Shown here piece after piece: positions 1 through 64,000 of a stretch of DNA of 64,000 nucleotides. This DNA comes from Nitrosospira briensis C-128. Lineage in GTDB: Bacteria > Pseudomonadota > Gammaproteobacteria > Burkholderiales > Nitrosomonadaceae. The stretch covers positions 2,294,001 through 2,358,000 of the forward strand of contig NZ_CP012371.1 in the NCBI RefSeq assembly GCF_000619905.2, given 5' to 3'. Position 1 is the first letter of the stretch; the number at the start of each line of letters is the position of its first letter. The translations under genes were made by a program, and so were the position numbers. The notes beneath the pieces were generated by a model that saw only the letters and a list, made by a program, of their open reading frames with translations, searched no databases and was not told the origin of the DNA.

Positions 1-2355
1 ATTTGGAGTAACGAGGCGCAGGAACGTTATGTGCTTGTGATCAGGCCTGAATCGCTGGAGTCGTTCCGGGCGATTTGCGCGCGGGAACGCTGCCCATTCG
101 CAGTAGTGGGTACCGCAACGGCGCTCGAGCAGCTTGTCGTGGCTGATCCGGCATTCGGCAATCGGCCGGTGGATATGGATCTCTCCGTACTGCTGGGCAA
201 ACCGCCAAAAATGACCCGGGAAGCGACACATATCAACAAAACGCTGGCGCCATTTGATGTGGCGGGCCTGGATCTCCGAGAATCGGCATTCCGCGTGCTT
301 CGATTGCCGGCGGTAGCGGACAAGACTTTCCTCATCAGCATCGGCGATCGCAGCGTGGGGGGAATGACTGCGCGTGACCAGATGGTGGGGCCGTGGCAGG
401 TCCCCGTAGCGGATGTGGCGGTGACGTCGATGGGTTACCGCGCCTATCTGGGCGAAGCATTCGCGGTGGGCGAGCGTACGCCGGTGGCGCTGATTGATCC
501 AGCCGCTTCAGCCCGCATGGCGGTAGGCGAAGCCATCACCAATATGGCGGCAGCGCTGATTGAACATATCGGAGAAATCAAGCTTTCCGCCAACTGGATG
601 GCCGCGGCGGGGCATCCTGGCGAAGATGCAGCCCTGTTCGATGCGGTGCGGGCGGTAGGGATGGAATTGTGTCCCCGGTTGGGAATCAGCATTCCGGTGG
701 GCAAAGATTCGATGTCGATGAAGACGGTGTGGGAAGCGGAAGCCGGTCTCGGGGACGCGAAAGTCAAAAAAGAGGTGATTGCGCCCTTGTCGCTGATCGT
801 TTCTGCATTTTCGAGAGTGGCGGATGCGCGCAAAACGCTCACGCCGCAATTGCGCATGGATTGCGGCGAGACCGAACTGATCCTGATCGATCTCGGTGCG
901 GGCAGAAACCGCCTGGGCGGTTCGGCGCTGGCCCAGGTTTATAAACAGGTGGGCAATGATGCGCCGGACATGGCTGGAGTGGAGGGTGCGGAGCGACTCA
1001 AAGGGTTCTTCGCCGCCATACAACGCCTGAATCGTGAAAACAGGATAATTGCCTATCACGACCGCTCGGATGGCGGGCTGTTTGTCACATTGTGCGAGAT
1101 GGCTTTTGCAGGGCGCATGGGTATAACGGTCAATCTGGATCAGTTGTGTTTCGATGCGGCGGCGAACGACATCGATGGCAGCGAATTGAAACCGGAAGCG
1201 CTGGGTGGAAGATTCCTGGAGCGCATCATGTCGGTGCTGTTCAACGAGGAATTGGGCGCGGTGATCCAGATAGAGACGGCACAGCGCCAGCATGTGCTGG
1301 ATATTCTATCGGCGGAAGGTTTGCGCAACCTGAGCTTTATTATCGGTAGCGTCAATGACGGGGATGAAATCCGGTTTCTGCGCAACAACAAGCCGGTATT
1401 CTCGGAAAAGCGTGTCGAGTTGCATCGCGCCTGGTCGGAGACGACTTATCGGATGCAGAAGCTACGCGATAACCCCGAGTGCGCTCAACAGGAGTACGAT
1501 CGCATACTCGATGTCCGTGACCCGGGTTTGCATGCGCGGTTGAGCTTCGATGTCGATAACGACATCGCCGCGCCCTACGTTCACGGCGCCCGACCCCGGA
1601 TTGCGATTTTACGCGAGCAGGGCGTGAACGGCCACGTCGAAATGGCCGCAGCTTTTGATCGTGCCGGGTTTGATGCGACGGACGTACACATGAGCGATAT
1701 CATTGCAGGGCGCGTTTCCCTGGGTGATTACAAGGGCTTCGCCGCCTGCGGCGGCTTTTCATATGGCGACGTGCTCGGGGCGGGGGAAGGATGGTCCAGC
1801 TCCATCCTGTTCAACGCGCGTGCCCGCGATGAGTTTGAAACTTTTTTCTCGCAGGATGATACCTTTGCGCTGGGCGTATGTAATGGCTGCCAAATGATGA
1901 GCAATCTGCATGAAATCATTCCGGGGACTGAGCATTGGCCAAGGTTTGTGACAAATAAATCCGAGCAATTCGAAGCACGTCTGGTCATGGTGGAGGTCCA
2001 GCGAAGTCCTTCGCTGTTTTTCGACGGCATGGTGGGGAGCCGGATGCCTGTTGTCGTTGCGCACGGTGAAGGTCGTGCTGAATTCACCGATAAGAATGAA
2101 ACCTCGTTAATCTCGTCGCTGGTTACGCTGCGTTTCGTGGATAATCACGGAATACCCACCGAGATTTATCCGCTTAATCCCAGTGGTTCTTCTCAAGGTA
2201 TTACCGGCGTGACGACAGCAGACGGGCGTTTCAGCATACTGATGCCTCACCCGGAGCGTGGCTTTCGTGCTGTCCAGCATTCATGGCATCCCGGTTGGAA
2301 AGAGGACGCACCATGGATGCGGATGTTCAGGAATGCACGTAAATGGATGGGGTGA
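1..2355 (+). CDS. purL: Phosphoribosylformylglycinamidine synthase (FGAM synthetase), 3' part
   Basis: C-terminal 784 residues of the large single-chain PurL; the reading frame is open from base 1, so the gene starts upstream of the window. The enzyme converts FGAR, glutamine and ATP to FGAM in purine synthesis. Visible parts are the second AIRS-like synthetase half (motifs [12 protein letters not shown] and GKDSMSMKT), followed by a C-terminal class I glutamine amidotransferase domain. Its nucleophile lies in GVCNGCQ (Cys at about residue 627 of the visible part), and the His/Glu pair lies in PHPERGF (about 750/752). These catalytic residues are intact, so the domain looks functional. The stop TGA is at 2353-2355. 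The next gene follows after about 90 bp and is not obviously related in function. Confidence 0.97.
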
Positions 2356-2429
2356 GCCATGAGCATGGCGACGCCCGCGGTGCCGGTGCTTGCTGAGCCG
2401 GATAGTTTGGATATGAAAAGGAGGGTTCG

Positions 2430-2450
2430 ATGAAGGAATATCCCGCTTGA
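2430..2450 (+). CDS. Possible 6-codon leader ORF before the ChaN-like gene
   Basis: ATG at 2430 has a very strong Shine-Dalgarno (AGGAGGG at 2419-2425) but encodes only MKEYPA before TGA at 2448-2450. That stop overlaps the TTG start (2447) of the following gene in another frame. It may be a translational coupling leader, or the best ribosome site may belong to a start that has been frameshifted. Seen directly in the sequence; function is inferred. Confidence 0.35.
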   Translation: MKEYPA

Positions 2451-3685
2451 AGATCTTTCGGAGTGCTATCTTTGCTCCCTTATCCGCATACGTTGGTCTC
2501 GCATTGATTGCCTCCGGCCTCTCCCTTGATATCGTGTCGGCGCAAACGAAAACCGCTGGCAAGGATAATCTGGACTGTGTGCCGGCCGGGAGCTGGATCG
2601 TGCCCGGTGACGGGAAAATATCCGGCACCGAAGTCATCAATCGCGCTGCCAGGCGTTCGGTCGTGCTGCTGGGTGAGATGCACGACAACCCCGAGCATCA
2701 TCGTTGGCAATTACAGACGCTGGCCGCGTTGCATGCGTTGCGGCCGGACATGGTGATCGGATTTGAAATGTTTCCGAGGCGCGTACAGAAGGCGCTGGAC
2801 CAATGGGTAGCGGGCGAGCTTACCGAATCGCAGTTTCTTGCTGCCTCGGACTGGAATGCCGTCTGGAGCACGGACGCGAATCTCTACCTGCCATTATTCC
2901 GTTTTGCACGCATGAACCGAATACCGATGCTGGCACTCAATATCGATACGCGTTTGAGAAAATCGGTTTCGGCGCAAGGTTTCGCCGGCGTGCCGGAGCA
3001 TGAACGCGAAGGCGTGATGGCTCCCGCCGCACCGAGCACGGCTTATCTCGACTATCTATTGCCGATTTACAGCGAGCACGAGCGTGGCGGCAGGAAGAAC
3101 GGCGAGGCCAGTCGTGATAATCCGAATTTCCGGCGCTTCGTCGAGAGCCAGCAGCTCTGGGACCGCGCCATGGCTCAAGCGTTGAATTCAGCGGCGAGCC
3201 GCACAGAGCGTCCTCTCGTCATCGGGATCATGGGTTCGGGGCATATCAAATACGGTTATGGCGTTCCTCACCAACTGAAAGACCTGGGGGTGACCGATGT
3301 TGGCACGTTGCTCCCCTGGAATAGCGGTACCGCTTGCGGACAGATTGCCGTGGGGCTGGCCGATGCGGTATTCGGTGTTGCATTGCCATCGGTGGCATCG
3401 CATGAACGTCCACGGCAGCGCCTTGGCATCCGCTTTGAAATGGCACAGGATGGTGGCGCGCGCATACTGCAGGTAGAGAAGGGAAGTATTGCCGAGGCGG
3501 CAGGTATTCGCGAGAGCGACGTGATCAGGGAAGCCGCCGGTGTGCCGGTCAAGCAAATGGATGATATTGTCGAAATAGTCAAACGACAGGCCCCGGGAAC
3601 GTGGCTGCCGCTCAAATTGAAGCGCGGCGGGGATACAATCGAGAGTATCGCCAAGTTTCCGGCGATGCTGAAGGGAGGCGAATGA
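2447..3685 (+). CDS. Exported ChaN-like haem-binding domain protein with C-terminal PDZ
   Basis: 412-residue exported protein. A hydrophobic signal peptide of about 33 residues (ends near VSAQ) leads into a ChaN-type domain (about residues 60-300, with VVLLGEMHDNPEHH, GFEMFPRR and a LNIDTRLRKS segment). In characterised ChaN proteins this domain binds haem and is linked to iron uptake. A PDZ domain occupies about residues 325-405 (LGIRFEM..., AGIRESDVI). The start is taken as TTG at 2447, since AAGGA lies at 2433-2437, 9 nt upstream, and the signal peptide begins directly after it; no in-frame ATG fits. The stop overlaps the next start (ATGA), so the two proteins are probably made together and both act in the envelope. 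Haem binding is inferred from family membership only. Confidence 0.85.
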   Translation: MKIFRSAIFAPLSAYVGLALIASGLSLDIVSAQTKTAGKDNLDCVPAGSWIVPGDGKISGTEVINRAARRSVVLLGEMHDNPEHHRWQLQTLAALHALRPDMVIGFEMFPRRVQKALDQWVAGELTESQFLAASDWNAVWSTDANLYLPLFRFARMNRIPMLALNIDTRLRKSVSAQGFAGVPEHEREGVMAPAAPSTAYLDYLLPIYSEHERGGRKNGEASRDNPNFRRFVESQQLWDRAMAQALNSAASRTERPLVIGIMGSGHIKYGYGVPHQLKDLGVTDVGTLLPWNSGTACGQIAVGLADAVFGVALPSVASHERPRQRLGIRFEMAQDGGARILQVEKGSIAEAAGIRESDVIREAAGVPVKQMDDIVEIVKRQAPGTWLPLKLKRGGDTIESIAKFPAMLKGGE

Positions 3686-5772
3686 TAAAGTTGATGACAG
3701 GGCGGCATAGTTTGAATATCCATGGAAGCATCGTCTGTTTCCTGCTTTCGATTCTGTCGGCGCTTATTTCAAACAGCGCATCCGCTGCATCCGCCACATC
3801 CCCCGAGGCGGCCGATGCCGTTGAGATCACCTATGAAATTGAGGTTCGAATAGATCCGGTGGCGCACAGTATCGAGGGTCGCAGCGTCATCATGGCGAAT
3901 TCGTCGGAAGAACTGACTCTCGTGCTGGGCCGTCGTTTCGGCGTGCTGAGTGCGCAGGTCAATGGCACATCGCTGGGGCCGGCCGCGAGTATGGGAAAAG
4001 TCCGGGCCTGGCGGGTTTTCAACGAAAAGGGCCTGCCGCGCCGTATCGAGGTTCGCTGGCGCGGCGAATTGACGCCGCTCGATACTTCGCTCGATCATGC
4101 TCAGACGCTGGGGCGGGACGAGCCGGCCAGTAGCGAGGCCGGAACCTTCCTGCCTGATTCAAGCGGCTGGTATCCATACATTGCAGGGAAACTCGCCAGT
4201 TATCGCGTCAGCATCAAGCTTCCTCCCGGGCAACGGGCGATTGTTCCAGGCCGCCTGGTGGAAGAGTCCGAATCGGCCGACGGATACCGTGCACATTTTG
4301 AGTTTCTGGCACCGACCGGCGGTATCGACCTCATGGCCGGCCCCTATAGCGTCGAAACGCGTACGATGAGCGGCGCCGGCGGCAAGCCCATCCAGTTGCG
4401 GACCTATTTCCACCCGCAGCTCGCAGACCTTGCACTTGGATATCTCGATTCGGTAAAGGGCTATATCGATCTCTACGAATCCTGGATCGGCGAGTATCCA
4501 TTTACCGAATTCAGTGTCGTCTCCAGCCCTACGCCGACAGGCTTCGGCATGCCGACGCTCACCTATCTTGGGACGGAGGTGCTGCGGCTTCCATTCATTC
4601 GTTACACGTCGCTCGGCCACGAGGTGCTGCATAACTGGTGGGGAAACGGCGTCTACCCCGACTACGCACACGGCAACTGGTCAGAGGGGCTGACCACCTT
4701 CATGGCGGATTACGCGTATAAAGAGCGTGAAAATCCCGAAGCCGCGCTGGACATGCGGCGCGGATGGCTACGTGATTTCGCCGCGCTGTCATCCGGGCAG
4801 GACGCGCCGCTCAGCACATTCACCTCGCGTACGCATGGGGCGACCCAGATAGTTGGTTACAATAAATCGGCAATGGTCTTCCTCATGCTGCGCGATATGC
4901 TCGGGCGCGAAACTTTCGATCGTGCTCTCCAGGCATTCTGGCAGGAGCAACGCTTCCACATCGCATCATGGATGGATTTGCAGCGCGCGTTCGAGGTAGC
5001 ATCGGGGAAGGATCTGAGTATTTTCTTCGACCAGTGGCTCACCCGTGGAGGGGCGCCGGTTATCCGCATTGCGGAAGCAGGGCGCGCAAAGCCCGGCTCG
5101 GCGGCTGCCGGACATCATCGTGTCAAGGTGACGCTCGAGCAAGCGGAACCTGCATACCGGTTAAGTGTACCTGTCGCGGTCCGTACCGCCGGGGGCGAGG
5201 AATTTCACACGCTTGACCTTGATAAGACGCGTCAGGTATTCATGCTTGACGTTGGCGCCCAACCGCTGCAGGTGACGCTCGATCCGGATTTACGGTTGTT
5301 CCGGCGCTTGATGCCCGATGAGGCTCCGCCGATCCTGCGGCAGGTGATGGTGGACCGGACAGCTGCTACCATTCTGCTTCCTGAAAGCGGGGATGCGCAC
5401 AGCACTGCCGGAACGCTGGCGGAAAAACTTCAACACCGCACCCCAATACTGGCTTCGGGCACGGAGACGCCACCAGCGGTGCCGACGCTGGTGATCGGCC
5501 TCGAAGAGCAGGTGGATGCCTGGCTTGCAAGACATCGATTGCCTGCGCGGCCTGACATCGTGCGCGACAAAGGTTCGGCGCAAGCCTGGACGGTGAGCCG
5601 TCCCGATGGCGTGACACTCGCGGTGATATCCGCGCGGGACATCGCCTCTCTCGCTGCGCTAACGCGGCCGCTACCGCACTATGGTCGCCAGAGCTATGTA
5701 ATATTCAATGGTTCGAAGGTGATCGGACGCGGTGCATGGCCAACACGCGCGCCGATGGTAAAGCTCGACTAA
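3682..5772 (+). CDS. Exported M1-family (gluzincin) metallopeptidase
   Basis: 696-residue exported zinc peptidase. ATG at 3682 overlaps the preceding stop and has GGGAGG 3-8 bases upstream; longer versions of this frame start inside the previous gene. Residues 1-38 look like a signal peptide. The zinc motif HEVLH is at about residues 313-317, and the third ligand Glu at about 335 lies in NWSEGLTTF. The gap between HEXXH and Glu is 17 residues, one fewer than in classical aminopeptidase N, which suggests an M1 side branch. The C-terminal third (about 470-696) is a less conserved accessory region. It probably trims or processes peptides in the periplasm; substrate unknown. It is coupled to the ChaN/PDZ gene. 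Confidence 0.88.
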   Translation: MIKLMTGRHSLNIHGSIVCFLLSILSALISNSASAASATSPEAADAVEITYEIEVRIDPVAHSIEGRSVIMANSSEELTLVLGRRFGVLSAQVNGTSLGPAASMGKVRAWRVFNEKGLPRRIEVRWRGELTPLDTSLDHAQTLGRDEPASSEAGTFLPDSSGWYPYIAGKLASYRVSIKLPPGQRAIVPGRLVEESESADGYRAHFEFLAPTGGIDLMAGPYSVETRTMSGAGGKPIQLRTYFHPQLADLALGYLDSVKGYIDLYESWIGEYPFTEFSVVSSPTPTGFGMPTLTYLGTEVLRLPFIRYTSLGHEVLHNWWGNGVYPDYAHGNWSEGLTTFMADYAYKERENPEAALDMRRGWLRDFAALSSGQDAPLSTFTSRTHGATQIVGYNKSAMVFLMLRDMLGRETFDRALQAFWQEQRFHIASWMDLQRAFEVASGKDLSIFFDQWLTRGGAPVIRIAEAGRAKPGSAAAGHHRVKVTLEQAEPAYRLSVPVAVRTAGGEEFHTLDLDKTRQVFMLDVGAQPLQVTLDPDLRLFRRLMPDEAPPILRQVMVDRTAATILLPESGDAHSTAGTLAEKLQHRTPILASGTETPPAVPTLVIGLEEQVDAWLARHRLPARPDIVRDKGSAQAWTVSRPDGVTLAVISARDIASLAALTRPLPHYGRQSYVIFNGSKVIGRGAWPTRAPMVKLD

Positions 5773-6062
5773 TAGCCGCTAGCGGCACGCTATACGTTGT
5801 TTCCGGCTGTACTGTCTGCTGCACTGCGGCCGGGATATCTGTGTTGCAAACGCGGATTAGCGATTCACATCCCGTTCCCGCATTCACCCCCGTTACCTTC
5901 CAAATGCGAAGTCCTTCAATTGAGACTGTAATAGAGTCGAGGCAGAAAACAGCCATTGCGATGATGTGACTGGCCACAGAGGCAGGTATTCATTTTGAGC
6001 GTGGATGTTTCAGTGAAACTTGACTATTATTTCTTCATACACCTACTACTTATGGAGAGGAT
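5773..6062. other. Intergenic stretch without a supported gene
   Basis: About 290 bp between the M1 peptidase gene and a small ORF. Short ORFs in both directions show no recognisable domain, no good ribosome site and unlikely composition. TTGACTATTATTTC near 6018 could contain promoter elements for the small gene, but no convincing -35/-10 pair can be assigned. Confidence 0.5.
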
Positions 6063-6263
6063 ATGAATGCCAATTATAAAGGATACAGTATTGTTGCCGG
6101 TGCCGATCACGACGATACCACCGGTCTCTGGAACGGCCGTTACAGGATTCTTGATGACAAAGGAATCGTTGTTTATGAAAGCTTTGTCGAACCTCTGTCT
6201 GATCAGGACCAGGCGGGTGAAGCTGCTGGCGTGGAAGCGCGCGCATGGATCGATAGGCAATAG
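6063..6263 (+). CDS. Small conserved-type hypothetical protein (66 aa)
   Basis: Acidic 66-residue protein, not recognised beyond being a compact soluble domain: begins MNANYKGYSIVAGAD and contains WNGRYRILDDKG and a C-terminal helix rich in Ala, Glu and Asp. No signal peptide or membrane segment. Chosen over the overlapping +1 frame because GGAGAGG ends just before AT-ATG at 6063 and the translation has a normal folded-protein composition. A strong terminator follows at 6340, so it is probably a single-gene transcript. Function unknown. Confidence 0.7.
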   Translation: MNANYKGYSIVAGADHDDTTGLWNGRYRILDDKGIVVYESFVEPLSDQDQAGEAAGVEARAWIDRQ

Positions 6264-6339
6264 CTGAAGCAGCTGAAGCGGCCCGAATTACTTTGCGCTT
6301 TGGTAAGTTCTACAAGGTTCGGCGGTATCTGCAATAACA

Positions 6340-6368
6340 AAAAAACCCGCTGAAGCGGGTTTTTTCGT
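6340..6368. terminator. Bidirectional intrinsic terminator
   Basis: Stem of AAAAACCCGC and GCGGGTTTTT around a TGAA loop, with A-run on one side and T-run on the other. It serves the 66-aa gene on the plus strand and the convergent PEP-CTERM gene on the minus strand. Confidence 0.9.
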
Positions 6369-6386
6369 CCGTGCATTCCACGAGCT

Positions 6387-6944
6387 TTATGATTTACGCC
6401 TGCGTATGGCCCCGATAGCGAAAAGGCCGAGCCCAACCAAGGCAAGGGTTGCGGGTTCCGGGATCTCGCCAGTTTGGTGAAACGTGGGGTCATACGTCAC
6501 GTAATGACTCAGCTTACCAATATTGCCGTTGATGGTGCCTCCTCCGGAAAGGAAATTCACCTGCTCGTTGGACCATACCAGTTTTGTCATCTCCCCGATA
6601 TTTTGAAAGAAATAAGTATTCGCGATAGTTTTGTCGTTACCGGTGCCGAATTTCAAAAGAAAATAACCCGGGGTGTCCGGGTTGATATCCAGGTACCATT
6701 GACCTGAACCTGCACCATTCTCAAAAGCGGTGAACGACTGGTTACTGATCTTGGCATCCTGTACCAGACTGACACCGGCAAAACCTTCCATGGCGGCAAG
6801 CTCAGTCGCATCTGCAGAATTAGGAAGAAGAGCCTCTCCTATTTTAGTGTCAAGTATGAAAGCTGCTTGTGCAGACGGTATCCAGATGGCCGCGCCAACC
6901 AATGTTGCGAGTATCGTGGAAAAGAATTTATTTTTTTTGTTCAT
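6387..6944 (-). CDS. PEP-CTERM sorting-domain protein
   Basis: 185-residue secreted protein. The N-terminal signal peptide (about 1-27) ends ...PSAQA. The C-terminus carries a textbook PEP-CTERM tail: IPEPATLALVGLGL, a hydrophobic stretch and terminal RRRKS. Such tails are recognised and cleaved by exosortase (EpsH/XrtA or XrtB), usually in bacteria making exopolysaccharide. The middle part (GSGQWYLDINPDTPGYFLLKFGTG) resembles the beta-rich cargo of these proteins. The ribosome site AGGAGA lies about 10 bases before ATG. No exosortase gene is in this window, so the sorting machinery must lie elsewhere. The neighbouring EpsA-like regulator fits the same system. Confidence 0.92.
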   Translation of the reverse strand: MNKKNKFFSTILATLVGAAIWIPSAQAAFILDTKIGEALLPNSADATELAAMEGFAGVSLVQDAKISNQSFTAFENGAGSGQWYLDINPDTPGYFLLKFGTGNDKTIANTYFFQNIGEMTKLVWSNEQVNFLSGGGTINGNIGKLSHYVTYDPTFHQTGEIPEPATLALVGLGLFAIGAIRRRKS

Positions 6945-7460
6945 TTTATTTTATCTCCTAAATTTTTCAGTTGCAGGGTTTGCGTAATATTTCAAGCATG
7001 TGCAGAAATAATTCCGATCAGGTGCTACCCAGGGTTTTTGGTTTTTCGTAATACTTTTACGTCAAGTGCTGTCAGCAGAGACGTCCCATGAACCGCTCCG
7101 CACCATGAGTGGTCCGACGCTGCGCAACGTCGGACGGCCCAGCGAGAAGACCACCGGTTTACTCTATGGCGGCTCTCGAGCTAAACCCATTGCTTCAGTT
7201 GTTATTATTGGCATAAAAGCAGGAAGATGAAATAGCCCGACGGGTTGAGTGCGATAGCTCTCTAGTGCTATTGACCATGCTTAAGAGCCATAGAACAAGA
7301 CCCATTGGACCGCTGGAGAAAGGTTTGATGCAGACCGATGGCGAAGCCGAGGCCCAATAGCCAAATAGGTTGTTGGTTGGGCGGGATGATGAATGACCCT
7401 TGTCCATAAGCTGCAAGCGGACTGCCGGATTCAGGTTCAATACTTGATGTCGCATGGGCT
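6945..7460. other. Gene-free region between PEP-CTERM protein and regulator
   Basis: 516 bp without a convincing gene. It includes a perfect 8-bp hairpin (GTCCGACG 7112-7119 with CGTCGGAC 7128-7135) lacking a T-run. At 7417-7435, GCGGACTGCCGGATTCAGG closely matches the terminal repeat of the short elements found after der and trpE. The minus-strand ORF at 7195-7455 has no recognisable domain and an unlikely composition. The PEP-CTERM promoter must lie just above 6945, but no clear sigma-70 or sigma-54 motif was found. Confidence 0.5.
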
Positions 7461-8315
7461 TTAGTGTTTTGAAGTCGAAACGGACTGAAGGGAAAGCTCC
7501 GAACCGGCTTCAGCTATTTGTGTCGGGCCAGTCTTGGAAATGGCCTGCACCCGGTTGTAAACATCCAGCTTTTTGAAAATGCGCCGCAAATGATTTTTAA
7601 CTGTATAAATGCTGATCGTCAGGATGGAGGCGATCTCGGCATTCGTTTTGCCCGCCCTGACCCAATCCAGTATTTCGACTTCACGCGTACTCAGCCTGTA
7701 ACTTTCGCTGTTTTGCGACGCATCTGCCGGGGATGGCGCAGGGCTATTCCGGCGAGCCAGGGGCTGGACCCGGCGCAATGCAGTGTCAAGATAAGGTAGC
7801 AGGTTCTCCATTGCGCCCAGCGGGGAATCATTGCGGTTGTCGGTTGAACTGAATATTACATAGAGGCAGTCCTGGCCCCCGCGTTCGTCGCTGATGCCGT
7901 GTACGAGCAGAGACCGCATGTCGTGCAATGCTTCGCGAAAAGCGCATAGCGGCCCACGGTCTCCAAATCGAAAACCACACGCGCCGAGGCTTAATCGGTA
8001 GGGCGCCTTGCCCAATTCGACCCAGCAGCTATACAGCCCCCGTTGCAAGGCCAAAAGATTTTCCGAATGTAAATGCTCGGTTCTGACGCCGGGCAATACA
8101 GAAACAAGGTCATGTCGAAGAGAGTTCGTGCCAGCATCATTCCAGACCGCGAGCATGATTTCATGGGGAAGATAATGCTGTATTTCCCCCTGCAGCCACC
8201 TCAACAGGTCGGAATGGCTCTGCACAGCTATTCCTTCCCGTATAACCCGGAAGTACCGTTCCAGATGCTCATCCGAGAGCGAGGAAGGAAAAGAGAACGG
8301 GGAAGGAATAATCAT
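7461..8315 (-). CDS. LuxR-type regulator, EpsA-like (XrtB/PEP-CTERM-associated)
   Basis: 284-residue transcription factor. The C-terminal LuxR/GerE helix-turn-helix covers about residues 207-265 (LSTREVEILDWVRAGKTN, then EIASILTISIYTVKNHL...IFKKLDV). The N-terminal domain (about 13-190) matches my memory of EpsA-type regulators linked to exopolysaccharide and exosortase loci: a segment like LLRWLQGEIQHYLPHE, and no typical acyl-homoserine-lactone or response-receiver motifs. The tail after the HTH is longer than usual. Its position beside a PEP-CTERM gene supports control of surface-polysaccharide or sorted-protein genes, but that is inference. Plain LuxR-family solo regulator is the safe call. 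Confidence 0.8.
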   Translation of the reverse strand: MIIPSPFSFPSSLSDEHLERYFRVIREGIAVQSHSDLLRWLQGEIQHYLPHEIMLAVWNDAGTNSLRHDLVSVLPGVRTEHLHSENLLALQRGLYSCWVELGKAPYRLSLGACGFRFGDRGPLCAFREALHDMRSLLVHGISDERGGQDCLYVIFSSTDNRNDSPLGAMENLLPYLDTALRRVQPLARRNSPAPSPADASQNSESYRLSTREVEILDWVRAGKTNAEIASILTISIYTVKNHLRRIFKKLDVYNRVQAISKTGPTQIAEAGSELSLQSVSTSKH

Positions 8316-8828
8316 TTGCGCTGGATCTGCCTAAGTCAGGTAATCGAATGAAATGCCGGGATGAGTCAGTATTCCTTGTTAAGCAAAAATCATTCCAGAA
8401 AAAAAATACTTGTTGGATCAAATGGATAATAAATAAATCCGCGCCGACTTCACATATTGTAAGAAATACCGACGAGTCATGGCGCATGCTGGTCATTGCG
8501 CCCTCCGCAGGTGCGGTAAGGCCGGTATTGCGGAACCTTGGCTATTGAGGTGCAACCACCAATGTGGATGGATGGCGGCAGGGGGACAAGAGTTACTGCC
8601 TGAACACTCGGATGCGACATTTCGTGACGGCAGGTGATCATTCTCGTCTTTGGGGTAAATTTATCCATTGGCTTTAGTAGTCCTGCATTGCAGCCGTTAT
8701 TGTCCATGCAGCTTAGATATGAGCGGCGGGGCATGCTCATGCTTCGTTACATACAACACTTGCGATGCAAGAAAAACAGGATAGCAAAAGTTGCAAATAC
8801 CTAATTTGACGAGGTGGGGGATGATTTC
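8316..8828. other. Divergent intergenic region
   Basis: 513 bp between the EpsA-like regulator (minus) and the GGDEF-EAL gene (plus). The half near the regulator is A/T-rich. Short ORFs are present but none has a good start or recognisable content. No c-di-GMP riboswitch core was recognised ahead of the GGDEF-EAL gene. Confidence 0.4.
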
Positions 8829-11444
8829 ATGAGAATTGGTTTTTTTACCAAGCTGTTCACTGTCATCCTGATGCTGCTTCTTTGTGCAATTGGAATAATG
8901 GTTTTTCAGGCATTGGGTATCCGCGATGACGTCGCTTCCAGCCAGGATCACCGCTATCGCTCTTTGCTGCTTGCCGGTGAGTTGTTTCAAAGCTCTGAAG
9001 ACCTCACGCGCATGGCCCGCACATACGTAACCACAGGAAATCCGATTTATAAGCATTATTTTTTCGATATTCTCGATATCCGGGAAGGTATCAAGCCGCG
9101 CCTGCAAAATTATCCCAACACCTACTGGCATCTTGCGGATGTGGGAAAAAGTGCCGGTGCTGAGCTGGGCAAGCCTGTTTCCTTGTTCGAGATGATGCGT
9201 AACGAAGGTCTCGACAAGCAGGAGACCGCTCTGCTGTGGGAAGCCAAAATAAAGTCCGATAAATTAACCATACTGGAGAAACAGGCAATCGCCGCGGTGG
9301 ACGAGATACAGGCACGTGGCAAGGATAAGCTCACAAACCACTGGTCACCTGAACGGCAGCTTTTCATTGATCTTTTGTTCGGAGAACGCTACATCGCCGA
9401 AAAAGCCGCCGTCATCGCGCCTATCCGGCAATTTACCGATTTGCTCGATACACGAACGCAAGCGGAAGTAAAGGATGGCCTTGCTCGCCTGCATCGCCAC
9501 ATTCTGGTAGTAATGACGCTCATCGTTATCGCGATGCTTGCCGTCGCTGCTACGATTTTCTATGCTCGCCGCGCAGTTCTGCTTCCATTGGCCCAACTCC
9601 GTAGCGAGGTAATGAATATTGCACAAGGCGATTACGCTGCCCGCTGCCATATTGAAACGCATAACGAACTGGCTGAGCTCGGCGGTGCGTTCAACTCCAT
9701 GGCTTTGGCAATCGAGCAGGATATCGGCAAGCGAGAGGAAACCGAGGAATCCATGCGACAGGCTATCGCGATATTTGAGAATAGCAGCGAGGCAATGATA
9801 GTGACCGATGCCGAAAATATCATCATCACCGTAAACCCGGCCTTTACCAGGGTGACAGGCTATACGTCGGACGAAATCGTGGGGCAGAGTTCCGACATTC
9901 TGAATGCCGGTCTTCAAGGAGAGTCTTCCCTTTTAGCAATGAAAACCTCCCTCGTGGCCAACGGCTATTGGGAGGGAGAAATGGAAGGCTGGCGCAAGAA
10001 CAAGGATGTCTACACCGAGTGGCGCACGATGAATGCCATCTACAATGACGACGGTTCGGTCCACCGATGGGTAACCTTGTTCTCGGACATCACCGCGAAG
10101 AAGAAATCGGAAGAACTGATCTGGCAGCAAGCCAACTTCGATTCCCTGACGAGTCTGCCCAACCGCCATATGTTCCATAATCAGCTGAAGCAGGAAATCA
10201 AGAAAGCGGATCGCTTTGGATCATCGATAGCTTTGATTCTTCTGGATCTGGACAATTTCAAAGCGGTCAATGACGTCTACGGACATAACGTTGGCGATCT
10301 TTTGCTCAAGGAAGCGGCGTGGCGTCTGAGCAGTTGCGTTCGCGGCGTCGATCAGGTAGCGCGACTTGGGGGGGATGAATTCACCGTGATCCTGGGGTCG
10401 CTAAAAAGCCTCATCAGTATCAATCGTGTCATCCGGGACATCCTGCACAGGATGTCCGAACCATTCAAATTAGGGGATGAGATAGCCTATGTGTCAGCCA
10501 GTATCGGCGTGACGTTTTACCCGCATGACGGCGCCGGCGCGGAATCCCTGGTGAGGAATGCCGATCAAGCCATGTATGCGGCCAAGAATAAGGGCCGGAA
10601 CTGCTTTAGCTACTTCACCCATACACTGCAGGAAGCTGCACAGATCCGCATGCGCCTAGCCGGCGACTTGCGTAGCGCGCTGGCTGGCAACCAGCTTCAA
10701 CTGCACTATCAGCCCATCGTGGAATTCGAAACCGGGCGAGTCCATAAGGCTGAAGCATTGTTGCGCTGGCGCCACCCAAAGCTCGGCCTCGTAAGCCCCG
10801 TCGATTTTATTTCCATCGCGGAAGAAACCGGAATGATCATCGATATCGGCGACTGGGTATTTCGGATGGCAGCGCAGCAAGCCAAGGTTTGGCGTGCATC
10901 GCACTCTGCTCCATTTCAGATCAGCATCAATACTTCTCCCGTGCAGTTTCGCAAGAATGTCGATCTCCACAAGCCATGGCTTGATTTTTTACAGGAACTG
11001 GAGTTGCCCGGGCAAAGTATCGCAATCGAGATTACTGAAGGTTTGCTGATGGACGTCAGCCCCGACGTTACCTCGAAGTTGCGCAGCTTCAGGGAGGCTG
11101 GCATCGAGGTTTCCATGGATGATTTTGGAACCGGTTATTCCTCCTTGAGTTATCTCAAGAAATTCGACATCGATCACCTGAAGATAGACCAGTCCTTTGT
11201 ACAAAGCCTGGCTCCGGATTCCGACGATCTGGCACTATGCGAGGCCATCATTGTGATGGCACATAAGCTGGGGATAAAAGTGATCGCTGAAGGCATAGAG
11301 ACGTCAGAACAGCGCGATCTTCTGACTCTCGCCGGGTGCGATTACGGGCAGGGCAATCTGTTTTCCGAACCGTTGCCGGCAGATAGATTCGAGAAATTTA
11401 TGAATGAAGCCCAAAGTGAGGCAAATCGATCCGTGTCGATGTAA
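8829..11444 (+). CDS. Membrane GGDEF-EAL protein with HAMP and PAS domains
   Basis: 871-residue c-di-GMP signalling protein. Layout: transmembrane helix (about 4-26), periplasmic sensor, second helix (about 221-245), HAMP (about 245-300), PAS (about 310-430), GGDEF and EAL domains. The cyclase signature GGDEF is intact at about 514-518, with an RxxD product-inhibition site five residues before it. The phosphodiesterase domain keeps EAL at about 642-644, DDFGTG at about 764 and the AEGIET loop. Both activities therefore look possible, and which one dominates cannot be read from sequence. ATG at 8829 is preferred to GTG at 8814 because GGGGG ends 8 bases before it. Likely role: switching between motile and attached states. 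Confidence 0.93.
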   Translation: MRIGFFTKLFTVILMLLLCAIGIMVFQALGIRDDVASSQDHRYRSLLLAGELFQSSEDLTRMARTYVTTGNPIYKHYFFDILDIREGIKPRLQNYPNTYWHLADVGKSAGAELGKPVSLFEMMRNEGLDKQETALLWEAKIKSDKLTILEKQAIAAVDEIQARGKDKLTNHWSPERQLFIDLLFGERYIAEKAAVIAPIRQFTDLLDTRTQAEVKDGLARLHRHILVVMTLIVIAMLAVAATIFYARRAVLLPLAQLRSEVMNIAQGDYAARCHIETHNELAELGGAFNSMALAIEQDIGKREETEESMRQAIAIFENSSEAMIVTDAENIIITVNPAFTRVTGYTSDEIVGQSSDILNAGLQGESSLLAMKTSLVANGYWEGEMEGWRKNKDVYTEWRTMNAIYNDDGSVHRWVTLFSDITAKKKSEELIWQQANFDSLTSLPNRHMFHNQLKQEIKKADRFGSSIALILLDLDNFKAVNDVYGHNVGDLLLKEAAWRLSSCVRGVDQVARLGGDEFTVILGSLKSLISINRVIRDILHRMSEPFKLGDEIAYVSASIGVTFYPHDGAGAESLVRNADQAMYAAKNKGRNCFSYFTHTLQEAAQIRMRLAGDLRSALAGNQLQLHYQPIVEFETGRVHKAEALLRWRHPKLGLVSPVDFISIAEETGMIIDIGDWVFRMAAQQAKVWRASHSAPFQISINTSPVQFRKNVDLHKPWLDFLQELELPGQSIAIEITEGLLMDVSPDVTSKLRSFREAGIEVSMDDFGTGYSSLSYLKKFDIDHLKIDQSFVQSLAPDSDDLALCEAIIVMAHKLGIKVIAEGIETSEQRDLLTLAGCDYGQGNLFSEPLPADRFEKFMNEAQSEANRSVSM

Positions 11445-11702
11445 CCGGCACAACAGGATTGCCAGGTAACATCCTGGCTATTGGTATCAGGATGGGTCTA
11501 TGCCGCTCATAATCTGAATTTCGAAGTGCTGGCGATAGCGCGACCCATGAAGATAAGCGCGCGGTTTGCCGGTAAGAATCGCTACCGACGGCCTCGCCCA
11601 AATGGATACTCGCCTAGAATGGGCATGGCGTTGATCGGAATCACATTCCTGAACAGCATAATTTTCGCGCCCGCGAAAGATTCAAGATGGACTTGCCCGC
11701 TG
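11445..11702. other. Short intergenic region with a small hairpin
   Basis: A 6-bp hairpin (GCCAGG/CCTGGC, about 11461-11478) lies just after the GGDEF-EAL stop. It lacks a T-run, so it is a weak terminator candidate. Nothing else was recognised. Confidence 0.35.
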
Positions 11703-12599
11703 TTATAGATCACGCCAGCTGCTACGTCGTGCGCCCTGGCTTGTCATGGTCAGCGGCATATTTCCTCGATCTTGGTCCTGTTCCTCGCCCAGGCATAGCT
11801 CTTGCGTGAGTTTCTTTGCATCTTCCTCCAATACTGCCGGCCGCGCCTCTCTGGGCAACCGGTTGAAGTTGTCAATGGTGATGCGCAACGATTCGGGCAA
11901 GGCTTGCCAGTGAGTACCGGCATCGCCGTAGCCATAAGCTCTCATCTCGCGCTTGAGCGCATGCGTTGTGAACGCTACCAGGGCATCGTCCAACTCTTGT
12001 GTTTGCCACCGCGCGGCCGTTTCCCTCTCGGCCTTCTGCCGTTTGAGATGCTCCAGTTCGGCCATATACTCACGCACCGGTGCCTGTTCCAGCTGTATAC
12101 GAGCCTCAATCTCGTTTCCCCTGTTCGCGGCATGCTCCGCGGCGTCATGAACACGCGAGGCCAGCTTTAGTACTTCTGTCTCGGCTCCGGCCCTGATCTC
12201 TTCGAGTCCGGCAAGAAATCTGGACGGCATCAGTCCGAGATCATGAATCAAGGCCCGAAACGGATGAGCATATCGCCAATTGTCTATCTGATGGCTTGCC
12301 TTCGCTTCATCCATCCTGGCCTGCCGCAACTGCTCCGCCAACGAATCACAGGCCTGACGGGCCGCTAGCATCTCGTGGTCGCGCTCCACCAGATCGCATA
12401 CATCCGGCGGCCGCAGTTCTGCTATCACGGCTTGTAGCTCCGTGCTTGTCATATGATCTGTCCTCTCCCGCATCTCCGATAGCGGGAGTCGCCATTCGGC
12501 CCCAAGACCGGTGATCCCGGCATGGACGCCGGGGCCGACCTGGCGTACCAGGTCGGCTGCCTGCACCTGAGCCGTTTGTGTCTGCCTGAATTTGGTCAT
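11703..12599 (-). CDS. Orphan coiled-coil protein, possibly derived from a mobilization protein
   Basis: 298-residue, charged, mostly helical soluble protein with no signal peptide. ATG at 12599 (MTKFRQTQ) is chosen over a TTG at 12623 because AAGGA lies 8 bases upstream. The region around residues 90-210 is rich in Ala, Glu, Arg and Gln with heptad-like spacing (EARIQLEQAP, ELEHLKRQKAERE). A segment near 110-130 reads YAHPFRALIHDLGLMPS. The overall look recalls C-terminal helical tails of plasmid relaxase/mobilization proteins, but this is a weak resemblance from memory. It stands alone between two unrelated genes, which fits a relic of an integrated element. Function unknown. Confidence 0.6.
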   Translation of the reverse strand: MTKFRQTQTAQVQAADLVRQVGPGVHAGITGLGAEWRLPLSEMRERTDHMTSTELQAVIAELRPPDVCDLVERDHEMLAARQACDSLAEQLRQARMDEAKASHQIDNWRYAHPFRALIHDLGLMPSRFLAGLEEIRAGAETEVLKLASRVHDAAEHAANRGNEIEARIQLEQAPVREYMAELEHLKRQKAERETAARWQTQELDDALVAFTTHALKREMRAYGYGDAGTHWQALPESLRITIDNFNRLPREARPAVLEEDAKKLTQELCLGEEQDQDRGNMPLTMTSQGARRSSWRDL

Positions 12600-12841
12600 G
12601 TTTCCCGTCCTTCCTTCCGCCAATGGCTCGGCAGTTGCTCGTTACAGCTGCGCATGTCGATGCGCACCGCATCGCTATCGAGACCTTCCATAGTCAGTGC
12701 GGGGTGTATAGACAGCGGGGCAAATGTAATAACCATGCTCATCCGCGGTATGGATCTGCCAGATCTTGTACCCGCGCGAAATCTACCCGATGGCCTTCAC
12801 TGAGCAGTCCATTCGCCCACTCGTCTATTCGGCCTACAATT

Positions 12842-13909
12842 TTAAAAATGGAGCTTGATACTGGCCTGATAAAATTCCTTGGACACTTCGCCTTTGAGAT
12901 CGGCGCCTGCCGCGAAGCGCAGGGCAATGCTCATGGGCAGTGCAAACTCGATATAGGGGCCTATCCAGTTGTAAACCGTCCCGGTATTTCCCTCGATTCG
13001 GTCTTTATGAAATCGCAGGTGTTCCCAATGAACGCCAATGGAACTGACCGGTACGTTTTTAAAATTGAACAGCGCGGGCTTGATGCCGACGTTGATCCAG
13101 TTATGGATAAAGTCCCTCGCCCGCTCATCGCGAATGGCCAGATAGTAGGCAAGATACATCTGCCCAGTTACAAAATCGTCATCATAGGTAAGCGTCATGC
13201 TGGGCACCACACCTTCCGCAGCCCGGATACCCCTGCCGACGACCCGACTGGAGAGCAGGGCGCCATTCAGCATGCCGATCTGGGGATTGATGGTTAATGC
13301 GTCATTGAGAAAGCGAAAATTCAAACCCATGCCAACTTCAGTCCAGAGTCCATTGCCACCGGCATCAACCTGGGTACCCTGGGGACCGGAAATCACCCGG
13401 CTGCGGCCGAAATTGGGGCTGGTCCAGAGCCAGCTATAAAAGGTAAAGTCGATATTGTCCGTAACTGCATAACCCGCATCGAGTATGGTCTGGAAACCAA
13501 AAAATGCATCCTGTTTCAAGGTCACGCCACCGTGAAATTTTTTCTTGCCAAAGTGGTGACCGTCGCGTTCGGTATCATGCCAGCCCTTATCCTCCGCAAT
13601 TCCTTCCAGGTCTGCAACCGGGACCTTCAAGGTTTCTGGTTTTTTCTCAGGCTTGTGATTTACTCGCGTAAGCGCGGCGGGGGAGCCCTGCTTCAAGATT
13701 GCGTCATCACGGGAATTTCCCTTATCTAAGCCCTGACTTCCGATTTCGGTACCATGGCCGCCCTTAGCCTCCAGGCGTCCTTCCAGCTCCATAATCCTGG
13801 CCTCCAGGGTTTCCAGCCTCTTCCTTAGTTCGCTGTCTGTTTGCGCAAATACAGCGGATGACATACAGGCGGTTGCAAGAAACAGAAAAAGACCAAAACA
13901 TTTTTTCAT
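12842..13909 (-). CDS. Predicted outer-membrane beta-barrel protein
   Basis: 355-residue exported protein. It starts at MKKCFGLFLFLATACM, a signal peptide ending ...VFAQ. A short coiled-coil follows (about 25-45, RKRLETLEARIMELEGRLE), as in some trimeric porins, then a linker and a beta-rich domain from about 140 to the end. Alternating aromatic and polar strands and a C-terminal ...ASIKLHF with terminal Phe are typical of BAM substrates. An upstream in-frame start at 13960 exists, but ATG at 13909 gives the clean signal sequence. Upstream, on the same transcriptional side, lies an array of six 11-bp TGTGA repeats that may control it. Substrate unknown; it may be a porin-like or family-specific barrel. 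Confidence 0.75.
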   Translation of the reverse strand: MKKCFGLFLFLATACMSSAVFAQTDSELRKRLETLEARIMELEGRLEAKGGHGTEIGSQGLDKGNSRDDAILKQGSPAALTRVNHKPEKKPETLKVPVADLEGIAEDKGWHDTERDGHHFGKKKFHGGVTLKQDAFFGFQTILDAGYAVTDNIDFTFYSWLWTSPNFGRSRVISGPQGTQVDAGGNGLWTEVGMGLNFRFLNDALTINPQIGMLNGALLSSRVVGRGIRAAEGVVPSMTLTYDDDFVTGQMYLAYYLAIRDERARDFIHNWINVGIKPALFNFKNVPVSSIGVHWEHLRFHKDRIEGNTGTVYNWIGPYIEFALPMSIALRFAAGADLKGEVSKEFYQASIKLHF

Positions 13910-14016
13910 ACCAGTTATTGCACTTCCATTACTCCTACCTGATCCCAATTTTGGTGACATTTCTATTCACTTTCTTTTTGTGTGTTGGAGATATTCACTT
14001 CAGATTTCATCACGTT

Positions 14017-14082
14017 TGTGAAATTTATGTGATTAATATGTGAAGTGGATGTGAATTATATGTGAGGTTTATGTGAAGATTA
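14017..14082. repeat. Six direct repeats of TGTGA at exact 11-bp spacing
   Basis: TGTGA begins at 14017, 14028, 14039, 14050, 14061 and 14072. Read on the minus strand the unit is approximately TTCACATnnnn. The spacing matches one helical turn, as in binding arrays of PhoB/OmpR-type winged-helix regulators. The array ends about 107 bp upstream of the outer-membrane protein start at 13909 and is outside any gene. Confidence 0.85.
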
Positions 14083-15073
14083 AACGAATATTTTATTTTT
14101 TTTCGGTGAAATTGAATTTGCCGAGAACGCATTGAGATCAACCGGGATGCAATGGCATCAATGCATTACCACGCCGAGCATTGCGATCGGTCGGATAACT
14201 GACGAGAAGCCGCCAAGGGTTAACTGGATGGGCTATGAATGCGATATGAGCGCGTTTCCGCTGCGGTAAATACGGTTTCAGGCCGTGAGAACGCCTGCGG
14301 CGGCGATAACATGCGTGGCCCGCGAGCTTGATCTGAGCATGATCGGCTGATGGAAACCCATCGCTTGCAGTTACGTGTCGATTGTCGGCAAAGACCTCAT
14401 CGTTGAAGTCGTGGCAGAGGTGGTTTCCCCGAAGATCGGTACGCTGACGAAGCTCAAGAAACCGGATTGGCCAGTTTTGCGGGCGCGAAATCAGCCGGGT
14501 TGCGTTGGTTACCGGAAAACCTCAAGTTTGCGGCACAGTCGAAGTAACGTGGTCGCTCCTGAAATACCTACTCGACCCATAGAGGTATCAGCGATCAGGG
14601 GTATATAACGGGAACCGTCAACGTGTCGACGTTCGCCTCAAGATGGAATGATTTAAACTTTGGTAGCCCGCAGATCCAGCGGGCATGCGAAAGCGGCTTG
14701 TGCTGTGTCATAAGTCTTATTCGCTATTTTGGCCCGGGAGATTTCCGCATTGCCGCCTATGACCAAACCGGTATAATTAATTTGAATTTTCAATCAGGAG
14801 ATTCTCCCCTTCACATGGCCCGGTAATCGGCTCTTATCCGCTGGAAGGGAATAGGGGGTCGCGCGCTGGATAAGGCAATATGCCTTCATTCTGACATCAG
14901 CAATCGATCTCGAAGCCATCTGGCATCAGCGTAGATGCAAAAATCGTTTTTCAACCGATCCGTTATTTATTCCCGGGCATAGCCAAGTCAATCGGCGGTC
15001 TTCCGATTTACCGGCGTAAGGGCGGGTTTTTTGTTAAAATACGCTTTAATTTCTTAATTTAGTGGAGTATTTA
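14083..15073. other. About 1 kb without a convincing gene upstream of ndk
   Basis: Short ORFs on both strands carry no recognisable domain. A stretch near 14300-14340 reads in one frame TPAAAITCVARELDLSMIG, loosely like the C-terminus of FdhD, and may be a decayed gene remnant. The longest short ORF here (14375-14608) has no family resemblance. The end of the region should hold the ndk promoter; TAAAAT near 15034 is a possible -10 element, without a well-spaced -35. Confidence 0.4.
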
Positions 15074-15499
15074 ATGGCTGTCGAGAGAACTTTGTCCATC
15101 ATCAAGCCTGATGCGGTTGCTAAAAACGTGATTGGCGAAATCTATTCCCGCTTTGAAAGCAAGGGATTGAAAATAATCGCGGCGCGCATGCTGCACCTGT
15201 CGCAGGCCGATGCGGAAGGTTTTTACGCAGTGCATCGCAGCCGCCCATTTTTCAGCGATCTGGTGAAGTTCATGATTTCCGGGCCGGTGATGGTGCAGGT
15301 GCTCGAGGGCGAAGGTGCGATCGGCAAGAACCGGGAACTGATGGGCGCAACGGATCCGAAAAAAGCCGAGAGTGGTACTATCCGTGCGGATTTCGCCGAT
15401 AGTATCGATGCCAATGCCGTGCATGGTTCCGACGCACCGGAAACTGCGGCAAACGAGATTTCCTATTTTTTTCCGCAACTCAACATTTATTCTCGCTAG
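15074..15499 (+). CDS. ndk: Nucleoside diphosphate kinase
   Basis: 141-residue cytosolic enzyme that moves the gamma phosphate of ATP to nucleoside diphosphates through a phospho-histidine. The full-length family pattern is present: N-terminal [11 protein letters not shown] and the active-site His in NAVHGSD at about residue 117. ATG at 15074 has GGAG 7-8 bases upstream; an in-frame GTG at 15062 is less likely. It is followed 18 bp later by rlmN, a common betaproteobacterial pairing, so the two are probably cotranscribed. Confidence 0.97.
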
Positions 15500-15517
15500 G
15501 AAAACTACAGCTCGGCT

Positions 15518-16615
15518 ATGAGCGTCAATCTTCTCGATTTCGATGCGAAAGGGCTCGCCGGCTTTTTTACGGAAATTGGCGAGAAGCCGTTTCGCGCCAG
15601 GCAGTTGCTGCGCTGGATACACCGATGTGGCCAGGCGGATTTTGGTGGCATGAGCGACCTGGCGAAAGAATTGCGCAATAAGCTTGCTGCAACCGCCGTG
15701 ATTGAACCCCCACACGTTATCAGCGATCATGCCGCTGCCGACGGCACCCGCAAATGGCTGTTGTCAGTGGGTGCGGATAATGGAATCGAGACAGTTTACA
15801 TACCTGAAGCCAACCGTGGGACGCTGTGCATTTCCAGTCAGGTTGGTTGCGCGCTGGCGTGTACCTTTTGCTCTACCGGCAGGCAGGGATTCAACCGGAA
15901 TTTGTCGGTAGCGGAAATTATCGGCCAGTTGTGGTGGGCAAATAAAGCGCTGGCAGGAGCGTTCGGCGGCGAGTCGGTCCGGGATCGGGCTGTGACGAAT
16001 GTAGTAATGATGGGGATGGGCGAGCCCCTGGCTAATTTTGAAAATGTCGTGACTGCGCTCGACCTGATGCTGGACGATAACGCCTATGGGCTCTCGCGGC
16101 GGCGCGTAACCGTAAGTACGTCGGGCTTGATACCCGCCATGGACCGGTTGCGGGAGCGTTGCCCGGTGGCGCTGGCGGTATCTTTGCATGCGCCCAACGA
16201 TGCGCTGCGCGACCAATTGGTGCCAATCAATAAAAAGTACCCTATCAAGGAATTGCTGGCGGCATGCGAGCGCTACCTCCAATCCGCACCCAGAGATTTC
16301 GTTACTTTTGAATACGTCATGCTGGATGGGATTAACGATAGTGTGGCTCATGCACGTGAATTGGTTCAGCTGGTACGGCATACGCCTTGCAAGTTCAACC
16401 TGATTCCGTTCAATCCGTTTCCGAATTCCGGTTACAAGCGCTCATTGCCGGGAGCGGTGTCTTCATTTCGGGATGTGTTGATGCAGGCCGGGTTGGTAAC
16501 CACGGTACGCAAGACGCGCGGCGACGATATTGCCGCTGCGTGCGGTCAGTTGGCAGGAAAAGTCCATGATAAAACCCGACGGGGGAGCCGCGGATCGATG
16601 GAAGTGGCAAGATGA
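15518..16615 (+). CDS. rlmN: 23S rRNA (adenine2503-C2)/tRNA A37 methyltransferase
   Basis: 365-residue radical SAM methyltransferase that methylates C2 of A2503 in 23S rRNA and of A37 in some tRNAs. The CxxxCxxC cluster motif (CALACTFC) uses Cys at about 111, 115 and 118. The N-terminal [11 protein letters not shown] helical part and the [12 protein letters not shown] motif are both present. Family length is normal. The ribosome site is weak (GGAAAACTAC upstream). In many relatives a pilF-like TPR gene comes next; here rodZ follows directly after about 100 bp. Confidence 0.96.
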
Positions 16616-16712
16616 CGCAGACTCGACGGATTTCTACAGGCATCATTCGTATACAGTTATAGAGCTGATTTCCGAATAAGAGGCAAGGTTGGCACAATGA
16701 CGGATTCGAGTA

Positions 16713-17726
16713 ATGGACGCGCCTGATAACGGAGATATCACCCCTGGGGCGGACGAAAAGCCAGCCCGGACTGAAACGGGCGTGGGTGGATTGTTGCGAG
16801 CGGAACGAGTGGCGCGTGGCTTGAGCATCGAGGATGTGGCGCGGCAATTGCGTTTGGCGGTGCGACAGGTTACGGCGCTCGAGGAGGATGACTACGATAA
16901 GCTGGCGGGTGGAACATTTGCGCGCGGATTCGTACGCAATTACGCCAAGCTGTTGCAGATGGATGCCGCACCGTTATTGCAACAATTGGATCAGTCGCTT
17001 CCGCCGTCTGCCCCTCAAACCATTACCTATCAAATCGAAGGTGTTCCGTTTCCTTCGAAGCAGAAATCCGGAAGTCGCAACCTGATTATCGCGGGTGTGA
17101 TCATTCTGGCGTTGCTGCTGCTGATATATGAAATTTATCGTGGTAACGAGGCTAATATTGCTAATATCGGCAAGCAGCCCAGCGTGAGCAGTGAAACCGG
17201 AACTGGAGCTGAGGAAGCAACCGAGCCGTCGCAACTTCAACCCCCTGATGTAACGCCAGGCGGCGAGGGTGGTGTTGTCTCGCCTGCCGAGGAAGCCGCA
17301 GCAGGCGAGAAAGAAAGTGCTGCGCAGCTTCCTGTTCCCGCCCCTGCGCTCGTTTTGTCTCCGCCACCGGCGCGGCAAGCAGTTCCGGCGGCCACCGTGC
17401 CTGAACCGGCGAATGCGGTTTCCGCAGGGTCGGCGAGTCAATCGGTGAATACGGCCGTTGCCTCTCCAGCCGCGATTGGTGGAGCGAACGGTATTCGCTT
17501 GATATTTGCGGGAGAATCATGGACCGAAGTCAAAGATGGCAGAGGCAGATTGCTCCTTTCACGGATCAACCCCCGGGGCACCGAGCATGTTCTGCAAGGT
17601 ACGCCGCCATTCTTCCTGACGATCGGGAACGCGGCTGAGGTCAAGCTGGTCTACAATAACAAGCCGGTTGATCTGGCGCCTTATACCAATGCCTATGGTG
17701 GAACGGCGCGGTTGTCACTCGAATAG
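16713..17726 (+). CDS. rodZ: Cell-shape protein RodZ
   Basis: 337-residue membrane protein that links MreB to the elongation machinery. An N-terminal Xre-like HTH (about 27-95: LLRAERVARGLSIEDVA, then FVRNYAKLL) precedes a single transmembrane helix (about 125-145, LIIAGVIILALLLLIYEI). A Pro/Ala-rich periplasmic linker (about 150-250) leads to a C-terminal DUF4115 domain (about 255-337, with SWTEVKDGRG and GNAAEVKLVYNNKPVDL). It sits directly upstream of ispG, as in many Proteobacteria. Confidence 0.93.
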   Translation: MDAPDNGDITPGADEKPARTETGVGGLLRAERVARGLSIEDVARQLRLAVRQVTALEEDDYDKLAGGTFARGFVRNYAKLLQMDAAPLLQQLDQSLPPSAPQTITYQIEGVPFPSKQKSGSRNLIIAGVIILALLLLIYEIYRGNEANIANIGKQPSVSSETGTGAEEATEPSQLQPPDVTPGGEGGVVSPAEEAAAGEKESAAQLPVPAPALVLSPPPARQAVPAATVPEPANAVSAGSASQSVNTAVASPAAIGGANGIRLIFAGESWTEVKDGRGRLLLSRINPRGTEHVLQGTPPFFLTIGNAAEVKLVYNNKPVDLAPYTNAYGGTARLSLE

Positions 17727-17759
17727 AATTTCAACATTTATAAGATTCTCATACTTATC

Positions 17760-19010
17760 ATGACTATGTCTCAAAATACTTTTCCCCCACGTCGAAACAG
17801 CGTGGGTGTATACGTGGATAAGATCAGGATTGGCGGTGGTGCACCGGTGGTGGTGCAATCCATGACCAACACCGATACCGAAAATGAAGTTGCCACCGCG
17901 GTACAGGTGGCGCAACTCGCGCGCGCAGGATCCGAGTTGGTGCGTATTACCGTCAATACCCCGGCCGCCGCGAAAGCGGTGCCGGCTATCCGGGCGCGCC
18001 TCGATGACATGGATTGTCACGTGCCGCTGATAGGCGACTTCCATTTCAACGGTCACAAGCTGGTAACCGACTACCCCGGTTGTGCGAAGGCGCTGGCAAA
18101 GTACCGTATCAATCCCGGTAATGTCGGGCATGGAAAGAAGCGCGACGAGCAATTCTCCATTCTGATAGAAACAGCCTGTAAATATGACAAGCCGGTGCGT
18201 ATCGGCGTCAACTGGGGTAGCCTTGACCCGGAGTTGCTGGTGCGCATGATGGATGAGAACGCGCGTTCTCCTGATCCGAAGGACGCGTCGCTCGTGATGC
18301 ATGAGGCGTTGATCACCTCTGCGCTGGAAAGCGCGGCCAGGGCGGAAGAGATTGGCTTGGGGCGCGACAGGATTATATTGTCCTGCAAGATGAGTGGTGT
18401 GCGTGACCTGATCACCGTTTACCATGACCTCGCAGCGCGATGCGACTATGCCCTGCATCTGGGGTTGACGGAAGCAGGCATGGGTTCCAAAGGAATCGTT
18501 GCTTCCACCGCCGCGCTATCCGTGCTGCTTCTGCAAGGCATAGGCGACACCATACGCATATCGCTTACACCTGAGCCTGGCGGTGACCGCTCACGTGAAG
18601 TCATCGTTGCCCAGGAAATCCTGCAGACCACGGGGCTACGCGCATTTGTGCCTCTGGTCGCGGCATGCCCCGGCTGCGGCCGCACCACCAGCACCTATTT
18701 CCAGGAACTGGCTGAAAGTATCCAGGGCTATGTGCGCAGCCAGATGCTGGTATGGCGCGAAGAATACGATGGTGTGGAAAACATGACGCTGGCGGTGATG
18801 GGATGTGTGGTCAACGGCCCCGGCGAGAGCAAGCATGCCAACATCGGCATCAGCCTGCCCGGATCGGGAGAAAGGCCGGTTGCGCCGGTTTACGTGGATG
18901 GGCAGAAGTCGGTGACCTTGAAAGGCGATAATATCGCGGGAGAGTTTCGCCAGATCGTCGATGAATACGTGCAGATGAAATATCCGAAGAAAACGGTCGA
19001 TGTCCAGTAG
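17760..19010 (+). CDS. ispG: 4-hydroxy-3-methylbut-2-enyl diphosphate synthase
   Basis: 416-residue iron-sulfur enzyme of the MEP isoprenoid pathway; converts methylerythritol cyclodiphosphate to HMBPP. The N-terminal TIM barrel is recognisable ([13 protein letters not shown]). The cluster Cys residues lie in [10 protein letters not shown] and [10 protein letters not shown]. It carries the longer insert typical of proteobacterial IspG. Its last 11 bases overlap the hisS start, indicating translational coupling. The product feeds ubiquinone, undecaprenyl and the hopanoid/squalene route represented by the hpnD-like gene at 34156. Confidence 0.97.
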
Positions 19011-20277
19011 AACGCTGCAAGCCATCCGCGGGATGAATGACATCCTGCCCGATCAGATATACCTGTGGGAATTTTTCGAGCAAGTCGTGCATGACTGTAT
19101 GGCGGCTTTTGGTTACCGGAACATCCGCATGCCAATTGTCGAGCAGACCGACTTGTTCGTGAGGTCGATTGGTGCGGTAACGGACATCGTCGAGAAAGAG
19201 ATGTATTCTTTTTCCGATCAGCTGAACGGCGACAGCCTGACGCTGCGTCCCGAGGGCACCGCTTCCTGTGTGCGTGCAGTGCTGGAACATAACCTGCTCT
19301 ATGCGGGTTCGCAACGACTGTATTATTCGGGCGCGATGTTTCGCCATGAGCGTCCTCAAAAAGGCCGTTACCGCCAATTCCATCAGGTAGGCGCCGAAGC
19401 ACTGGGTTACGCCGGTCCGGATATCGATGCCGAACTCATAATCATGTGTGCGGAATTATGGAAAAGATTGGGTATTTCCAATTTGCGCCTGGAAATCGGT
19501 ACGCTTGGAAGCGCCGCGTCCCGCACCGTGCATAGATCTCGATTGATCGGATACCTGGAGCGGCATCTGGGCAAGCTCGATGACGATGCTCGCAGGCGGT
19601 TGCACAGCAATCCGTTACGAATACTCGACAGCAAGAATGCTGAAATGAGAGAGGTTATCGACGGCGCGCCGCGATTACTGGATGACCTGGATGAGGATTC
19701 GCTGGCGCATTTCGAGGGGTTGCAGCGACTGCTGCGCGATCAAGGTGTCGATTTCGAGATCAATCCGAGGCTGGTGAGGGGCCTGGATTATTACAACCGT
19801 ACCGTGTTCGAATGGATAACCGGCAAGCTTGGTGCACAAGGCGCAGTATGTGCCGGCGGACGTTATGACGGATTGGTGGAACAGATCGGCGGAAGGGCTG
19901 CTTCGGCGGCACCGGCGTGCGGTTTTGCACTGGGGTTGGAGCGCGTGCTGGCGTTGATATCGATGGAAAGTGCGGGCGACATACCGCATTCCGTACCGGA
20001 TGCTTACGTGATACATCGTGGCGAAATTGCGGATGGATTTGCCTGGAAAACCGTCAGGTACTTACGGGACAGAGGGCTCAAGGCAATTTTGCATTGTGGA
20101 GATGGCAGCTTCAAAGTCCAGATGAGAAAAGCGGATGCCAGCGGGGCGCGTTTTGCCATCATCATTGGTGACGATGAAGCGCAAGCCGGCGAAATAAGCA
20201 TCAAGCCGTTGCGTGAAGCGGCTGAGCAGGTAAGGGTCGGGCTCGCGGAAGCGGCGGACCTGCTCGAAGCGAGCTGA
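19000..20277 (+). CDS. hisS: Histidyl-tRNA synthetase
   Basis: 425-residue class II aminoacyl-tRNA synthetase. Motif 1 region [10 protein letters not shown], motif 2 ([16 protein letters not shown]), the histidine-specific [15 protein letters not shown] and GGRYDGL are all intact. A C-terminal anticodon-binding domain is at about 330-425. ATG at 19000 overlaps the ispG stop by 11 bases. Part of the ispG-hisS-yfgM-bamB-der run. Confidence 0.97.
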
Positions 20278-20324
20278 TGGGAAAGCAGGAATCAAGAAAG
20301 AAAATTATTAATTCGGGAAGCTAA

Positions 20325-20951
20325 ATGGCAACATATGATCCGGAAGAGCAAGAGAACATAGAGGACCTGAAGACGTGGTGGCGCGTATATGGCACGCAGG
20401 TAATCGTGGTCATGGCCGTTTTTATCGCGAGCATAGCGGGCGTGCAGGCGTGGAATTACTACCAGAGGCAACAGACTGACCAGGCGGTGGAATTGTACGA
20501 TTCGCTGCTGCAGGTTCAGGGGAGCGGGGATGCCAAAAAAATCAGCGATGCGGCTGGTTTGGTGATGACGGGGTTTGCCAGCAGCGGCTATGCCTCGCGT
20601 GCAGCGCTGATCTCTGCGCAGGCCAGCCTGGACGCCGGCGATTTGCAAAATGCAAAAAGCCGTCTGCAGTGGGTGCTGGATAATTCGAAGGAAGAAGAAT
20701 TGAAAGACCTGGTGCGGCTACGGTTGGCAAGCATTCTGCTGGATGAGAAAAAATACGATGACGGCCTGCGTTTGCTGGAGGTCGGGCACGGCGAATCTTT
20801 TGATGGACTCTATGCCGATCTTAAAGGCGATCTGCTCGCCAACGCAGGCAAAGTTGCCGAAGCACGTGCCGCTTATCAAATAGCGATCGACAAGATGGGC
20901 AGGCAAGGCACATATCACAATATCGTTCAAATGAAACTGGACGCTTTGTGA
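20325..20951 (+). CDS. yfgM: YfgM-type TPR protein, Sec translocon ancillary subunit
   Basis: 208-residue protein with a single N-terminal membrane anchor (about 23-43, VIVVMAVFIASIAGV) and a periplasmic TPR-like domain. The N-terminus EEQENIEDLKTWWRVYG is typical of the family. In E. coli YfgM binds SecYEG with PpiD and helps hand proteins to periplasmic chaperones; a ppiD gene is also in this window (42711). Lies between hisS and bamB as usual. Confidence 0.92.
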   Translation: MATYDPEEQENIEDLKTWWRVYGTQVIVVMAVFIASIAGVQAWNYYQRQQTDQAVELYDSLLQVQGSGDAKKISDAAGLVMTGFASSGYASRAALISAQASLDAGDLQNAKSRLQWVLDNSKEEELKDLVRLRLASILLDEKKYDDGLRLLEVGHGESFDGLYADLKGDLLANAGKVAEARAAYQIAIDKMGRQGTYHNIVQMKLDAL

Positions 20952-21093
20952 AATCTGCAGGTAATTTGAGCTTTCAATAAAATCAGAACAAATCATCGAA
21001 GATGAGGCGTCGATGGCACATTCTGACCCCTCAAGGAAATGATGGCCGGGCCACCCGTCGACGCGCAATCATTTTTTATTGCAAATCTCAAAA

Positions 21094-22473
21094 ATGTCCT
21101 TAAGCAAATTGATACCCATGGTGGCGCTCCCCGGAAGACTCATTCAGAGGCGCGCCAGGATAGCTGGCGCCGTACGGCAGTGCTTTCTGCTGCTGACGTC
21201 GTCATTCGTGCTTTCCGGATGCGCTGGCATGATAGATATGGGGCGTGACCTGGCAAGCAGCCTGGCGGATATCGATATTTCCGGCTTCACTGAATTGTTC
21301 GTTGGCAAGGCGCCTCAGATGAGTCCGGAGCAGATTGCTCAATTGGAGGTCATTCCGCCCGCTCGCACGTTATGGAAGGCTGGCGTCGAAGAAGGCCAGG
21401 CGGCGGTATTTCTGCCGGCATTCGAAAACGGTACGTTATATGTAGCCAGCACGAATGGTCTTCTCGTGCGTTTTAACGCGACGACGGGCAAAGCGTCGGG
21501 CGTTATCGATACGAAACACAAATTGTCGGGCGGCGTTGGCACGGGTGAAGGCCTGTTGCTGGTTGGAACCTTCAAGGGCGAAGTTCTGGCGTTCGATGAG
21601 AAAAGCGGTAATCGGTTATGGAAGGCGCAGGTATCCACCGAGGTGCTAAGTCCACCGCATGCGGCAAACGGTATGGTAGTGATTCGTACGGGAGACGGCA
21701 GAATCTTCAGCCTGGAGGCGAGCAGCGGCAAGCGCAAGTGGATTTACCAGGGCGCCACCCCATCGTTGACCGTGCGAAGTTTTGCGGGCGTTCTGATCGC
21801 GCATGACACCGTCTATGCCGGTTTCCCGGGAGGTAAGCTTGTGGCGATAAATTCATCCACCGGCAGTGTAAACTGGGAAGCCGCTGTAGCACGACCAAAA
21901 GGCGCGTCCGAGCTGGAGCGGATCGCCGATGTCACCAGTTTGCCGGTAACGGATGAGAAGCAGGTATGCGCTGTCGCCTATCAGGGACGTGTTGCTTGCT
22001 TCGAAATTACGACCGGCAATCAGATTTGGGCGCAGGATGTATCAAGCAACGCCGGCCTCGCCATGGATAACCATTACCTTTACGTAAGCGAGAATAGAGG
22101 TGCGCTGGTGGCTTACGATAAAACGGACGGCACCCGCATCTGGACGCAGAGTCTGCTGGATGGAATCCGATTGTCTCAGCCGCTCGTTCGCGAGGCTCGC
22201 ATCGTAGTGGGAGATTCGTTAGGATATGTGAATCTCATCAGGAACGACAACGGCGCCATCGTTGCGCGATCCCTCACTGACGAGGGCGCCATCGTTACCC
22301 GTCCGGTGCCGCTACCTGATGGTTTTGCGGTACAAACCCTGAAGGGCGGAATTTATGCATTCGGCACGGAATCGATGGCGGCGCCGCCCCTGTTGCCCGG
22401 CCAGTCATCTTCGATACTGCGATCACCGCAAAGCCAGTTTCTCTGCGCAATGCTTCCATTCTGTACGCCGTAG
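21094..22473 (+). CDS. bamB: Outer-membrane assembly lipoprotein BamB
   Basis: About 459-residue lipoprotein of the BAM complex, built from PQQ-like beta-propeller repeats (such as LVRFNATTGKASG, VLAFDEKSGNRLW, VAYDKTDGTRIW). The lipobox is LSGC near residue 43, after a basic and hydrophobic leader. The start is uncertain: the frame opens at 21043 and has no good ribosome site; ATG at 21094 is the first ATG. The propeller should end near GGIYAF, but the frame runs on about 35 residues into a tail that does not look like BamB, suggesting loss of the original stop or a natural extension. Next gene der follows after about 110 bp, across an imperfect hairpin (22519-22546). Confidence 0.93.
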   Translation: MSLSKLIPMVALPGRLIQRRARIAGAVRQCFLLLTSSFVLSGCAGMIDMGRDLASSLADIDISGFTELFVGKAPQMSPEQIAQLEVIPPARTLWKAGVEEGQAAVFLPAFENGTLYVASTNGLLVRFNATTGKASGVIDTKHKLSGGVGTGEGLLLVGTFKGEVLAFDEKSGNRLWKAQVSTEVLSPPHAANGMVVIRTGDGRIFSLEASSGKRKWIYQGATPSLTVRSFAGVLIAHDTVYAGFPGGKLVAINSSTGSVNWEAAVARPKGASELERIADVTSLPVTDEKQVCAVAYQGRVACFEITTGNQIWAQDVSSNAGLAMDNHYLYVSENRGALVAYDKTDGTRIWTQSLLDGIRLSQPLVREARIVVGDSLGYVNLIRNDNGAIVARSLTDEGAIVTRPVPLPDGFAVQTLKGGIYAFGTESMAAPPLLPGQSSSILRSPQSQFLCAMLPFCTP

Positions 22474-22580
22474 TCAGTGAATTACTATCAACGAGCAGGA
22501 GTAGAAATCCGGAAAAAACCCTTTTTACAGAAGAAATGTAAAAGGGAGAAGGAATCGGCTTTTTTCGGAAAATCATTATC

Positions 22581-23981
22581 ATGAAACCTACTCTTGTGCT
22601 GGTCGGCCGCCCCAATGTCGGGAAATCAACGCTCTTCAACCGCTTGACTCGTAGTCGCGACGCGATTGTGGCGGATATTCCAGGATTGACACGAGATCGC
22701 CACTACGGCCATGGCAGACTGGGGGATAAGCCTTATCTCGTTGTCGATACCGGTGGTTTCGAGCCAATGGCGACGGAGGGCATCCTGCATGAAATGGCCA
22801 AGCAGACACGACAGGCGATCGATGAGGCTGACATTGTTCTGTTCATCGTCGACGGCAGGCTGGGCCTGGCGCCGCAAGATAGAATCATTGCGGAGCAGCT
22901 GCGCAAAACGGGACGCAAAGTCATACTGGTGGTAAATAAAACCGAAGGCATGGCGTCTTCTGTCGTTACCGCCGAGTTTCACGAACTGGGTGTGGGCGAT
23001 CCATGCGCCATTTCCGCCATCCACGGCGACAATGTCAATGATCTGGTTGAACTGGCCCTGCTGCATTTTCCCCCGCCGCAAGCGGACGAAACAAAAGACA
23101 AGCATCCGAAAATCGCCATTGTCGGGCGCCCCAACGTCGGGAAGTCAACGCTGGTGAATACCATGCTGGGGGAGGAGCGGGTCATCGCCTTCGATCAGCC
23201 GGGTACGACGCGTAACAGCATCTATATCGATTTCGACCGTAACGGCCGCGCGTATACGCTGATCGACACCGCCGGTTTGCGCCGTCGCGGCAAAGTACTC
23301 GAGGCGGTGGAGAAGTTTTCGGTAGTGAAAACCCTGCAAGCGGTAGAAGATGCCAACGTGGTCGTTCTGGTCCTCGACGCGAGCAGCGAAATTTCGGACC
23401 AGGATGCACACATCGCCGGGTTTATTCTGGAAGCGGGCCGCGCGCTGGTGCTGGCAATTAACAAGTGGGATGGCCTGAGCGAGTATCAACGCGACACCAT
23501 CAAGAGCGAAATCGCCCGAAAACTGCCTTTCCTGGTGAGTTTCGCGAAGTTCCACTACATCTCGGCATTACGTGGCACCGGTTTAAAAGGATTACTCCCA
23601 TCCATTGACGCCGCCTATGCCGCCGCAATGGCGCAGCTATCCACCCCCAAACTCACCCGTGTCCTGATGGCGGCGGTAGAGAGGCAGCCACCGCCGCGTG
23701 CAGGCATGTCTCGTCCAAAACTGCGTTACGCACATCAAGGTGGTTCGAATCCGCCTTTGATCGTGATCCATGGCAGGTCTCTCGATCATGTGCCCCAAAC
23801 CTATCAGCGTTATCTTGAAAATATGTTTCGCGAGACTTTCAAGCTCGAGGGTACGCCGTTACGGGTGGAATTCAAGACCGGACATAATCCCTACGCCGGG
23901 AAAAGCCCGACACCTCTCAGCGAGGCGGAAGCAAAGCAAGCGCATCGCCGCCGCAGATACGGCCGAAAGAAATATGGATAA
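22581..23981 (+). CDS. der: Ribosome-assembly GTPase Der (EngA)
   Basis: 466-residue tandem GTPase needed for 50S subunit maturation. Domain 1 (about 3-165) has [17 protein letters not shown] and NKTEG. Domain 2 (about 175-350) has [21 protein letters not shown] and NKWDG. A C-terminal KH-like domain is at about 355-440, followed by a basic tail. The first G4 motif has Glu in place of Asp (NKTE), which I recall as common in betaproteobacterial Der. The stop codon is only 4 bp from a short inverted-repeat element. Confidence 0.97.
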
Positions 23982-23985
23982 TTAT

Positions 23986-24220
23986 CCTAAATCCGGTAGT
24001 TGGACGGGGTGAAGTGTACGGTTTTTGGGGTGCAGGGCAAGGCGCAACGACGCGGAATGGTCGTTCCATTCCAAGAAGTTGCAACGCAGCCATGTGCCGC
24101 AGAAACTGTGCAATTCTCCCCGTAGCGGCCTCACCCGAAAGGTGAGCGTCAATTAATATGAAATATTGTTATAATCATGACATTGATATATTAAATGAGC
24201 GGTCAACTACCGGATTTAGG
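23986..24220. repeat. MITE-like element, copy 1 (235 bp)
   Basis: Ends are CCTAAATCCGGTAGTTGGAC on the left and the reverse complement of CCTAAATCCGGTAGTTGAC on the right, so 17 terminal bases match perfectly. ATTAT occurs on both sides (23981-23985 and 24221-24225), as expected of a 5-bp target duplication. No ORF of use. Internal CTCACC/GGTGAG hairpin near 24131. Shares long internal blocks with copy 2 after trpE, including GGTTTTTGGGGTGCAG and GTTGCAACGCAG. Confidence 0.85.
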
Positions 24221-24324
24221 ATTATCGATTTCGCTCCAGGTTTCAGTAGAGCATGGGGAGTTTCCGAACAATGCCTCGTTCTCGTCGCATGCGCCAGGGC
24301 TCGCTGAGGCTGGGTCACCGATGT

Positions 24325-24723
24325 CTAATGCAATATCCTCGGTACGCTCAAGATGAATTCGGGAATCGGTGCGTCGAAACGAAGGCCGTCTTCAGCCACC
24401 ATCTGATAACTCCCTTTCATCGATCCAACCGGCGTCGAAATGGCAGTACCGCTCGTATACTCGAAGCTGTCGCCGGGCTTCAGCAGCGGTTGCTCACCTA
24501 CTACGCCGAGACCCCGCACCTCCTGCACACCGCCGCTTCCATCCGCGATAATCCAATGCCGGCTTATCAGCTGTGCCGGGACCGTGCCGGTATTGGATAG
24601 GACGATCGTATAGGCGAACACATACCGATCGAGCGCCTCGTCCGATTGCTCCGGAAGATAGGTTGTGTGGACCTTTACCATAATTTCGTATTTTGTGCCT
24701 TCAGCCATAACCGCATTGCACAC
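24325..24723 (-). CDS. apaG: ApaG family protein
   Basis: 132-residue small immunoglobulin-like fold protein, close in length to E. coli ApaG. Recognised by DRYVFAYTIVLSNTG, SRHWIIADG, GVVGEQPLLKPG and the C-terminal EFILSVPRILH. The GTG at 24723 has AGGTGA about 6 bases upstream and is favoured; an internal ATG at 24708 is possible. Cellular role is poorly defined (linked to Co/Mg phenotypes in enterics). Divergent from rpe. Confidence 0.93.
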   Translation of the reverse strand: MCNAVMAEGTKYEIMVKVHTTYLPEQSDEALDRYVFAYTIVLSNTGTVPAQLISRHWIIADGSGGVQEVRGLGVVGEQPLLKPGDSFEYTSGTAISTPVGSMKGSYQMVAEDGLRFDAPIPEFILSVPRILH

Positions 24724-24874
24724 TATTTTTCACCTGACGGCAAGGGTGACGCATTATAAAATTGTCCGGGCTGACCAAATTCGAGGAGAGTGGGGGGTTT
24801 AACGGCGGAAGCTGTTAGCGTCAAGCGGCCATTTACGGTTAAAATCCAGTTTTTTGTTTACAAGGAAGCCCTTC

Positions 24875-25558
24875 ATGGCTAATTATCGCATCGCCCCAAG
24901 CATTCTTTCCGCAAACTTTGCCAAGTTGGGCGAGGAGATCACCGCTGTTATCGATTCCGGCGCGGATTTTATTCACTTCGATGTGATGGATAATCACTAC
25001 GTGCCCAATCTTACTATTGGTCCATTGGTATGCAGCGCGATCCGTCCGCTGACGGACGCGGTTATCGATGTGCATCTGATGGTTGAGCCGGTGGATCGTA
25101 TTATCCCTGACTTCGCCAAGGCAGGCGCCAATATCATTTCGTTTCATCCGGAAGCCTCCCGCCATATTGATCGTACTATCGGACTTATCAAGGAACAGGG
25201 TTGCAAGGCGGGCCTGGTATTCAACCCTGCCACACCATTGAATTATCTTGACCATGTACTCGAAAAACTGGATCTGGTACTGATAATGTCGGTCAATCCC
25301 GGTTTCGGCGGACAGCAATTCATTCCCGAAGCATTGGAAAAACTCAAGGCGGTGCGCAAGCGCATTGATGAGTCAGGGAAGAAAATCCTGCTTGAAATCG
25401 ATGGTGGGGTAAAAGTGGACAACATCGCCGAAATTGCTCGCGCGGGTGCTGATACTTTCGTTGCCGGTTCCGCTATTTACGGCGCAGGCAGGGACAGCGA
25501 TCCGCATCGCTATGATTCGATAGTAGCCGCTTTACGCGCAGAGCTGGCAAAGGCTTGA
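24875..25558 (+). CDS. rpe: Ribulose-phosphate 3-epimerase
   Basis: 227-residue TIM-barrel enzyme interconverting ribulose-5-P and xylulose-5-P, needed for the pentose-phosphate and Calvin cycles; the latter matters in an autotroph. Motifs: [49 protein letters not shown] and the phosphate loop [12 protein letters not shown] at 24875 has AAGGA 7-8 bases upstream; in-frame TTG at 24854 is ignored. First gene of an rpe-gph-trpE run. Confidence 0.97.
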
Positions 25559-25578
25559 CAACAGCTTTTAAGGCAGAA

Positions 25579-25668
25579 AACCCGCTGAATGCTGAAAATG
25601 ATCCACGCCTCAGGCGCGTGCCGAGGCTGCATTCTGGCCCAGCATGGTTGACAATGAGGCAGCGGGTT
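25579..25668 (+). ncRNA. Candidate structured RNA between rpe and gph
   Basis: Three nested perfect or near-perfect helices: AACCCGCTG (25579) with CAGCGGGTT (25660); ATGCTG (25589) with CAGCAT (25640); GCCTCaGGC (25607) with GCCGAGGC (ending 25627) around a GCGT loop. It lies about 107 bases before the gph start. Could be a leader RNA or a processing hairpin; matches no riboswitch I can name. Confidence 0.4.
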
Positions 25669-25775
25669 ATGCCAAGGCTGTGTGATCCTGCTCCAATCAG
25701 AGGGGACCCTCAGAATTCATGAGTTCCCAGCGTTTCCGTGCAATATGATCATATCGACTAATAGGAATAACACGC

Positions 25776-26504
25776 GTGAACAAAAGTTTTTCTCCGATTG
25801 CGGATGCCTCTGAAGTTGAAATAGAATTTCCCCTGCCAATCAAGGCCGTGATGATCGACCTGGACGGCACCCTTCTCGATACCGCGCGGGACTTGGCCAC
25901 CGCTGCCAACATGATGCTGAGGGAACTGGGCAAAGCGGAGCTTCCGCTGGAAACCATCCAGTCCTACATCGGCAAAGGTGTAGAGAAATTAGTGAAACGT
26001 TCCCTTACCGGAAGTATTGACGGCGAACCTGACGCGGAATTGCTTGACAGAGCGATGCCGATATATGAGCGCGAATACGCGAGAGCGCTGTGCAATGATA
26101 CACAGGCCTATCCGGGTGTATTGGAAGGGTTGAACGCCTTGCGCGAAAGCGGTTTTGGTCTGGCTTGCGTTACCAATAAAGCTGAAGTCTTCACCTTGCC
26201 GCTGCTTCGTGCGACCGGATTGTTCGGTTTTTTCGATATTGTCGTTTCAGGCGATAGCCTGCCCAAAAAAAAACCCGACCCCATGCCTCTGCTGCATGCC
26301 TGCAAGCACTTTGGAATTCAGCCACGTGAAATGCTGCTGATCGGGGACTCCTTGAACGATGCGCAAGCAGCGCGCGCGGCGGATTGCCACATCTTTTGCG
26401 TGCCATACGGTTACAACGAAGGGCGGGATGTGCGTGAACTCGATTGCGACGCAGTGGTTTCGTCGCTTTACGAGGCAACGAGGTTGATCCGGAAATTGTC
26501 ATGA
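25776..26504 (+). CDS. gph: Phosphoglycolate phosphatase
   Basis: 242-residue HAD hydrolase that removes 2-phosphoglycolate, a by-product of Rubisco oxygenation and DNA repair. HAD motif I MIDLDGTLLDT (about 25-35), motif II region VTNKAE and motifs III/IV KKKPDP...LIGDSLNDAQAA are intact. Begins at GTG 25776 with AGGA about 10 bases upstream; the first 22 residues are a non-catalytic leader. The TGA stop overlaps the ATG of the Trp-rich leader peptide that precedes trpE. Confidence 0.94.
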   Translation: MNKSFSPIADASEVEIEFPLPIKAVMIDLDGTLLDTARDLATAANMMLRELGKAELPLETIQSYIGKGVEKLVKRSLTGSIDGEPDAELLDRAMPIYEREYARALCNDTQAYPGVLEGLNALRESGFGLACVTNKAEVFTLPLLRATGLFGFFDIVVSGDSLPKKKPDPMPLLHACKHFGIQPREMLLIGDSLNDAQAARAADCHIFCVPYGYNEGRDVRELDCDAVVSSLYEATRLIRKLS

Positions 26505-26587
26505 TAGCCAAAAAAACTGAAATTGGAAGATGCGCAGGCACCACCTGGTGGACTTGGCGCCAGGCCTTTGCCCGCTGGCGTGCTTGA
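26501..26587 (+). CDS. trpL: Trp-rich leader peptide upstream of trpE
   Basis: 28-codon ORF starting at the ATGA overlap with the gph stop. It reads MIAKKTEIGRCAG, then TTWWTWRQAFARWRA, with Trp at codons 16, 17, 19 and 26. Such Trp clustering 44 bases before trpE is the hallmark of an attenuation leader. A CGCCAG/CTGGCG stem (26558-26580) overlaps its end, and a T-rich tract follows at 26602-26622. The exact terminator/antiterminator folds could not be settled by eye. Confidence 0.75.
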   Translation: MIAKKTEIGRCAGTTWWTWRQAFARWRA

Positions 26588-26631
26588 TCCCGCTGTGCAT
26601 TCTTTCTTTTTCTGTTTTTTTGGAGTAGATC

Positions 26632-28116
26632 ATGACGGAAGCTGAATTCAACGATCTTGCAATACAGGGCTACAACCGCATTCCAATAGTGCTGGAAACC
26701 GTTGCCGATCTCGACACACCCCTGTCTGTTTATCTGAAGCTTGCCAATCGCCCGTATTCATATTTGCTGGAATCGGTGCAGGGTGGTGAACGTTTCGGGC
26801 GATATTCATTCATCGGCTTGCCCGCTTCCACCCGCATCGAGGCACGCGGCAACCACATCAGCCTTATCCATAGCGCAGGACTGCGAGAAATCGAGGTGGA
26901 TGATCCGCTGTCGTTCGTCGAATCCTATCTGTCGGATTTCAAGGCGGCGCCATACGCCGCTTTGCCGCGCTTCTGCGGGGGGCTCGCGGGCTATTTCGCA
27001 TATGACACGGTGCGATATATCGAGCGTAAGCTGGCCGGTGACGTTCACCCCGGTGTCCACCCCGATAGGCTCGATACGCCGGATATATTACTGCTGCTAT
27101 CCGAAGAACTGGCGGTCGTGGATAACCTTTCCGGCAAGCTCTACCTTATCGTTTACGCTGACCCAGGCGTGGCCGGCACATACCTTGCCGCCAGGAAACG
27201 CCTGAAAGAACTGTTAGCGAATCTACGCAAGCCTGTGGAGATTCCGACGGAAGCGTCATATCCATCCGGTGAGGCTGTCTCGGAATTCAACGAAACGGAT
27301 TTTATTGCGGCAGTGGAACGCGCCAAGCGTTATATTTTCGATGGCGACGTTATGCAGGTAGTGCTATCGCAGCGCACCAGCAAGCCTTATGGCGCTTCAC
27401 CGCTGGCGCTTTACCGCGCGCTTCGCAGTCTCAATCCATCGCCATATATGTTTTATTATCATCTCGGCGGTTTTCACGTGGTAGGCGCCTCGCCCGAGAT
27501 TCTGGTGAGGCTCGAAGGCGAAACCGTGACGGCGCGTCCCATCGCCGGTACCCGCCCACGCGGAAAAACCGTACAGGAAGATGCGGCGCTGGCAGCCGAT
27601 CTGCTGGCCGACCCGAAAGAACGTGCGGAGCACGTGATGCTGATGGATCTGGGGCGTAACGATGTCGGGCGCGTTGCGCAGACCGGCACGGTAAAAGTCA
27701 CCGAGAACATGCAGATCGAGCGCTATTCCCACGTCATGCATATCGTTTCCAATGTAGAGGGTAAGCTCAAGCCCGGCCTGAACGCAATGGATGTACTGCG
27801 TGCCACCTTCCCGGCGGGAACCGTAAGTGGCGCTCCCAAGGTGCGGGCGATGGAAATTATTGATGAGCTGGAAGTTTCGAAACGTGGAATTTACGCCGGC
27901 GCCGTCGGTTATCTGGGATTCAATGGTGATATGGATCTGGCTATTGCCATTCGCACCGGTGTCGTCAAGGATGGTACGTTGTATGTGCAGGCGGGTGCCG
28001 GTATCGTTGCCGATTCCATCCCGCGAAGTGAATGGATAGAGACGCAGAACAAAGCCAAGGCACTACTGCGCGCGGCGGAGATCGCGGAAGCGGGTCTGGA
28101 TAGCAAGATTGAGTAG
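26632..28116 (+). CDS. trpE: Anthranilate synthase component I
   Basis: 494-residue chorismate-utilising enzyme that makes anthranilate with the TrpG glutaminase. Feedback-inhibitor site region [18 protein letters not shown] (about 41-58). Catalytic chorismate-binding domain at about 215-480 with [33 protein letters not shown] segment ([12 protein letters not shown]) and [19 protein letters not shown] at 26632 has GGAG about 9 bases upstream. The usual trpG-trpD-trpC partners do not follow: a repeat element and then convergent dacB come next, so trpE stands apart from them. Probably controlled by the upstream Trp-rich leader. Confidence 0.97.
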
Positions 28117-28191
28117 AATGATGTCATTCGTCGCGCCACAGCGGATGATACTTGGATACTGGATGCGCTGCTGACGGTCGGGCTTGTTCAA

Positions 28192-28577
28192 CCTAAATCT
28201 GGCAGTTGGACGGGGTGGAGTGGGCGGTTTTTGGGGTGCAGAGCAAGGCGCAAGGACGCGGAATGCGACCGCGTAGGGCGGAGCAGTGCCTTCCGCAGGA
28301 AGGTGCGACCCCGAAGCGGGATGCGGGTGCCCCTTGCATGTAGAGCGCGATCGCGGCATCCCCTGCGCTGCCCGATCCCCGCTTCACGGGGCCCCTCTGG
28401 CGACGCTTCGGGGCGCCATTCCATCCCAAGGAGTTGCAACGCAGCGCTGTGCCGCAAAAACTGTTCAATCCGCCTCGTAGCGAGCTCACCAAGAAGGTGA
28501 AGCTCACGGAGTTACGAAAAATCCTTTTCGATTATAGTGTTAACCAGGAAAATAAGCGGTCAACCGCCGGATTTAGG
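28192..28577. repeat. MITE-like element, copy 2 (386 bp)
   Basis: Left end CCTAAATCTGGCAGTTGGAC; right end GTCAACCGCCGGATTTAGG in inverted relation, same family as copy 1. Flanks are TTCAA on the left and TTCAT on the right, an imperfect 5-bp duplication. About 150 bp more GC-rich material than copy 1 lies between the shared blocks. The internal TCACC/GGTGA hairpin is kept although the surrounding bases differ. Begins 75 bp after trpE. Confidence 0.82.
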
Positions 28578-28681
28578 TTCATATGTTTGTGGCAGAGCCA
28601 TCGCAATCAGGGTAGCGATGCAAGCTAGCCGTGAATCAAACTGACCTCCTCGTATTCTCGCAGGAGATTAATCAGTCGCCG

Positions 28682-30211
28682 TCACCGCCTTTCATAAGCC
28701 CATTCCAGCAGCGCATCCATGGCGGGCTGGGCACTTCCCGACCTGGAATGATTGACTAGAAAAACCACGACCACGCGCCTTCCTGATTTTTCAAGTACGT
28801 AGCCGGCCATGGTTTTCACCCCTTCGAGCAGGCCGGTCTTGATATGGGCCTGGCCTGCCGTGGCGCTGCCGTTCAGCCGTTTCTTCATGGTGCCGTCCAC
28901 CGCCGCGATCGGCAGGGAGGAGATGAACTCGGGCATTGCCGGGCTTTGAAATGCCGCGAGTAGAAGCTCTCCCAGGTGACGAGCACTGATGCGCTCGTTG
29001 CGGGATAATCCCGAGCCATTTTCCATGATCAGCTCAGGGAAATTCAACCGTTTGGACCCGAGCCATCGTTGAATCGCCGTGTTCGACTTCGCCAGTGTCG
29101 CACGCGGTTTATATTTACTGTCACCCGTACCGTTGGTTGCGCTGATACTCTCGCCGGTAGCGGTCGCTGTAGACACGCCTCCAGCCATATCAGCCGGGAG
29201 ACCGGTAGTCAGCCCGAGTGCAAGATACAGTTGCCGTGCGGCGGTATTGTTGCTGAATTTATTGATGTCGCGAACAATGTCCGTAAGCGGAGGGGATTGA
29301 TGAATTTCAAGTGGCGATATTCCTTCCGGCGCCGCGCCCGTTCTTACCTTGCCACGAAATACGCCGCCCTGTTCCTCCCATAAGTGCCGAAAGAGGCTGA
29401 AGATATAGTGTGCGTTATCGTGTACGCTGAGAAACAGGGTTTTTTCGCCGCAATCGCTGGAATAATTCCCGTTGAGCAGGACCGATACGCGACCGTTGTC
29501 CTTGACGGCGGTACGAATATCGGTACCGAGCGCGTCGCGCCATTCGCTGCATGGGCCACTGGTAAGCGTCAGGTTATTTTGAAGGTCCAGCGAGGCCGGC
29601 AGTGGATCGACAACAATCCGAACGGTTTTGCTTCCAGGCTGAGGAATCAGGCGCAGTGCCAGCGTCCGGTAGTTTACCAGCAGTGCTTCGGGGAGGACGT
29701 TGTAAGCGCGGTAAGGCTTGCCATCGAAGGCCGCAGGGTCGCCGTTGGGCAGATCGAAATGACTGCTATCCAGTACCAGGTCACCGGTAATTTCGCGTAA
29801 TCCCGTCTGGCGCAGGCGTCGCGTGAGCAACCAGAAATTTTCGAGATTCAGCTTGGGATCCCCGTAACCCTTGATCACCAGGTCGCCGCGCAGCGTGCCA
29901 TCCTCCACTATTCCGCTGGCGTACGACTCCGTGTTCCAGGTATAAGCCGGGCCCAGCAGCTCCAACCCGGCAAAAGTAGTGACAAGCTTCATCACCGATG
30001 CCGGATTCATCGCCGCGTTGCCATTAACGGCTAACAGCGGCTTGCTCGCGCCGATTTCGTGAACGTAAACACCAATTGCAGACTCGGGAATCCGTGCTTG
30101 CTTAAGCGCTCTGTCGACAGATGCGGGCAGATTGTGAGACGACGCGGACAACGGCACGGCGGCGGATATGAAACACAGGGCAGCAAGTACATGCTGATGC
30201 AGAATTTTCAT
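28682..30211 (-). CDS. dacB: D-alanyl-D-alanine carboxypeptidase/endopeptidase (PBP4, S13)
   Basis: 509-residue periplasmic penicillin-binding protein. Signal peptide about 1-23. Active-site SxxK in NPASVMKL (about 67-74), SxN in NKFSNNTAARQ and KTG in HIKTGLLEGV, all intact. The insert between SxxK and SxN is large, as expected for class C PBP4. It trims peptidoglycan peptides. Lies 53 bp downstream of bioA on the same strand and may share its transcript. Confidence 0.95.
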   Translation of the reverse strand: MKILHQHVLAALCFISAAVPLSASSHNLPASVDRALKQARIPESAIGVYVHEIGASKPLLAVNGNAAMNPASVMKLVTTFAGLELLGPAYTWNTESYASGIVEDGTLRGDLVIKGYGDPKLNLENFWLLTRRLRQTGLREITGDLVLDSSHFDLPNGDPAAFDGKPYRAYNVLPEALLVNYRTLALRLIPQPGSKTVRIVVDPLPASLDLQNNLTLTSGPCSEWRDALGTDIRTAVKDNGRVSVLLNGNYSSDCGEKTLFLSVHDNAHYIFSLFRHLWEEQGGVFRGKVRTGAAPEGISPLEIHQSPPLTDIVRDINKFSNNTAARQLYLALGLTTGLPADMAGGVSTATATGESISATNGTGDSKYKPRATLAKSNTAIQRWLGSKRLNFPELIMENGSGLSRNERISARHLGELLLAAFQSPAMPEFISSLPIAAVDGTMKKRLNGSATAGQAHIKTGLLEGVKTMAGYVLEKSGRRVVVVFLVNHSRSGSAQPAMDALLEWAYERR

Positions 30212-30264
30212 TTATCTACGCATGTGCGCGCGATTTGCATGGTGTTTATTGCTTGCGTTGATTT

Positions 30265-31575
30265 TTACCATGAATCGAGTGCCCGCAAGGTTCCTGCTAC
30301 CAGCAAATCCATTTCCTGTTCATCGATCGTATACGGCGGCATGAAGTAGACGGTATTTCCAAGCGGACGCAACGATAATTCCTGCTTGAGGGCCGCCTGA
30401 AAAAATTTTCCGGAAAAATCCGGGTCGGGCGTCTCAACGTCGAATGCCCAGATCATGCCGCAGTTACGGAAGTTTTTTACCCCTGGGTGGAACGCGATCG
30501 GTTGCGCCGCATGGTTGAGATAGCTGGCCTTGATGCGATTGGCTTCAATGACCTTATCCTGTTCGAAAATATCCAGCGTAGCCAGCGCGGCGCGGCAGGC
30601 AAGCGCATTACCCGCATGAGTATGGGAATGCAGAAAACCGAGCGCAGGCTTGTCGTGATAAAAAGCGTTAAAAATCCCATCAGTGGCCATCACCACCGAC
30701 AGGGGCAGGTAACCCGCACTCAAGCCTTTTCCGAGACACAATAGATCGGGAACGATATCGGCCTGCTCGCAGGCAAACAGGGTTCCGGTCCTGCCAAAGC
30801 CAACCGCGATTTCATCGGCGATCATGTGTACGTTGTACTTATCGCATAGCGCTCGCGCCAGCTTCAGGTAATCGGGATGGTACATACCCATTCCCGCCGC
30901 CCCCTGTACGAGCGGTTCGACAATAAGTGCCGCGGTTTCGGTATGGTGTTGTGCGAGATAGGCTTCAAGTGCGGCGGCGGCGCGCAGTGCATAATCGCCA
31001 TGGGATTCCCCCTCAGCCGCATAACGCCAGTCCGGAGTTGGGACGTGCGTACTTGGGCGCAATAGCGGAGCGTAGATATCCTTGAACAGCGCCACATCGG
31101 TGACTGACAACGCCCCCAGCGTCTCGCCGTGATAATCGTTCTGCAAGCTTACGAAGCGATTTTTTTCGGGATGGCCCATGTTGTGCCAGTAATGGAAGCT
31201 CATCTTCAGCGCGATTTCCACTGCGGATGCGCCATCGCTGCTGTAGAAGCAATGGCCGAGCTTCCCCGATACCAGTTTGCGCAGGCGCTCCGATAGTTCC
31301 ACTACCGATTCATGCGTGAAACCCGCAAGCATGACATGTTCCAGCTTATCAAGCTGGTCACGGATGGCAGCATTGATGCGAGGGTTGGCATGACCGAACA
31401 GATTGACCCACCAGGAACCGATAGCGTCGAGGTAGCGCTTGCCCTCACTGTCATAAAGCCACACGCCTTGACCTCGGACGATTGGGATGAGCGGCATCGA
31501 TTCATGCTGTTTCATCTGGGTGCACGGGTGCCACACTGTCTTTAAACTGCGTTCCTGCAAGTATTTATTGTTCAT
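30265..31575 (-). CDS. bioA: Adenosylmethionine-8-amino-7-oxononanoate aminotransferase
   Basis: 436-residue PLP enzyme of biotin synthesis, making DAPA from KAPA with SAM as amino donor. Motifs WHPCTQM near the N-terminus, the GSWWVNLFGHANPRI segment, YSSDGASAVEIALKM, ADEIAVGFGRTG and the PLP lysine in CLGKGLSAGYLPLS are present. No other bio genes are adjacent. Its start lies 33 bp from the CIRCE operator of the divergent groESL operon, so the short shared region may carry promoters for both directions. Confidence 0.96.
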   Translation of the reverse strand: MNNKYLQERSLKTVWHPCTQMKQHESMPLIPIVRGQGVWLYDSEGKRYLDAIGSWWVNLFGHANPRINAAIRDQLDKLEHVMLAGFTHESVVELSERLRKLVSGKLGHCFYSSDGASAVEIALKMSFHYWHNMGHPEKNRFVSLQNDYHGETLGALSVTDVALFKDIYAPLLRPSTHVPTPDWRYAAEGESHGDYALRAAAALEAYLAQHHTETAALIVEPLVQGAAGMGMYHPDYLKLARALCDKYNVHMIADEIAVGFGRTGTLFACEQADIVPDLLCLGKGLSAGYLPLSVVMATDGIFNAFYHDKPALGFLHSHTHAGNALACRAALATLDIFEQDKVIEANRIKASYLNHAAQPIAFHPGVKNFRNCGMIWAFDVETPDPDFSGKFFQAALKQELSLRPLGNTVYFMPPYTIDEQEMDLLVAGTLRALDSW

Positions 31576-31579
31576 CTAC

Positions 31580-31634
31580 TTGAAATTCACCCTCATAGAC
31601 CATATTATTAGCACTCGTTAGCAGTGAGTGCTAA
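31580..31634 (+). promoter_or_regulatory. groESL promoter with CIRCE operator
   Basis: TTGAAA (31580-31585), 17-bp spacer, TATTAT (31603-31608) form a good sigma-70 promoter. A perfect CIRCE element, TTAGCACTC-N9-GAGTGCTAA, spans 31608-31634 and overlaps the -10 end, so HrcA repression of groESL is expected. Confidence 0.95.
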
Positions 31635-31724
31635 CAGATTTGTGATAAATCCAAGGATCAGGCCGTCAATACGGCTTTTCCCAGATTTCGTCGTTTTGAT
31701 TTTTTAAAACAGGAGAAAGAAAAC

Positions 31725-32015
31725 ATGCAGATTCGTCCATTACACGACCGCGTTATTGTCAAGCGGCTGGAAGAAGAACGCAAGACCGCATCCGGTATTG
31801 TCATTCCGGACAGTGCCGCGGAGAAGCCCGATCAAGGCGAAATTGTCGCGGTCGGCAAAGGCAAGGTCGGCGATGATGGCACCATCCGTGCGTTGGAAGT
31901 GAAAGTCGGCGATAAAGTGCTGTTTGGCAAATATTCCGGACAAACGGTAAAAGTATCCGGAGACGAACTTCTCGTGATGCGCGAAGAAGACATCATGGGC
32001 GTTATCGAAGGTTAA
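31725..32015 (+). CDS. groES: Co-chaperonin GroES
   Basis: 96-residue heptameric lid of the GroEL chaperonin. Typical N-terminus [21 protein letters not shown] minus none; mobile loop [18 protein letters not shown]-terminal [17 protein letters not shown]. Strong ribosome site AGGAG 10 bases before ATG. First gene of the groESL operon behind the CIRCE operator; groEL starts 44 bp later. Confidence 0.98.
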
Positions 32016-32047
32016 TTTTTACCTTACACAACATTTTCTGGAATTAG

Positions 32048-33712
<1,665 letters not shown>

Positions 33713-33744
33713 GGTTTGCCGCTGCCGTAGTAAAACGCAGCAAA

Positions 33745-33776
33745 ATAAAAAACCCCGCCCCGGTGGGGTTTTTTAT
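33745..33776 (+). terminator. Terminator of groESL
   Basis: AAAAAACCCC, short GC loop and GGGGTTTTTT form a hairpin directly followed by T residues, 33 bp after the groEL stop. Confidence 0.9.
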
Positions 33777-34155
33777 TGTATAAAGCGTTCTGGAGAAAAT
33801 GAGCGGCTATTTTTACAGCAGCCCATACCTGACGTTTTGAAGATGTACTCGTGATGTGCAGGGACCTTTGAATAATTGCCGGATTTTGCCGGCGCAGTTG
33901 CAATAAGTGGTACACCCAGAGAAGATTTGCTCAGGAGTTCCTTCTGGATTCGTTATTTTTGCAGGAACCGGACGCTCTACGATTTCGACGCTATCATTGC
34001 ACATTACATTGATAGGCTTCATCTCCTGCAGGCTTCCAATTGGATGGATATGTTTTGCGCAGGACGCATAGGTGATGGCAGCCAGTCGAAATGATGGGTA
34101 TTCCGATGTTACGGCAATGCAGTGGTGGCAAATATTCCTTCCATAATAATTTATC
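33777..34155. other. Intergenic region before hpnD-like gene
   Basis: About 380 bp. A minus-strand ORF at 33813-34157 (114 codons, Cys-rich) crosses the whole gap and touches the hpnD start. It has no recognised domain and no good ribosome site, so it is not called. Nothing else recognised. Confidence 0.4.
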
Positions 34156-35001
34156 ATGACCCCAGACCAGTATTGCCAGGAGAAAGCTGTTCAAAGCGGT
34201 TCCAGCTTCTATTACAGTTTTCTCTATTTGCCTTTGGAAAAACGCCGTGCCATTACTGCGCTATATGCGTTTTGCCGTGAAGTGGACGATGTGGTGGACG
34301 AATGTACCGACGCATCGGTGGCGCGCACGAAACTCGCCTGGTGGCGGCACGAAGTCGACGCGATCTTTTATGATGGGCAGGGAAACAAGCCGAGCCACCC
34401 GGTGGCGAAAGCGCTGGCAGAAGTGTCACCGACTTTCAATCTCACTGCTCAGCGGCTGAAGGAAATCATAGACGGCATGGAAATGGACCTTGACTATAAC
34501 CGCTATGCAGATTTCGAAACCCTGAGGCACTACTGTTATCACGTGGCCAGCGTGGTAGGGCTTTGTTCCGCAGAGATATTCGGCTATCAAAATCCGAAAA
34601 CCCTGAAATATGCGGAAGACCTGGGACTCGCGTTCCAGCTTACGAATATCATACGGGATGTAGGGGAGGATGCGTGCCGCGACCGCATTTACCTGCCCCA
34701 GGATGAGCTCGCCCGTTTCGGGGTAACCAGCGAAGACATACTCAACTCCCGCGAAACCGATGGCTTCCGGCAATTGATGGAGTTTCAGATCGAGCGTGCA
34801 GAAAGTTATTACGTCCGGGCTTTCGCAGCGTTGCCTGCGGAGGATCGCAAAAACCAGCGGCCGGGAATCATCATGGCCGGGATATATGAAGCGTTGCTGA
34901 AGGAGATCAAGGCGGACGGCTGCCACGTCCTTCGTCAGCGTGTGAGACTTACGCCGATGCGTAAACTATGGATTGCATGGACGACCTGGATGAAAGGGTA
35001 G
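34156..35001 (+). CDS. hpnD: Presqualene diphosphate synthase-type enzyme
   Basis: 281-residue trans-prenyl synthase of the squalene/phytoene synthase family. The two Asp-rich motifs are present: REVDDVVDE (about 41-49) and QLTNIIRDVGEDACRDRIY (about 161-179). The segment SFYYSFLYLPLEKR near the N-terminus is typical. Length and sequence feel fit HpnD, which joins two farnesyl diphosphates on the way to squalene and hopanoids in bacteria without eukaryote-type squalene synthase. HpnC or phytoene synthase are the alternatives. hpnC and hpnE are not in the window. Confidence 0.85.
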   Translation: MTPDQYCQEKAVQSGSSFYYSFLYLPLEKRRAITALYAFCREVDDVVDECTDASVARTKLAWWRHEVDAIFYDGQGNKPSHPVAKALAEVSPTFNLTAQRLKEIIDGMEMDLDYNRYADFETLRHYCYHVASVVGLCSAEIFGYQNPKTLKYAEDLGLAFQLTNIIRDVGEDACRDRIYLPQDELARFGVTSEDILNSRETDGFRQLMEFQIERAESYYVRAFAALPAEDRKNQRPGIIMAGIYEALLKEIKADGCHVLRQRVRLTPMRKLWIAWTTWMKG

Positions 35002-35180
35002 GCACGTCGCCCCACCGATTCCGGCTGGCATTGGCAAAGCTGGAGCGGCCGGCGCGCACCATCAACTAGCGGGAATTACAACATCATGCTGACGCAGTAA
35101 GCACAATCTGGAATCGGTGCCGCCTGGTAGCCTGTTTCAGGATATGGCCAGCAGGATTTTTTTAACCGATAAACTCCTCT

Positions 35181-35939
35181 ATGAATCAATTCGAAAATTA
35201 CACGCCGTCCAAGGATCTGCTCAAGAACCGGGTGATCCTTGTCACCGGGGCGGGGCAGGGAATGGGCCGGTCTGCAGCGCTGGCATACGCCGCGCATGGC
35301 GCAACCGTTATATTGCACGGACGTAATGTCAAGAAACTGGAAAGCGTGTACGATGAAATCGAGGCGGCGGGAGGAGCTCAGCCGTCAATTTTTCCACTTG
35401 ACCTCGAAAAGGCCGAAGACAAGGATTTTGCCGCAATTGCCCAAGCCATTAAACTGCAATTAGGCCGGTTGGACGGCATTTTGCACAATGCGGCGCTCCT
35501 GTTCAGTTTGACCCCGCTCGCGGCGCAGACACTGGACCAATGGCTGGCGCTGCTGCGAGTCAATCTCATTGCTCCATTTGCATTGACGCGAGCCTGCCTG
35601 CCATTGCTGAAAGCGTCACCGGATGGGAGCGTCGTTATGACATCGGATACACATGGTCACGCGCCTGCCGCCTATTGGGGCGGCTTTGCAGTGGCGAAGG
35701 CGGCAATAGAAGCGTTGGTAAAAATTCAGGCCCAGGAATGGGAAATACTGCCAAACCTGCGCATCAACGTTTTAATCCCCGGGCCGGTGCATACGCCGCA
35801 ACGAACCCGGACTCATCCCGCCGAGATCAAGCAGGACATGCCCCAGCCGCAGGATTTAATGCCATACTATTTGTACCTGATGGGCCCTGATAGTAAAGCA
35901 CTCAGCGGCGAAACGGTATTTTGCCGGGGCGGCGCGTAG
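35181..35939 (+). CDS. YciK-like short-chain dehydrogenase with altered catalytic residues
   Basis: 252-residue Rossmann-fold protein like YciK. Cofactor motif VTGAGQGMGRSAALAYA (about 20-36) and HNAALL (about 102) are normal, and the C-terminal DLMPYYLYLMGPDS matches the YciK pattern. The usual YxxxK is FAVAK here: Phe at 169 replaces the catalytic Tyr, with Lys at 173 kept. The position 13 residues before it, normally Ser, is Asp 156 (Ser is at 155). It may therefore be a non-catalytic or unusual SDR. Starts ATG at 35181, 60 bp before which nothing notable is seen. Confidence 0.85.
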   Translation: MNQFENYTPSKDLLKNRVILVTGAGQGMGRSAALAYAAHGATVILHGRNVKKLESVYDEIEAAGGAQPSIFPLDLEKAEDKDFAAIAQAIKLQLGRLDGILHNAALLFSLTPLAAQTLDQWLALLRVNLIAPFALTRACLPLLKASPDGSVVMTSDTHGHAPAAYWGGFAVAKAAIEALVKIQAQEWEILPNLRINVLIPGPVHTPQRTRTHPAEIKQDMPQPQDLMPYYLYLMGPDSKALSGETVFCRGGA

Positions 35940-35968
35940 TACAGGCTGCTGTAGCTGAAAGAAAAATG

Positions 35969-35974
35969 TATAAT
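35969..35974 (+). promoter_or_regulatory. -10 element of tRNA-Leu
   Basis: A perfect TATAAT lies 30 bases before the tRNA. The -35 region at 17-bp spacing (CTGCTG) is poor. Confidence 0.6.
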
Positions 35975-36003
35975 TGTTCGGTACCAATGAAACAAAGCGG
36001 CCT

Positions 36004-36088
<85 letters not shown>

Positions 36089-36188
36089 GGGAGTAGTAAG
36101 CGGTCTGAGCGATAGCGCATCTTGACGGCTGTCGCGTTCCCCCTGGTCGCTAACGCTGCACAATGTTATCAACCAGTCAGGAAATGCA

Positions 36189-37493
36189 ATGCAAACGAAT
36201 GTCGAAGACCTTGGTGCACTGGAGCGCCGCCTTAACGTTTCGGTTCCCCAGGAGAAAATCGAGACGGAAATTGAAAGCCGCTTGAAGCATTTGGCACGCA
36301 CGGCGAAATTACCCGGTTTTCGGCCGGGAAAAGTGCCGTTGAAAATCGTCATGCAGCAGTATGGTCCGCAGGTGCGACAGGAAGTGATCAGCGATGCGCT
36401 GAAGAAGAATTTCAGCGAGGCTGTGCGCGAGAAAAACCTCAGAATCGCTGGCTATCCTCGTTTCGAACCCAGGCAGCCAGCAGAAAATGTGACCCAATTT
36501 GAATTCAGCGCGACATTTGAGGTCTATCCAGACGTAGTTGTGGGAGACTTGAGTGCTATTCGCGTCGAACGGCCCGTGGTCGATATCTCGCAATCCGATA
36601 TTGATAATACGGTAGAGGTTTTGCGCAAACAACGCGTTCAATACGAACCTGCGGAACGGGGGGCACAGCCGGGCGATCGCATCAATATCGATTATCATGG
36701 TCGCATCGATGGCGTGGAGTTTGCAGGAGGTAAAGCCGAGAACTTTACCTTGGTGCTGGGCGAAGGGACGTTACTCAAAGACTTCGAAGAACCGCTGATT
36801 GGCATGAGCGCCGGACAGGTCAAAACATTTGAAGTTACCTTTCCGGCAGACTATCATGGTAAAGAGGTTGCCGGAAAGACCGCCGTATTTGAGGTGACTT
36901 TAAACGGGGTGGAGTCTTCAAGACTACCCGATGTCGATATGGAATTCGCCAGATCGCTGGGTGTCGCCGATGGCGATATTGAAAAAATGCGCGTCGAAAT
37001 CGAGGCCAACCTCAGGCGTGAGGCGTCTCGGCGTATAAAGACCAGACTTAAGGAACAGGTCATGCAGGCGCTTCTTGATGCAACCAGCATCCAGGCGCCC
37101 AAGGCCCTGGTGGAGATGGAGCAGGAGCGCTTGATGCAGGAAGCGCGCGAGGAACTGGCGTCGCGTGGTCTGAGCGCCAAGAACTTGCCGTTGCCTGAGG
37201 ATTTGCTTCTGGAAAGAGCGCAACGGCGCGTCAACCTGGGATTGATTTTGGGAGAGCTGGTAAAAAGCCACGGCCTGCATCCAAAACCCGAGCAGGTGCG
37301 TGCGGTGGTAGAGGATCTCGCGCAGAGTTACGAAAATCCGGCGGAGGTGATCAAATGGCATTATTCCGTACCGGATCGTCTTAATGAGGTCGAGTCCGCA
37401 GTGCTGGAAGACAACGTCGTGATGTGGGTATTGGAGAAGGTCGCAGTGGCGGATAAATCAGTGACTCTAGATGAGCTAATGGGAAGATCATAA
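36189..37493 (+). CDS. tig: Trigger factor
   Basis: 434-residue ribosome-bound folding chaperone. Ribosome-binding tail motif [12 protein letters not shown] (about 38-49), central FKBP-type prolyl isomerase domain (about 160-245, with [13 protein letters not shown] and [18 protein letters not shown]), and helical C-terminal domain. The last base of its stop region touches the ATG of clpP, so tig-clpP-clpX form one unit. Confidence 0.97.
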
Positions 37494-38134
37494 TGCAGCA
37501 ACTTGACTGGAAGCAGCGTAGTCTCGAGCCGAGCGGGTTGGGTCTGATTCCCATGGTGATCGAGACCAGTGGAAGAGGCGAACGCGCATACGATATCTAT
37601 TCTCGATTGCTGAAAGAGCGGGTCATATTCCTGGTGGGTCCGGTTACCGAGGGGTCCGCGAACCTGATCGTGGCACAACTCCTGTTTCTGGAGTCTGAAA
37701 ACGCGGACAAGGATATTCATTTTTATATTAATTCTCCCGGTGGCCTGGTTTCTGCCGGGATGGCGATTTACGATACCATGCAATATATTAAACCCGATGT
37801 CAGCACGCTCTGCATAGGGCAGGCGGCAAGCATGGGATCGTTGTTGCTGACGGCCGGTGCCAAGGGTAAACGCTTCTGCCTCGCCAACTCGCGCGTTATG
37901 ATCCATCAGCCGTTAGGGGGCTTCCAGGGGCAGGCTTCGGACATTGAGATACATGCGAAAGAGATTCTGTTTCTAAAAAACCGGTTGAATGAGTTGTTGG
38001 CGAAGCACAGCGGCCAAAGTATAGAGACTATCGAGAGAGACACGGACCGGGATAACTTTCTCAGCGCCGAACAGGCGGCGAAATACGGTTTGATCGATGC
38101 TGTGCTGACTTCCAGGAGTGAAAGCACCAGTTGA
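37493..38134 (+). CDS. clpP: ATP-dependent Clp protease proteolytic subunit
   Basis: 213-residue serine protease barrel subunit. Catalytic Ser in [14 protein letters not shown], His in [11 protein letters not shown] and Asp in the [13 protein letters not shown] region. N-terminal propeptide-like part precedes [23 protein letters not shown] overlaps the tig stop (TAATG). Works with ClpX encoded just downstream. Confidence 0.98.
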
Positions 38135-38200
38135 AAAAGATAGGGTGGAAGTGATTGCTGGTCTACGAGCGCAACGGCTCGGATAATGCGGGATAAAACT

Positions 38201-39478
38201 ATGTCAGAGAAAACTGGCGGTGAAAAACTGCTTTATTGTTCCTTCTGCGGCAAAAGTCAACACGAAGTGAAGAAGCTCATTGCCGGCCCATCGGTATTCA
38301 TTTGCGATGAATGTATCGAGCTTTGCAATGACATCATTCGTGAGGAAATACAAGGCGCTGAAGCTGCCAAGCTTACGAAGTCGGATTTGCCGGTGCCACA
38401 TGAAATTTGCCAGATCCTGGATCACTATGTAATTGGCCAGGAGCAGGCGAAGAAGATCCTGTCGGTAGCGGTTTACAACCACTACAAACGGCTGAGAAAC
38501 CTGGCAAAGGCGACGGATGCCGATGAAATCGAGCTGGCGAAGAGCAATATTCTGCTCATCGGCCCGACGGGCTCGGGCAAGACATTGCTTGCGCAGACGT
38601 TGGCGCGATTGCTTGATGTGCCTTTTGTGATGGCTGACGCGACAACGCTGACCGAAGCAGGCTACGTCGGCGAAGATGTGGAAAATATCATCCAGAAGCT
38701 GCTCCAGAAATGCAATTACGATGCAGAAAAGGCGCAGCAAGGGATAGTCTACATTGATGAAATTGACAAGATTTCGCGCAAATCGGACAACCCGTCAATT
38801 ACACGGGATGTTTCAGGAGAAGGCGTACAGCAGGCCCTGTTGAAACTGATCGAAGGGACCATCGCATCGGTACCGCCCCAGGGGGGGAGAAAACACCCCA
38901 ATCAAGAGTTTGTGCAGGTGGATACCACCAACATTCTTTTCATTTGCGGCGGTGCTTTTGATGGACTCGACAAGGTAATACGCGCCCGATCCGAAAAGGG
39001 AGGAATAGGTTTTGGCGCCAATGTGAGAAGCCGCGACGGGCGGAAGGACTTCGGTGAAGTATTACGAGGCGTGGAGCCTGAAGATCTGGTCAAATATGGC
39101 CTGATACCGGAATTCGTCGGACGTCTGCCCGTGGTCGCAACGCTGGAAGAACTGGATGAGTCGGCGTTGATTCAAATATTGACCGAACCAAAGAACGCGC
39201 TCATCAAGCAGTACCAGAAAATGTTTCACATGGAGGGGGGCGTCGATCTCGAATTCCGCGAGCAGGCCCTCAAAGCAATAGCCAAGAAGGCGCTGGCGCG
39301 AAAGACCGGGGCGCGTGGTTTGCGTTCCATTCTGGAGAGTGCCCTGCTGGACACCATGTTCGATCTTCCATCGCTGGAAAATGTTGCCAAGGTAGTAATC
39401 GATCATGGTTCGGTCAATGGCGATATCAAACCCATCCTGATCTATTCAGATAAGCCGAAGGTAGCCAAGAGCTGTTAA
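38201..39478 (+). CDS. clpX: ATP-dependent Clp protease ATPase subunit ClpX
   Basis: About 425-residue AAA+ unfoldase. N-terminal C4 zinc finger (LYCSFCGKS...[10 protein letters not shown]), Walker A GPTGSGKT, Walker [11 protein letters not shown], sensor 2 [10 protein letters not shown], and IGF-type loop for ClpP binding (KGGIGFGA). ATG at 38201 (MSEKTGGEK) gives the normal length; ATG at 38186 is also in frame. Spacing of 66 bp from clpP fits cotranscription. Confidence 0.97.
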
Positions 39479-39561
39479 TACACGTCCCGTATTTGCATTG
39501 TCCGTTGAATTTCTCCGCGGCGTCCCCATAACTCTTGTTTGTCTCTTATAGGTGAGCCGAC

Positions 39562-41976
39562 ATGTCTTCTCCAGTGAACGATCCTACTCAAATTTCATTA
39601 CCGCTGTTACCGTTGCGCGATGTCGTCGTTTTTCCGCATATGGTCATTCCTCTTTTCGTTGGAAGGCCTAAATCCATAAAAGCGCTGGAAATCGCCATGG
39701 AATCCGGCAAGAGCATCTTGCTCGTGGCTCAGAAATTTGCAGCCAAGGACGAGCCGGCGCCGGAAGATCTCTACGGCGTCTCCACCGTTGCAAACCTGCT
39801 GCAAATGCTCAAATTGCCGGACGGTACCGTCAAGGTGCTGGTGGAAGGCGGCCGCCGCGCACGCATTATCAACGTGACCGACGATGGCACGTATTTTTCC
39901 GGTCAGGCAGCATTACTGCCTCCGGATGCTATTGATAACCATGAAGTTGAAGCAATGCGGCGCGCGATGCTGGCTCAATTCGACCAGTATGTAAAGCTCA
40001 ACAAAAAGATTCCTCCCGAAATATTGACTTCCCTTAGCGGCATAGATGAAGCAGGGCGTCTTGCTGACACAATTGCTGCTCATTTGCCCTTGAAACTTGA
40101 GCAAAAGCAGGAAGTGCTGGAAATTTTCGATGTGCCGAAGCGCTTGGAACATCTGCTGGGATTGCTGGAAACCGAACTCGATATACTTCAGGTGGAAAAA
40201 CGCATTCGTGGGCGCGTCAAGCGTCAGATGGAGAAAAGCCAGCGGGACTACTATCTCAACGAGCAGGTGAAAGCTATCCAGAAGGAGTTGGGCGAGGGTG
40301 AAGACGGCGCCGATCTGGAAGAAATCGACAAGAAAATACAAGCAGCCCAGATGTCCAGGGAAGCTCGCGCCAAGGCAGAGGCAGAACTGAAAAAACTCCG
40401 GTTGATGTCTCCAATGTCGGCGGAAGCCACGGTGGTTCGCAATTATATCGATGCGCTGGTCGCGCTGCCGTGGAAAAAAAGGAGCAAAATCAGCAAGAAC
40501 CTCGGTGCTGCCGAGGTCGTGCTTGAGCAGGACCATTACGGGCTCGAGAAGGTCAAGGAGCGAATCGTCGAGTACTTGGCTGTGCAGCAGCGGGTGGATA
40601 AACTGAAAGCGCCCATTCTTTGTCTGGTAGGCCCTCCCGGAGTGGGCAAAACTTCGCTGGGACAATCCATTGCACGTGCCACCAACCGCAAATTCGTGCG
40701 TATGTCGCTGGGCGGTGTTCGTGACGAGGCCGAGATACGCGGCCATCGCCGCACTTATATCGGTTCGATGCCCGGCAAGATACTGCAAAACATGACCAAG
40801 GTGAGCGTCAAGAATCCCCTGTTTCTACTGGATGAAGTGGACAAGATGGGTATGGATTTTCGTGGCGACCCCTCATCTGCACTTTTGGAAGTTCTTGATC
40901 CAGAACAAAATAATTCTTTTGTGGATCATTATATCGAGGTTGAATACGACTTGTCCGATGTCATGTTTGTCGCCACCGCGAATACGCTGAATATACCGCC
41001 GGCGCTGCTTGACCGCATGGAAGTAATCAGGTTGTCGGGCTATACGGAGGATGAGAAGCTGAACATTGCCACGCGCTACTTACTGCCTAAACAGATAAAA
41101 AACCATGGGTTGAAGGAAAACGAACTGGCGGTCTCCGAGTCTGCACTGCGCGATATTACGCGCTATTACACGCGTGAGGCCGGTGTACGGGCAATGGAAC
41201 GGGAAATCTCGAAAATTTGCCGTAAAGTCGTGAAGGCACTCCTGCTGAAAAATGATCAAAAGAAGATTACGATCACCGGACGGAATCTCGACAAATATCT
41301 GGGCGTAAGACGCTATACGTATGGCGTTGCGGAAGAAAAAAACCAGGTAGGACAGGTTACGGGTCTGGCGTGGACCGAAGTGGGGGGCGAACTATTAACT
41401 ATTGAAGCTGTGGTGTTGCCTGGCAAGGGGAAAACCATCACAACCGGAAAATTGGGTGAGGTGATGCAGGAGTCGGTTCAGGCCGCCCTCTCGGTAGTGC
41501 GCAGTCGCTCACGAGCCTTGGGTATTGCCGACGATTTTTATCAGAAGAACGATATTCATATTCACTTGCCCGAGGGTGCGACACCCAAGGATGGCCCGAG
41601 CGCAGGTATCGGTATTTGCATTGCGATGGTATCGGCTCTGACCGGTATTCCGGCTCGGGCGGCTGTGGCAATGACAGGGGAGATTACGTTGCGTGGCGAG
41701 GTTCTGCCTATCGGCGGCCTCAAGGAGAAACTGTTGGCGGCGCATCGCGGCGGCATAAAAACGGTGCTGATCCCGGAGGATAACGTCAAGGACTTGGCGG
41801 AGATTCCAGAAAATATTAAAAATAGACTGGATATTCATCCGGTGAAATGGATAGATCAGGTACTGGATCTGGCCTTGGAGCGCAAACCGGAACCGCTTCC
41901 CTCCGCCTCACCCGTATCCGCTCCGGCTCCGGTTGCGGCCGAAGGGGGCGTAGCGAGCGTTGTTATCAAGCACTAA
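39562..41976 (+). CDS. lon: ATP-dependent protease Lon
   Basis: 804-residue AAA+ protease. N-terminal substrate domain ([22 protein letters not shown] begins it; split here only for description), ATPase with Walker [14 protein letters not shown], and C-terminal Ser-Lys protease with catalytic Ser in [11 protein letters not shown] and Lys in [11 protein letters not shown]. Alanine/Pro-rich tail of about 25 residues follows the protease domain. Order clpX-lon-hup is conserved in Proteobacteria. Confidence 0.98.
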
Positions 41977-41980
41977 AGAT

Positions 41981-42010
41981 TTCTGCCCCATGTCAGTCGA
42001 TGGGGCAGAA
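41981..42010. other. Perfect 10-bp inverted repeat after lon
   Basis: TTCTGCCCCA (41981) and TGGGGCAGAA (42001) flank a 10-nt loop just after the lon stop. No direct T-run follows, so it may be a 3'-end stabiliser or a weak terminator. Confidence 0.6.
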
Positions 42011-42112
42011 AGCAAGCTGTATAGACCATTTTTATTTTCGGCCTTTCATTTTGGATAAGATTCCTGCGTAAAATGTAGTATGAAACGTTCTCTGAAATAT
42101 TTTTACAATTGC

Positions 42113-42141
42113 TTGACCAAGCACAAGCGGCTTGATATAAA
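42113..42141 (+). promoter_or_regulatory. hupB sigma-70 promoter
   Basis: TTGACC, exact 17-bp spacer, TATAAA. About 45 bases downstream of the predicted start point is the hupB GTG codon. Confidence 0.85.
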
Positions 42142-42192
42142 ACCGATTGCAGGGTTTTTGTAACTCTTTAACAATAACGAAAGGGGAATCAC

Positions 42193-42465
42193 GTGAATAA
42201 ATCCGAACTTATCGATGCCATCGCCAAATCTTCCGACATTTCCAAAGCCTCTGCGGGAAATGCGCTGGACGGTGCATTGTCTGCTATTAAAGCGGCTTTG
42301 AAAAAAGGCCAAAGTGTCACCCTGGTTGGATTTGGAACTTTCAAAGTGGGGAAGCGCGCGGCCCGCACCGGCCGGAATCCCCGCACTGGCGCAGCTATCA
42401 AGATTGAAGCTACCAAGGTACCGAAATTCAGCGCTGGCAAGGCGCTCAAGGATGCAGTAAACTAG
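42193..42465 (+). CDS. hupB: DNA-binding protein HU-beta
   Basis: 90-residue nucleoid protein. Typical [14 protein letters not shown] start and DNA-arm [24 protein letters not shown] start at 42193 with AAGGGG 8 bases upstream. Own strong promoter, separate from lon. Two tRNA genes follow. Confidence 0.97.
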
Positions 42466-42479
42466 CGTCCTTTAAATCG

Positions 42480-42555
42480 GGGTGCTTAGCTCAGTTGGTA
42501 GAGCGTCGCCCTTACAAGGCGAATGTCGGCGGTTCGACCCCGTCAGCACCCACCA
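42480..42555 (+). tRNA. tRNA-Val (UAC)
   Basis: 76 nt including CCA. Acceptor GGGTGCT pairs with AGCACCC; anticodon loop CTTACAA gives UAC. Confidence 0.98.
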
Positions 42556-42572
42556 GTAGCTTTTTGATCGTT

Positions 42573-42649
42573 GGAGTGGTAGTTCAGTTGGTTAGAATAC
42601 CGGCCTGTCACGCCGGGGGTCGCGGGTTCGAGTCCCGTCCACTCCGCCA
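42573..42649 (+). tRNA. tRNA-Asp (GUC)
   Basis: 77 nt including CCA. Acceptor GGAGTGG pairs with CCACTCC; anticodon loop CTGTCAC gives GUC. 17 bp after tRNA-Val, probably on one transcript. Confidence 0.98.
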
Positions 42650-42667
42650 GATTTTGGCTTAAACCAG

Positions 42668-42691
42668 GGCGAACGCAAGTTCGCCTTTTTT
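42668..42691 (+). terminator. Terminator of the hup-tRNA unit
   Basis: GGCGAAC-GCAA-GTTCGCC followed by a T-run; 18 bp after tRNA-Asp and before ppiD. Confidence 0.92.
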
Positions 42692-42710
42692 ATTCATTTT
42701 CTGCCCATCA

Positions 42711-44597
42711 ATGTTTGATTTTGTCCATAAAAAAAGACGAATCGTCCAGGTCATCCTGGCGCTCGCCACGCTGCCATTCCTGTTCTGGGGTCTCGAATCA
42801 TATCAAAGCAAGGAGGGCGAAGATCAAGTTGCGCTCGCGGCCGGCGAAAAGATCCTTCGTCAGGAATTCGATCAGGCCGTGCGCAATCAGAAGGACACCA
42901 TGCGGGCTTCGATGGGAGCGGGCTTTGACGATGCCCTACTGGATAAGCCCGAAGTGCGATCCGCAATATTGGAAGGGTTGATTCAGCAGCGTTTACTGAA
43001 GCATGAAGCATCTCGCTTGGGATTGGCTGTGCCGGATGCCCAGCTTGTGGAAACAATACAAAATATCTCTTCATTTCAAGAAGACGGAAAATTTTCCAAG
43101 CCGCGCTACGAAGAACTGCTGCGTGGACAGGGGCTCAGTCCGCAAGCATTCGAAGCACGGGTGCGCCAGGAACTGATGCGCCAGCAGTTGATCGCGCCTT
43201 ACAGCGAAAGCGGCTTCATTTCCGATACGGTAGCGGAGCGGGTCCTTCGGTTGAGTGAAGAAAAGCGCGAGGTTAGCCTGGTTCAAATACGGCCGGAACA
43301 GTTTCTGGGCCATATCAAACCTGATGATGCGGCCATCAAGTCATACTATGACAGTCATCAGGCTGAATTTCAATTGCCGGAACAGGTACGGCTCGAGTAT
43401 CTGGTGTTATCGCTGGATGAGCTCATTAAACAATCGCATGTCAGTACTGATGAAGCGGAGAAGTACTTCGACGAGCACCGGGGTGAATTCGGGCAACCCG
43501 AGGAGCGCCGGGCGAGCCATATTCTTTTGAGCGCGCCTGCCACGGCGCCGGAATCGGAGAGAGCGGCGGCACGCGCCAAAGCTGAGCAGCTGCTTATCGA
43601 AATTAAAAAATCACCGGAACGCTTTGCGGATCTTGCCAGGGAATATTCCCAGGATCCGGGTTCTGCGGCCAAAGGCGGTGACCTTGGTTTCTTTGCGCGC
43701 AACATGATGGTCAAGTCTTTTGAAGACGCGGTTTTCCAGATGAAGCTGGATGAGATCAGCAAGGTGGTCGAGACGGATCATGGTTTTCATATCATTCAGC
43801 TTTCCGCCATCAAGAACGCGGAACCGGTCAGTTTTGACAAGGTAAAAGGTCAGGTTGAGCAGGACGTGAAGAAACAGAAAGCCGAGAAGGTTTTCGGCGA
43901 AATGGCGGATGAATTCAGCAATATGGTATATGAGCAGAGCGATAGCCTGCAGCCCGCCGCCGAGAAATTCGGCTTATCCATACAGCAGAGCGACTGGACT
44001 GGAAGAAACGGCGGCCAGCCACCCTATTTCACCAACGAAAGGCTGCTGCAAGCGGCTTTTTCGGACGATGTCATCAAGGATAAACGCAACACCGAGGCAG
44101 TCGAAGTTTCGCCGAACACGCTGGTTTCAGCGAGGCTATTGAATTACCGGCCAGCGACTACGCTCTCCATAACGGAGTTGAAGGATAAAATTTCCGGGCT
44201 TATCGCGCGGCAGGAAGCTGACAAGGCGGCTATCAATGAGGGAAAGCAGAAGCTCGCGCAACTGCAGGAGGGCAAAGACGAGGCCGTTAAGTGGGGCGCT
44301 ACCCAGCAGATTTCCCGCAAGGAGCCCCATGGTCTTGACAACGAAACCCTGCGGGCGGTTTTCAAGGCCGACGCGACAAAACTCCCGTCCTATACCGGGA
44401 TTGCGAATCCCCAAGGCGGTTTTACCTTGATTCGCGTCGAGCATGTCACCAAACCAGCCCCGCCGGAGGCAGCACAACAACAAGCTTTTGCCAGACAATT
44501 GCAGCAGTTGATTGCCCAGGAGGAGCTCTCGGCTTATCTGGCCGGGGTGAGAAAACGGTATGAGGTATCGGTGAGTAACGAGAACCTGGAGAAGTAG
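42711..44597 (+). CDS. ppiD: Periplasmic folding chaperone PpiD
   Basis: 628-residue inner-membrane-anchored protein. Single N-terminal membrane helix (about 12-27), SurA-like N domain (about 30-220), parvulin rotamase domain (about 265-355: RRASHILLSA, FADLAREYSQDPGSAAKGGDLG and HGFHIIQL), then a second SurA/PpiC-like helical region. Acts at the Sec translocon exit, in E. coli with YfgM. Convergent with fabI; a 7-bp hairpin (AGCCGCT/AGCGGCT, 44607-44623) lies between. Confidence 0.95.
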   Translation: MFDFVHKKRRIVQVILALATLPFLFWGLESYQSKEGEDQVALAAGEKILRQEFDQAVRNQKDTMRASMGAGFDDALLDKPEVRSAILEGLIQQRLLKHEASRLGLAVPDAQLVETIQNISSFQEDGKFSKPRYEELLRGQGLSPQAFEARVRQELMRQQLIAPYSESGFISDTVAERVLRLSEEKREVSLVQIRPEQFLGHIKPDDAAIKSYYDSHQAEFQLPEQVRLEYLVLSLDELIKQSHVSTDEAEKYFDEHRGEFGQPEERRASHILLSAPATAPESERAAARAKAEQLLIEIKKSPERFADLAREYSQDPGSAAKGGDLGFFARNMMVKSFEDAVFQMKLDEISKVVETDHGFHIIQLSAIKNAEPVSFDKVKGQVEQDVKKQKAEKVFGEMADEFSNMVYEQSDSLQPAAEKFGLSIQQSDWTGRNGGQPPYFTNERLLQAAFSDDVIKDKRNTEAVEVSPNTLVSARLLNYRPATTLSITELKDKISGLIARQEADKAAINEGKQKLAQLQEGKDEAVKWGATQQISRKEPHGLDNETLRAVFKADATKLPSYTGIANPQGGFTLIRVEHVTKPAPPEAAQQQAFARQLQQLIAQEELSAYLAGVRKRYEVSVSNENLEK

Positions 44598-44621
44598 CAG
44601 AAAACAAGCCGCTGTCAGCGG

Positions 44622-45404
44622 CTACATGATATCAAACGCGACTGTGTTAAACCCTGCATCGACATGGGTAATCTCGCCGGTAACACCGCTTGCCAGATCG
44701 CTGCAAAGAAAAGCCGCGACATTTCCGACCTCCAGAATGGAAACATTACGCCGTAGCGGTGATACTTTTTCGGTATAGCTCAACAGTTTTCCGAAGTTAC
44801 CGATTCCAGCCGCCGCCAGGGTTTTGATCGGGCCTGCTGAAATCGCGTTGACCCGTATACCCTTGGGGCCGAGGCTGGAAGCCATGAATCGCACATTCGC
44901 CTCAAGGCTCGCTTTGGCTAATCCCATAACATTATAATTCGGCATAACCCTTGTCGAACCCAGATAGGTAAGTGTGAGAAGCGAGCCGTTTCGGCCTTGC
45001 ATCAGCGGTATTCCGGCTTTCGCCAAGGCAGTGAAACTGTAGGAGCTCACATCGTGGGCAATGCGGAAAGCCTCGCGATTTACGCTTTCGACATAATCTC
45101 CGCTTAGCGCCTCGCGCGGAGCAAAGGCTATGGAATGGACGATACCGTCAAGGCCATCCCAACGTTTTCCCAAGTCGTCGAAACATTGCGCAATTTCGTT
45201 ATCATTTGAAACATCGCACGGGAAAAGTAAATCGCTGCCGAACTCCGCAATTACTTTTTGAACCCGCTCGCGCACCGCTTCTCCCTGATAAGTAAAAGCC
45301 AGTTGCGCGCCTTCGCGATGCATCGCTTTTGCAATGCCGTAGGCAATGGAACGATTACTCAGTAGTCCGGTGATGAGAATGCGTTTATCGGCAAGAAGTG
45401 TCAT
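44622..45404 (-). CDS. fabI: Enoyl-[acyl-carrier-protein] reductase (NADH)
   Basis: 260-residue SDR enzyme that completes each round of fatty-acid elongation. N-terminal [21 protein letters not shown], catalytic Tyr-x6-Lys in YNVMGLAK with the second Tyr in TYLGSTRV, and the C-terminal [15 protein letters not shown]. Start at 45404 (MTLLADKR) has AAGG upstream and matches family length; a 30-residue longer frame to 45494 overlaps a degenerate repeat and is unlikely. Confidence 0.96.
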
Positions 45405-45947
45405 GTAATATACCTTACGAAGGTTGAGTGGCGGAATGGTCCTGAATCCGGTAATGGGTCCTGGCAGCGAGCACCATAAAGGATCGAGTGACACGGAAGG
45501 CTGTTGCGGGTAAGCGCGTCAAGCTGAAAAAACCAACCGACTGCCGGACTTTGGATTATAACTTCAAGTCTTTCATACTTGTAAAATCATCAAATGCCGC
45601 ATGGGTGCCGATCAGCTTTTCCCCATCTCTGCGCTATACAATCGCATCAATGAAAGCTGTACTTACGGATATCGAAACACGTCTCGGTACGTCTCCGGTT
45701 CGCAAGCGGGAAACATGATCGCTTTTCGGGATGAAATATCCCAAAGAAGAGTAAGTACGAAAGCGAATGACGCATCCCGCCTGGTAGGGGACTTTGGCAA
45801 AAACCCACCGCAACAGGTCGCCTCCAGTACCTGCCCATGCGCATCGCCCCTTGTAATCTACGGTAAAATCGGGTGTTCATCGCGTTACACACCATGGCAA
45901 GACCATTATGTCAGCAGCGAACCACAGCCTCTTTTTCGGCGGTACTC
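45405..45947. other. Intergenic region between fabI and yejA-like gene
   Basis: 543 bp. Contains a degenerate inverted-repeat element at 45441-45554 (listed separately). The rest has only small ORFs without recognisable content. Promoters for fabI (minus) and the transporter operon (plus) must lie here but were not identified with confidence. Confidence 0.5.
45441..45554. repeat. Degenerate MITE-like element, copy 3 (about 114 bp)
   Basis: Left end CCTGAATCCGGTAATGGG and right end CCGACTGCCGGACTTTGG (inverted) each match the family ends at about 15 of 18 positions. The interior GCGAGCACCATAAAGG resembles GCGAGCTCACCAAGAAGG of copy 2. No target duplication is visible. Confidence 0.5.
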
Positions 45948-48230
45948 ATGAATTATCCCTCGTTCGATCTTGCCGAAACCGTTCCTCCTGGAGGCGTTAT
46001 TCGACGACTCCTTAAATACCTGCTGGCCTCGCTCGCCGTTTTTATCTGCGCCTGTAGCGGCAATCCATGGAACGATCCCTATCCAGCCTCCGACTCGGAA
46101 AAAAATATTCTCTATGCCGCCTTTGCAGAGCGTCCAAAGCATCTCGATCCGGTGCAATCCTATAGTTCCAACGAAATTCTCATCACAGCGCAGATCTATG
46201 AGCCGCCATTGCAATATCATTATTTGAAACGCCCCTACCAGCTGATCCCATCAGCGGCGGCAGGAATGCCGGTGGCGCAATATCTCGACAAGAACGGCGT
46301 ACATTTGCATGCCGATGCCGACGCAGAAAAAATCGCTTATACGATTTATGAAATTTCCATCCAGCCTGGTATTCGTTATCAGCCTCATCCTGCTTTCGCC
46401 AGAAACGAACGGGGAGATTATCGCTATCATGATCTCACTGCGGAAGCTTTAGCTGATATTCATAAACTGGGCGATCTTCGGGATACCGGTTCCCGCGAGT
46501 TGACTGCCGAGGATTATGTTTTTCAGATTAAACGGCTGGCTCACCCCAGGCTGCATTCGCCCATTTTCGGCTTGATGTCCGATTACATTGTTGGACTCAA
46601 GGAATATTCCGCGACGCTACAGGCTGCCGCCGAGGCGCAGTTCAAGAAAGGGGGCAAGGATACTTATCTGGATCTGAGCAGCTATCCTCTCGAGGGCGCG
46701 GAGGTGCTGGGGCCTTACACCTATCGCATCAAGATCAAGGGTAAATACCCGCAATTCATGTACTGGCTGGCAATGCCTTTTTTTGCTCCCATTCCCTGGG
46801 AAGCGGAGCGTTTTTACAGCCAAAGCGGCTTATCGGAAAAAAATATCACTCTTGACTGGTATCCGGTGGGCACGGGGCCTTATATGCTCACCGAGAACGA
46901 TCCCAACCGTGTGATGATACTGGAGAAGAACCCCAATTTTCATGGCGAGGCTTATCCGTCCGAAGGCATGCCCGGTGATGTGGACGCGGGATTGTTGAGG
47001 GACGCGGGAGAGCCGCTGCCTTTTATCGACAAGGTGATATATAGCCGGGAGAGGGAAAGTATTCCCCGCTGGAACAAATTCCTGCAAGGCTATTACGACG
47101 CTTCCGCCATCGGCTCCGATAGCTTCGATCAGGCGATCCAACTGACGGGTGGGCAGGGCGAAGCAACGGTGACCGAGGCGATGAAAGAGCAGGGCATTCG
47201 TCTGGAGACGGCGGTGGCGGCATCCACGAACTACCTGGGCTTCAATATGCTGGACCCGGTAGTGGGCGGAACAGATAAGCACGGACGCGAGTCTGCCAGG
47301 AAGCTGCGCCAGGCCATTTCCATCGCGGTCGATTATGAAGAGTATGTTTCCATATTTGCCAATGGCCGCGGCATTCCGGCGCAGGGCCCTATCGCGCCTG
47401 GTATCGCAGGACACCGCGATGGAAAAGAAGGAATGAATCCAGTCGTGTATGACTGGGTGAACGGACGGGCGCAGCGAAAACCGATTGAAGCGGCCCGAAA
47501 ATTACTGGCTGAGGCCGGCTATCCAGACGGCATGAACAGAAAGACAGGCGAACCGCTGGTGCTTTATTTCGATGTCACCGCCCGCGGGGCGGAGGATAAA
47601 TCCAGTCTCGACTGGATGCGCAAACAGTTTCAGAAACTCAATATCCAGCTCGTGGTTCGAAGTACCGACTACAACCGTTTTCAGGACAAGATTCGCAAGG
47701 GTAATGCTCAAATTTTCGAATGGGGCTGGAATGCCGATTACCCCGATCCGGAGAATTTTTTATTCCTGCTGCATGGTCCTCAGCAGAAGGTCGGTAACGA
47801 AGGTGAAAACGCCGCTAATTACTCCAACCCAGAATATAACCGTCTTTTCGATCAGATGAAGAATATGGAGAATGGCCCCAGGCGCCAGCACATCATCGAC
47901 AGGATGGTAGATATTCTTCGTCATGATGCGCCCTGGCTCTGGGGTTATCATCCCAAGGACTACGGGCTTTATCACTCCTGGTATGGCAATGTCAAACCGA
48001 ACAGATTATCGAACAATAATGTCAAATACTTTCGCATCGATGCCGAGGTGAGGAACCAGAAGCGGCGAGAATGGAATAAGCCGGTACTGTGGCCTATCGG
48101 TGGGGGATTGATCATACTGGCTATCAGCCTGCTTCCCGCTGCAATCGTTTATCGCCGCAAGGAGCGGAACGCCGGCATAAGGCCTGCCGGGCCAAATGAA
48201 GATATCGAGGTCACGCGCTTAAATGCTTAA
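45948..48230 (+). CDS. yejA: Peptide ABC transporter substrate-binding protein (YejA-like), membrane-anchored
   Basis: 760-residue SBP_bac_5 family protein. N-terminal lipobox-like end of signal (FICACSGNPW, Cys near residue 35) followed by DPVQSYSSNEILITAQIYEP and, further on, LRQAISIAVDYEEYV and NIQLVVRSTDYNRFQDKI, typical of oligopeptide receptors. Unusually a clear C-terminal transmembrane helix (about 716-738, IGGGLIILAISLLPAAIVY) precedes a basic tail RRKERN. ATG at 45948 is preferred; ATG at 45894 is in frame. Heads a yejABEF-type operon: the next gene overlaps by 8 bases. Confidence 0.88.
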   Translation: MNYPSFDLAETVPPGGVIRRLLKYLLASLAVFICACSGNPWNDPYPASDSEKNILYAAFAERPKHLDPVQSYSSNEILITAQIYEPPLQYHYLKRPYQLIPSAAAGMPVAQYLDKNGVHLHADADAEKIAYTIYEISIQPGIRYQPHPAFARNERGDYRYHDLTAEALADIHKLGDLRDTGSRELTAEDYVFQIKRLAHPRLHSPIFGLMSDYIVGLKEYSATLQAAAEAQFKKGGKDTYLDLSSYPLEGAEVLGPYTYRIKIKGKYPQFMYWLAMPFFAPIPWEAERFYSQSGLSEKNITLDWYPVGTGPYMLTENDPNRVMILEKNPNFHGEAYPSEGMPGDVDAGLLRDAGEPLPFIDKVIYSRERESIPRWNKFLQGYYDASAIGSDSFDQAIQLTGGQGEATVTEAMKEQGIRLETAVAASTNYLGFNMLDPVVGGTDKHGRESARKLRQAISIAVDYEEYVSIFANGRGIPAQGPIAPGIAGHRDGKEGMNPVVYDWVNGRAQRKPIEAARKLLAEAGYPDGMNRKTGEPLVLYFDVTARGAEDKSSLDWMRKQFQKLNIQLVVRSTDYNRFQDKIRKGNAQIFEWGWNADYPDPENFLFLLHGPQQKVGNEGENAANYSNPEYNRLFDQMKNMENGPRRQHIIDRMVDILRHDAPWLWGYHPKDYGLYHSWYGNVKPNRLSNNNVKYFRIDAEVRNQKRREWNKPVLWPIGGGLIILAISLLPAAIVYRRKERNAGIRPAGPNEDIEVTRLNA

Positions 48231-49200
48231 TTACATTGTAAGGCGGGTGCTTTACGCTGTCCCCATTCTCATCGGTGTCAACCTGATCACCTTCACGTTA
48301 TTCTTCGTAGTGAATACGCCCGATGATATGGCACGGATGCAACTGGGTATCAAGCGTGTGACGCCCGAGGCCATCAACAAGTGGAAGCAGGAGCGCGGCT
48401 ATGACAAACCACTGATGTTTAACCATGCAGAGGATGGATTTGCAAAATTTACGCATACTATCTTTTTCGAGAAGTCGGCTGCCATGTTCGCTTTCCGTTT
48501 CGGCCCCGCCGACGACGGGCGTGACATTGCCCATGAAATCAGAACACGGATGGTGCCCAGCCTGGCCATCGCATTGCCGGTATTTCTGCTGGGGCTGGGC
48601 GTTTACATCGTCTTCGCGCTGACAATGGTTTTTTTTCGGGCTACCTACGTGGATTTCTGGGGCGTGGTACTATGCGTCGCGCTCATGTCGATCTCCAGTT
48701 TATTCTATATTATTGGCGGACAATTCCTGATCAGCAAATTATGGCACCTGGTGCCGATTTCTGGATATGGGCAGGGGCTGGATGCGGGCAAGTTCCTGAT
48801 TCTTCCGGTCGTTATCGGCGTGATTAGCGGCGCCGGCGCGAACACGCGCTGGTACCGCACCATTTTTCTGGAAGAAATGGGCAAGGATTATGTCCGTACC
48901 GCCCGTGCCAAGGGTCTGCCGGAAAGTTTCGTGCTGTTCGGGCACGTACTCCGAAACGCCATGATTCCGATACTCACGGGGGCGGTGGTAGTGATCCCCC
49001 TGTTATTTTTAGGCAGCCTCATTACCGAATCGTTTTTCGGTATCCCCGGATTGGGCAGCTATACGATCGACGCCATCAATTCACAGGATTTCGCGGTAGT
49101 GCGGGCGATGGTCTTTCTGGGATCATTGCTTTATATCGTCGGTCTTATATTGACGGACATTTCCTATACCCTGGTTGACCCCAGGGTAAGGCTGGAATAA
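48223..49200 (+). CDS. yejB: Peptide ABC transporter permease (YejB-like)
   Basis: 325-residue membrane permease. N-terminal MLNYIVRRVLYAVPILIGVN is the classical DppB/OppB/YejB start. The permease coupling loop EEMGKDYVRTARAKGLPE is intact. Six membrane segments. Overlaps the preceding stop. Transports peptides with the partners either side; which peptides is not known. Confidence 0.93.
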   Translation: MLNYIVRRVLYAVPILIGVNLITFTLFFVVNTPDDMARMQLGIKRVTPEAINKWKQERGYDKPLMFNHAEDGFAKFTHTIFFEKSAAMFAFRFGPADDGRDIAHEIRTRMVPSLAIALPVFLLGLGVYIVFALTMVFFRATYVDFWGVVLCVALMSISSLFYIIGGQFLISKLWHLVPISGYGQGLDAGKFLILPVVIGVISGAGANTRWYRTIFLEEMGKDYVRTARAKGLPESFVLFGHVLRNAMIPILTGAVVVIPLLFLGSLITESFFGIPGLGSYTIDAINSQDFAVVRAMVFLGSLLYIVGLILTDISYTLVDPRVRLE

Positions 49201-49222
49201 TGCTGCTCCGGTAAAACCAGAC

Positions 49223-50731
49223 ATGGCTTTCAAACCTGTAGTTCTCTGGACAGATGCGCTGGTCTATCTGCTTGTGGCAGTAGTGCTCGTATTCGTCTGG
49301 CATGTACGGCGAAACCCGCACCTTCTTGTCCCATGGCGGCGCGTGAGTCACAGTGCGAGCGGCATGGCAGCGCTCACGGTATTGATGTTCTTTATCATTA
49401 TCGGGCTACTCGATACGGTGCATTTACGTCCCGCTGTGGGAAACGCCAACGGCGGCGCCGGTGAGCAGGCTTACAGCGTGGAAGTGTTGAGTCTGCTTGA
49501 TCTGATCGCCACCCCCCTGCGCGTACACGTGGAAAAGACCTATTCAGCGCCCTTTGCCGCGCACCTTTACGCTCGAGAAACAGTGGAACTCCCGGATGGC
49601 AGGCAAACACGGGAATTTCCCCGGCTGAAATTCGGCGGGGCGCATTTGCAGGATCCCGAAGCGCAGCTTGTCACCGACGTCGCGTCGAGAGCCGGAGCGG
49701 GCGGAGGCCTGGGATTACTCGTCTGGTGCCTGCTGCTGGGGTTGCTGGCTGCCTGGGTGGCGCGCCGCAGTGGCGAGACCTTCCTGTCGACGCTTTCCGC
49801 CATTTCGCGTGGCGCTACCGCAATCCCATGGAATGCAGTGGCTATCGTGCTCTTGCTGATACTATTGCTCAGCGGTGCCGCGTTGGCATTGTGCGGAAAT
49901 TACCACATATTAGGTACCGACAAGGTAGGACAGGACGTTTTTTACCAGTCGCTCAAAAGCATCCGCACCGGACTCGTGATCGGAACCCTGACTACGTTGA
50001 TGATGCTCCCTTTTGCGCTGCTTCTGGGTATTACGGCGGGCTACTTCCGGGGGTGGATAGATGATGTGATTCAATACCTCTATACGACGCTGAGTTCGAT
50101 TCCGGGTGTTTTACTCATCGCGGCGGCGGTATTGATGATGCAGGTTTATATCGAGACCCGCCCTGAGCTGTTCGATACAATTGCCGCGCGGGCGGACCTG
50201 CGCCTGCTGTTTCTCTGCATCATACTCGGGGTTACGAGTTGGACCGGCCTGTGCCGTCTACTGCGCGGCGAGACATTGAAGTTGCGCGAAATGGAGTATA
50301 TACAGGCGGCTCACGCGTTTGGTGTTTCCCATTGGCGCATTATCAGCCGGCACATTCTTCCTAACGTAATGCATATCGTGCTCATTACGACCGTCATGGA
50401 TTTCAGCGGCCTGGTTCTCGCGGAGGCCGTATTGTCTTACGTCGGTGTCGGGGTTGATCCGTCGACGATCAGTTTTGGGACCATGATCAATGCCGCGCGG
50501 CTGGAAATGGCGCGTGAGCCGGTGGTATGGTGGGCCTTGTTCGCGGCTTTCAGCTTCATGTTTGCGCTGGTGTTGAGCGCTAATCTATTTGCCGATGCGG
50601 TACAGAATGCGTTTGACCCACGCGTGAGAACCTTGTCGGCAAAAATTGGCACATTGCGGCGCAAAAAAATCGGGAAAGCGCCGAAAGCCAAACCGGTTTC
50701 CGCCGGAATCGAAGGCCCCCTTTCCTCATGA
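49223..50731 (+). CDS. yejE: Peptide ABC transporter permease (YejE-like), extended
   Basis: 502-residue permease, about 160 residues longer than typical YejE. An N-terminal membrane and periplasmic extension (about 1-215, including a segment with PDGRQTREFPRLKFGG) precedes the usual part with LGTDKVGQDVFYQSLKSIRTGL and coupling loop EYIQAAHAFGVSHW. The C-terminal NAFDPRVRTL is typical. Stop overlaps the start of the ATPase gene (ATGA). Confidence 0.92.
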   Translation: MAFKPVVLWTDALVYLLVAVVLVFVWHVRRNPHLLVPWRRVSHSASGMAALTVLMFFIIIGLLDTVHLRPAVGNANGGAGEQAYSVEVLSLLDLIATPLRVHVEKTYSAPFAAHLYARETVELPDGRQTREFPRLKFGGAHLQDPEAQLVTDVASRAGAGGGLGLLVWCLLLGLLAAWVARRSGETFLSTLSAISRGATAIPWNAVAIVLLLILLLSGAALALCGNYHILGTDKVGQDVFYQSLKSIRTGLVIGTLTTLMMLPFALLLGITAGYFRGWIDDVIQYLYTTLSSIPGVLLIAAAVLMMQVYIETRPELFDTIAARADLRLLFLCIILGVTSWTGLCRLLRGETLKLREMEYIQAAHAFGVSHWRIISRHILPNVMHIVLITTVMDFSGLVLAEAVLSYVGVGVDPSTISFGTMINAARLEMAREPVVWWALFAAFSFMFALVLSANLFADAVQNAFDPRVRTLSAKIGTLRRKKIGKAPKAKPVSAGIEGPLSS

Positions 50732-52887
50732 GCGCCGTGCTGCAAATCAGCAACCTTGAAACCATCCTGCATACGGAGACAACGCTGGTGCGGGCTGTGG
50801 ACGGGCTTACGCTGCAAGTCATGAGAGGCGAGACTTTCGCCCTATTGGGCGAATCCGGCTGCGGCAAATCCATGACTGCTTTGTCCGTCATGCGGTTACT
50901 GCCAGAGATAGGTGAAATCGTAGCGGGTTCTGTCAAGCTCGATGGAGAGGATCTTCTTCTGCTGCCGGAAACCGCGATGCGCAGTATTCGCGGAAAGCGC
51001 ATCAGCATGATCTTCCAGGAGCCGATGCTGAGCCTGAATCCAGTAATGACCGTCGCACAGCAGATTGGCGAGGTCCTGCGGCGGCACTTCAATTTACGTG
51101 GCGCGGCCGCGCAAAAACGCATATACGAACTTTTGAATGAGGTAGGAATCCCCGACGCATCGCAGCGCATGAATGAATATCCTTTCCAGTTTTCGGGCGG
51201 GATGAAGCAGCGAATGATGATAGCAATGGCGTTGGCGGGTGAGCCGGAACTCCTCATCGCCGATGAGCCGACTACTGCACTCGATGTTACCATTCAGGCC
51301 CAGGTACTCAATCTCATGCGTGATTTGCAGCAACGTGAGGGGATGGCTATCCTGCTGATTACTCACGATCTCGGTGTGGCGGCGGAAATGGCGCATCGGG
51401 TGGGAATAATGTACGCAGGGGAAATGGTAGAGACAGCGACGCGCGAAGAATTTTTCCGCGAGCCTGCGCATCCCTACTCGCGAAAATTACTCGCCTCGCT
51501 GCCGGGGCGGGATAGACGCCGGCAGGGCTTGCGGTTGGCGGCGATCAGCGGAAATGTGCCGCCATTGTCACGCGAATTCGTAGGCTGCCGTTTTGCCGAT
51601 CGCTGTGATCAAGCCTGGGGGTTATGTCATGACGTGGCGCCGGGGTGGACGGCGCTGGCTGGCGAACATCACGTCAGGTGCCATCTTTTTAATCAGAACC
51701 TGGGATCACAAGTTAATGAGCAAGGGCAGCAAGGGCAGCAAGGGCAGCAAGGGCTAAGGGATGCGGAACCGGAGGTCTTGGCGCTGAACTCCGGGCGCGC
51801 GGATGAGTCCAATATCCAGATTACATCGAATCCCGAATCTCGTGTTTCCCATTCATGCTTGTTGTCCGCCAATGACCTGAAAGTTTACTTTCCCATCCGT
51901 AAGGGCTTGATGAAACAGGTGGTGGGGTATGTCAAAGCGGTAGATGGCGTGTCGCTGGAAATCGGCTTGGGCAAGACGGTGGCGTTGGTGGGAGAATCGG
52001 GCTGTGGTAAGACGACAGTCGGCAAGGGTATCCTGCAGTTGATCCCGCTATCCAGCGGCAGCGTGCGTTATAACGGGCTCGAATTGGTCGGGTTGGAACG
52101 CAAGCGGTTGCGGAAATTACGCTCCGAATTCCAGCTTATATTTCAGGACCCGTATTCATCGCTCAATCCGAGGATGCGCATTGTCGACATTATCGAAGAG
52201 GGCATGAATGCCCTGAATGTCGAAGACGACAGCAAAGCAAACGATGCGGAGCATCAACCAGATATCGCGAAGCAGCCTAAAGTCGATGCCCTGCTGGAAA
52301 GTGTCGGGTTGCCGCCAGAAGCTAAATGGCGTTATCCACATGAGTTTTCCGGCGGCCAGCGTCAGCGTATCGCCATCGCACGTGCTCTGGCCGTTAACCC
52401 CAAGCTGATCGTGTGCGATGAACCTACCAGCGCACTGGACGTATCGGTCCAAGCCCAGATTCTGAACCTGTTGAACGAATTGCAGGACAATCTGGGATTG
52501 GCCTATCTATTCATCACTCATAATATTTCAGTAGTTGAATATCTCGCGGATGAAGTGGCGGTAATGTATCTTGGAAGAATTGTAGAACGGGGAAGCGTGG
52601 ACGAAGTTTTGATCAGTCCCAGGCATCCATATACCCAGGCTCTGATGTCTGCGATTCCCGTGATCGAGCTTGAATCGAAACGTCATATTATCCGGCTCCA
52701 CGGAGACCTTCCTTCACCCGCCAATCCGCCGTCTGGTTGTCACTTTCATCCTCGTTGCCCTCACGTCATGCCAATTTGCCGCGAAATTTACCCGGCGGCA
52801 AGTTCATTCAGCCCAACGCATACCGCGCACTGTTATCTTTATCCCCAGGAAAAAGACCCAGCAGCGCCTCTCGAATCACAAGCATAA
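50728..52887 (+). CDS. yejF: Peptide ABC transporter ATPase, tandem domains (YejF-like)
   Basis: 719-residue double ATPase. First domain: Walker A GESGCGKSMTALS, signature FSGGMKQRMM, Walker B LLIADEPTTALD. Second: GESGCGKTTVGKG, FSGGQRQRIA, LIVCDEPTSALD. Each ends with the Cys-rich oligopeptide-transporter tail (GCRFADRCD..., GCHFHPRCPH). The linker (about 325-385) is longer than usual and holds a 9-bp tandem repeat encoding QGQ units at about 51721-51753. Last of the operon before prfC, whose start is 10 bp away. Confidence 0.94.
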   Translation: MSAVLQISNLETILHTETTLVRAVDGLTLQVMRGETFALLGESGCGKSMTALSVMRLLPEIGEIVAGSVKLDGEDLLLLPETAMRSIRGKRISMIFQEPMLSLNPVMTVAQQIGEVLRRHFNLRGAAAQKRIYELLNEVGIPDASQRMNEYPFQFSGGMKQRMMIAMALAGEPELLIADEPTTALDVTIQAQVLNLMRDLQQREGMAILLITHDLGVAAEMAHRVGIMYAGEMVETATREEFFREPAHPYSRKLLASLPGRDRRRQGLRLAAISGNVPPLSREFVGCRFADRCDQAWGLCHDVAPGWTALAGEHHVRCHLFNQNLGSQVNEQGQQGQQGQQGLRDAEPEVLALNSGRADESNIQITSNPESRVSHSCLLSANDLKVYFPIRKGLMKQVVGYVKAVDGVSLEIGLGKTVALVGESGCGKTTVGKGILQLIPLSSGSVRYNGLELVGLERKRLRKLRSEFQLIFQDPYSSLNPRMRIVDIIEEGMNALNVEDDSKANDAEHQPDIAKQPKVDALLESVGLPPEAKWRYPHEFSGGQRQRIAIARALAVNPKLIVCDEPTSALDVSVQAQILNLLNELQDNLGLAYLFITHNISVVEYLADEVAVMYLGRIVERGSVDEVLISPRHPYTQALMSAIPVIELESKRHIIRLHGDLPSPANPPSGCHFHPRCPHVMPICREIYPAASSFSPTHTAHCYLYPQEKDPAAPLESQA

Positions 52888-52896
52888 GGAAACCTC

Positions 52897-54507
52897 ATGA
52901 TGGTCGGTCAGCAAGTGGCGCGGCGTCGCACGTTTGCCATAATTTCTCACCCGGATGCCGGTAAGACGACGCTTACCGAGAAGTTGCTGCTGTTTGCGGG
53001 CGCCATTCATATCGCAGGTAGCGTCAAGGCGCGAAAGGCGAGCCGACACGCCACTTCCGACTGGATGGAGATTGAGAAGCAACGAGGTATTTCGGTGGCC
53101 AGTTCAGTGATGCAGATGGAATACCGCGATTGCGTCATCAATCTCCTGGATACGCCCGGCCACCAGGATTTCTCCGAGGACACCTATCGCGTTCTGACCG
53201 CCGTTGACGCCGCGCTGATGGTAATTGACGCCGCCAATGGCGTCGAAGCCCAGACACTGCGTCTGCTGGAGGTGTGCCGTGCACGCAACACGCCCATTCT
53301 TACTTTCGTGAATAAAATGGATCGCGAAGTACGTGAACCGCTCGATCTTATCAATGAAATCGAACAAACGCTGAGCATGGCCGCTGTACCTTTTACCTGG
53401 CCGATGGGTATGGGCCGCAGCTTCAAAGGTGTATTCGACCTGCAGCGCGATAGCATGCGCGTTTTTCAGCCCGGGTCCGATAGGCTGGATGATGAAGACG
53501 AAATCATCAAAGGGCTGGATAACCCGGCACTCGAAGAACGCTTTGCGGATGGTGCCGCTACCATGCAGCAGGAAATCGAACTGATACGCGGCGCTTCACC
53601 CGAATTCAGTCATGAAGCCTTTCTCGCCGGCCAGCAGACCCCGGTATTTTTTGGCTCAGCCATCAACAATTTCGGCGTGCGAGAAGTACTTGACGCGCTG
53701 GTTAATCTTGCCCCGCCGCCCGGGTCGCGTGTAGCTTTGCAGCGGCAGGTGCAACCGGGTGAATCGAAATTTTCAGGAGTGGTGTTCAAGATTCAGGCTA
53801 ATATGAATCCAGCTCATCGGGATCGCATCGCGTTTGTGAGGATTTGCTCGGGCCGGTTCGATCGCGGCATGAACTTGAGGATTGTGCGTAACGGTAAGGA
53901 TATCCGCACCAACGGCGTGGTGTCGTTTCTCTCCCAGCGACGCGACTTGCTCGATATCGCCTATCCCGGCGATATCATCGGGATCCCCAACCATGGAACA
54001 CTGCAGCTAGGGGATACACTGACCGAAGGCGAGCGATTGCAATTCACGGGCTTGCCGTTTTTCGCGCCCGAAATCTTCCAGACGGTCGAGCTCGCCGATC
54101 CGATGCGCAGCAAACAGCTAAAATTGGGACTGGCACAGTTGGGCGAGGAGGGTGCGATTCAGGTGTTTCGTCCTCATTGGGGCGGGACGCTGCTGCTGGG
54201 TGCGGTAGGTACTTTGCAATTCGAGGTGGTAGCACACCGGCTCAAGCATGAATATGGCGTCGATGCCCGGCTCGCGCCTGCCAAGTACCAACTGGCCCGC
54301 TGGGTCACTGCGGACGACTCCCGCGAGCTCAAGCGGTTCATCGATACCAATGCGCACCGGATAGCCTATGACGTCGTCGATGCCCCGACTTTCCTGGCTT
54401 CATATGGAGCGGAACTCAGCGTAGCCGAGGAAAGCTGGAAGTATATTCAGTTCCATCGAATGCGAGAGCATGCCGGACTGTTATTCCAGACTCATCTCGA
54501 CAGGTGA
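52897..54507 (+). CDS. prfC: Peptide chain release factor 3
   Basis: 536-residue translational GTPase that recycles RF1/RF2. G motifs PDAGKTTLTEK, DTPGHQDFSEDTYR and NKMDRE, then LepA-like domains and RF3 C-terminal region. ATG has AAGGAA 6 bases upstream. Only 9 bp follow yejF, so it may be cotranscribed with the transporter. Confidence 0.96.
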   Translation: MMVGQQVARRRTFAIISHPDAGKTTLTEKLLLFAGAIHIAGSVKARKASRHATSDWMEIEKQRGISVASSVMQMEYRDCVINLLDTPGHQDFSEDTYRVLTAVDAALMVIDAANGVEAQTLRLLEVCRARNTPILTFVNKMDREVREPLDLINEIEQTLSMAAVPFTWPMGMGRSFKGVFDLQRDSMRVFQPGSDRLDDEDEIIKGLDNPALEERFADGAATMQQEIELIRGASPEFSHEAFLAGQQTPVFFGSAINNFGVREVLDALVNLAPPPGSRVALQRQVQPGESKFSGVVFKIQANMNPAHRDRIAFVRICSGRFDRGMNLRIVRNGKDIRTNGVVSFLSQRRDLLDIAYPGDIIGIPNHGTLQLGDTLTEGERLQFTGLPFFAPEIFQTVELADPMRSKQLKLGLAQLGEEGAIQVFRPHWGGTLLLGAVGTLQFEVVAHRLKHEYGVDARLAPAKYQLARWVTADDSRELKRFIDTNAHRIAYDVVDAPTFLASYGAELSVAEESWKYIQFHRMREHAGLLFQTHLDR

Positions 54508-54515
54508 AATAACGT

Positions 54516-55400
54516 TTAGTTGACTTCGGCAAGCAGTCTGCTGATCGCTTGCTGTGCCTGATGGAGATAGCCGCCGCCAAACAGATTGAGATGGTTCAGT
54601 ATGTGGTAGAGGTTATAAAGCGTTTTACGCGTTTCATAGCCGGCGTCAAGTGGGTAGGCTTCCCGATAAGCGGCATAAAACGCCTTGGAGAAACCGCCGA
54701 AAAGTTCGGTCATGGCGATATCCGTCTCGCGATCGCCATAATATACAGCCGGGTCGAATAGCACTGGCTGGGCTGCGTCATCAAAGCCATGGTTGCCGCT
54801 CCATAAGTCGCCATGCAATAGTGACGCAACTGGTTGCGGTCCTGGAAAAAAGAAATGAAGCTTCTCCAACAGTTGCTCGCCCTGCGCCTGTAGTCTTCCG
54901 GTGTAGCCATTAACGCCGGCGAGCCGCAATTGATAACCCAAGCGGTGTCTACGCCAGAATTCAATCCAGTCGGCACAGGATTGATTGATTTGCGGGGTGG
55001 CGCCGATCGTGTTATCGCGCGTCCACCCGAATTTCCCGGAAGTGAAATGATGCATGGCGGCAAGCCCCGCGCCCAGGGCTGCCGCGCTGCCGCGAGAAGC
55101 CCTGCCCATCTCCAGATATTCCAGCACCAGCCATGCCTCGGATGTATTTCTCCCCCAGCATATCGGCATGGGAACGCGCAACGCGCGGGTATTGCAGATT
55201 TCCTGGAGGCCTGCTGCTTCCGCATCAAACATCGCCAGGCTTTCGGCATTATTCAGTTTGACGAAAAATCGCTGGCCGTTGCCTTCGATCCGATGCGCTT
55301 GATTGATACATCCGCCACCAACGGAAGAAATGGTTTCGACGGCGAAAGGAATACCGGTGGAGCGAGCGATCTGTGCCGAGATTTCAGACCAGGCAGGCAT
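54516..55400 (-). CDS. Fructosamine/ketosamine-3-kinase family protein
   Basis: 294-residue kinase that by family phosphorylates ketoamine adducts on proteins or small amines for repair of glycation. Glycine-rich SVGGGCINQAHRI near residue 27, FFVKLNN, and the catalytic HGDLWSGNHGF near 200 are present, followed by VLFDPAVYYGDRETDIAMTELFGGF. Convergent with prfC (8 bp apart) and downstream of argH on the same strand. Confidence 0.93.
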   Translation of the reverse strand: MPAWSEISAQIARSTGIPFAVETISSVGGGCINQAHRIEGNGQRFFVKLNNAESLAMFDAEAAGLQEICNTRALRVPMPICWGRNTSEAWLVLEYLEMGRASRGSAAALGAGLAAMHHFTSGKFGWTRDNTIGATPQINQSCADWIEFWRRHRLGYQLRLAGVNGYTGRLQAQGEQLLEKLHFFFPGPQPVASLLHGDLWSGNHGFDDAAQPVLFDPAVYYGDRETDIAMTELFGGFSKAFYAAYREAYPLDAGYETRKTLYNLYHILNHLNLFGGGYLHQAQQAISRLLAEVN

Positions 55401-55433
55401 AAGTAGCAGGTGGCCGCTTGAGGGGCCGCTGTA

Positions 55434-56858
55434 TCAGGATAGACATTTCCTTGCGCGGGCGATGGCCGCGCTTACCTGTGCCGGCGCCGTTCCGCCGATA
55501 TGGTTGCGGCTGTTGACGGAACCTTCCAGGGTCAGCACAGCGAAGATGTCATCCTCGATGAGCGGCGAGAATTGTTGCAACTCCAGCAGGGTAAGCGCGC
55601 CCAGGTCCCGCCTGCTGTTATCGGCAAAGCGCACTGCCTGCGCGACGGTTTCATGCGCTTCACGAAAAGGCAGCCCTTTTTTCACCAGGTAATCCGCCAG
55701 GTCAGTCGCGGTGGCATAACCACGCATCGCGGCCTTATACATTGCATCCTGGTTGACACGAACCCCTGTCAGCATGTCAGCATAGATACGCAGCGTGTCA
55801 GTGAGCGTATCTATCGTATCGAACAAGGGTTCCTTGTCTTCCTGATTATCCTTGTTGTAGGCGAGCGGTTGCGCCTTCATCAGGGTAAGCAGTGCAACCA
55901 GGTGGCCGTTGACGCGCCCCGTCTTGCCGCGTACCAACTCCGGCACATCGGGGTTTTTCTTTTGCGGCATAATGGACGAACCGGTGCAGAACCGATCGGC
56001 GAGATCGATGAAGCCGAACGATGGGTTCATCCATAAAATCAGTTCCTCGGATAATCGGGACAGATGTGTCATGATCAGTGCCGCAGCGGCACAGAACTCG
56101 ATGGCAAAATCCCGATCGGAAACCGCATCCAGCGAATTTTCGCAAACGCCGTCGAACCCCAGTTCTTGCGCCACCCCATCACGGTCGATCGGATAACTGG
56201 TCCCGGCCAGCGCGGCCGCGCCCAACGGCAATCTGTTCACGCGCTTTCGGCAGTCGGATAATCGTTCGACATCGCGCCTCAGCATTTCAAAATATGCCAT
56301 GAGATGGTGGCCGAAGACGACCGGCTGCGCCACCTGCAAATGCGTGAAACCCGGCATTACCGTATCGGTATGCTTTTCTGCGAGATCCAGCAAGGCGTGC
56401 TGCATCGCGTGGATGAGGCTGATAATGTCGTCGATTGAAGCGCGCAAATAGAGACGTATATCGGTAGCCACCTGATCATTGCGTGATCGTGCCGTATGCA
56501 GCCGCTTTCCGGCATCGCCAATGAGGGCAGTCAGGCGTTTCTCGATATTGAGGTGTACATCCTCCAGTTCCAGCAGCCAGACAAATTCGCCACAGCGGAT
56601 TTCCTCCCGGATCTGGCCCAAGCCAAGTTGGATAGCCGCCAGGTCATCCGCGTCAATAATGTTTGCCGCTGCGAGCATCCGGGCGTGAGCAAGAGATCCC
56701 TGAATATCGTATTCCGCCAGGCGCCGGTCGAAACTCACCGAGGCGGTGTAGCGCTGCACTAACTCGGAAACCGGTTCGCTGAATCGGCCCGACCATGTGT
56801 TCATGTTTTTTTCAACCGATGTATTGGTCTTTTTTGAGGCTGCCATTGTTTCGCTCAT
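55434..56858 (-). CDS. argH: Argininosuccinate lyase
   Basis: 474-residue enzyme splitting argininosuccinate to arginine and fumarate. The signature [12 protein letters not shown] and [13 protein letters not shown] are intact, and TSYPIDRD is present. The core begins at [11 protein letters not shown] (codon 19); an upstream ATG at 56858 adds 18 residues, and the true start is not decided by a clear ribosome site. Confidence 0.97.
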
Positions 56859-57083
56859 CAGGATGGAAGTGCAAGGAAATGCATAGCCTTGCCAGGCCGT
56901 TCTTCGTTATAGGGGATTGAAAAATGACGAGTATAAATCAAAAGACCTGCCCGGGACCTTCTATAGCCATCCGCGACGTCGAAGCACGTGGGAATCTGTG
57001 ATCTCTGGTATCCGTAACAAGGTCATCAAAGAGTGTTTCGCAGGAATGTTTCTTGGGGTGGTGGTAAAAAAGATCATTCGGGT

Positions 57084-59285
57084 TCAGAACTCAAGCGGAT
57101 CTATGTCCAGAGTCCATCGCACTTTGTAGCTGGGAAGTGCGTCGAGTTTTATCCGCCATCCGGCAAGGAATTCCTGCAATTTTTTACGCGACCTACATTG
57201 TACTAGTAAATAGCCGCGTTCCATTCCCTTCAGGCGTGACATTTGTGCCGGAACCGGATCGAATACTTCAACCTGCTTTGGTGCCTTCGCTATCGATGCC
57301 GCGCTGGCGAGAAAATCCAGCGCGGCATCGATTCTGGGCGCTTCGGCGCGCAATAAAACCTGATAGACGAATGGTGGGAACCCCGCCGTCTTTCTTTCTT
57401 CCAGCAGCGTTTGTGCGAGCAGGTCATAATTATGCTGCCGTAGTGCGTGATACAGCGGATGGTCCGGAAACTCGGTTTGAATCAGTACTTCTCCGGGTAT
57501 ATCGGCACGTCCGGCTCGGCCCGCGACTTGCATCAACTGCGCGAACAGGCGCTCCGAGGCCCGGAAATCCGTACTGAACAGCGAGGCATCTGAATTCAGG
57601 GTGACCACCAGGGACAAATTAGGAAAATCGTGTCCCTTCGCGAGAATTTGCGTCCCAACCAGAATGTCGACGCGATGTTCCTGAATGTCTTTCAGCATTC
57701 GCCCCCAAGCATCTTTTCGGCTTGTGCTGTCGCGATCTATGCGCATGATTCGAGCGTCGGGAAAACGTTGGATCAACGCAGCCTCCACCCGCTGGGTGCC
57801 ATGCCCGAAGGGGGCAATGTCCTGATCCCCGCATTCCTGGCAGAAACCGGGAAATCGTTCCTGATGACCGCAATGGTGGCAACGCAATTTTTTCTCGCGC
57901 AGGTGCACGACCAGGCGGCTGGCGCAGCGGTGACAGACCGCCGTCCATCCGCATGACTTGCATAGCAGCACCGGCGCATAACCACGCCGGTTTATGAAAA
58001 CCAGGCTTTGCTGATTTAACGAAAGGCACTTCTCGAGAGCGGCGATCACGGGCTCGGAAAAGCTTTCTTTGGTTTTTACAGCTCGGGTGTCGATACAGCG
58101 GACCATTGGCAGGACGGCGTTCTTCACCGCACGCGACGGCAGCCCTAACCGGAGATAGCGGCCGGACATGGCGTTGTAATAACTTTCAAGCGACGGGGTG
58201 GCGGAGCCAAGTATTACCGGCACACCGGCATACTTGGCACGAAAGATAGCGACGTCTCGCGCAGAATAGCGCAAGCCATCCTGTTGCTTGAATGAGGCGT
58301 CCTGTTCCTCATCCACTATCAGCAGCCCAAGCTTTGGCAATGGCGTGAATACCGCCAGGCGAGTGCCCAATATTATTTCCGCATCGCCCTGCTGCGCTTG
58401 CAGCCAGCCGGCTGCACGTTCGGAAGGGCTGAGCCCGCTATGGAGACTTACCAGCTTCACTGCGGGAAAGCGCGCACGGAAGACGGCCTCCAACTGTGGT
58501 GTCAGATTGATCTCAGGAACGAGCACCAGTGTTTGCCGCGCTTGTTGCAACAGCAGCGAAATCAGACGCAGGTATACCTCGGTTTTCCCGCTGCCGGTAA
58601 CCCCATGCAGCAGCCACGCGTTGAACGCACTTATTTTCGGAGCAATCACATCGATGGCATTTTGCTGCGCGGGGGTAAGGATGGGCACCGGCGCTGTTTT
58701 GGCACCGGAAGCCGAAGTTTCGAAAGGCGTAACGGCTATTTCTTCAACCCACCGAAGCGCTACCAGTTCCTTCAGGGCCTGGGGAGCCCGCTGCGAGAAT
58801 TGCTTTGCCTCACTGCCGGTCATTGCAACCGATTCTCTCAGTTTTGCTAAAAGTCTTCGTTTGATGATACTGCGGGCCGGAATCGCTGACGTGTCGGCGG
58901 CGTGCCCCGCTGCGGTGAGGCAATAGTGAAATGCAGATGGAAAATTTTGGGTAAAAGGTTTATTGCTGCGCAACCGGGTCGGCAGTCCATTCATGACCAC
59001 CTCCCCCAGAGGATGATGATAGTACTCGCTACAGAAATGAAATAGATCAAGCAATGCCGGGGACAGAGAGGGAATATCCCGAAATATATGCGTAATATGC
59101 TTGAGCTTGAGGGGGTCCACAGAAGAGTGAGTAGTCACTTCCATGATCAACCCAGTCTTCGTATTTCTTCCGAAGGGAACGCGCACGCGCCTGCCGATAT
59201 CTTGCGCCGTTATCTCGGTATCCGGTGCAAGATAATCGAATAGAGTATTCAGGGGAACATCAAGCGCGACGCGTACGATGGGCAT
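57084..59285 (-). CDS. priA: Primosomal replication restart helicase PriA
   Basis: 733-residue superfamily 2 helicase that reloads DnaB at stalled forks. N-terminal DNA-end binding domain, Walker A GVTGSGKTEVYLR, DEEQ-type box VDEEQDASFKQQDG, and the zinc-binding Cys cluster (CKSCGWTAVCHRCASR and CHHCGHQERFPGFCQECG). All eight zinc Cys are present. Start MPIVRVALDVPL at 59285. Confidence 0.97.
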   Translation of the reverse strand: MPIVRVALDVPLNTLFDYLAPDTEITAQDIGRRVRVPFGRNTKTGLIMEVTTHSSVDPLKLKHITHIFRDIPSLSPALLDLFHFCSEYYHHPLGEVVMNGLPTRLRSNKPFTQNFPSAFHYCLTAAGHAADTSAIPARSIIKRRLLAKLRESVAMTGSEAKQFSQRAPQALKELVALRWVEEIAVTPFETSASGAKTAPVPILTPAQQNAIDVIAPKISAFNAWLLHGVTGSGKTEVYLRLISLLLQQARQTLVLVPEINLTPQLEAVFRARFPAVKLVSLHSGLSPSERAAGWLQAQQGDAEIILGTRLAVFTPLPKLGLLIVDEEQDASFKQQDGLRYSARDVAIFRAKYAGVPVILGSATPSLESYYNAMSGRYLRLGLPSRAVKNAVLPMVRCIDTRAVKTKESFSEPVIAALEKCLSLNQQSLVFINRRGYAPVLLCKSCGWTAVCHRCASRLVVHLREKKLRCHHCGHQERFPGFCQECGDQDIAPFGHGTQRVEAALIQRFPDARIMRIDRDSTSRKDAWGRMLKDIQEHRVDILVGTQILAKGHDFPNLSLVVTLNSDASLFSTDFRASERLFAQLMQVAGRAGRADIPGEVLIQTEFPDHPLYHALRQHNYDLLAQTLLEERKTAGFPPFVYQVLLRAEAPRIDAALDFLASAASIAKAPKQVEVFDPVPAQMSRLKGMERGYLLVQCRSRKKLQEFLAGWRIKLDALPSYKVRWTLDIDPLEF

Positions 59286-59741
59286 GCGGGTAGGAGTGTA
59301 TTGAAAACGAGCTTGAGTTTATTGGCGTGCAAGAATCGTGGAAATACAGCATGTCAGGTTCTTGCTGATTCGGCGCAATGGCAACTTGAACATTGAGCAG
59401 AGATCCGTCCAGCCTGCTTGATAAATAAAACCTTTACGCGCATTCAATGCTGTTCTGCTCGTTTCTCGTCCATGGGGTTTTTGGTAGCCTGTTTTGGCGG
59501 TCTACAGAGATCAAGAGGAGGCCAGAAAAATTGCAATCGTTGCGCGCACATCCAAACAAAGCATATCAAAGCATACCGTACTTGGAACAATTCAAGGCGA
59601 ATATGATCCGCGGCATGAAAAGCGGTATTCAAGGCTCATCCATGCCTAGCTATTTACTTAAAATGTCGGATTTTTTTACAGCTATTTGCGTAAAATTCGA
59701 GAATAAGTTACAAGTTATTGATATCAAATATATATAAATGC

Positions 59742-59757
59742 TGGCACGGGATATGCT
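59742..59757 (+). promoter_or_regulatory. Sigma-54-like motif 1
   Basis: TGGCACG-N4-ATGCT. The GG and GC are spaced as at -24/-12; one mismatch from TTGC. 545 bases before the amoC start. Confidence 0.5.
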
Positions 59758-59908
59758 TGCGGAAATAACAATGCACGACCGTAGCAGAAGCTGAGCCGAT
59801 GCTACTTATGCAGTTTTGCGGTAACAGACTGAATTCAAAATTTTACTTTTTTTAAGTTTCAAATAAAGATCAGTATGAGCGAAGAATGTATGTAAACCCC
59901 CACAAATT

Positions 59909-59924
59909 TGGCATGGAAATTGCT
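59909..59924 (+). promoter_or_regulatory. Sigma-54-like motif 2
   Basis: TGGCATG-N4-TTGCT with exact -24/-12 spacing; near-consensus. 378 bases before the amoC start. Confidence 0.6.
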
Positions 59925-59959
59925 ATACAAGATGCTCTATTGTAGTCCCGACAAACTGC

Positions 59960-59988
59960 TTGACTTAGGGCATCTTCGGGGATAGTCT
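59960..59988 (+). promoter_or_regulatory. Possible sigma-70 promoter for amoC
   Basis: TTGACT, 17-bp spacer, TAGTCT. The -35 is good, the -10 weak (3 of 6). Confidence 0.4.
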
Positions 59989-60079
59989 TTATGGGGTTAT
60001 GGGTATGTAACGTATTGGTAACACCGTATTCAGAAACGCAGGCATAGAGAAACACATGAAACACGTTGGACCGTATCGA

Positions 60080-61111
<1,032 letters not shown>

Positions 61112-61115
61112 CCTG

Positions 61116-61151
61116 AAAGACCGGCTGAACCCAAGTTCAGCCGGTCTTTTT
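61116..61151 (+). terminator. Hairpin between amoC and amoA
   Basis: Perfect 15-bp stem, AAAGACCGGCTGAAC with its complement around a CCAA loop, followed by T residues. It may end monocistronic amoC transcripts or be a processing point for the amoCAB message. Confidence 0.9.
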
Positions 61152-61310
61152 GATTCGGCACCACCCGGACTCGAGGAACCCTGAGGAACCTTGGGCCGCC
61201 CTGCCGCCGCAACCCGACAGCAGAGCGGCCCGCCGCTACCGCCGCTGCGGCGAACAAAGACCCAGCCCAAAAAAAACAAGCTGGGGCGGAAAGAGGACAA
61301 GCAGCACCAA

Positions 61311-61330
61311 GCAACACGCAACAGCAACAC
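61311..61330 (+). repeat. GCAACAC words in the amoA leader
   Basis: GCAACAC at 61311 and 61324 with GCAACA at 61318 between them, about 45 bases before amoA. Same word as in the amoC leader. Nearby CCCAGC/GCTGGG (61261-61286) forms a stem with an A-rich loop. Confidence 0.65.
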
Positions 61331-61362
61331 ATCATTCACGTATTAAGATCGTAGACATTTGA

Positions 61363-63449
<2,087 letters not shown>

Positions 63450-63492
63450 GCCGCATGGGACACAAGGCCTAGCCCCGTCCCGCAAGGCATTG

Positions 63493-63541
63493 ACACCGGT
63501 CCGCCGCCGTCGCCAGACGGAAAGGTGGATCGGTGTTTTTT
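63493..63541 (+). terminator. Terminator after amoB
   Basis: Long stem closed by ACACCG/CGGTGT, continued through GTCCGCC/GGTGGAT (with G-U pairs) and CCGTC/GACGG, then TTTTTT. Lies 43 bp after the amoB stop. Confidence 0.85.
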
Positions 63542-63703
63542 ATGCAGCATAAAAATAGTAGAATTAGCAAAGCAGCATCGGCATGACGACAGCCCACAGG
63601 CCTCCCGCCCGCGGACGAACGGCAAGCCCGCCCAAGTGGCGATTAGCTGAAACAGTGGATCCTGTAACTTCGTAACAACGAACAACGCGGAGAGAACCCG
63701 TTT

Positions 63704-64000
63704 GTGATTAGGCAAGTAACACAGGCAATGCTCATCCTGACCGCGGCGCTCTATGCCGGCGCGGCAGGCGCGCACGGAAAAGTCTCGCTGGAAGAAGACA
63801 GCTGCGTGCGCCGCATTGGCGAGAACATGGTGCACTTAAGCGCCTACCAGCCGCAATTTGAGCCCAGCGCCCAATACTGCACCGAAATCCCCAAGAGCGG
63901 AGACACCTACTTGGTAGTCGACCTGATCGACCCGGCCCTGCGCGAAATGCCCATCGGCATGCGCGTCGTCAGAGGCACCAGCGAAACCGACGACGAGACC
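63704..64000 (+). CDS. Amo-cluster small secreted protein (orf4/orf5 type), 5' part
   Basis: First 99 codons of a gene cut by the window end. GTG at 63704 with GGAGAG 8-9 bases upstream. Signal peptide MIRQVTQAMLILTAALYAGA... ends AGA-HGKV, so the mature chain would begin with His. Conserved-looking SLEEDSCVRRIGENMVHLSAYQ and two Cys follow. Betaproteobacterial ammonia oxidisers carry orf4 (amoE) and orf5 (amoD) after amoB, related to PmoD; this is one of them, probably orf4 by position. Role unclear, possibly copper handling for the monooxygenase. Confidence 0.8.
   Translation, partial: MIRQVTQAMLILTAALYAGAAGAHGKVSLEEDSCVRRIGENMVHLSAYQPQFEPSAQYCTEIPKSGDTYLVVDLIDPALREMPIGMRVVRGTSETDDET

Follow-up and report, generated by a model that had tools for sequence, protein, structure and literature searches.

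Six copies of the word TGTGA stand in a row ahead of a minus-strand gene in the 64,000-nucleotide stretch of the Nitrosospira briensis C-128 genome analysed here (the window), and they raise the question of whether they form an operator and, if so, which protein reads it and with what effect. The words start at 14017, 14028, 14039, 14050, 14061 and 14072 of the plus strand, in steps of exactly 11 bp. A pattern that demands three such words in phase matches four times in the window and never in 100 dinucleotide shuffles (mean 0, largest 0), which confirms the perfect phase described in the initial annotation. In the whole genome (3.21 Mb) the pattern has eight matches, which make up three arrays, and its reversed-word control has none. 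The features of the locus are collected in Table 1.

Table 1. Features of the array locus, with positions counted from the first base of the window.
Feature	Position	Strand	Basis and remarks
Array, six units of (T/C/A)TCACA at 11-bp steps	14017..14077	- (gene sense)	Read from the sequence, shuffles and relatives
Putative relic unit TTCACC (GGTGAA on +), in phase	14105..14110	-	33 bp upstream of unit 1; inference from sequence
Predicted -35, TTAATC	14078..14083	-	Consensus inference; 17 bp from the predicted -10
Predicted -10, TATAAT, in the linker of units 2 and 3	14055..14060	-	Consensus inference
DUF6733 gene (PF20507, 372 aa)	12842..13960	-	Pfam E 1.8e-56

The composition of the unit was taken from a position matrix of 121 units, drawn from 32 of the genus's 38 arrays of at least three units; the TCACA core is fixed in this matrix by the way the units were selected, and position 7 is A in 52 units, T in 49, C in 17 and G in 3. 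In gene sense the unit is (T)TCACA followed by a loose linker, and the originally proposed word TTCACAT was too specific. One word is thus repeated head to tail at 11-bp steps, as in a direct-repeat operator. Chance or neutral tandem duplication could also be invoked for such a row, since TRF detects tandem repetition in the array, with 79% matches at period 22 and 68% at period 11, and the number of units varies among species; however, the absence of in-phase triplets from the shuffles speaks against it, the linkers of the window array differ from unit to unit, so that it is not a plain copied satellite, and arrays recur before unrelated genes with diverged linkers and in a fixed promoter geometry (below). 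Conservation already contradicts chance or neutral duplication, which we consider scarcely credible.

The gene downstream, which belongs to Pfam family DUF6733, had been drawn from 13909 and its product taken for an outer-membrane barrel. The array does lie upstream of this gene, but the start codon is probably the one at 13960, because the methionine at 13909 is replaced by T or R in the G001, G020 and G007 copies, and with that start the array ends ~57 bp upstream of the start codon. The protein has a signal-like segment from about residue 18 and a C-terminal F, and it is likely exported; the barrel assignment could not be upheld, since the Pfam family is one of unknown function and the structure model, predicted from a two-sequence alignment, is unusable (mean pLDDT 34.7). 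On the other side of the array ~900 bp separate it from the next gene (ndk-like, 15062), and the interval at 14100-15050 has no convincing long ORF and resembles coding DNA that has decayed.

Ten DUF6733 copies occur in 9 of the 23 genomes of the window's genus, and TCAC(A/G) words lie within 300 bp upstream of all ten (2 to 12 words each), with 58 of the 66 gaps between neighbouring words being multiples of 11. The number of units differs between species and reaches eight contiguous units in G007, and the weakest upstream regions are those of the second copy in G005 (two words, gap 22) and of G019 (gaps 21, 31 and 11, one of three in phase). The expectation that the array would be found in the orthologous promoters of relatives was therefore borne out, two weak copies included, and its in-phase recurrence there supports, as far as sequence comparison reaches, the earlier proposal of an operator array of the PhoB/OmpR-family kind.

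Arrays are not confined to this gene. With the reversed word as the chance control for whole-genome counts, arrays of at least three units were found in 15 of the 23 genomes of the genus (63 matches, against two control matches, both in G004) and in 60 of the 125 genomes of the family, where the reversed word gives such an array in one of 125. They recur, as direct-repeat operators do, before several genes as well as in orthologous promoters: within the genus they precede genes for DUF6733 proteins, BBP2 porins (PF07642), small membrane proteins (38 to ~70 aa) and small exported coiled proteins, and the window array appears to be one member of a family-wide operator set. A broad contig scan returned, among the matches listed, true arrays mixed with plain tandem repeats, and 17 of the listed loci were opened; G008 and a Nitrosospira multiformis MAG (L131) have identical arrays, and matching arrays were likewise seen in G031 and N. 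aestuarii (L103).

Several of these loci deserve separate mention. A four-unit TTCACA array lies 176 nt before amoC (PF04896, E 2.1e-130) in L070 and L280 (Nitrosovibrio sp. Nv6 / G017), the one genome of the genus in which amoC stands behind an array. The N. briensis genome carries several copies of a family of small exported coiled proteins with a KQLLEHYEEKSYLYG motif (L256:364-4351 and L257:3455-3907), some of them behind TTCACA pairs, for which no named Pfam family scored above its cut-off; at L257:1713-5331 two BBP2-like porin genes flank one small coiled protein, with array units before the first porin. In Nitrosomonas-like contigs (L285-L314) arrays recur in the form TTCACAAAAAGTTCACA and precede a different group of genes, as a rule at a greater distance from the start codon. 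These include the genes of a protein starting MNTLFSPLKLGALTVPNRIF (an enzyme, behind arrays in 5 of 30 loci), a 444-aa protein and a USP-like protein, so that the same word seems to serve a different target set there.

How do these arrays compare with known operators? One close counterpart is Mycobacterium tuberculosis PhoP, which according to the available part of PMC4832192 binds direct repeats TCACAGC-N4-TCACAGC of 11-bp period, three or four motifs being bound more tightly than two by tandem stacking. The TCACA core and the period are common to both, but PhoP is a different OmpR-family protein in a different phylum with different regulated genes, and contiguous units reach six and eight here as against the three and four motifs described in that text. 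The CreB/BlrA tag of gamma-proteobacteria, TTCACN6TTCAC in the portion of PMC4689548 consulted, has the same word and period, and the N. briensis genome holds 14 such pairs (control, 1); it consists of two words, however, where the window array is long. CreB itself was rejected as the regulator, as none of the four OmpR-family regulators of this genome reaches its cut-off (154 to 210.5 against 273 bits). Streptomyces PhoP has as its PHO boxes simple and complex operators built from 11-nt direct repeats of GTTCACC (PMC4415409, available text); these, too, have head-to-tail units of variable number and order, but the word ends differ and no link to phosphate was seen here. The E. coli PhoB Pho box shares the period of 11 and differs in its word (CTGTCAT against TTCACA), a distinction already drawn in the initial annotation and retained. 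By this comparison the array would work like the PhoP, PHO and CreB operators while being neither a Pho box, by its word, nor a CreB site, by its regulator.

TGTGA is also the half-site word of CRP, and this coincidence invites the reading that a regulator of another family (CRP/FNR-like on TGTGA half-sites, or AraC-, LytTR- or SARP-like) binds the array. CRP requires the inverted arrangement TGTGA-N6-TCACA, and a CRP-like site was rejected here: the array words are direct, not inverted, and the upstream regions of the ten DUF6733 copies contain only 0 to 2 antisense words per 300 bp. Tandem repeats are used by other winged-helix families too, SARP for example, in the literature text available; repeats at 11-bp steps are nevertheless the usual OmpR/PhoB arrangement (PMC4832192, available text), and the TTCACA word sits beside the gene of an OmpR-family regulator, X, described next. 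We regard a regulator from another family as quite unlikely.

The four OmpR-family regulators of the N. briensis genome are PhoB (358.9 bits against an equivalog cut-off of 296.2), a heavy-metal-type regulator that scores above its subfamily cut-off, a CpxR-like regulator that scores below its own, and X, which reaches no cut-off among the 25 families shown. The CusR-like and CpxR-like regulators of N. briensis could be dismissed as array binders, because G001, G007 and G014 have arrays and their only OmpR-family regulators are PhoB and X. X is a 227-aa response regulator encoded in an operon with a 431-aa histidine kinase (HisKA, HATPase_c) at ~1022513-1024451. PmrA/BasR, solved with DNA (8jo2, 4s04), is among its closest relatives of known structure (E ~3e-36), but X is not PmrA, because its score of 168.1 falls below the PmrA cut-off of 330. 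An X ortholog (at least 67% identity, one split over two contigs) is present in 104 of the 125 family genomes, and arrays occur in 60 of these 104 against none of the 21 genomes that lack X (Fisher p 2e-7, a value that assumes independent genomes, which these are not; the X-less set includes small or incomplete genomes). Within genus g3 (probably Nitrosomonas) alone the corresponding numbers are 42 of 74 and 0 of 11 (p 5e-4). The remaining 44 of the 104 X-bearing genomes have no three-unit array.

We opened the X locus of N. briensis and 20 others (17 of the genus and 3 of Nitrosomonas) from the 104 genomes with X. The recognition-helix segment SDTLRSH(M/V)H(E/I)LRR is present in all 21 X proteins, and 19 of the 21 loci have a TTCACA promoter of two to four units behind the X operon. 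Two-unit sites were scored with a matrix derived from arrays elsewhere, and the X and PhoB loci of each genome were compared: the best score was higher at the X locus in 18 of 20 pairs (p 1.9e-4), while G010 and G066 deviated. The highest-scoring site is downstream of the kinase gene of the X operon. Next come genes for the uptake of inorganic carbon or for carbonic anhydrases, which belong to unrelated families and differ by species: Pfam identifies SbtA and a PII-like protein (N. briensis, L362), DabA (L346), SulP (L350), a CsoSCA-like protein (L354, E 5.6e-8) and Pro_CA_2 (L351, E 8.6e-8), and by N-terminal resemblance, on which the gene names rest outside the Pfam-scanned loci, the 21 loci comprise nine SbtA-like, seven DabA-like, four CsoSCA-like and one SulP gene. 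That unrelated carbon genes follow the same box suggests that the TTCACA box and X belong together. In N. briensis itself 591 bp separate the SbtA start from the X-linked site, a distance that makes this particular link loose.

The placement of the units relative to the core promoter falls into two main classes. In the first, the -10 lies exactly between units 1 and 2; this holds for 15 of 37 distinct arrays of the genus (the 38 arrays of at least three units minus one duplicate), which are not 15 independent events because many are orthologs, and at ten other offsets the count among the same 37 is 0 except for a single case at offset 6. These promoters are strong (TTGACA-like, a 17- or 18-bp spacer, TATAAT-like). 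Both the -10 and the start would lie under a protein stacked on such units, an arrangement suggestive of repression. The second class lacks a good -35 and has a TGN(T/C)A-type extended -10, separated by 7 bp from the last unit upstream. A promoter of the type TTCACA-N7-TGN was found at 19 of 21 X loci, at 6 of 6 BBP2 loci and at 0 of 21 PhoB loci, the X and PhoB loci adding up to similar lengths (165521 and 166221 bases); this rule was framed after the X loci had been read, and a stricter first rule gave 13 of 21 X and 5 of 6 BBP2 loci. In PhoB-activated promoters the box takes the place of the -35. The boxes of the carbon genes and BBP2 porins occupy that same place, which suggests that these genes are activated.

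The DUF6733 promoters show a related form: in 8 of the 10 copies TATACT or GATACT has a unit 10 or 11 bp upstream of it, and more units follow. This upstream, activator-type arrangement is absent from the window's own copy and from G019 among the ten compared. The best consensus promoter of the window (TTAATC-17-TATAAT, 14083-14055) lies inside the array; placement against promoter elements is fixed within each of the two classes, as in direct-repeat operators, and the window promoter fits neither class exactly. Geometry also bears on the idea that the repeats act in an RNA leader, by protein or small-RNA binding, and not as a DNA operator. At least the later units of the first class would be transcribed, judging from their position, but in the 15 of 37 arrays unit 1 precedes the -10, as do the units at the X-linked and BBP2 promoters, so that these units are not in the RNA; an exact 11-bp phase is, moreover, a feature of the DNA helix. 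A role in RNA is for these reasons very doubtful.

The other regulator that accompanies the arrays is PhoB. It is present in 122 of the 125 family genomes, including every array-bearing one, its operators share the 11-bp head-to-tail logic, and Streptomyces PHO boxes use the similar GTTCACC (PMC4415409, available text), so PhoB, or in Nitrosomonas a second PhoB-like paralog, might bind the array as a divergent Pho box and the set might be a phosphate regulon. In g3, arrays occur in 39 of 60 genomes with at least two PhoB matches against 3 of 25 others, an association at least as strong as that with X. Against this, PhoB is present in 19 of the 21 X-less genomes and none of these has arrays, the PhoB of N. 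briensis is a regular one by its equivalog score, a second PhoB is absent from the genomes of the window's genus at E 1e-60, the TTCACA promoter is missing from the PhoB loci, and no TTCACA pair was seen before PstS-like genes (at most two mismatches, ~200 bp, by eye). The word of the phosphate regulon is CTGTCAT, and that of the array is TTCACA. N. briensis has a near-canonical Pho box, CTGTCATAAAACTGTTA, ~40 bp before a Porin_O_P gene; the Pho-box pattern matches twice in this genome against once in the control, which is thin evidence for a separate PhoB word, and no clear Pho box was found before its PstS-like genes. We consider control of the arrays by PhoB improbable. Two further observations concern PhoB-related loci: across G031-G115 many genomes carry a second PhoB-like regulator, which goes with arrays and which the window's genus lacks, and near the PhoB gene of N. 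briensis (L250:608-3433) there are two transposase-like ORFs of 338 aa that look identical and run in opposite directions.

The reading we favour, at a probability of roughly 70%, is that the array is an operator on which an OmpR/PhoB-family regulator, most likely X, stacks and activates or represses according to placement. X is most likely the regulator of the array and the best candidate for it; its binding, its signal and its sign of control are what we infer from the comparisons above. Monomers would stack head to tail, one per 11-bp unit and on one face of the helix. X would activate where units end ~10 bp before the -10, at the carbon genes, the BBP2 porins and eight of the ten DUF6733 copies, and would repress where they overlie both the -10 and the start, at the small-protein genes. 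The six units of the window array extend over the predicted spacer, -10 and start. The number of units would set the cooperativity and the level of phosphorylated X required.

To our knowledge, how ammonia oxidisers control their carbon-uptake and envelope genes has hardly been mapped. A literature search of titles and the first lines of abstracts returned no two-component system beside carbon-uptake genes in these organisms, and the available text of a proteomic study of three ammonia oxidisers (PMC5960693) describes abundant porins and contains no passage on two-component systems or response regulators. We propose, tentatively, that an undescribed two-component system may sense inorganic-carbon supply in ammonia oxidisers, and that arrays of two to eight or more units of one word, placed before or across the core promoter, may switch genes in opposite directions, with array length tuning the dose at which each responds; the targets would be genes for carbon uptake, porins and small membrane proteins and, in one Nitrosovibrio genome, a lone amoC. 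If this is true, a regulon of nitrifiers would be readable directly from sequence by means of one DNA word, and the natural contiguous arrays of two to eight units before orthologous genes would form a series relating unit number to the response of an OmpR-family regulator.
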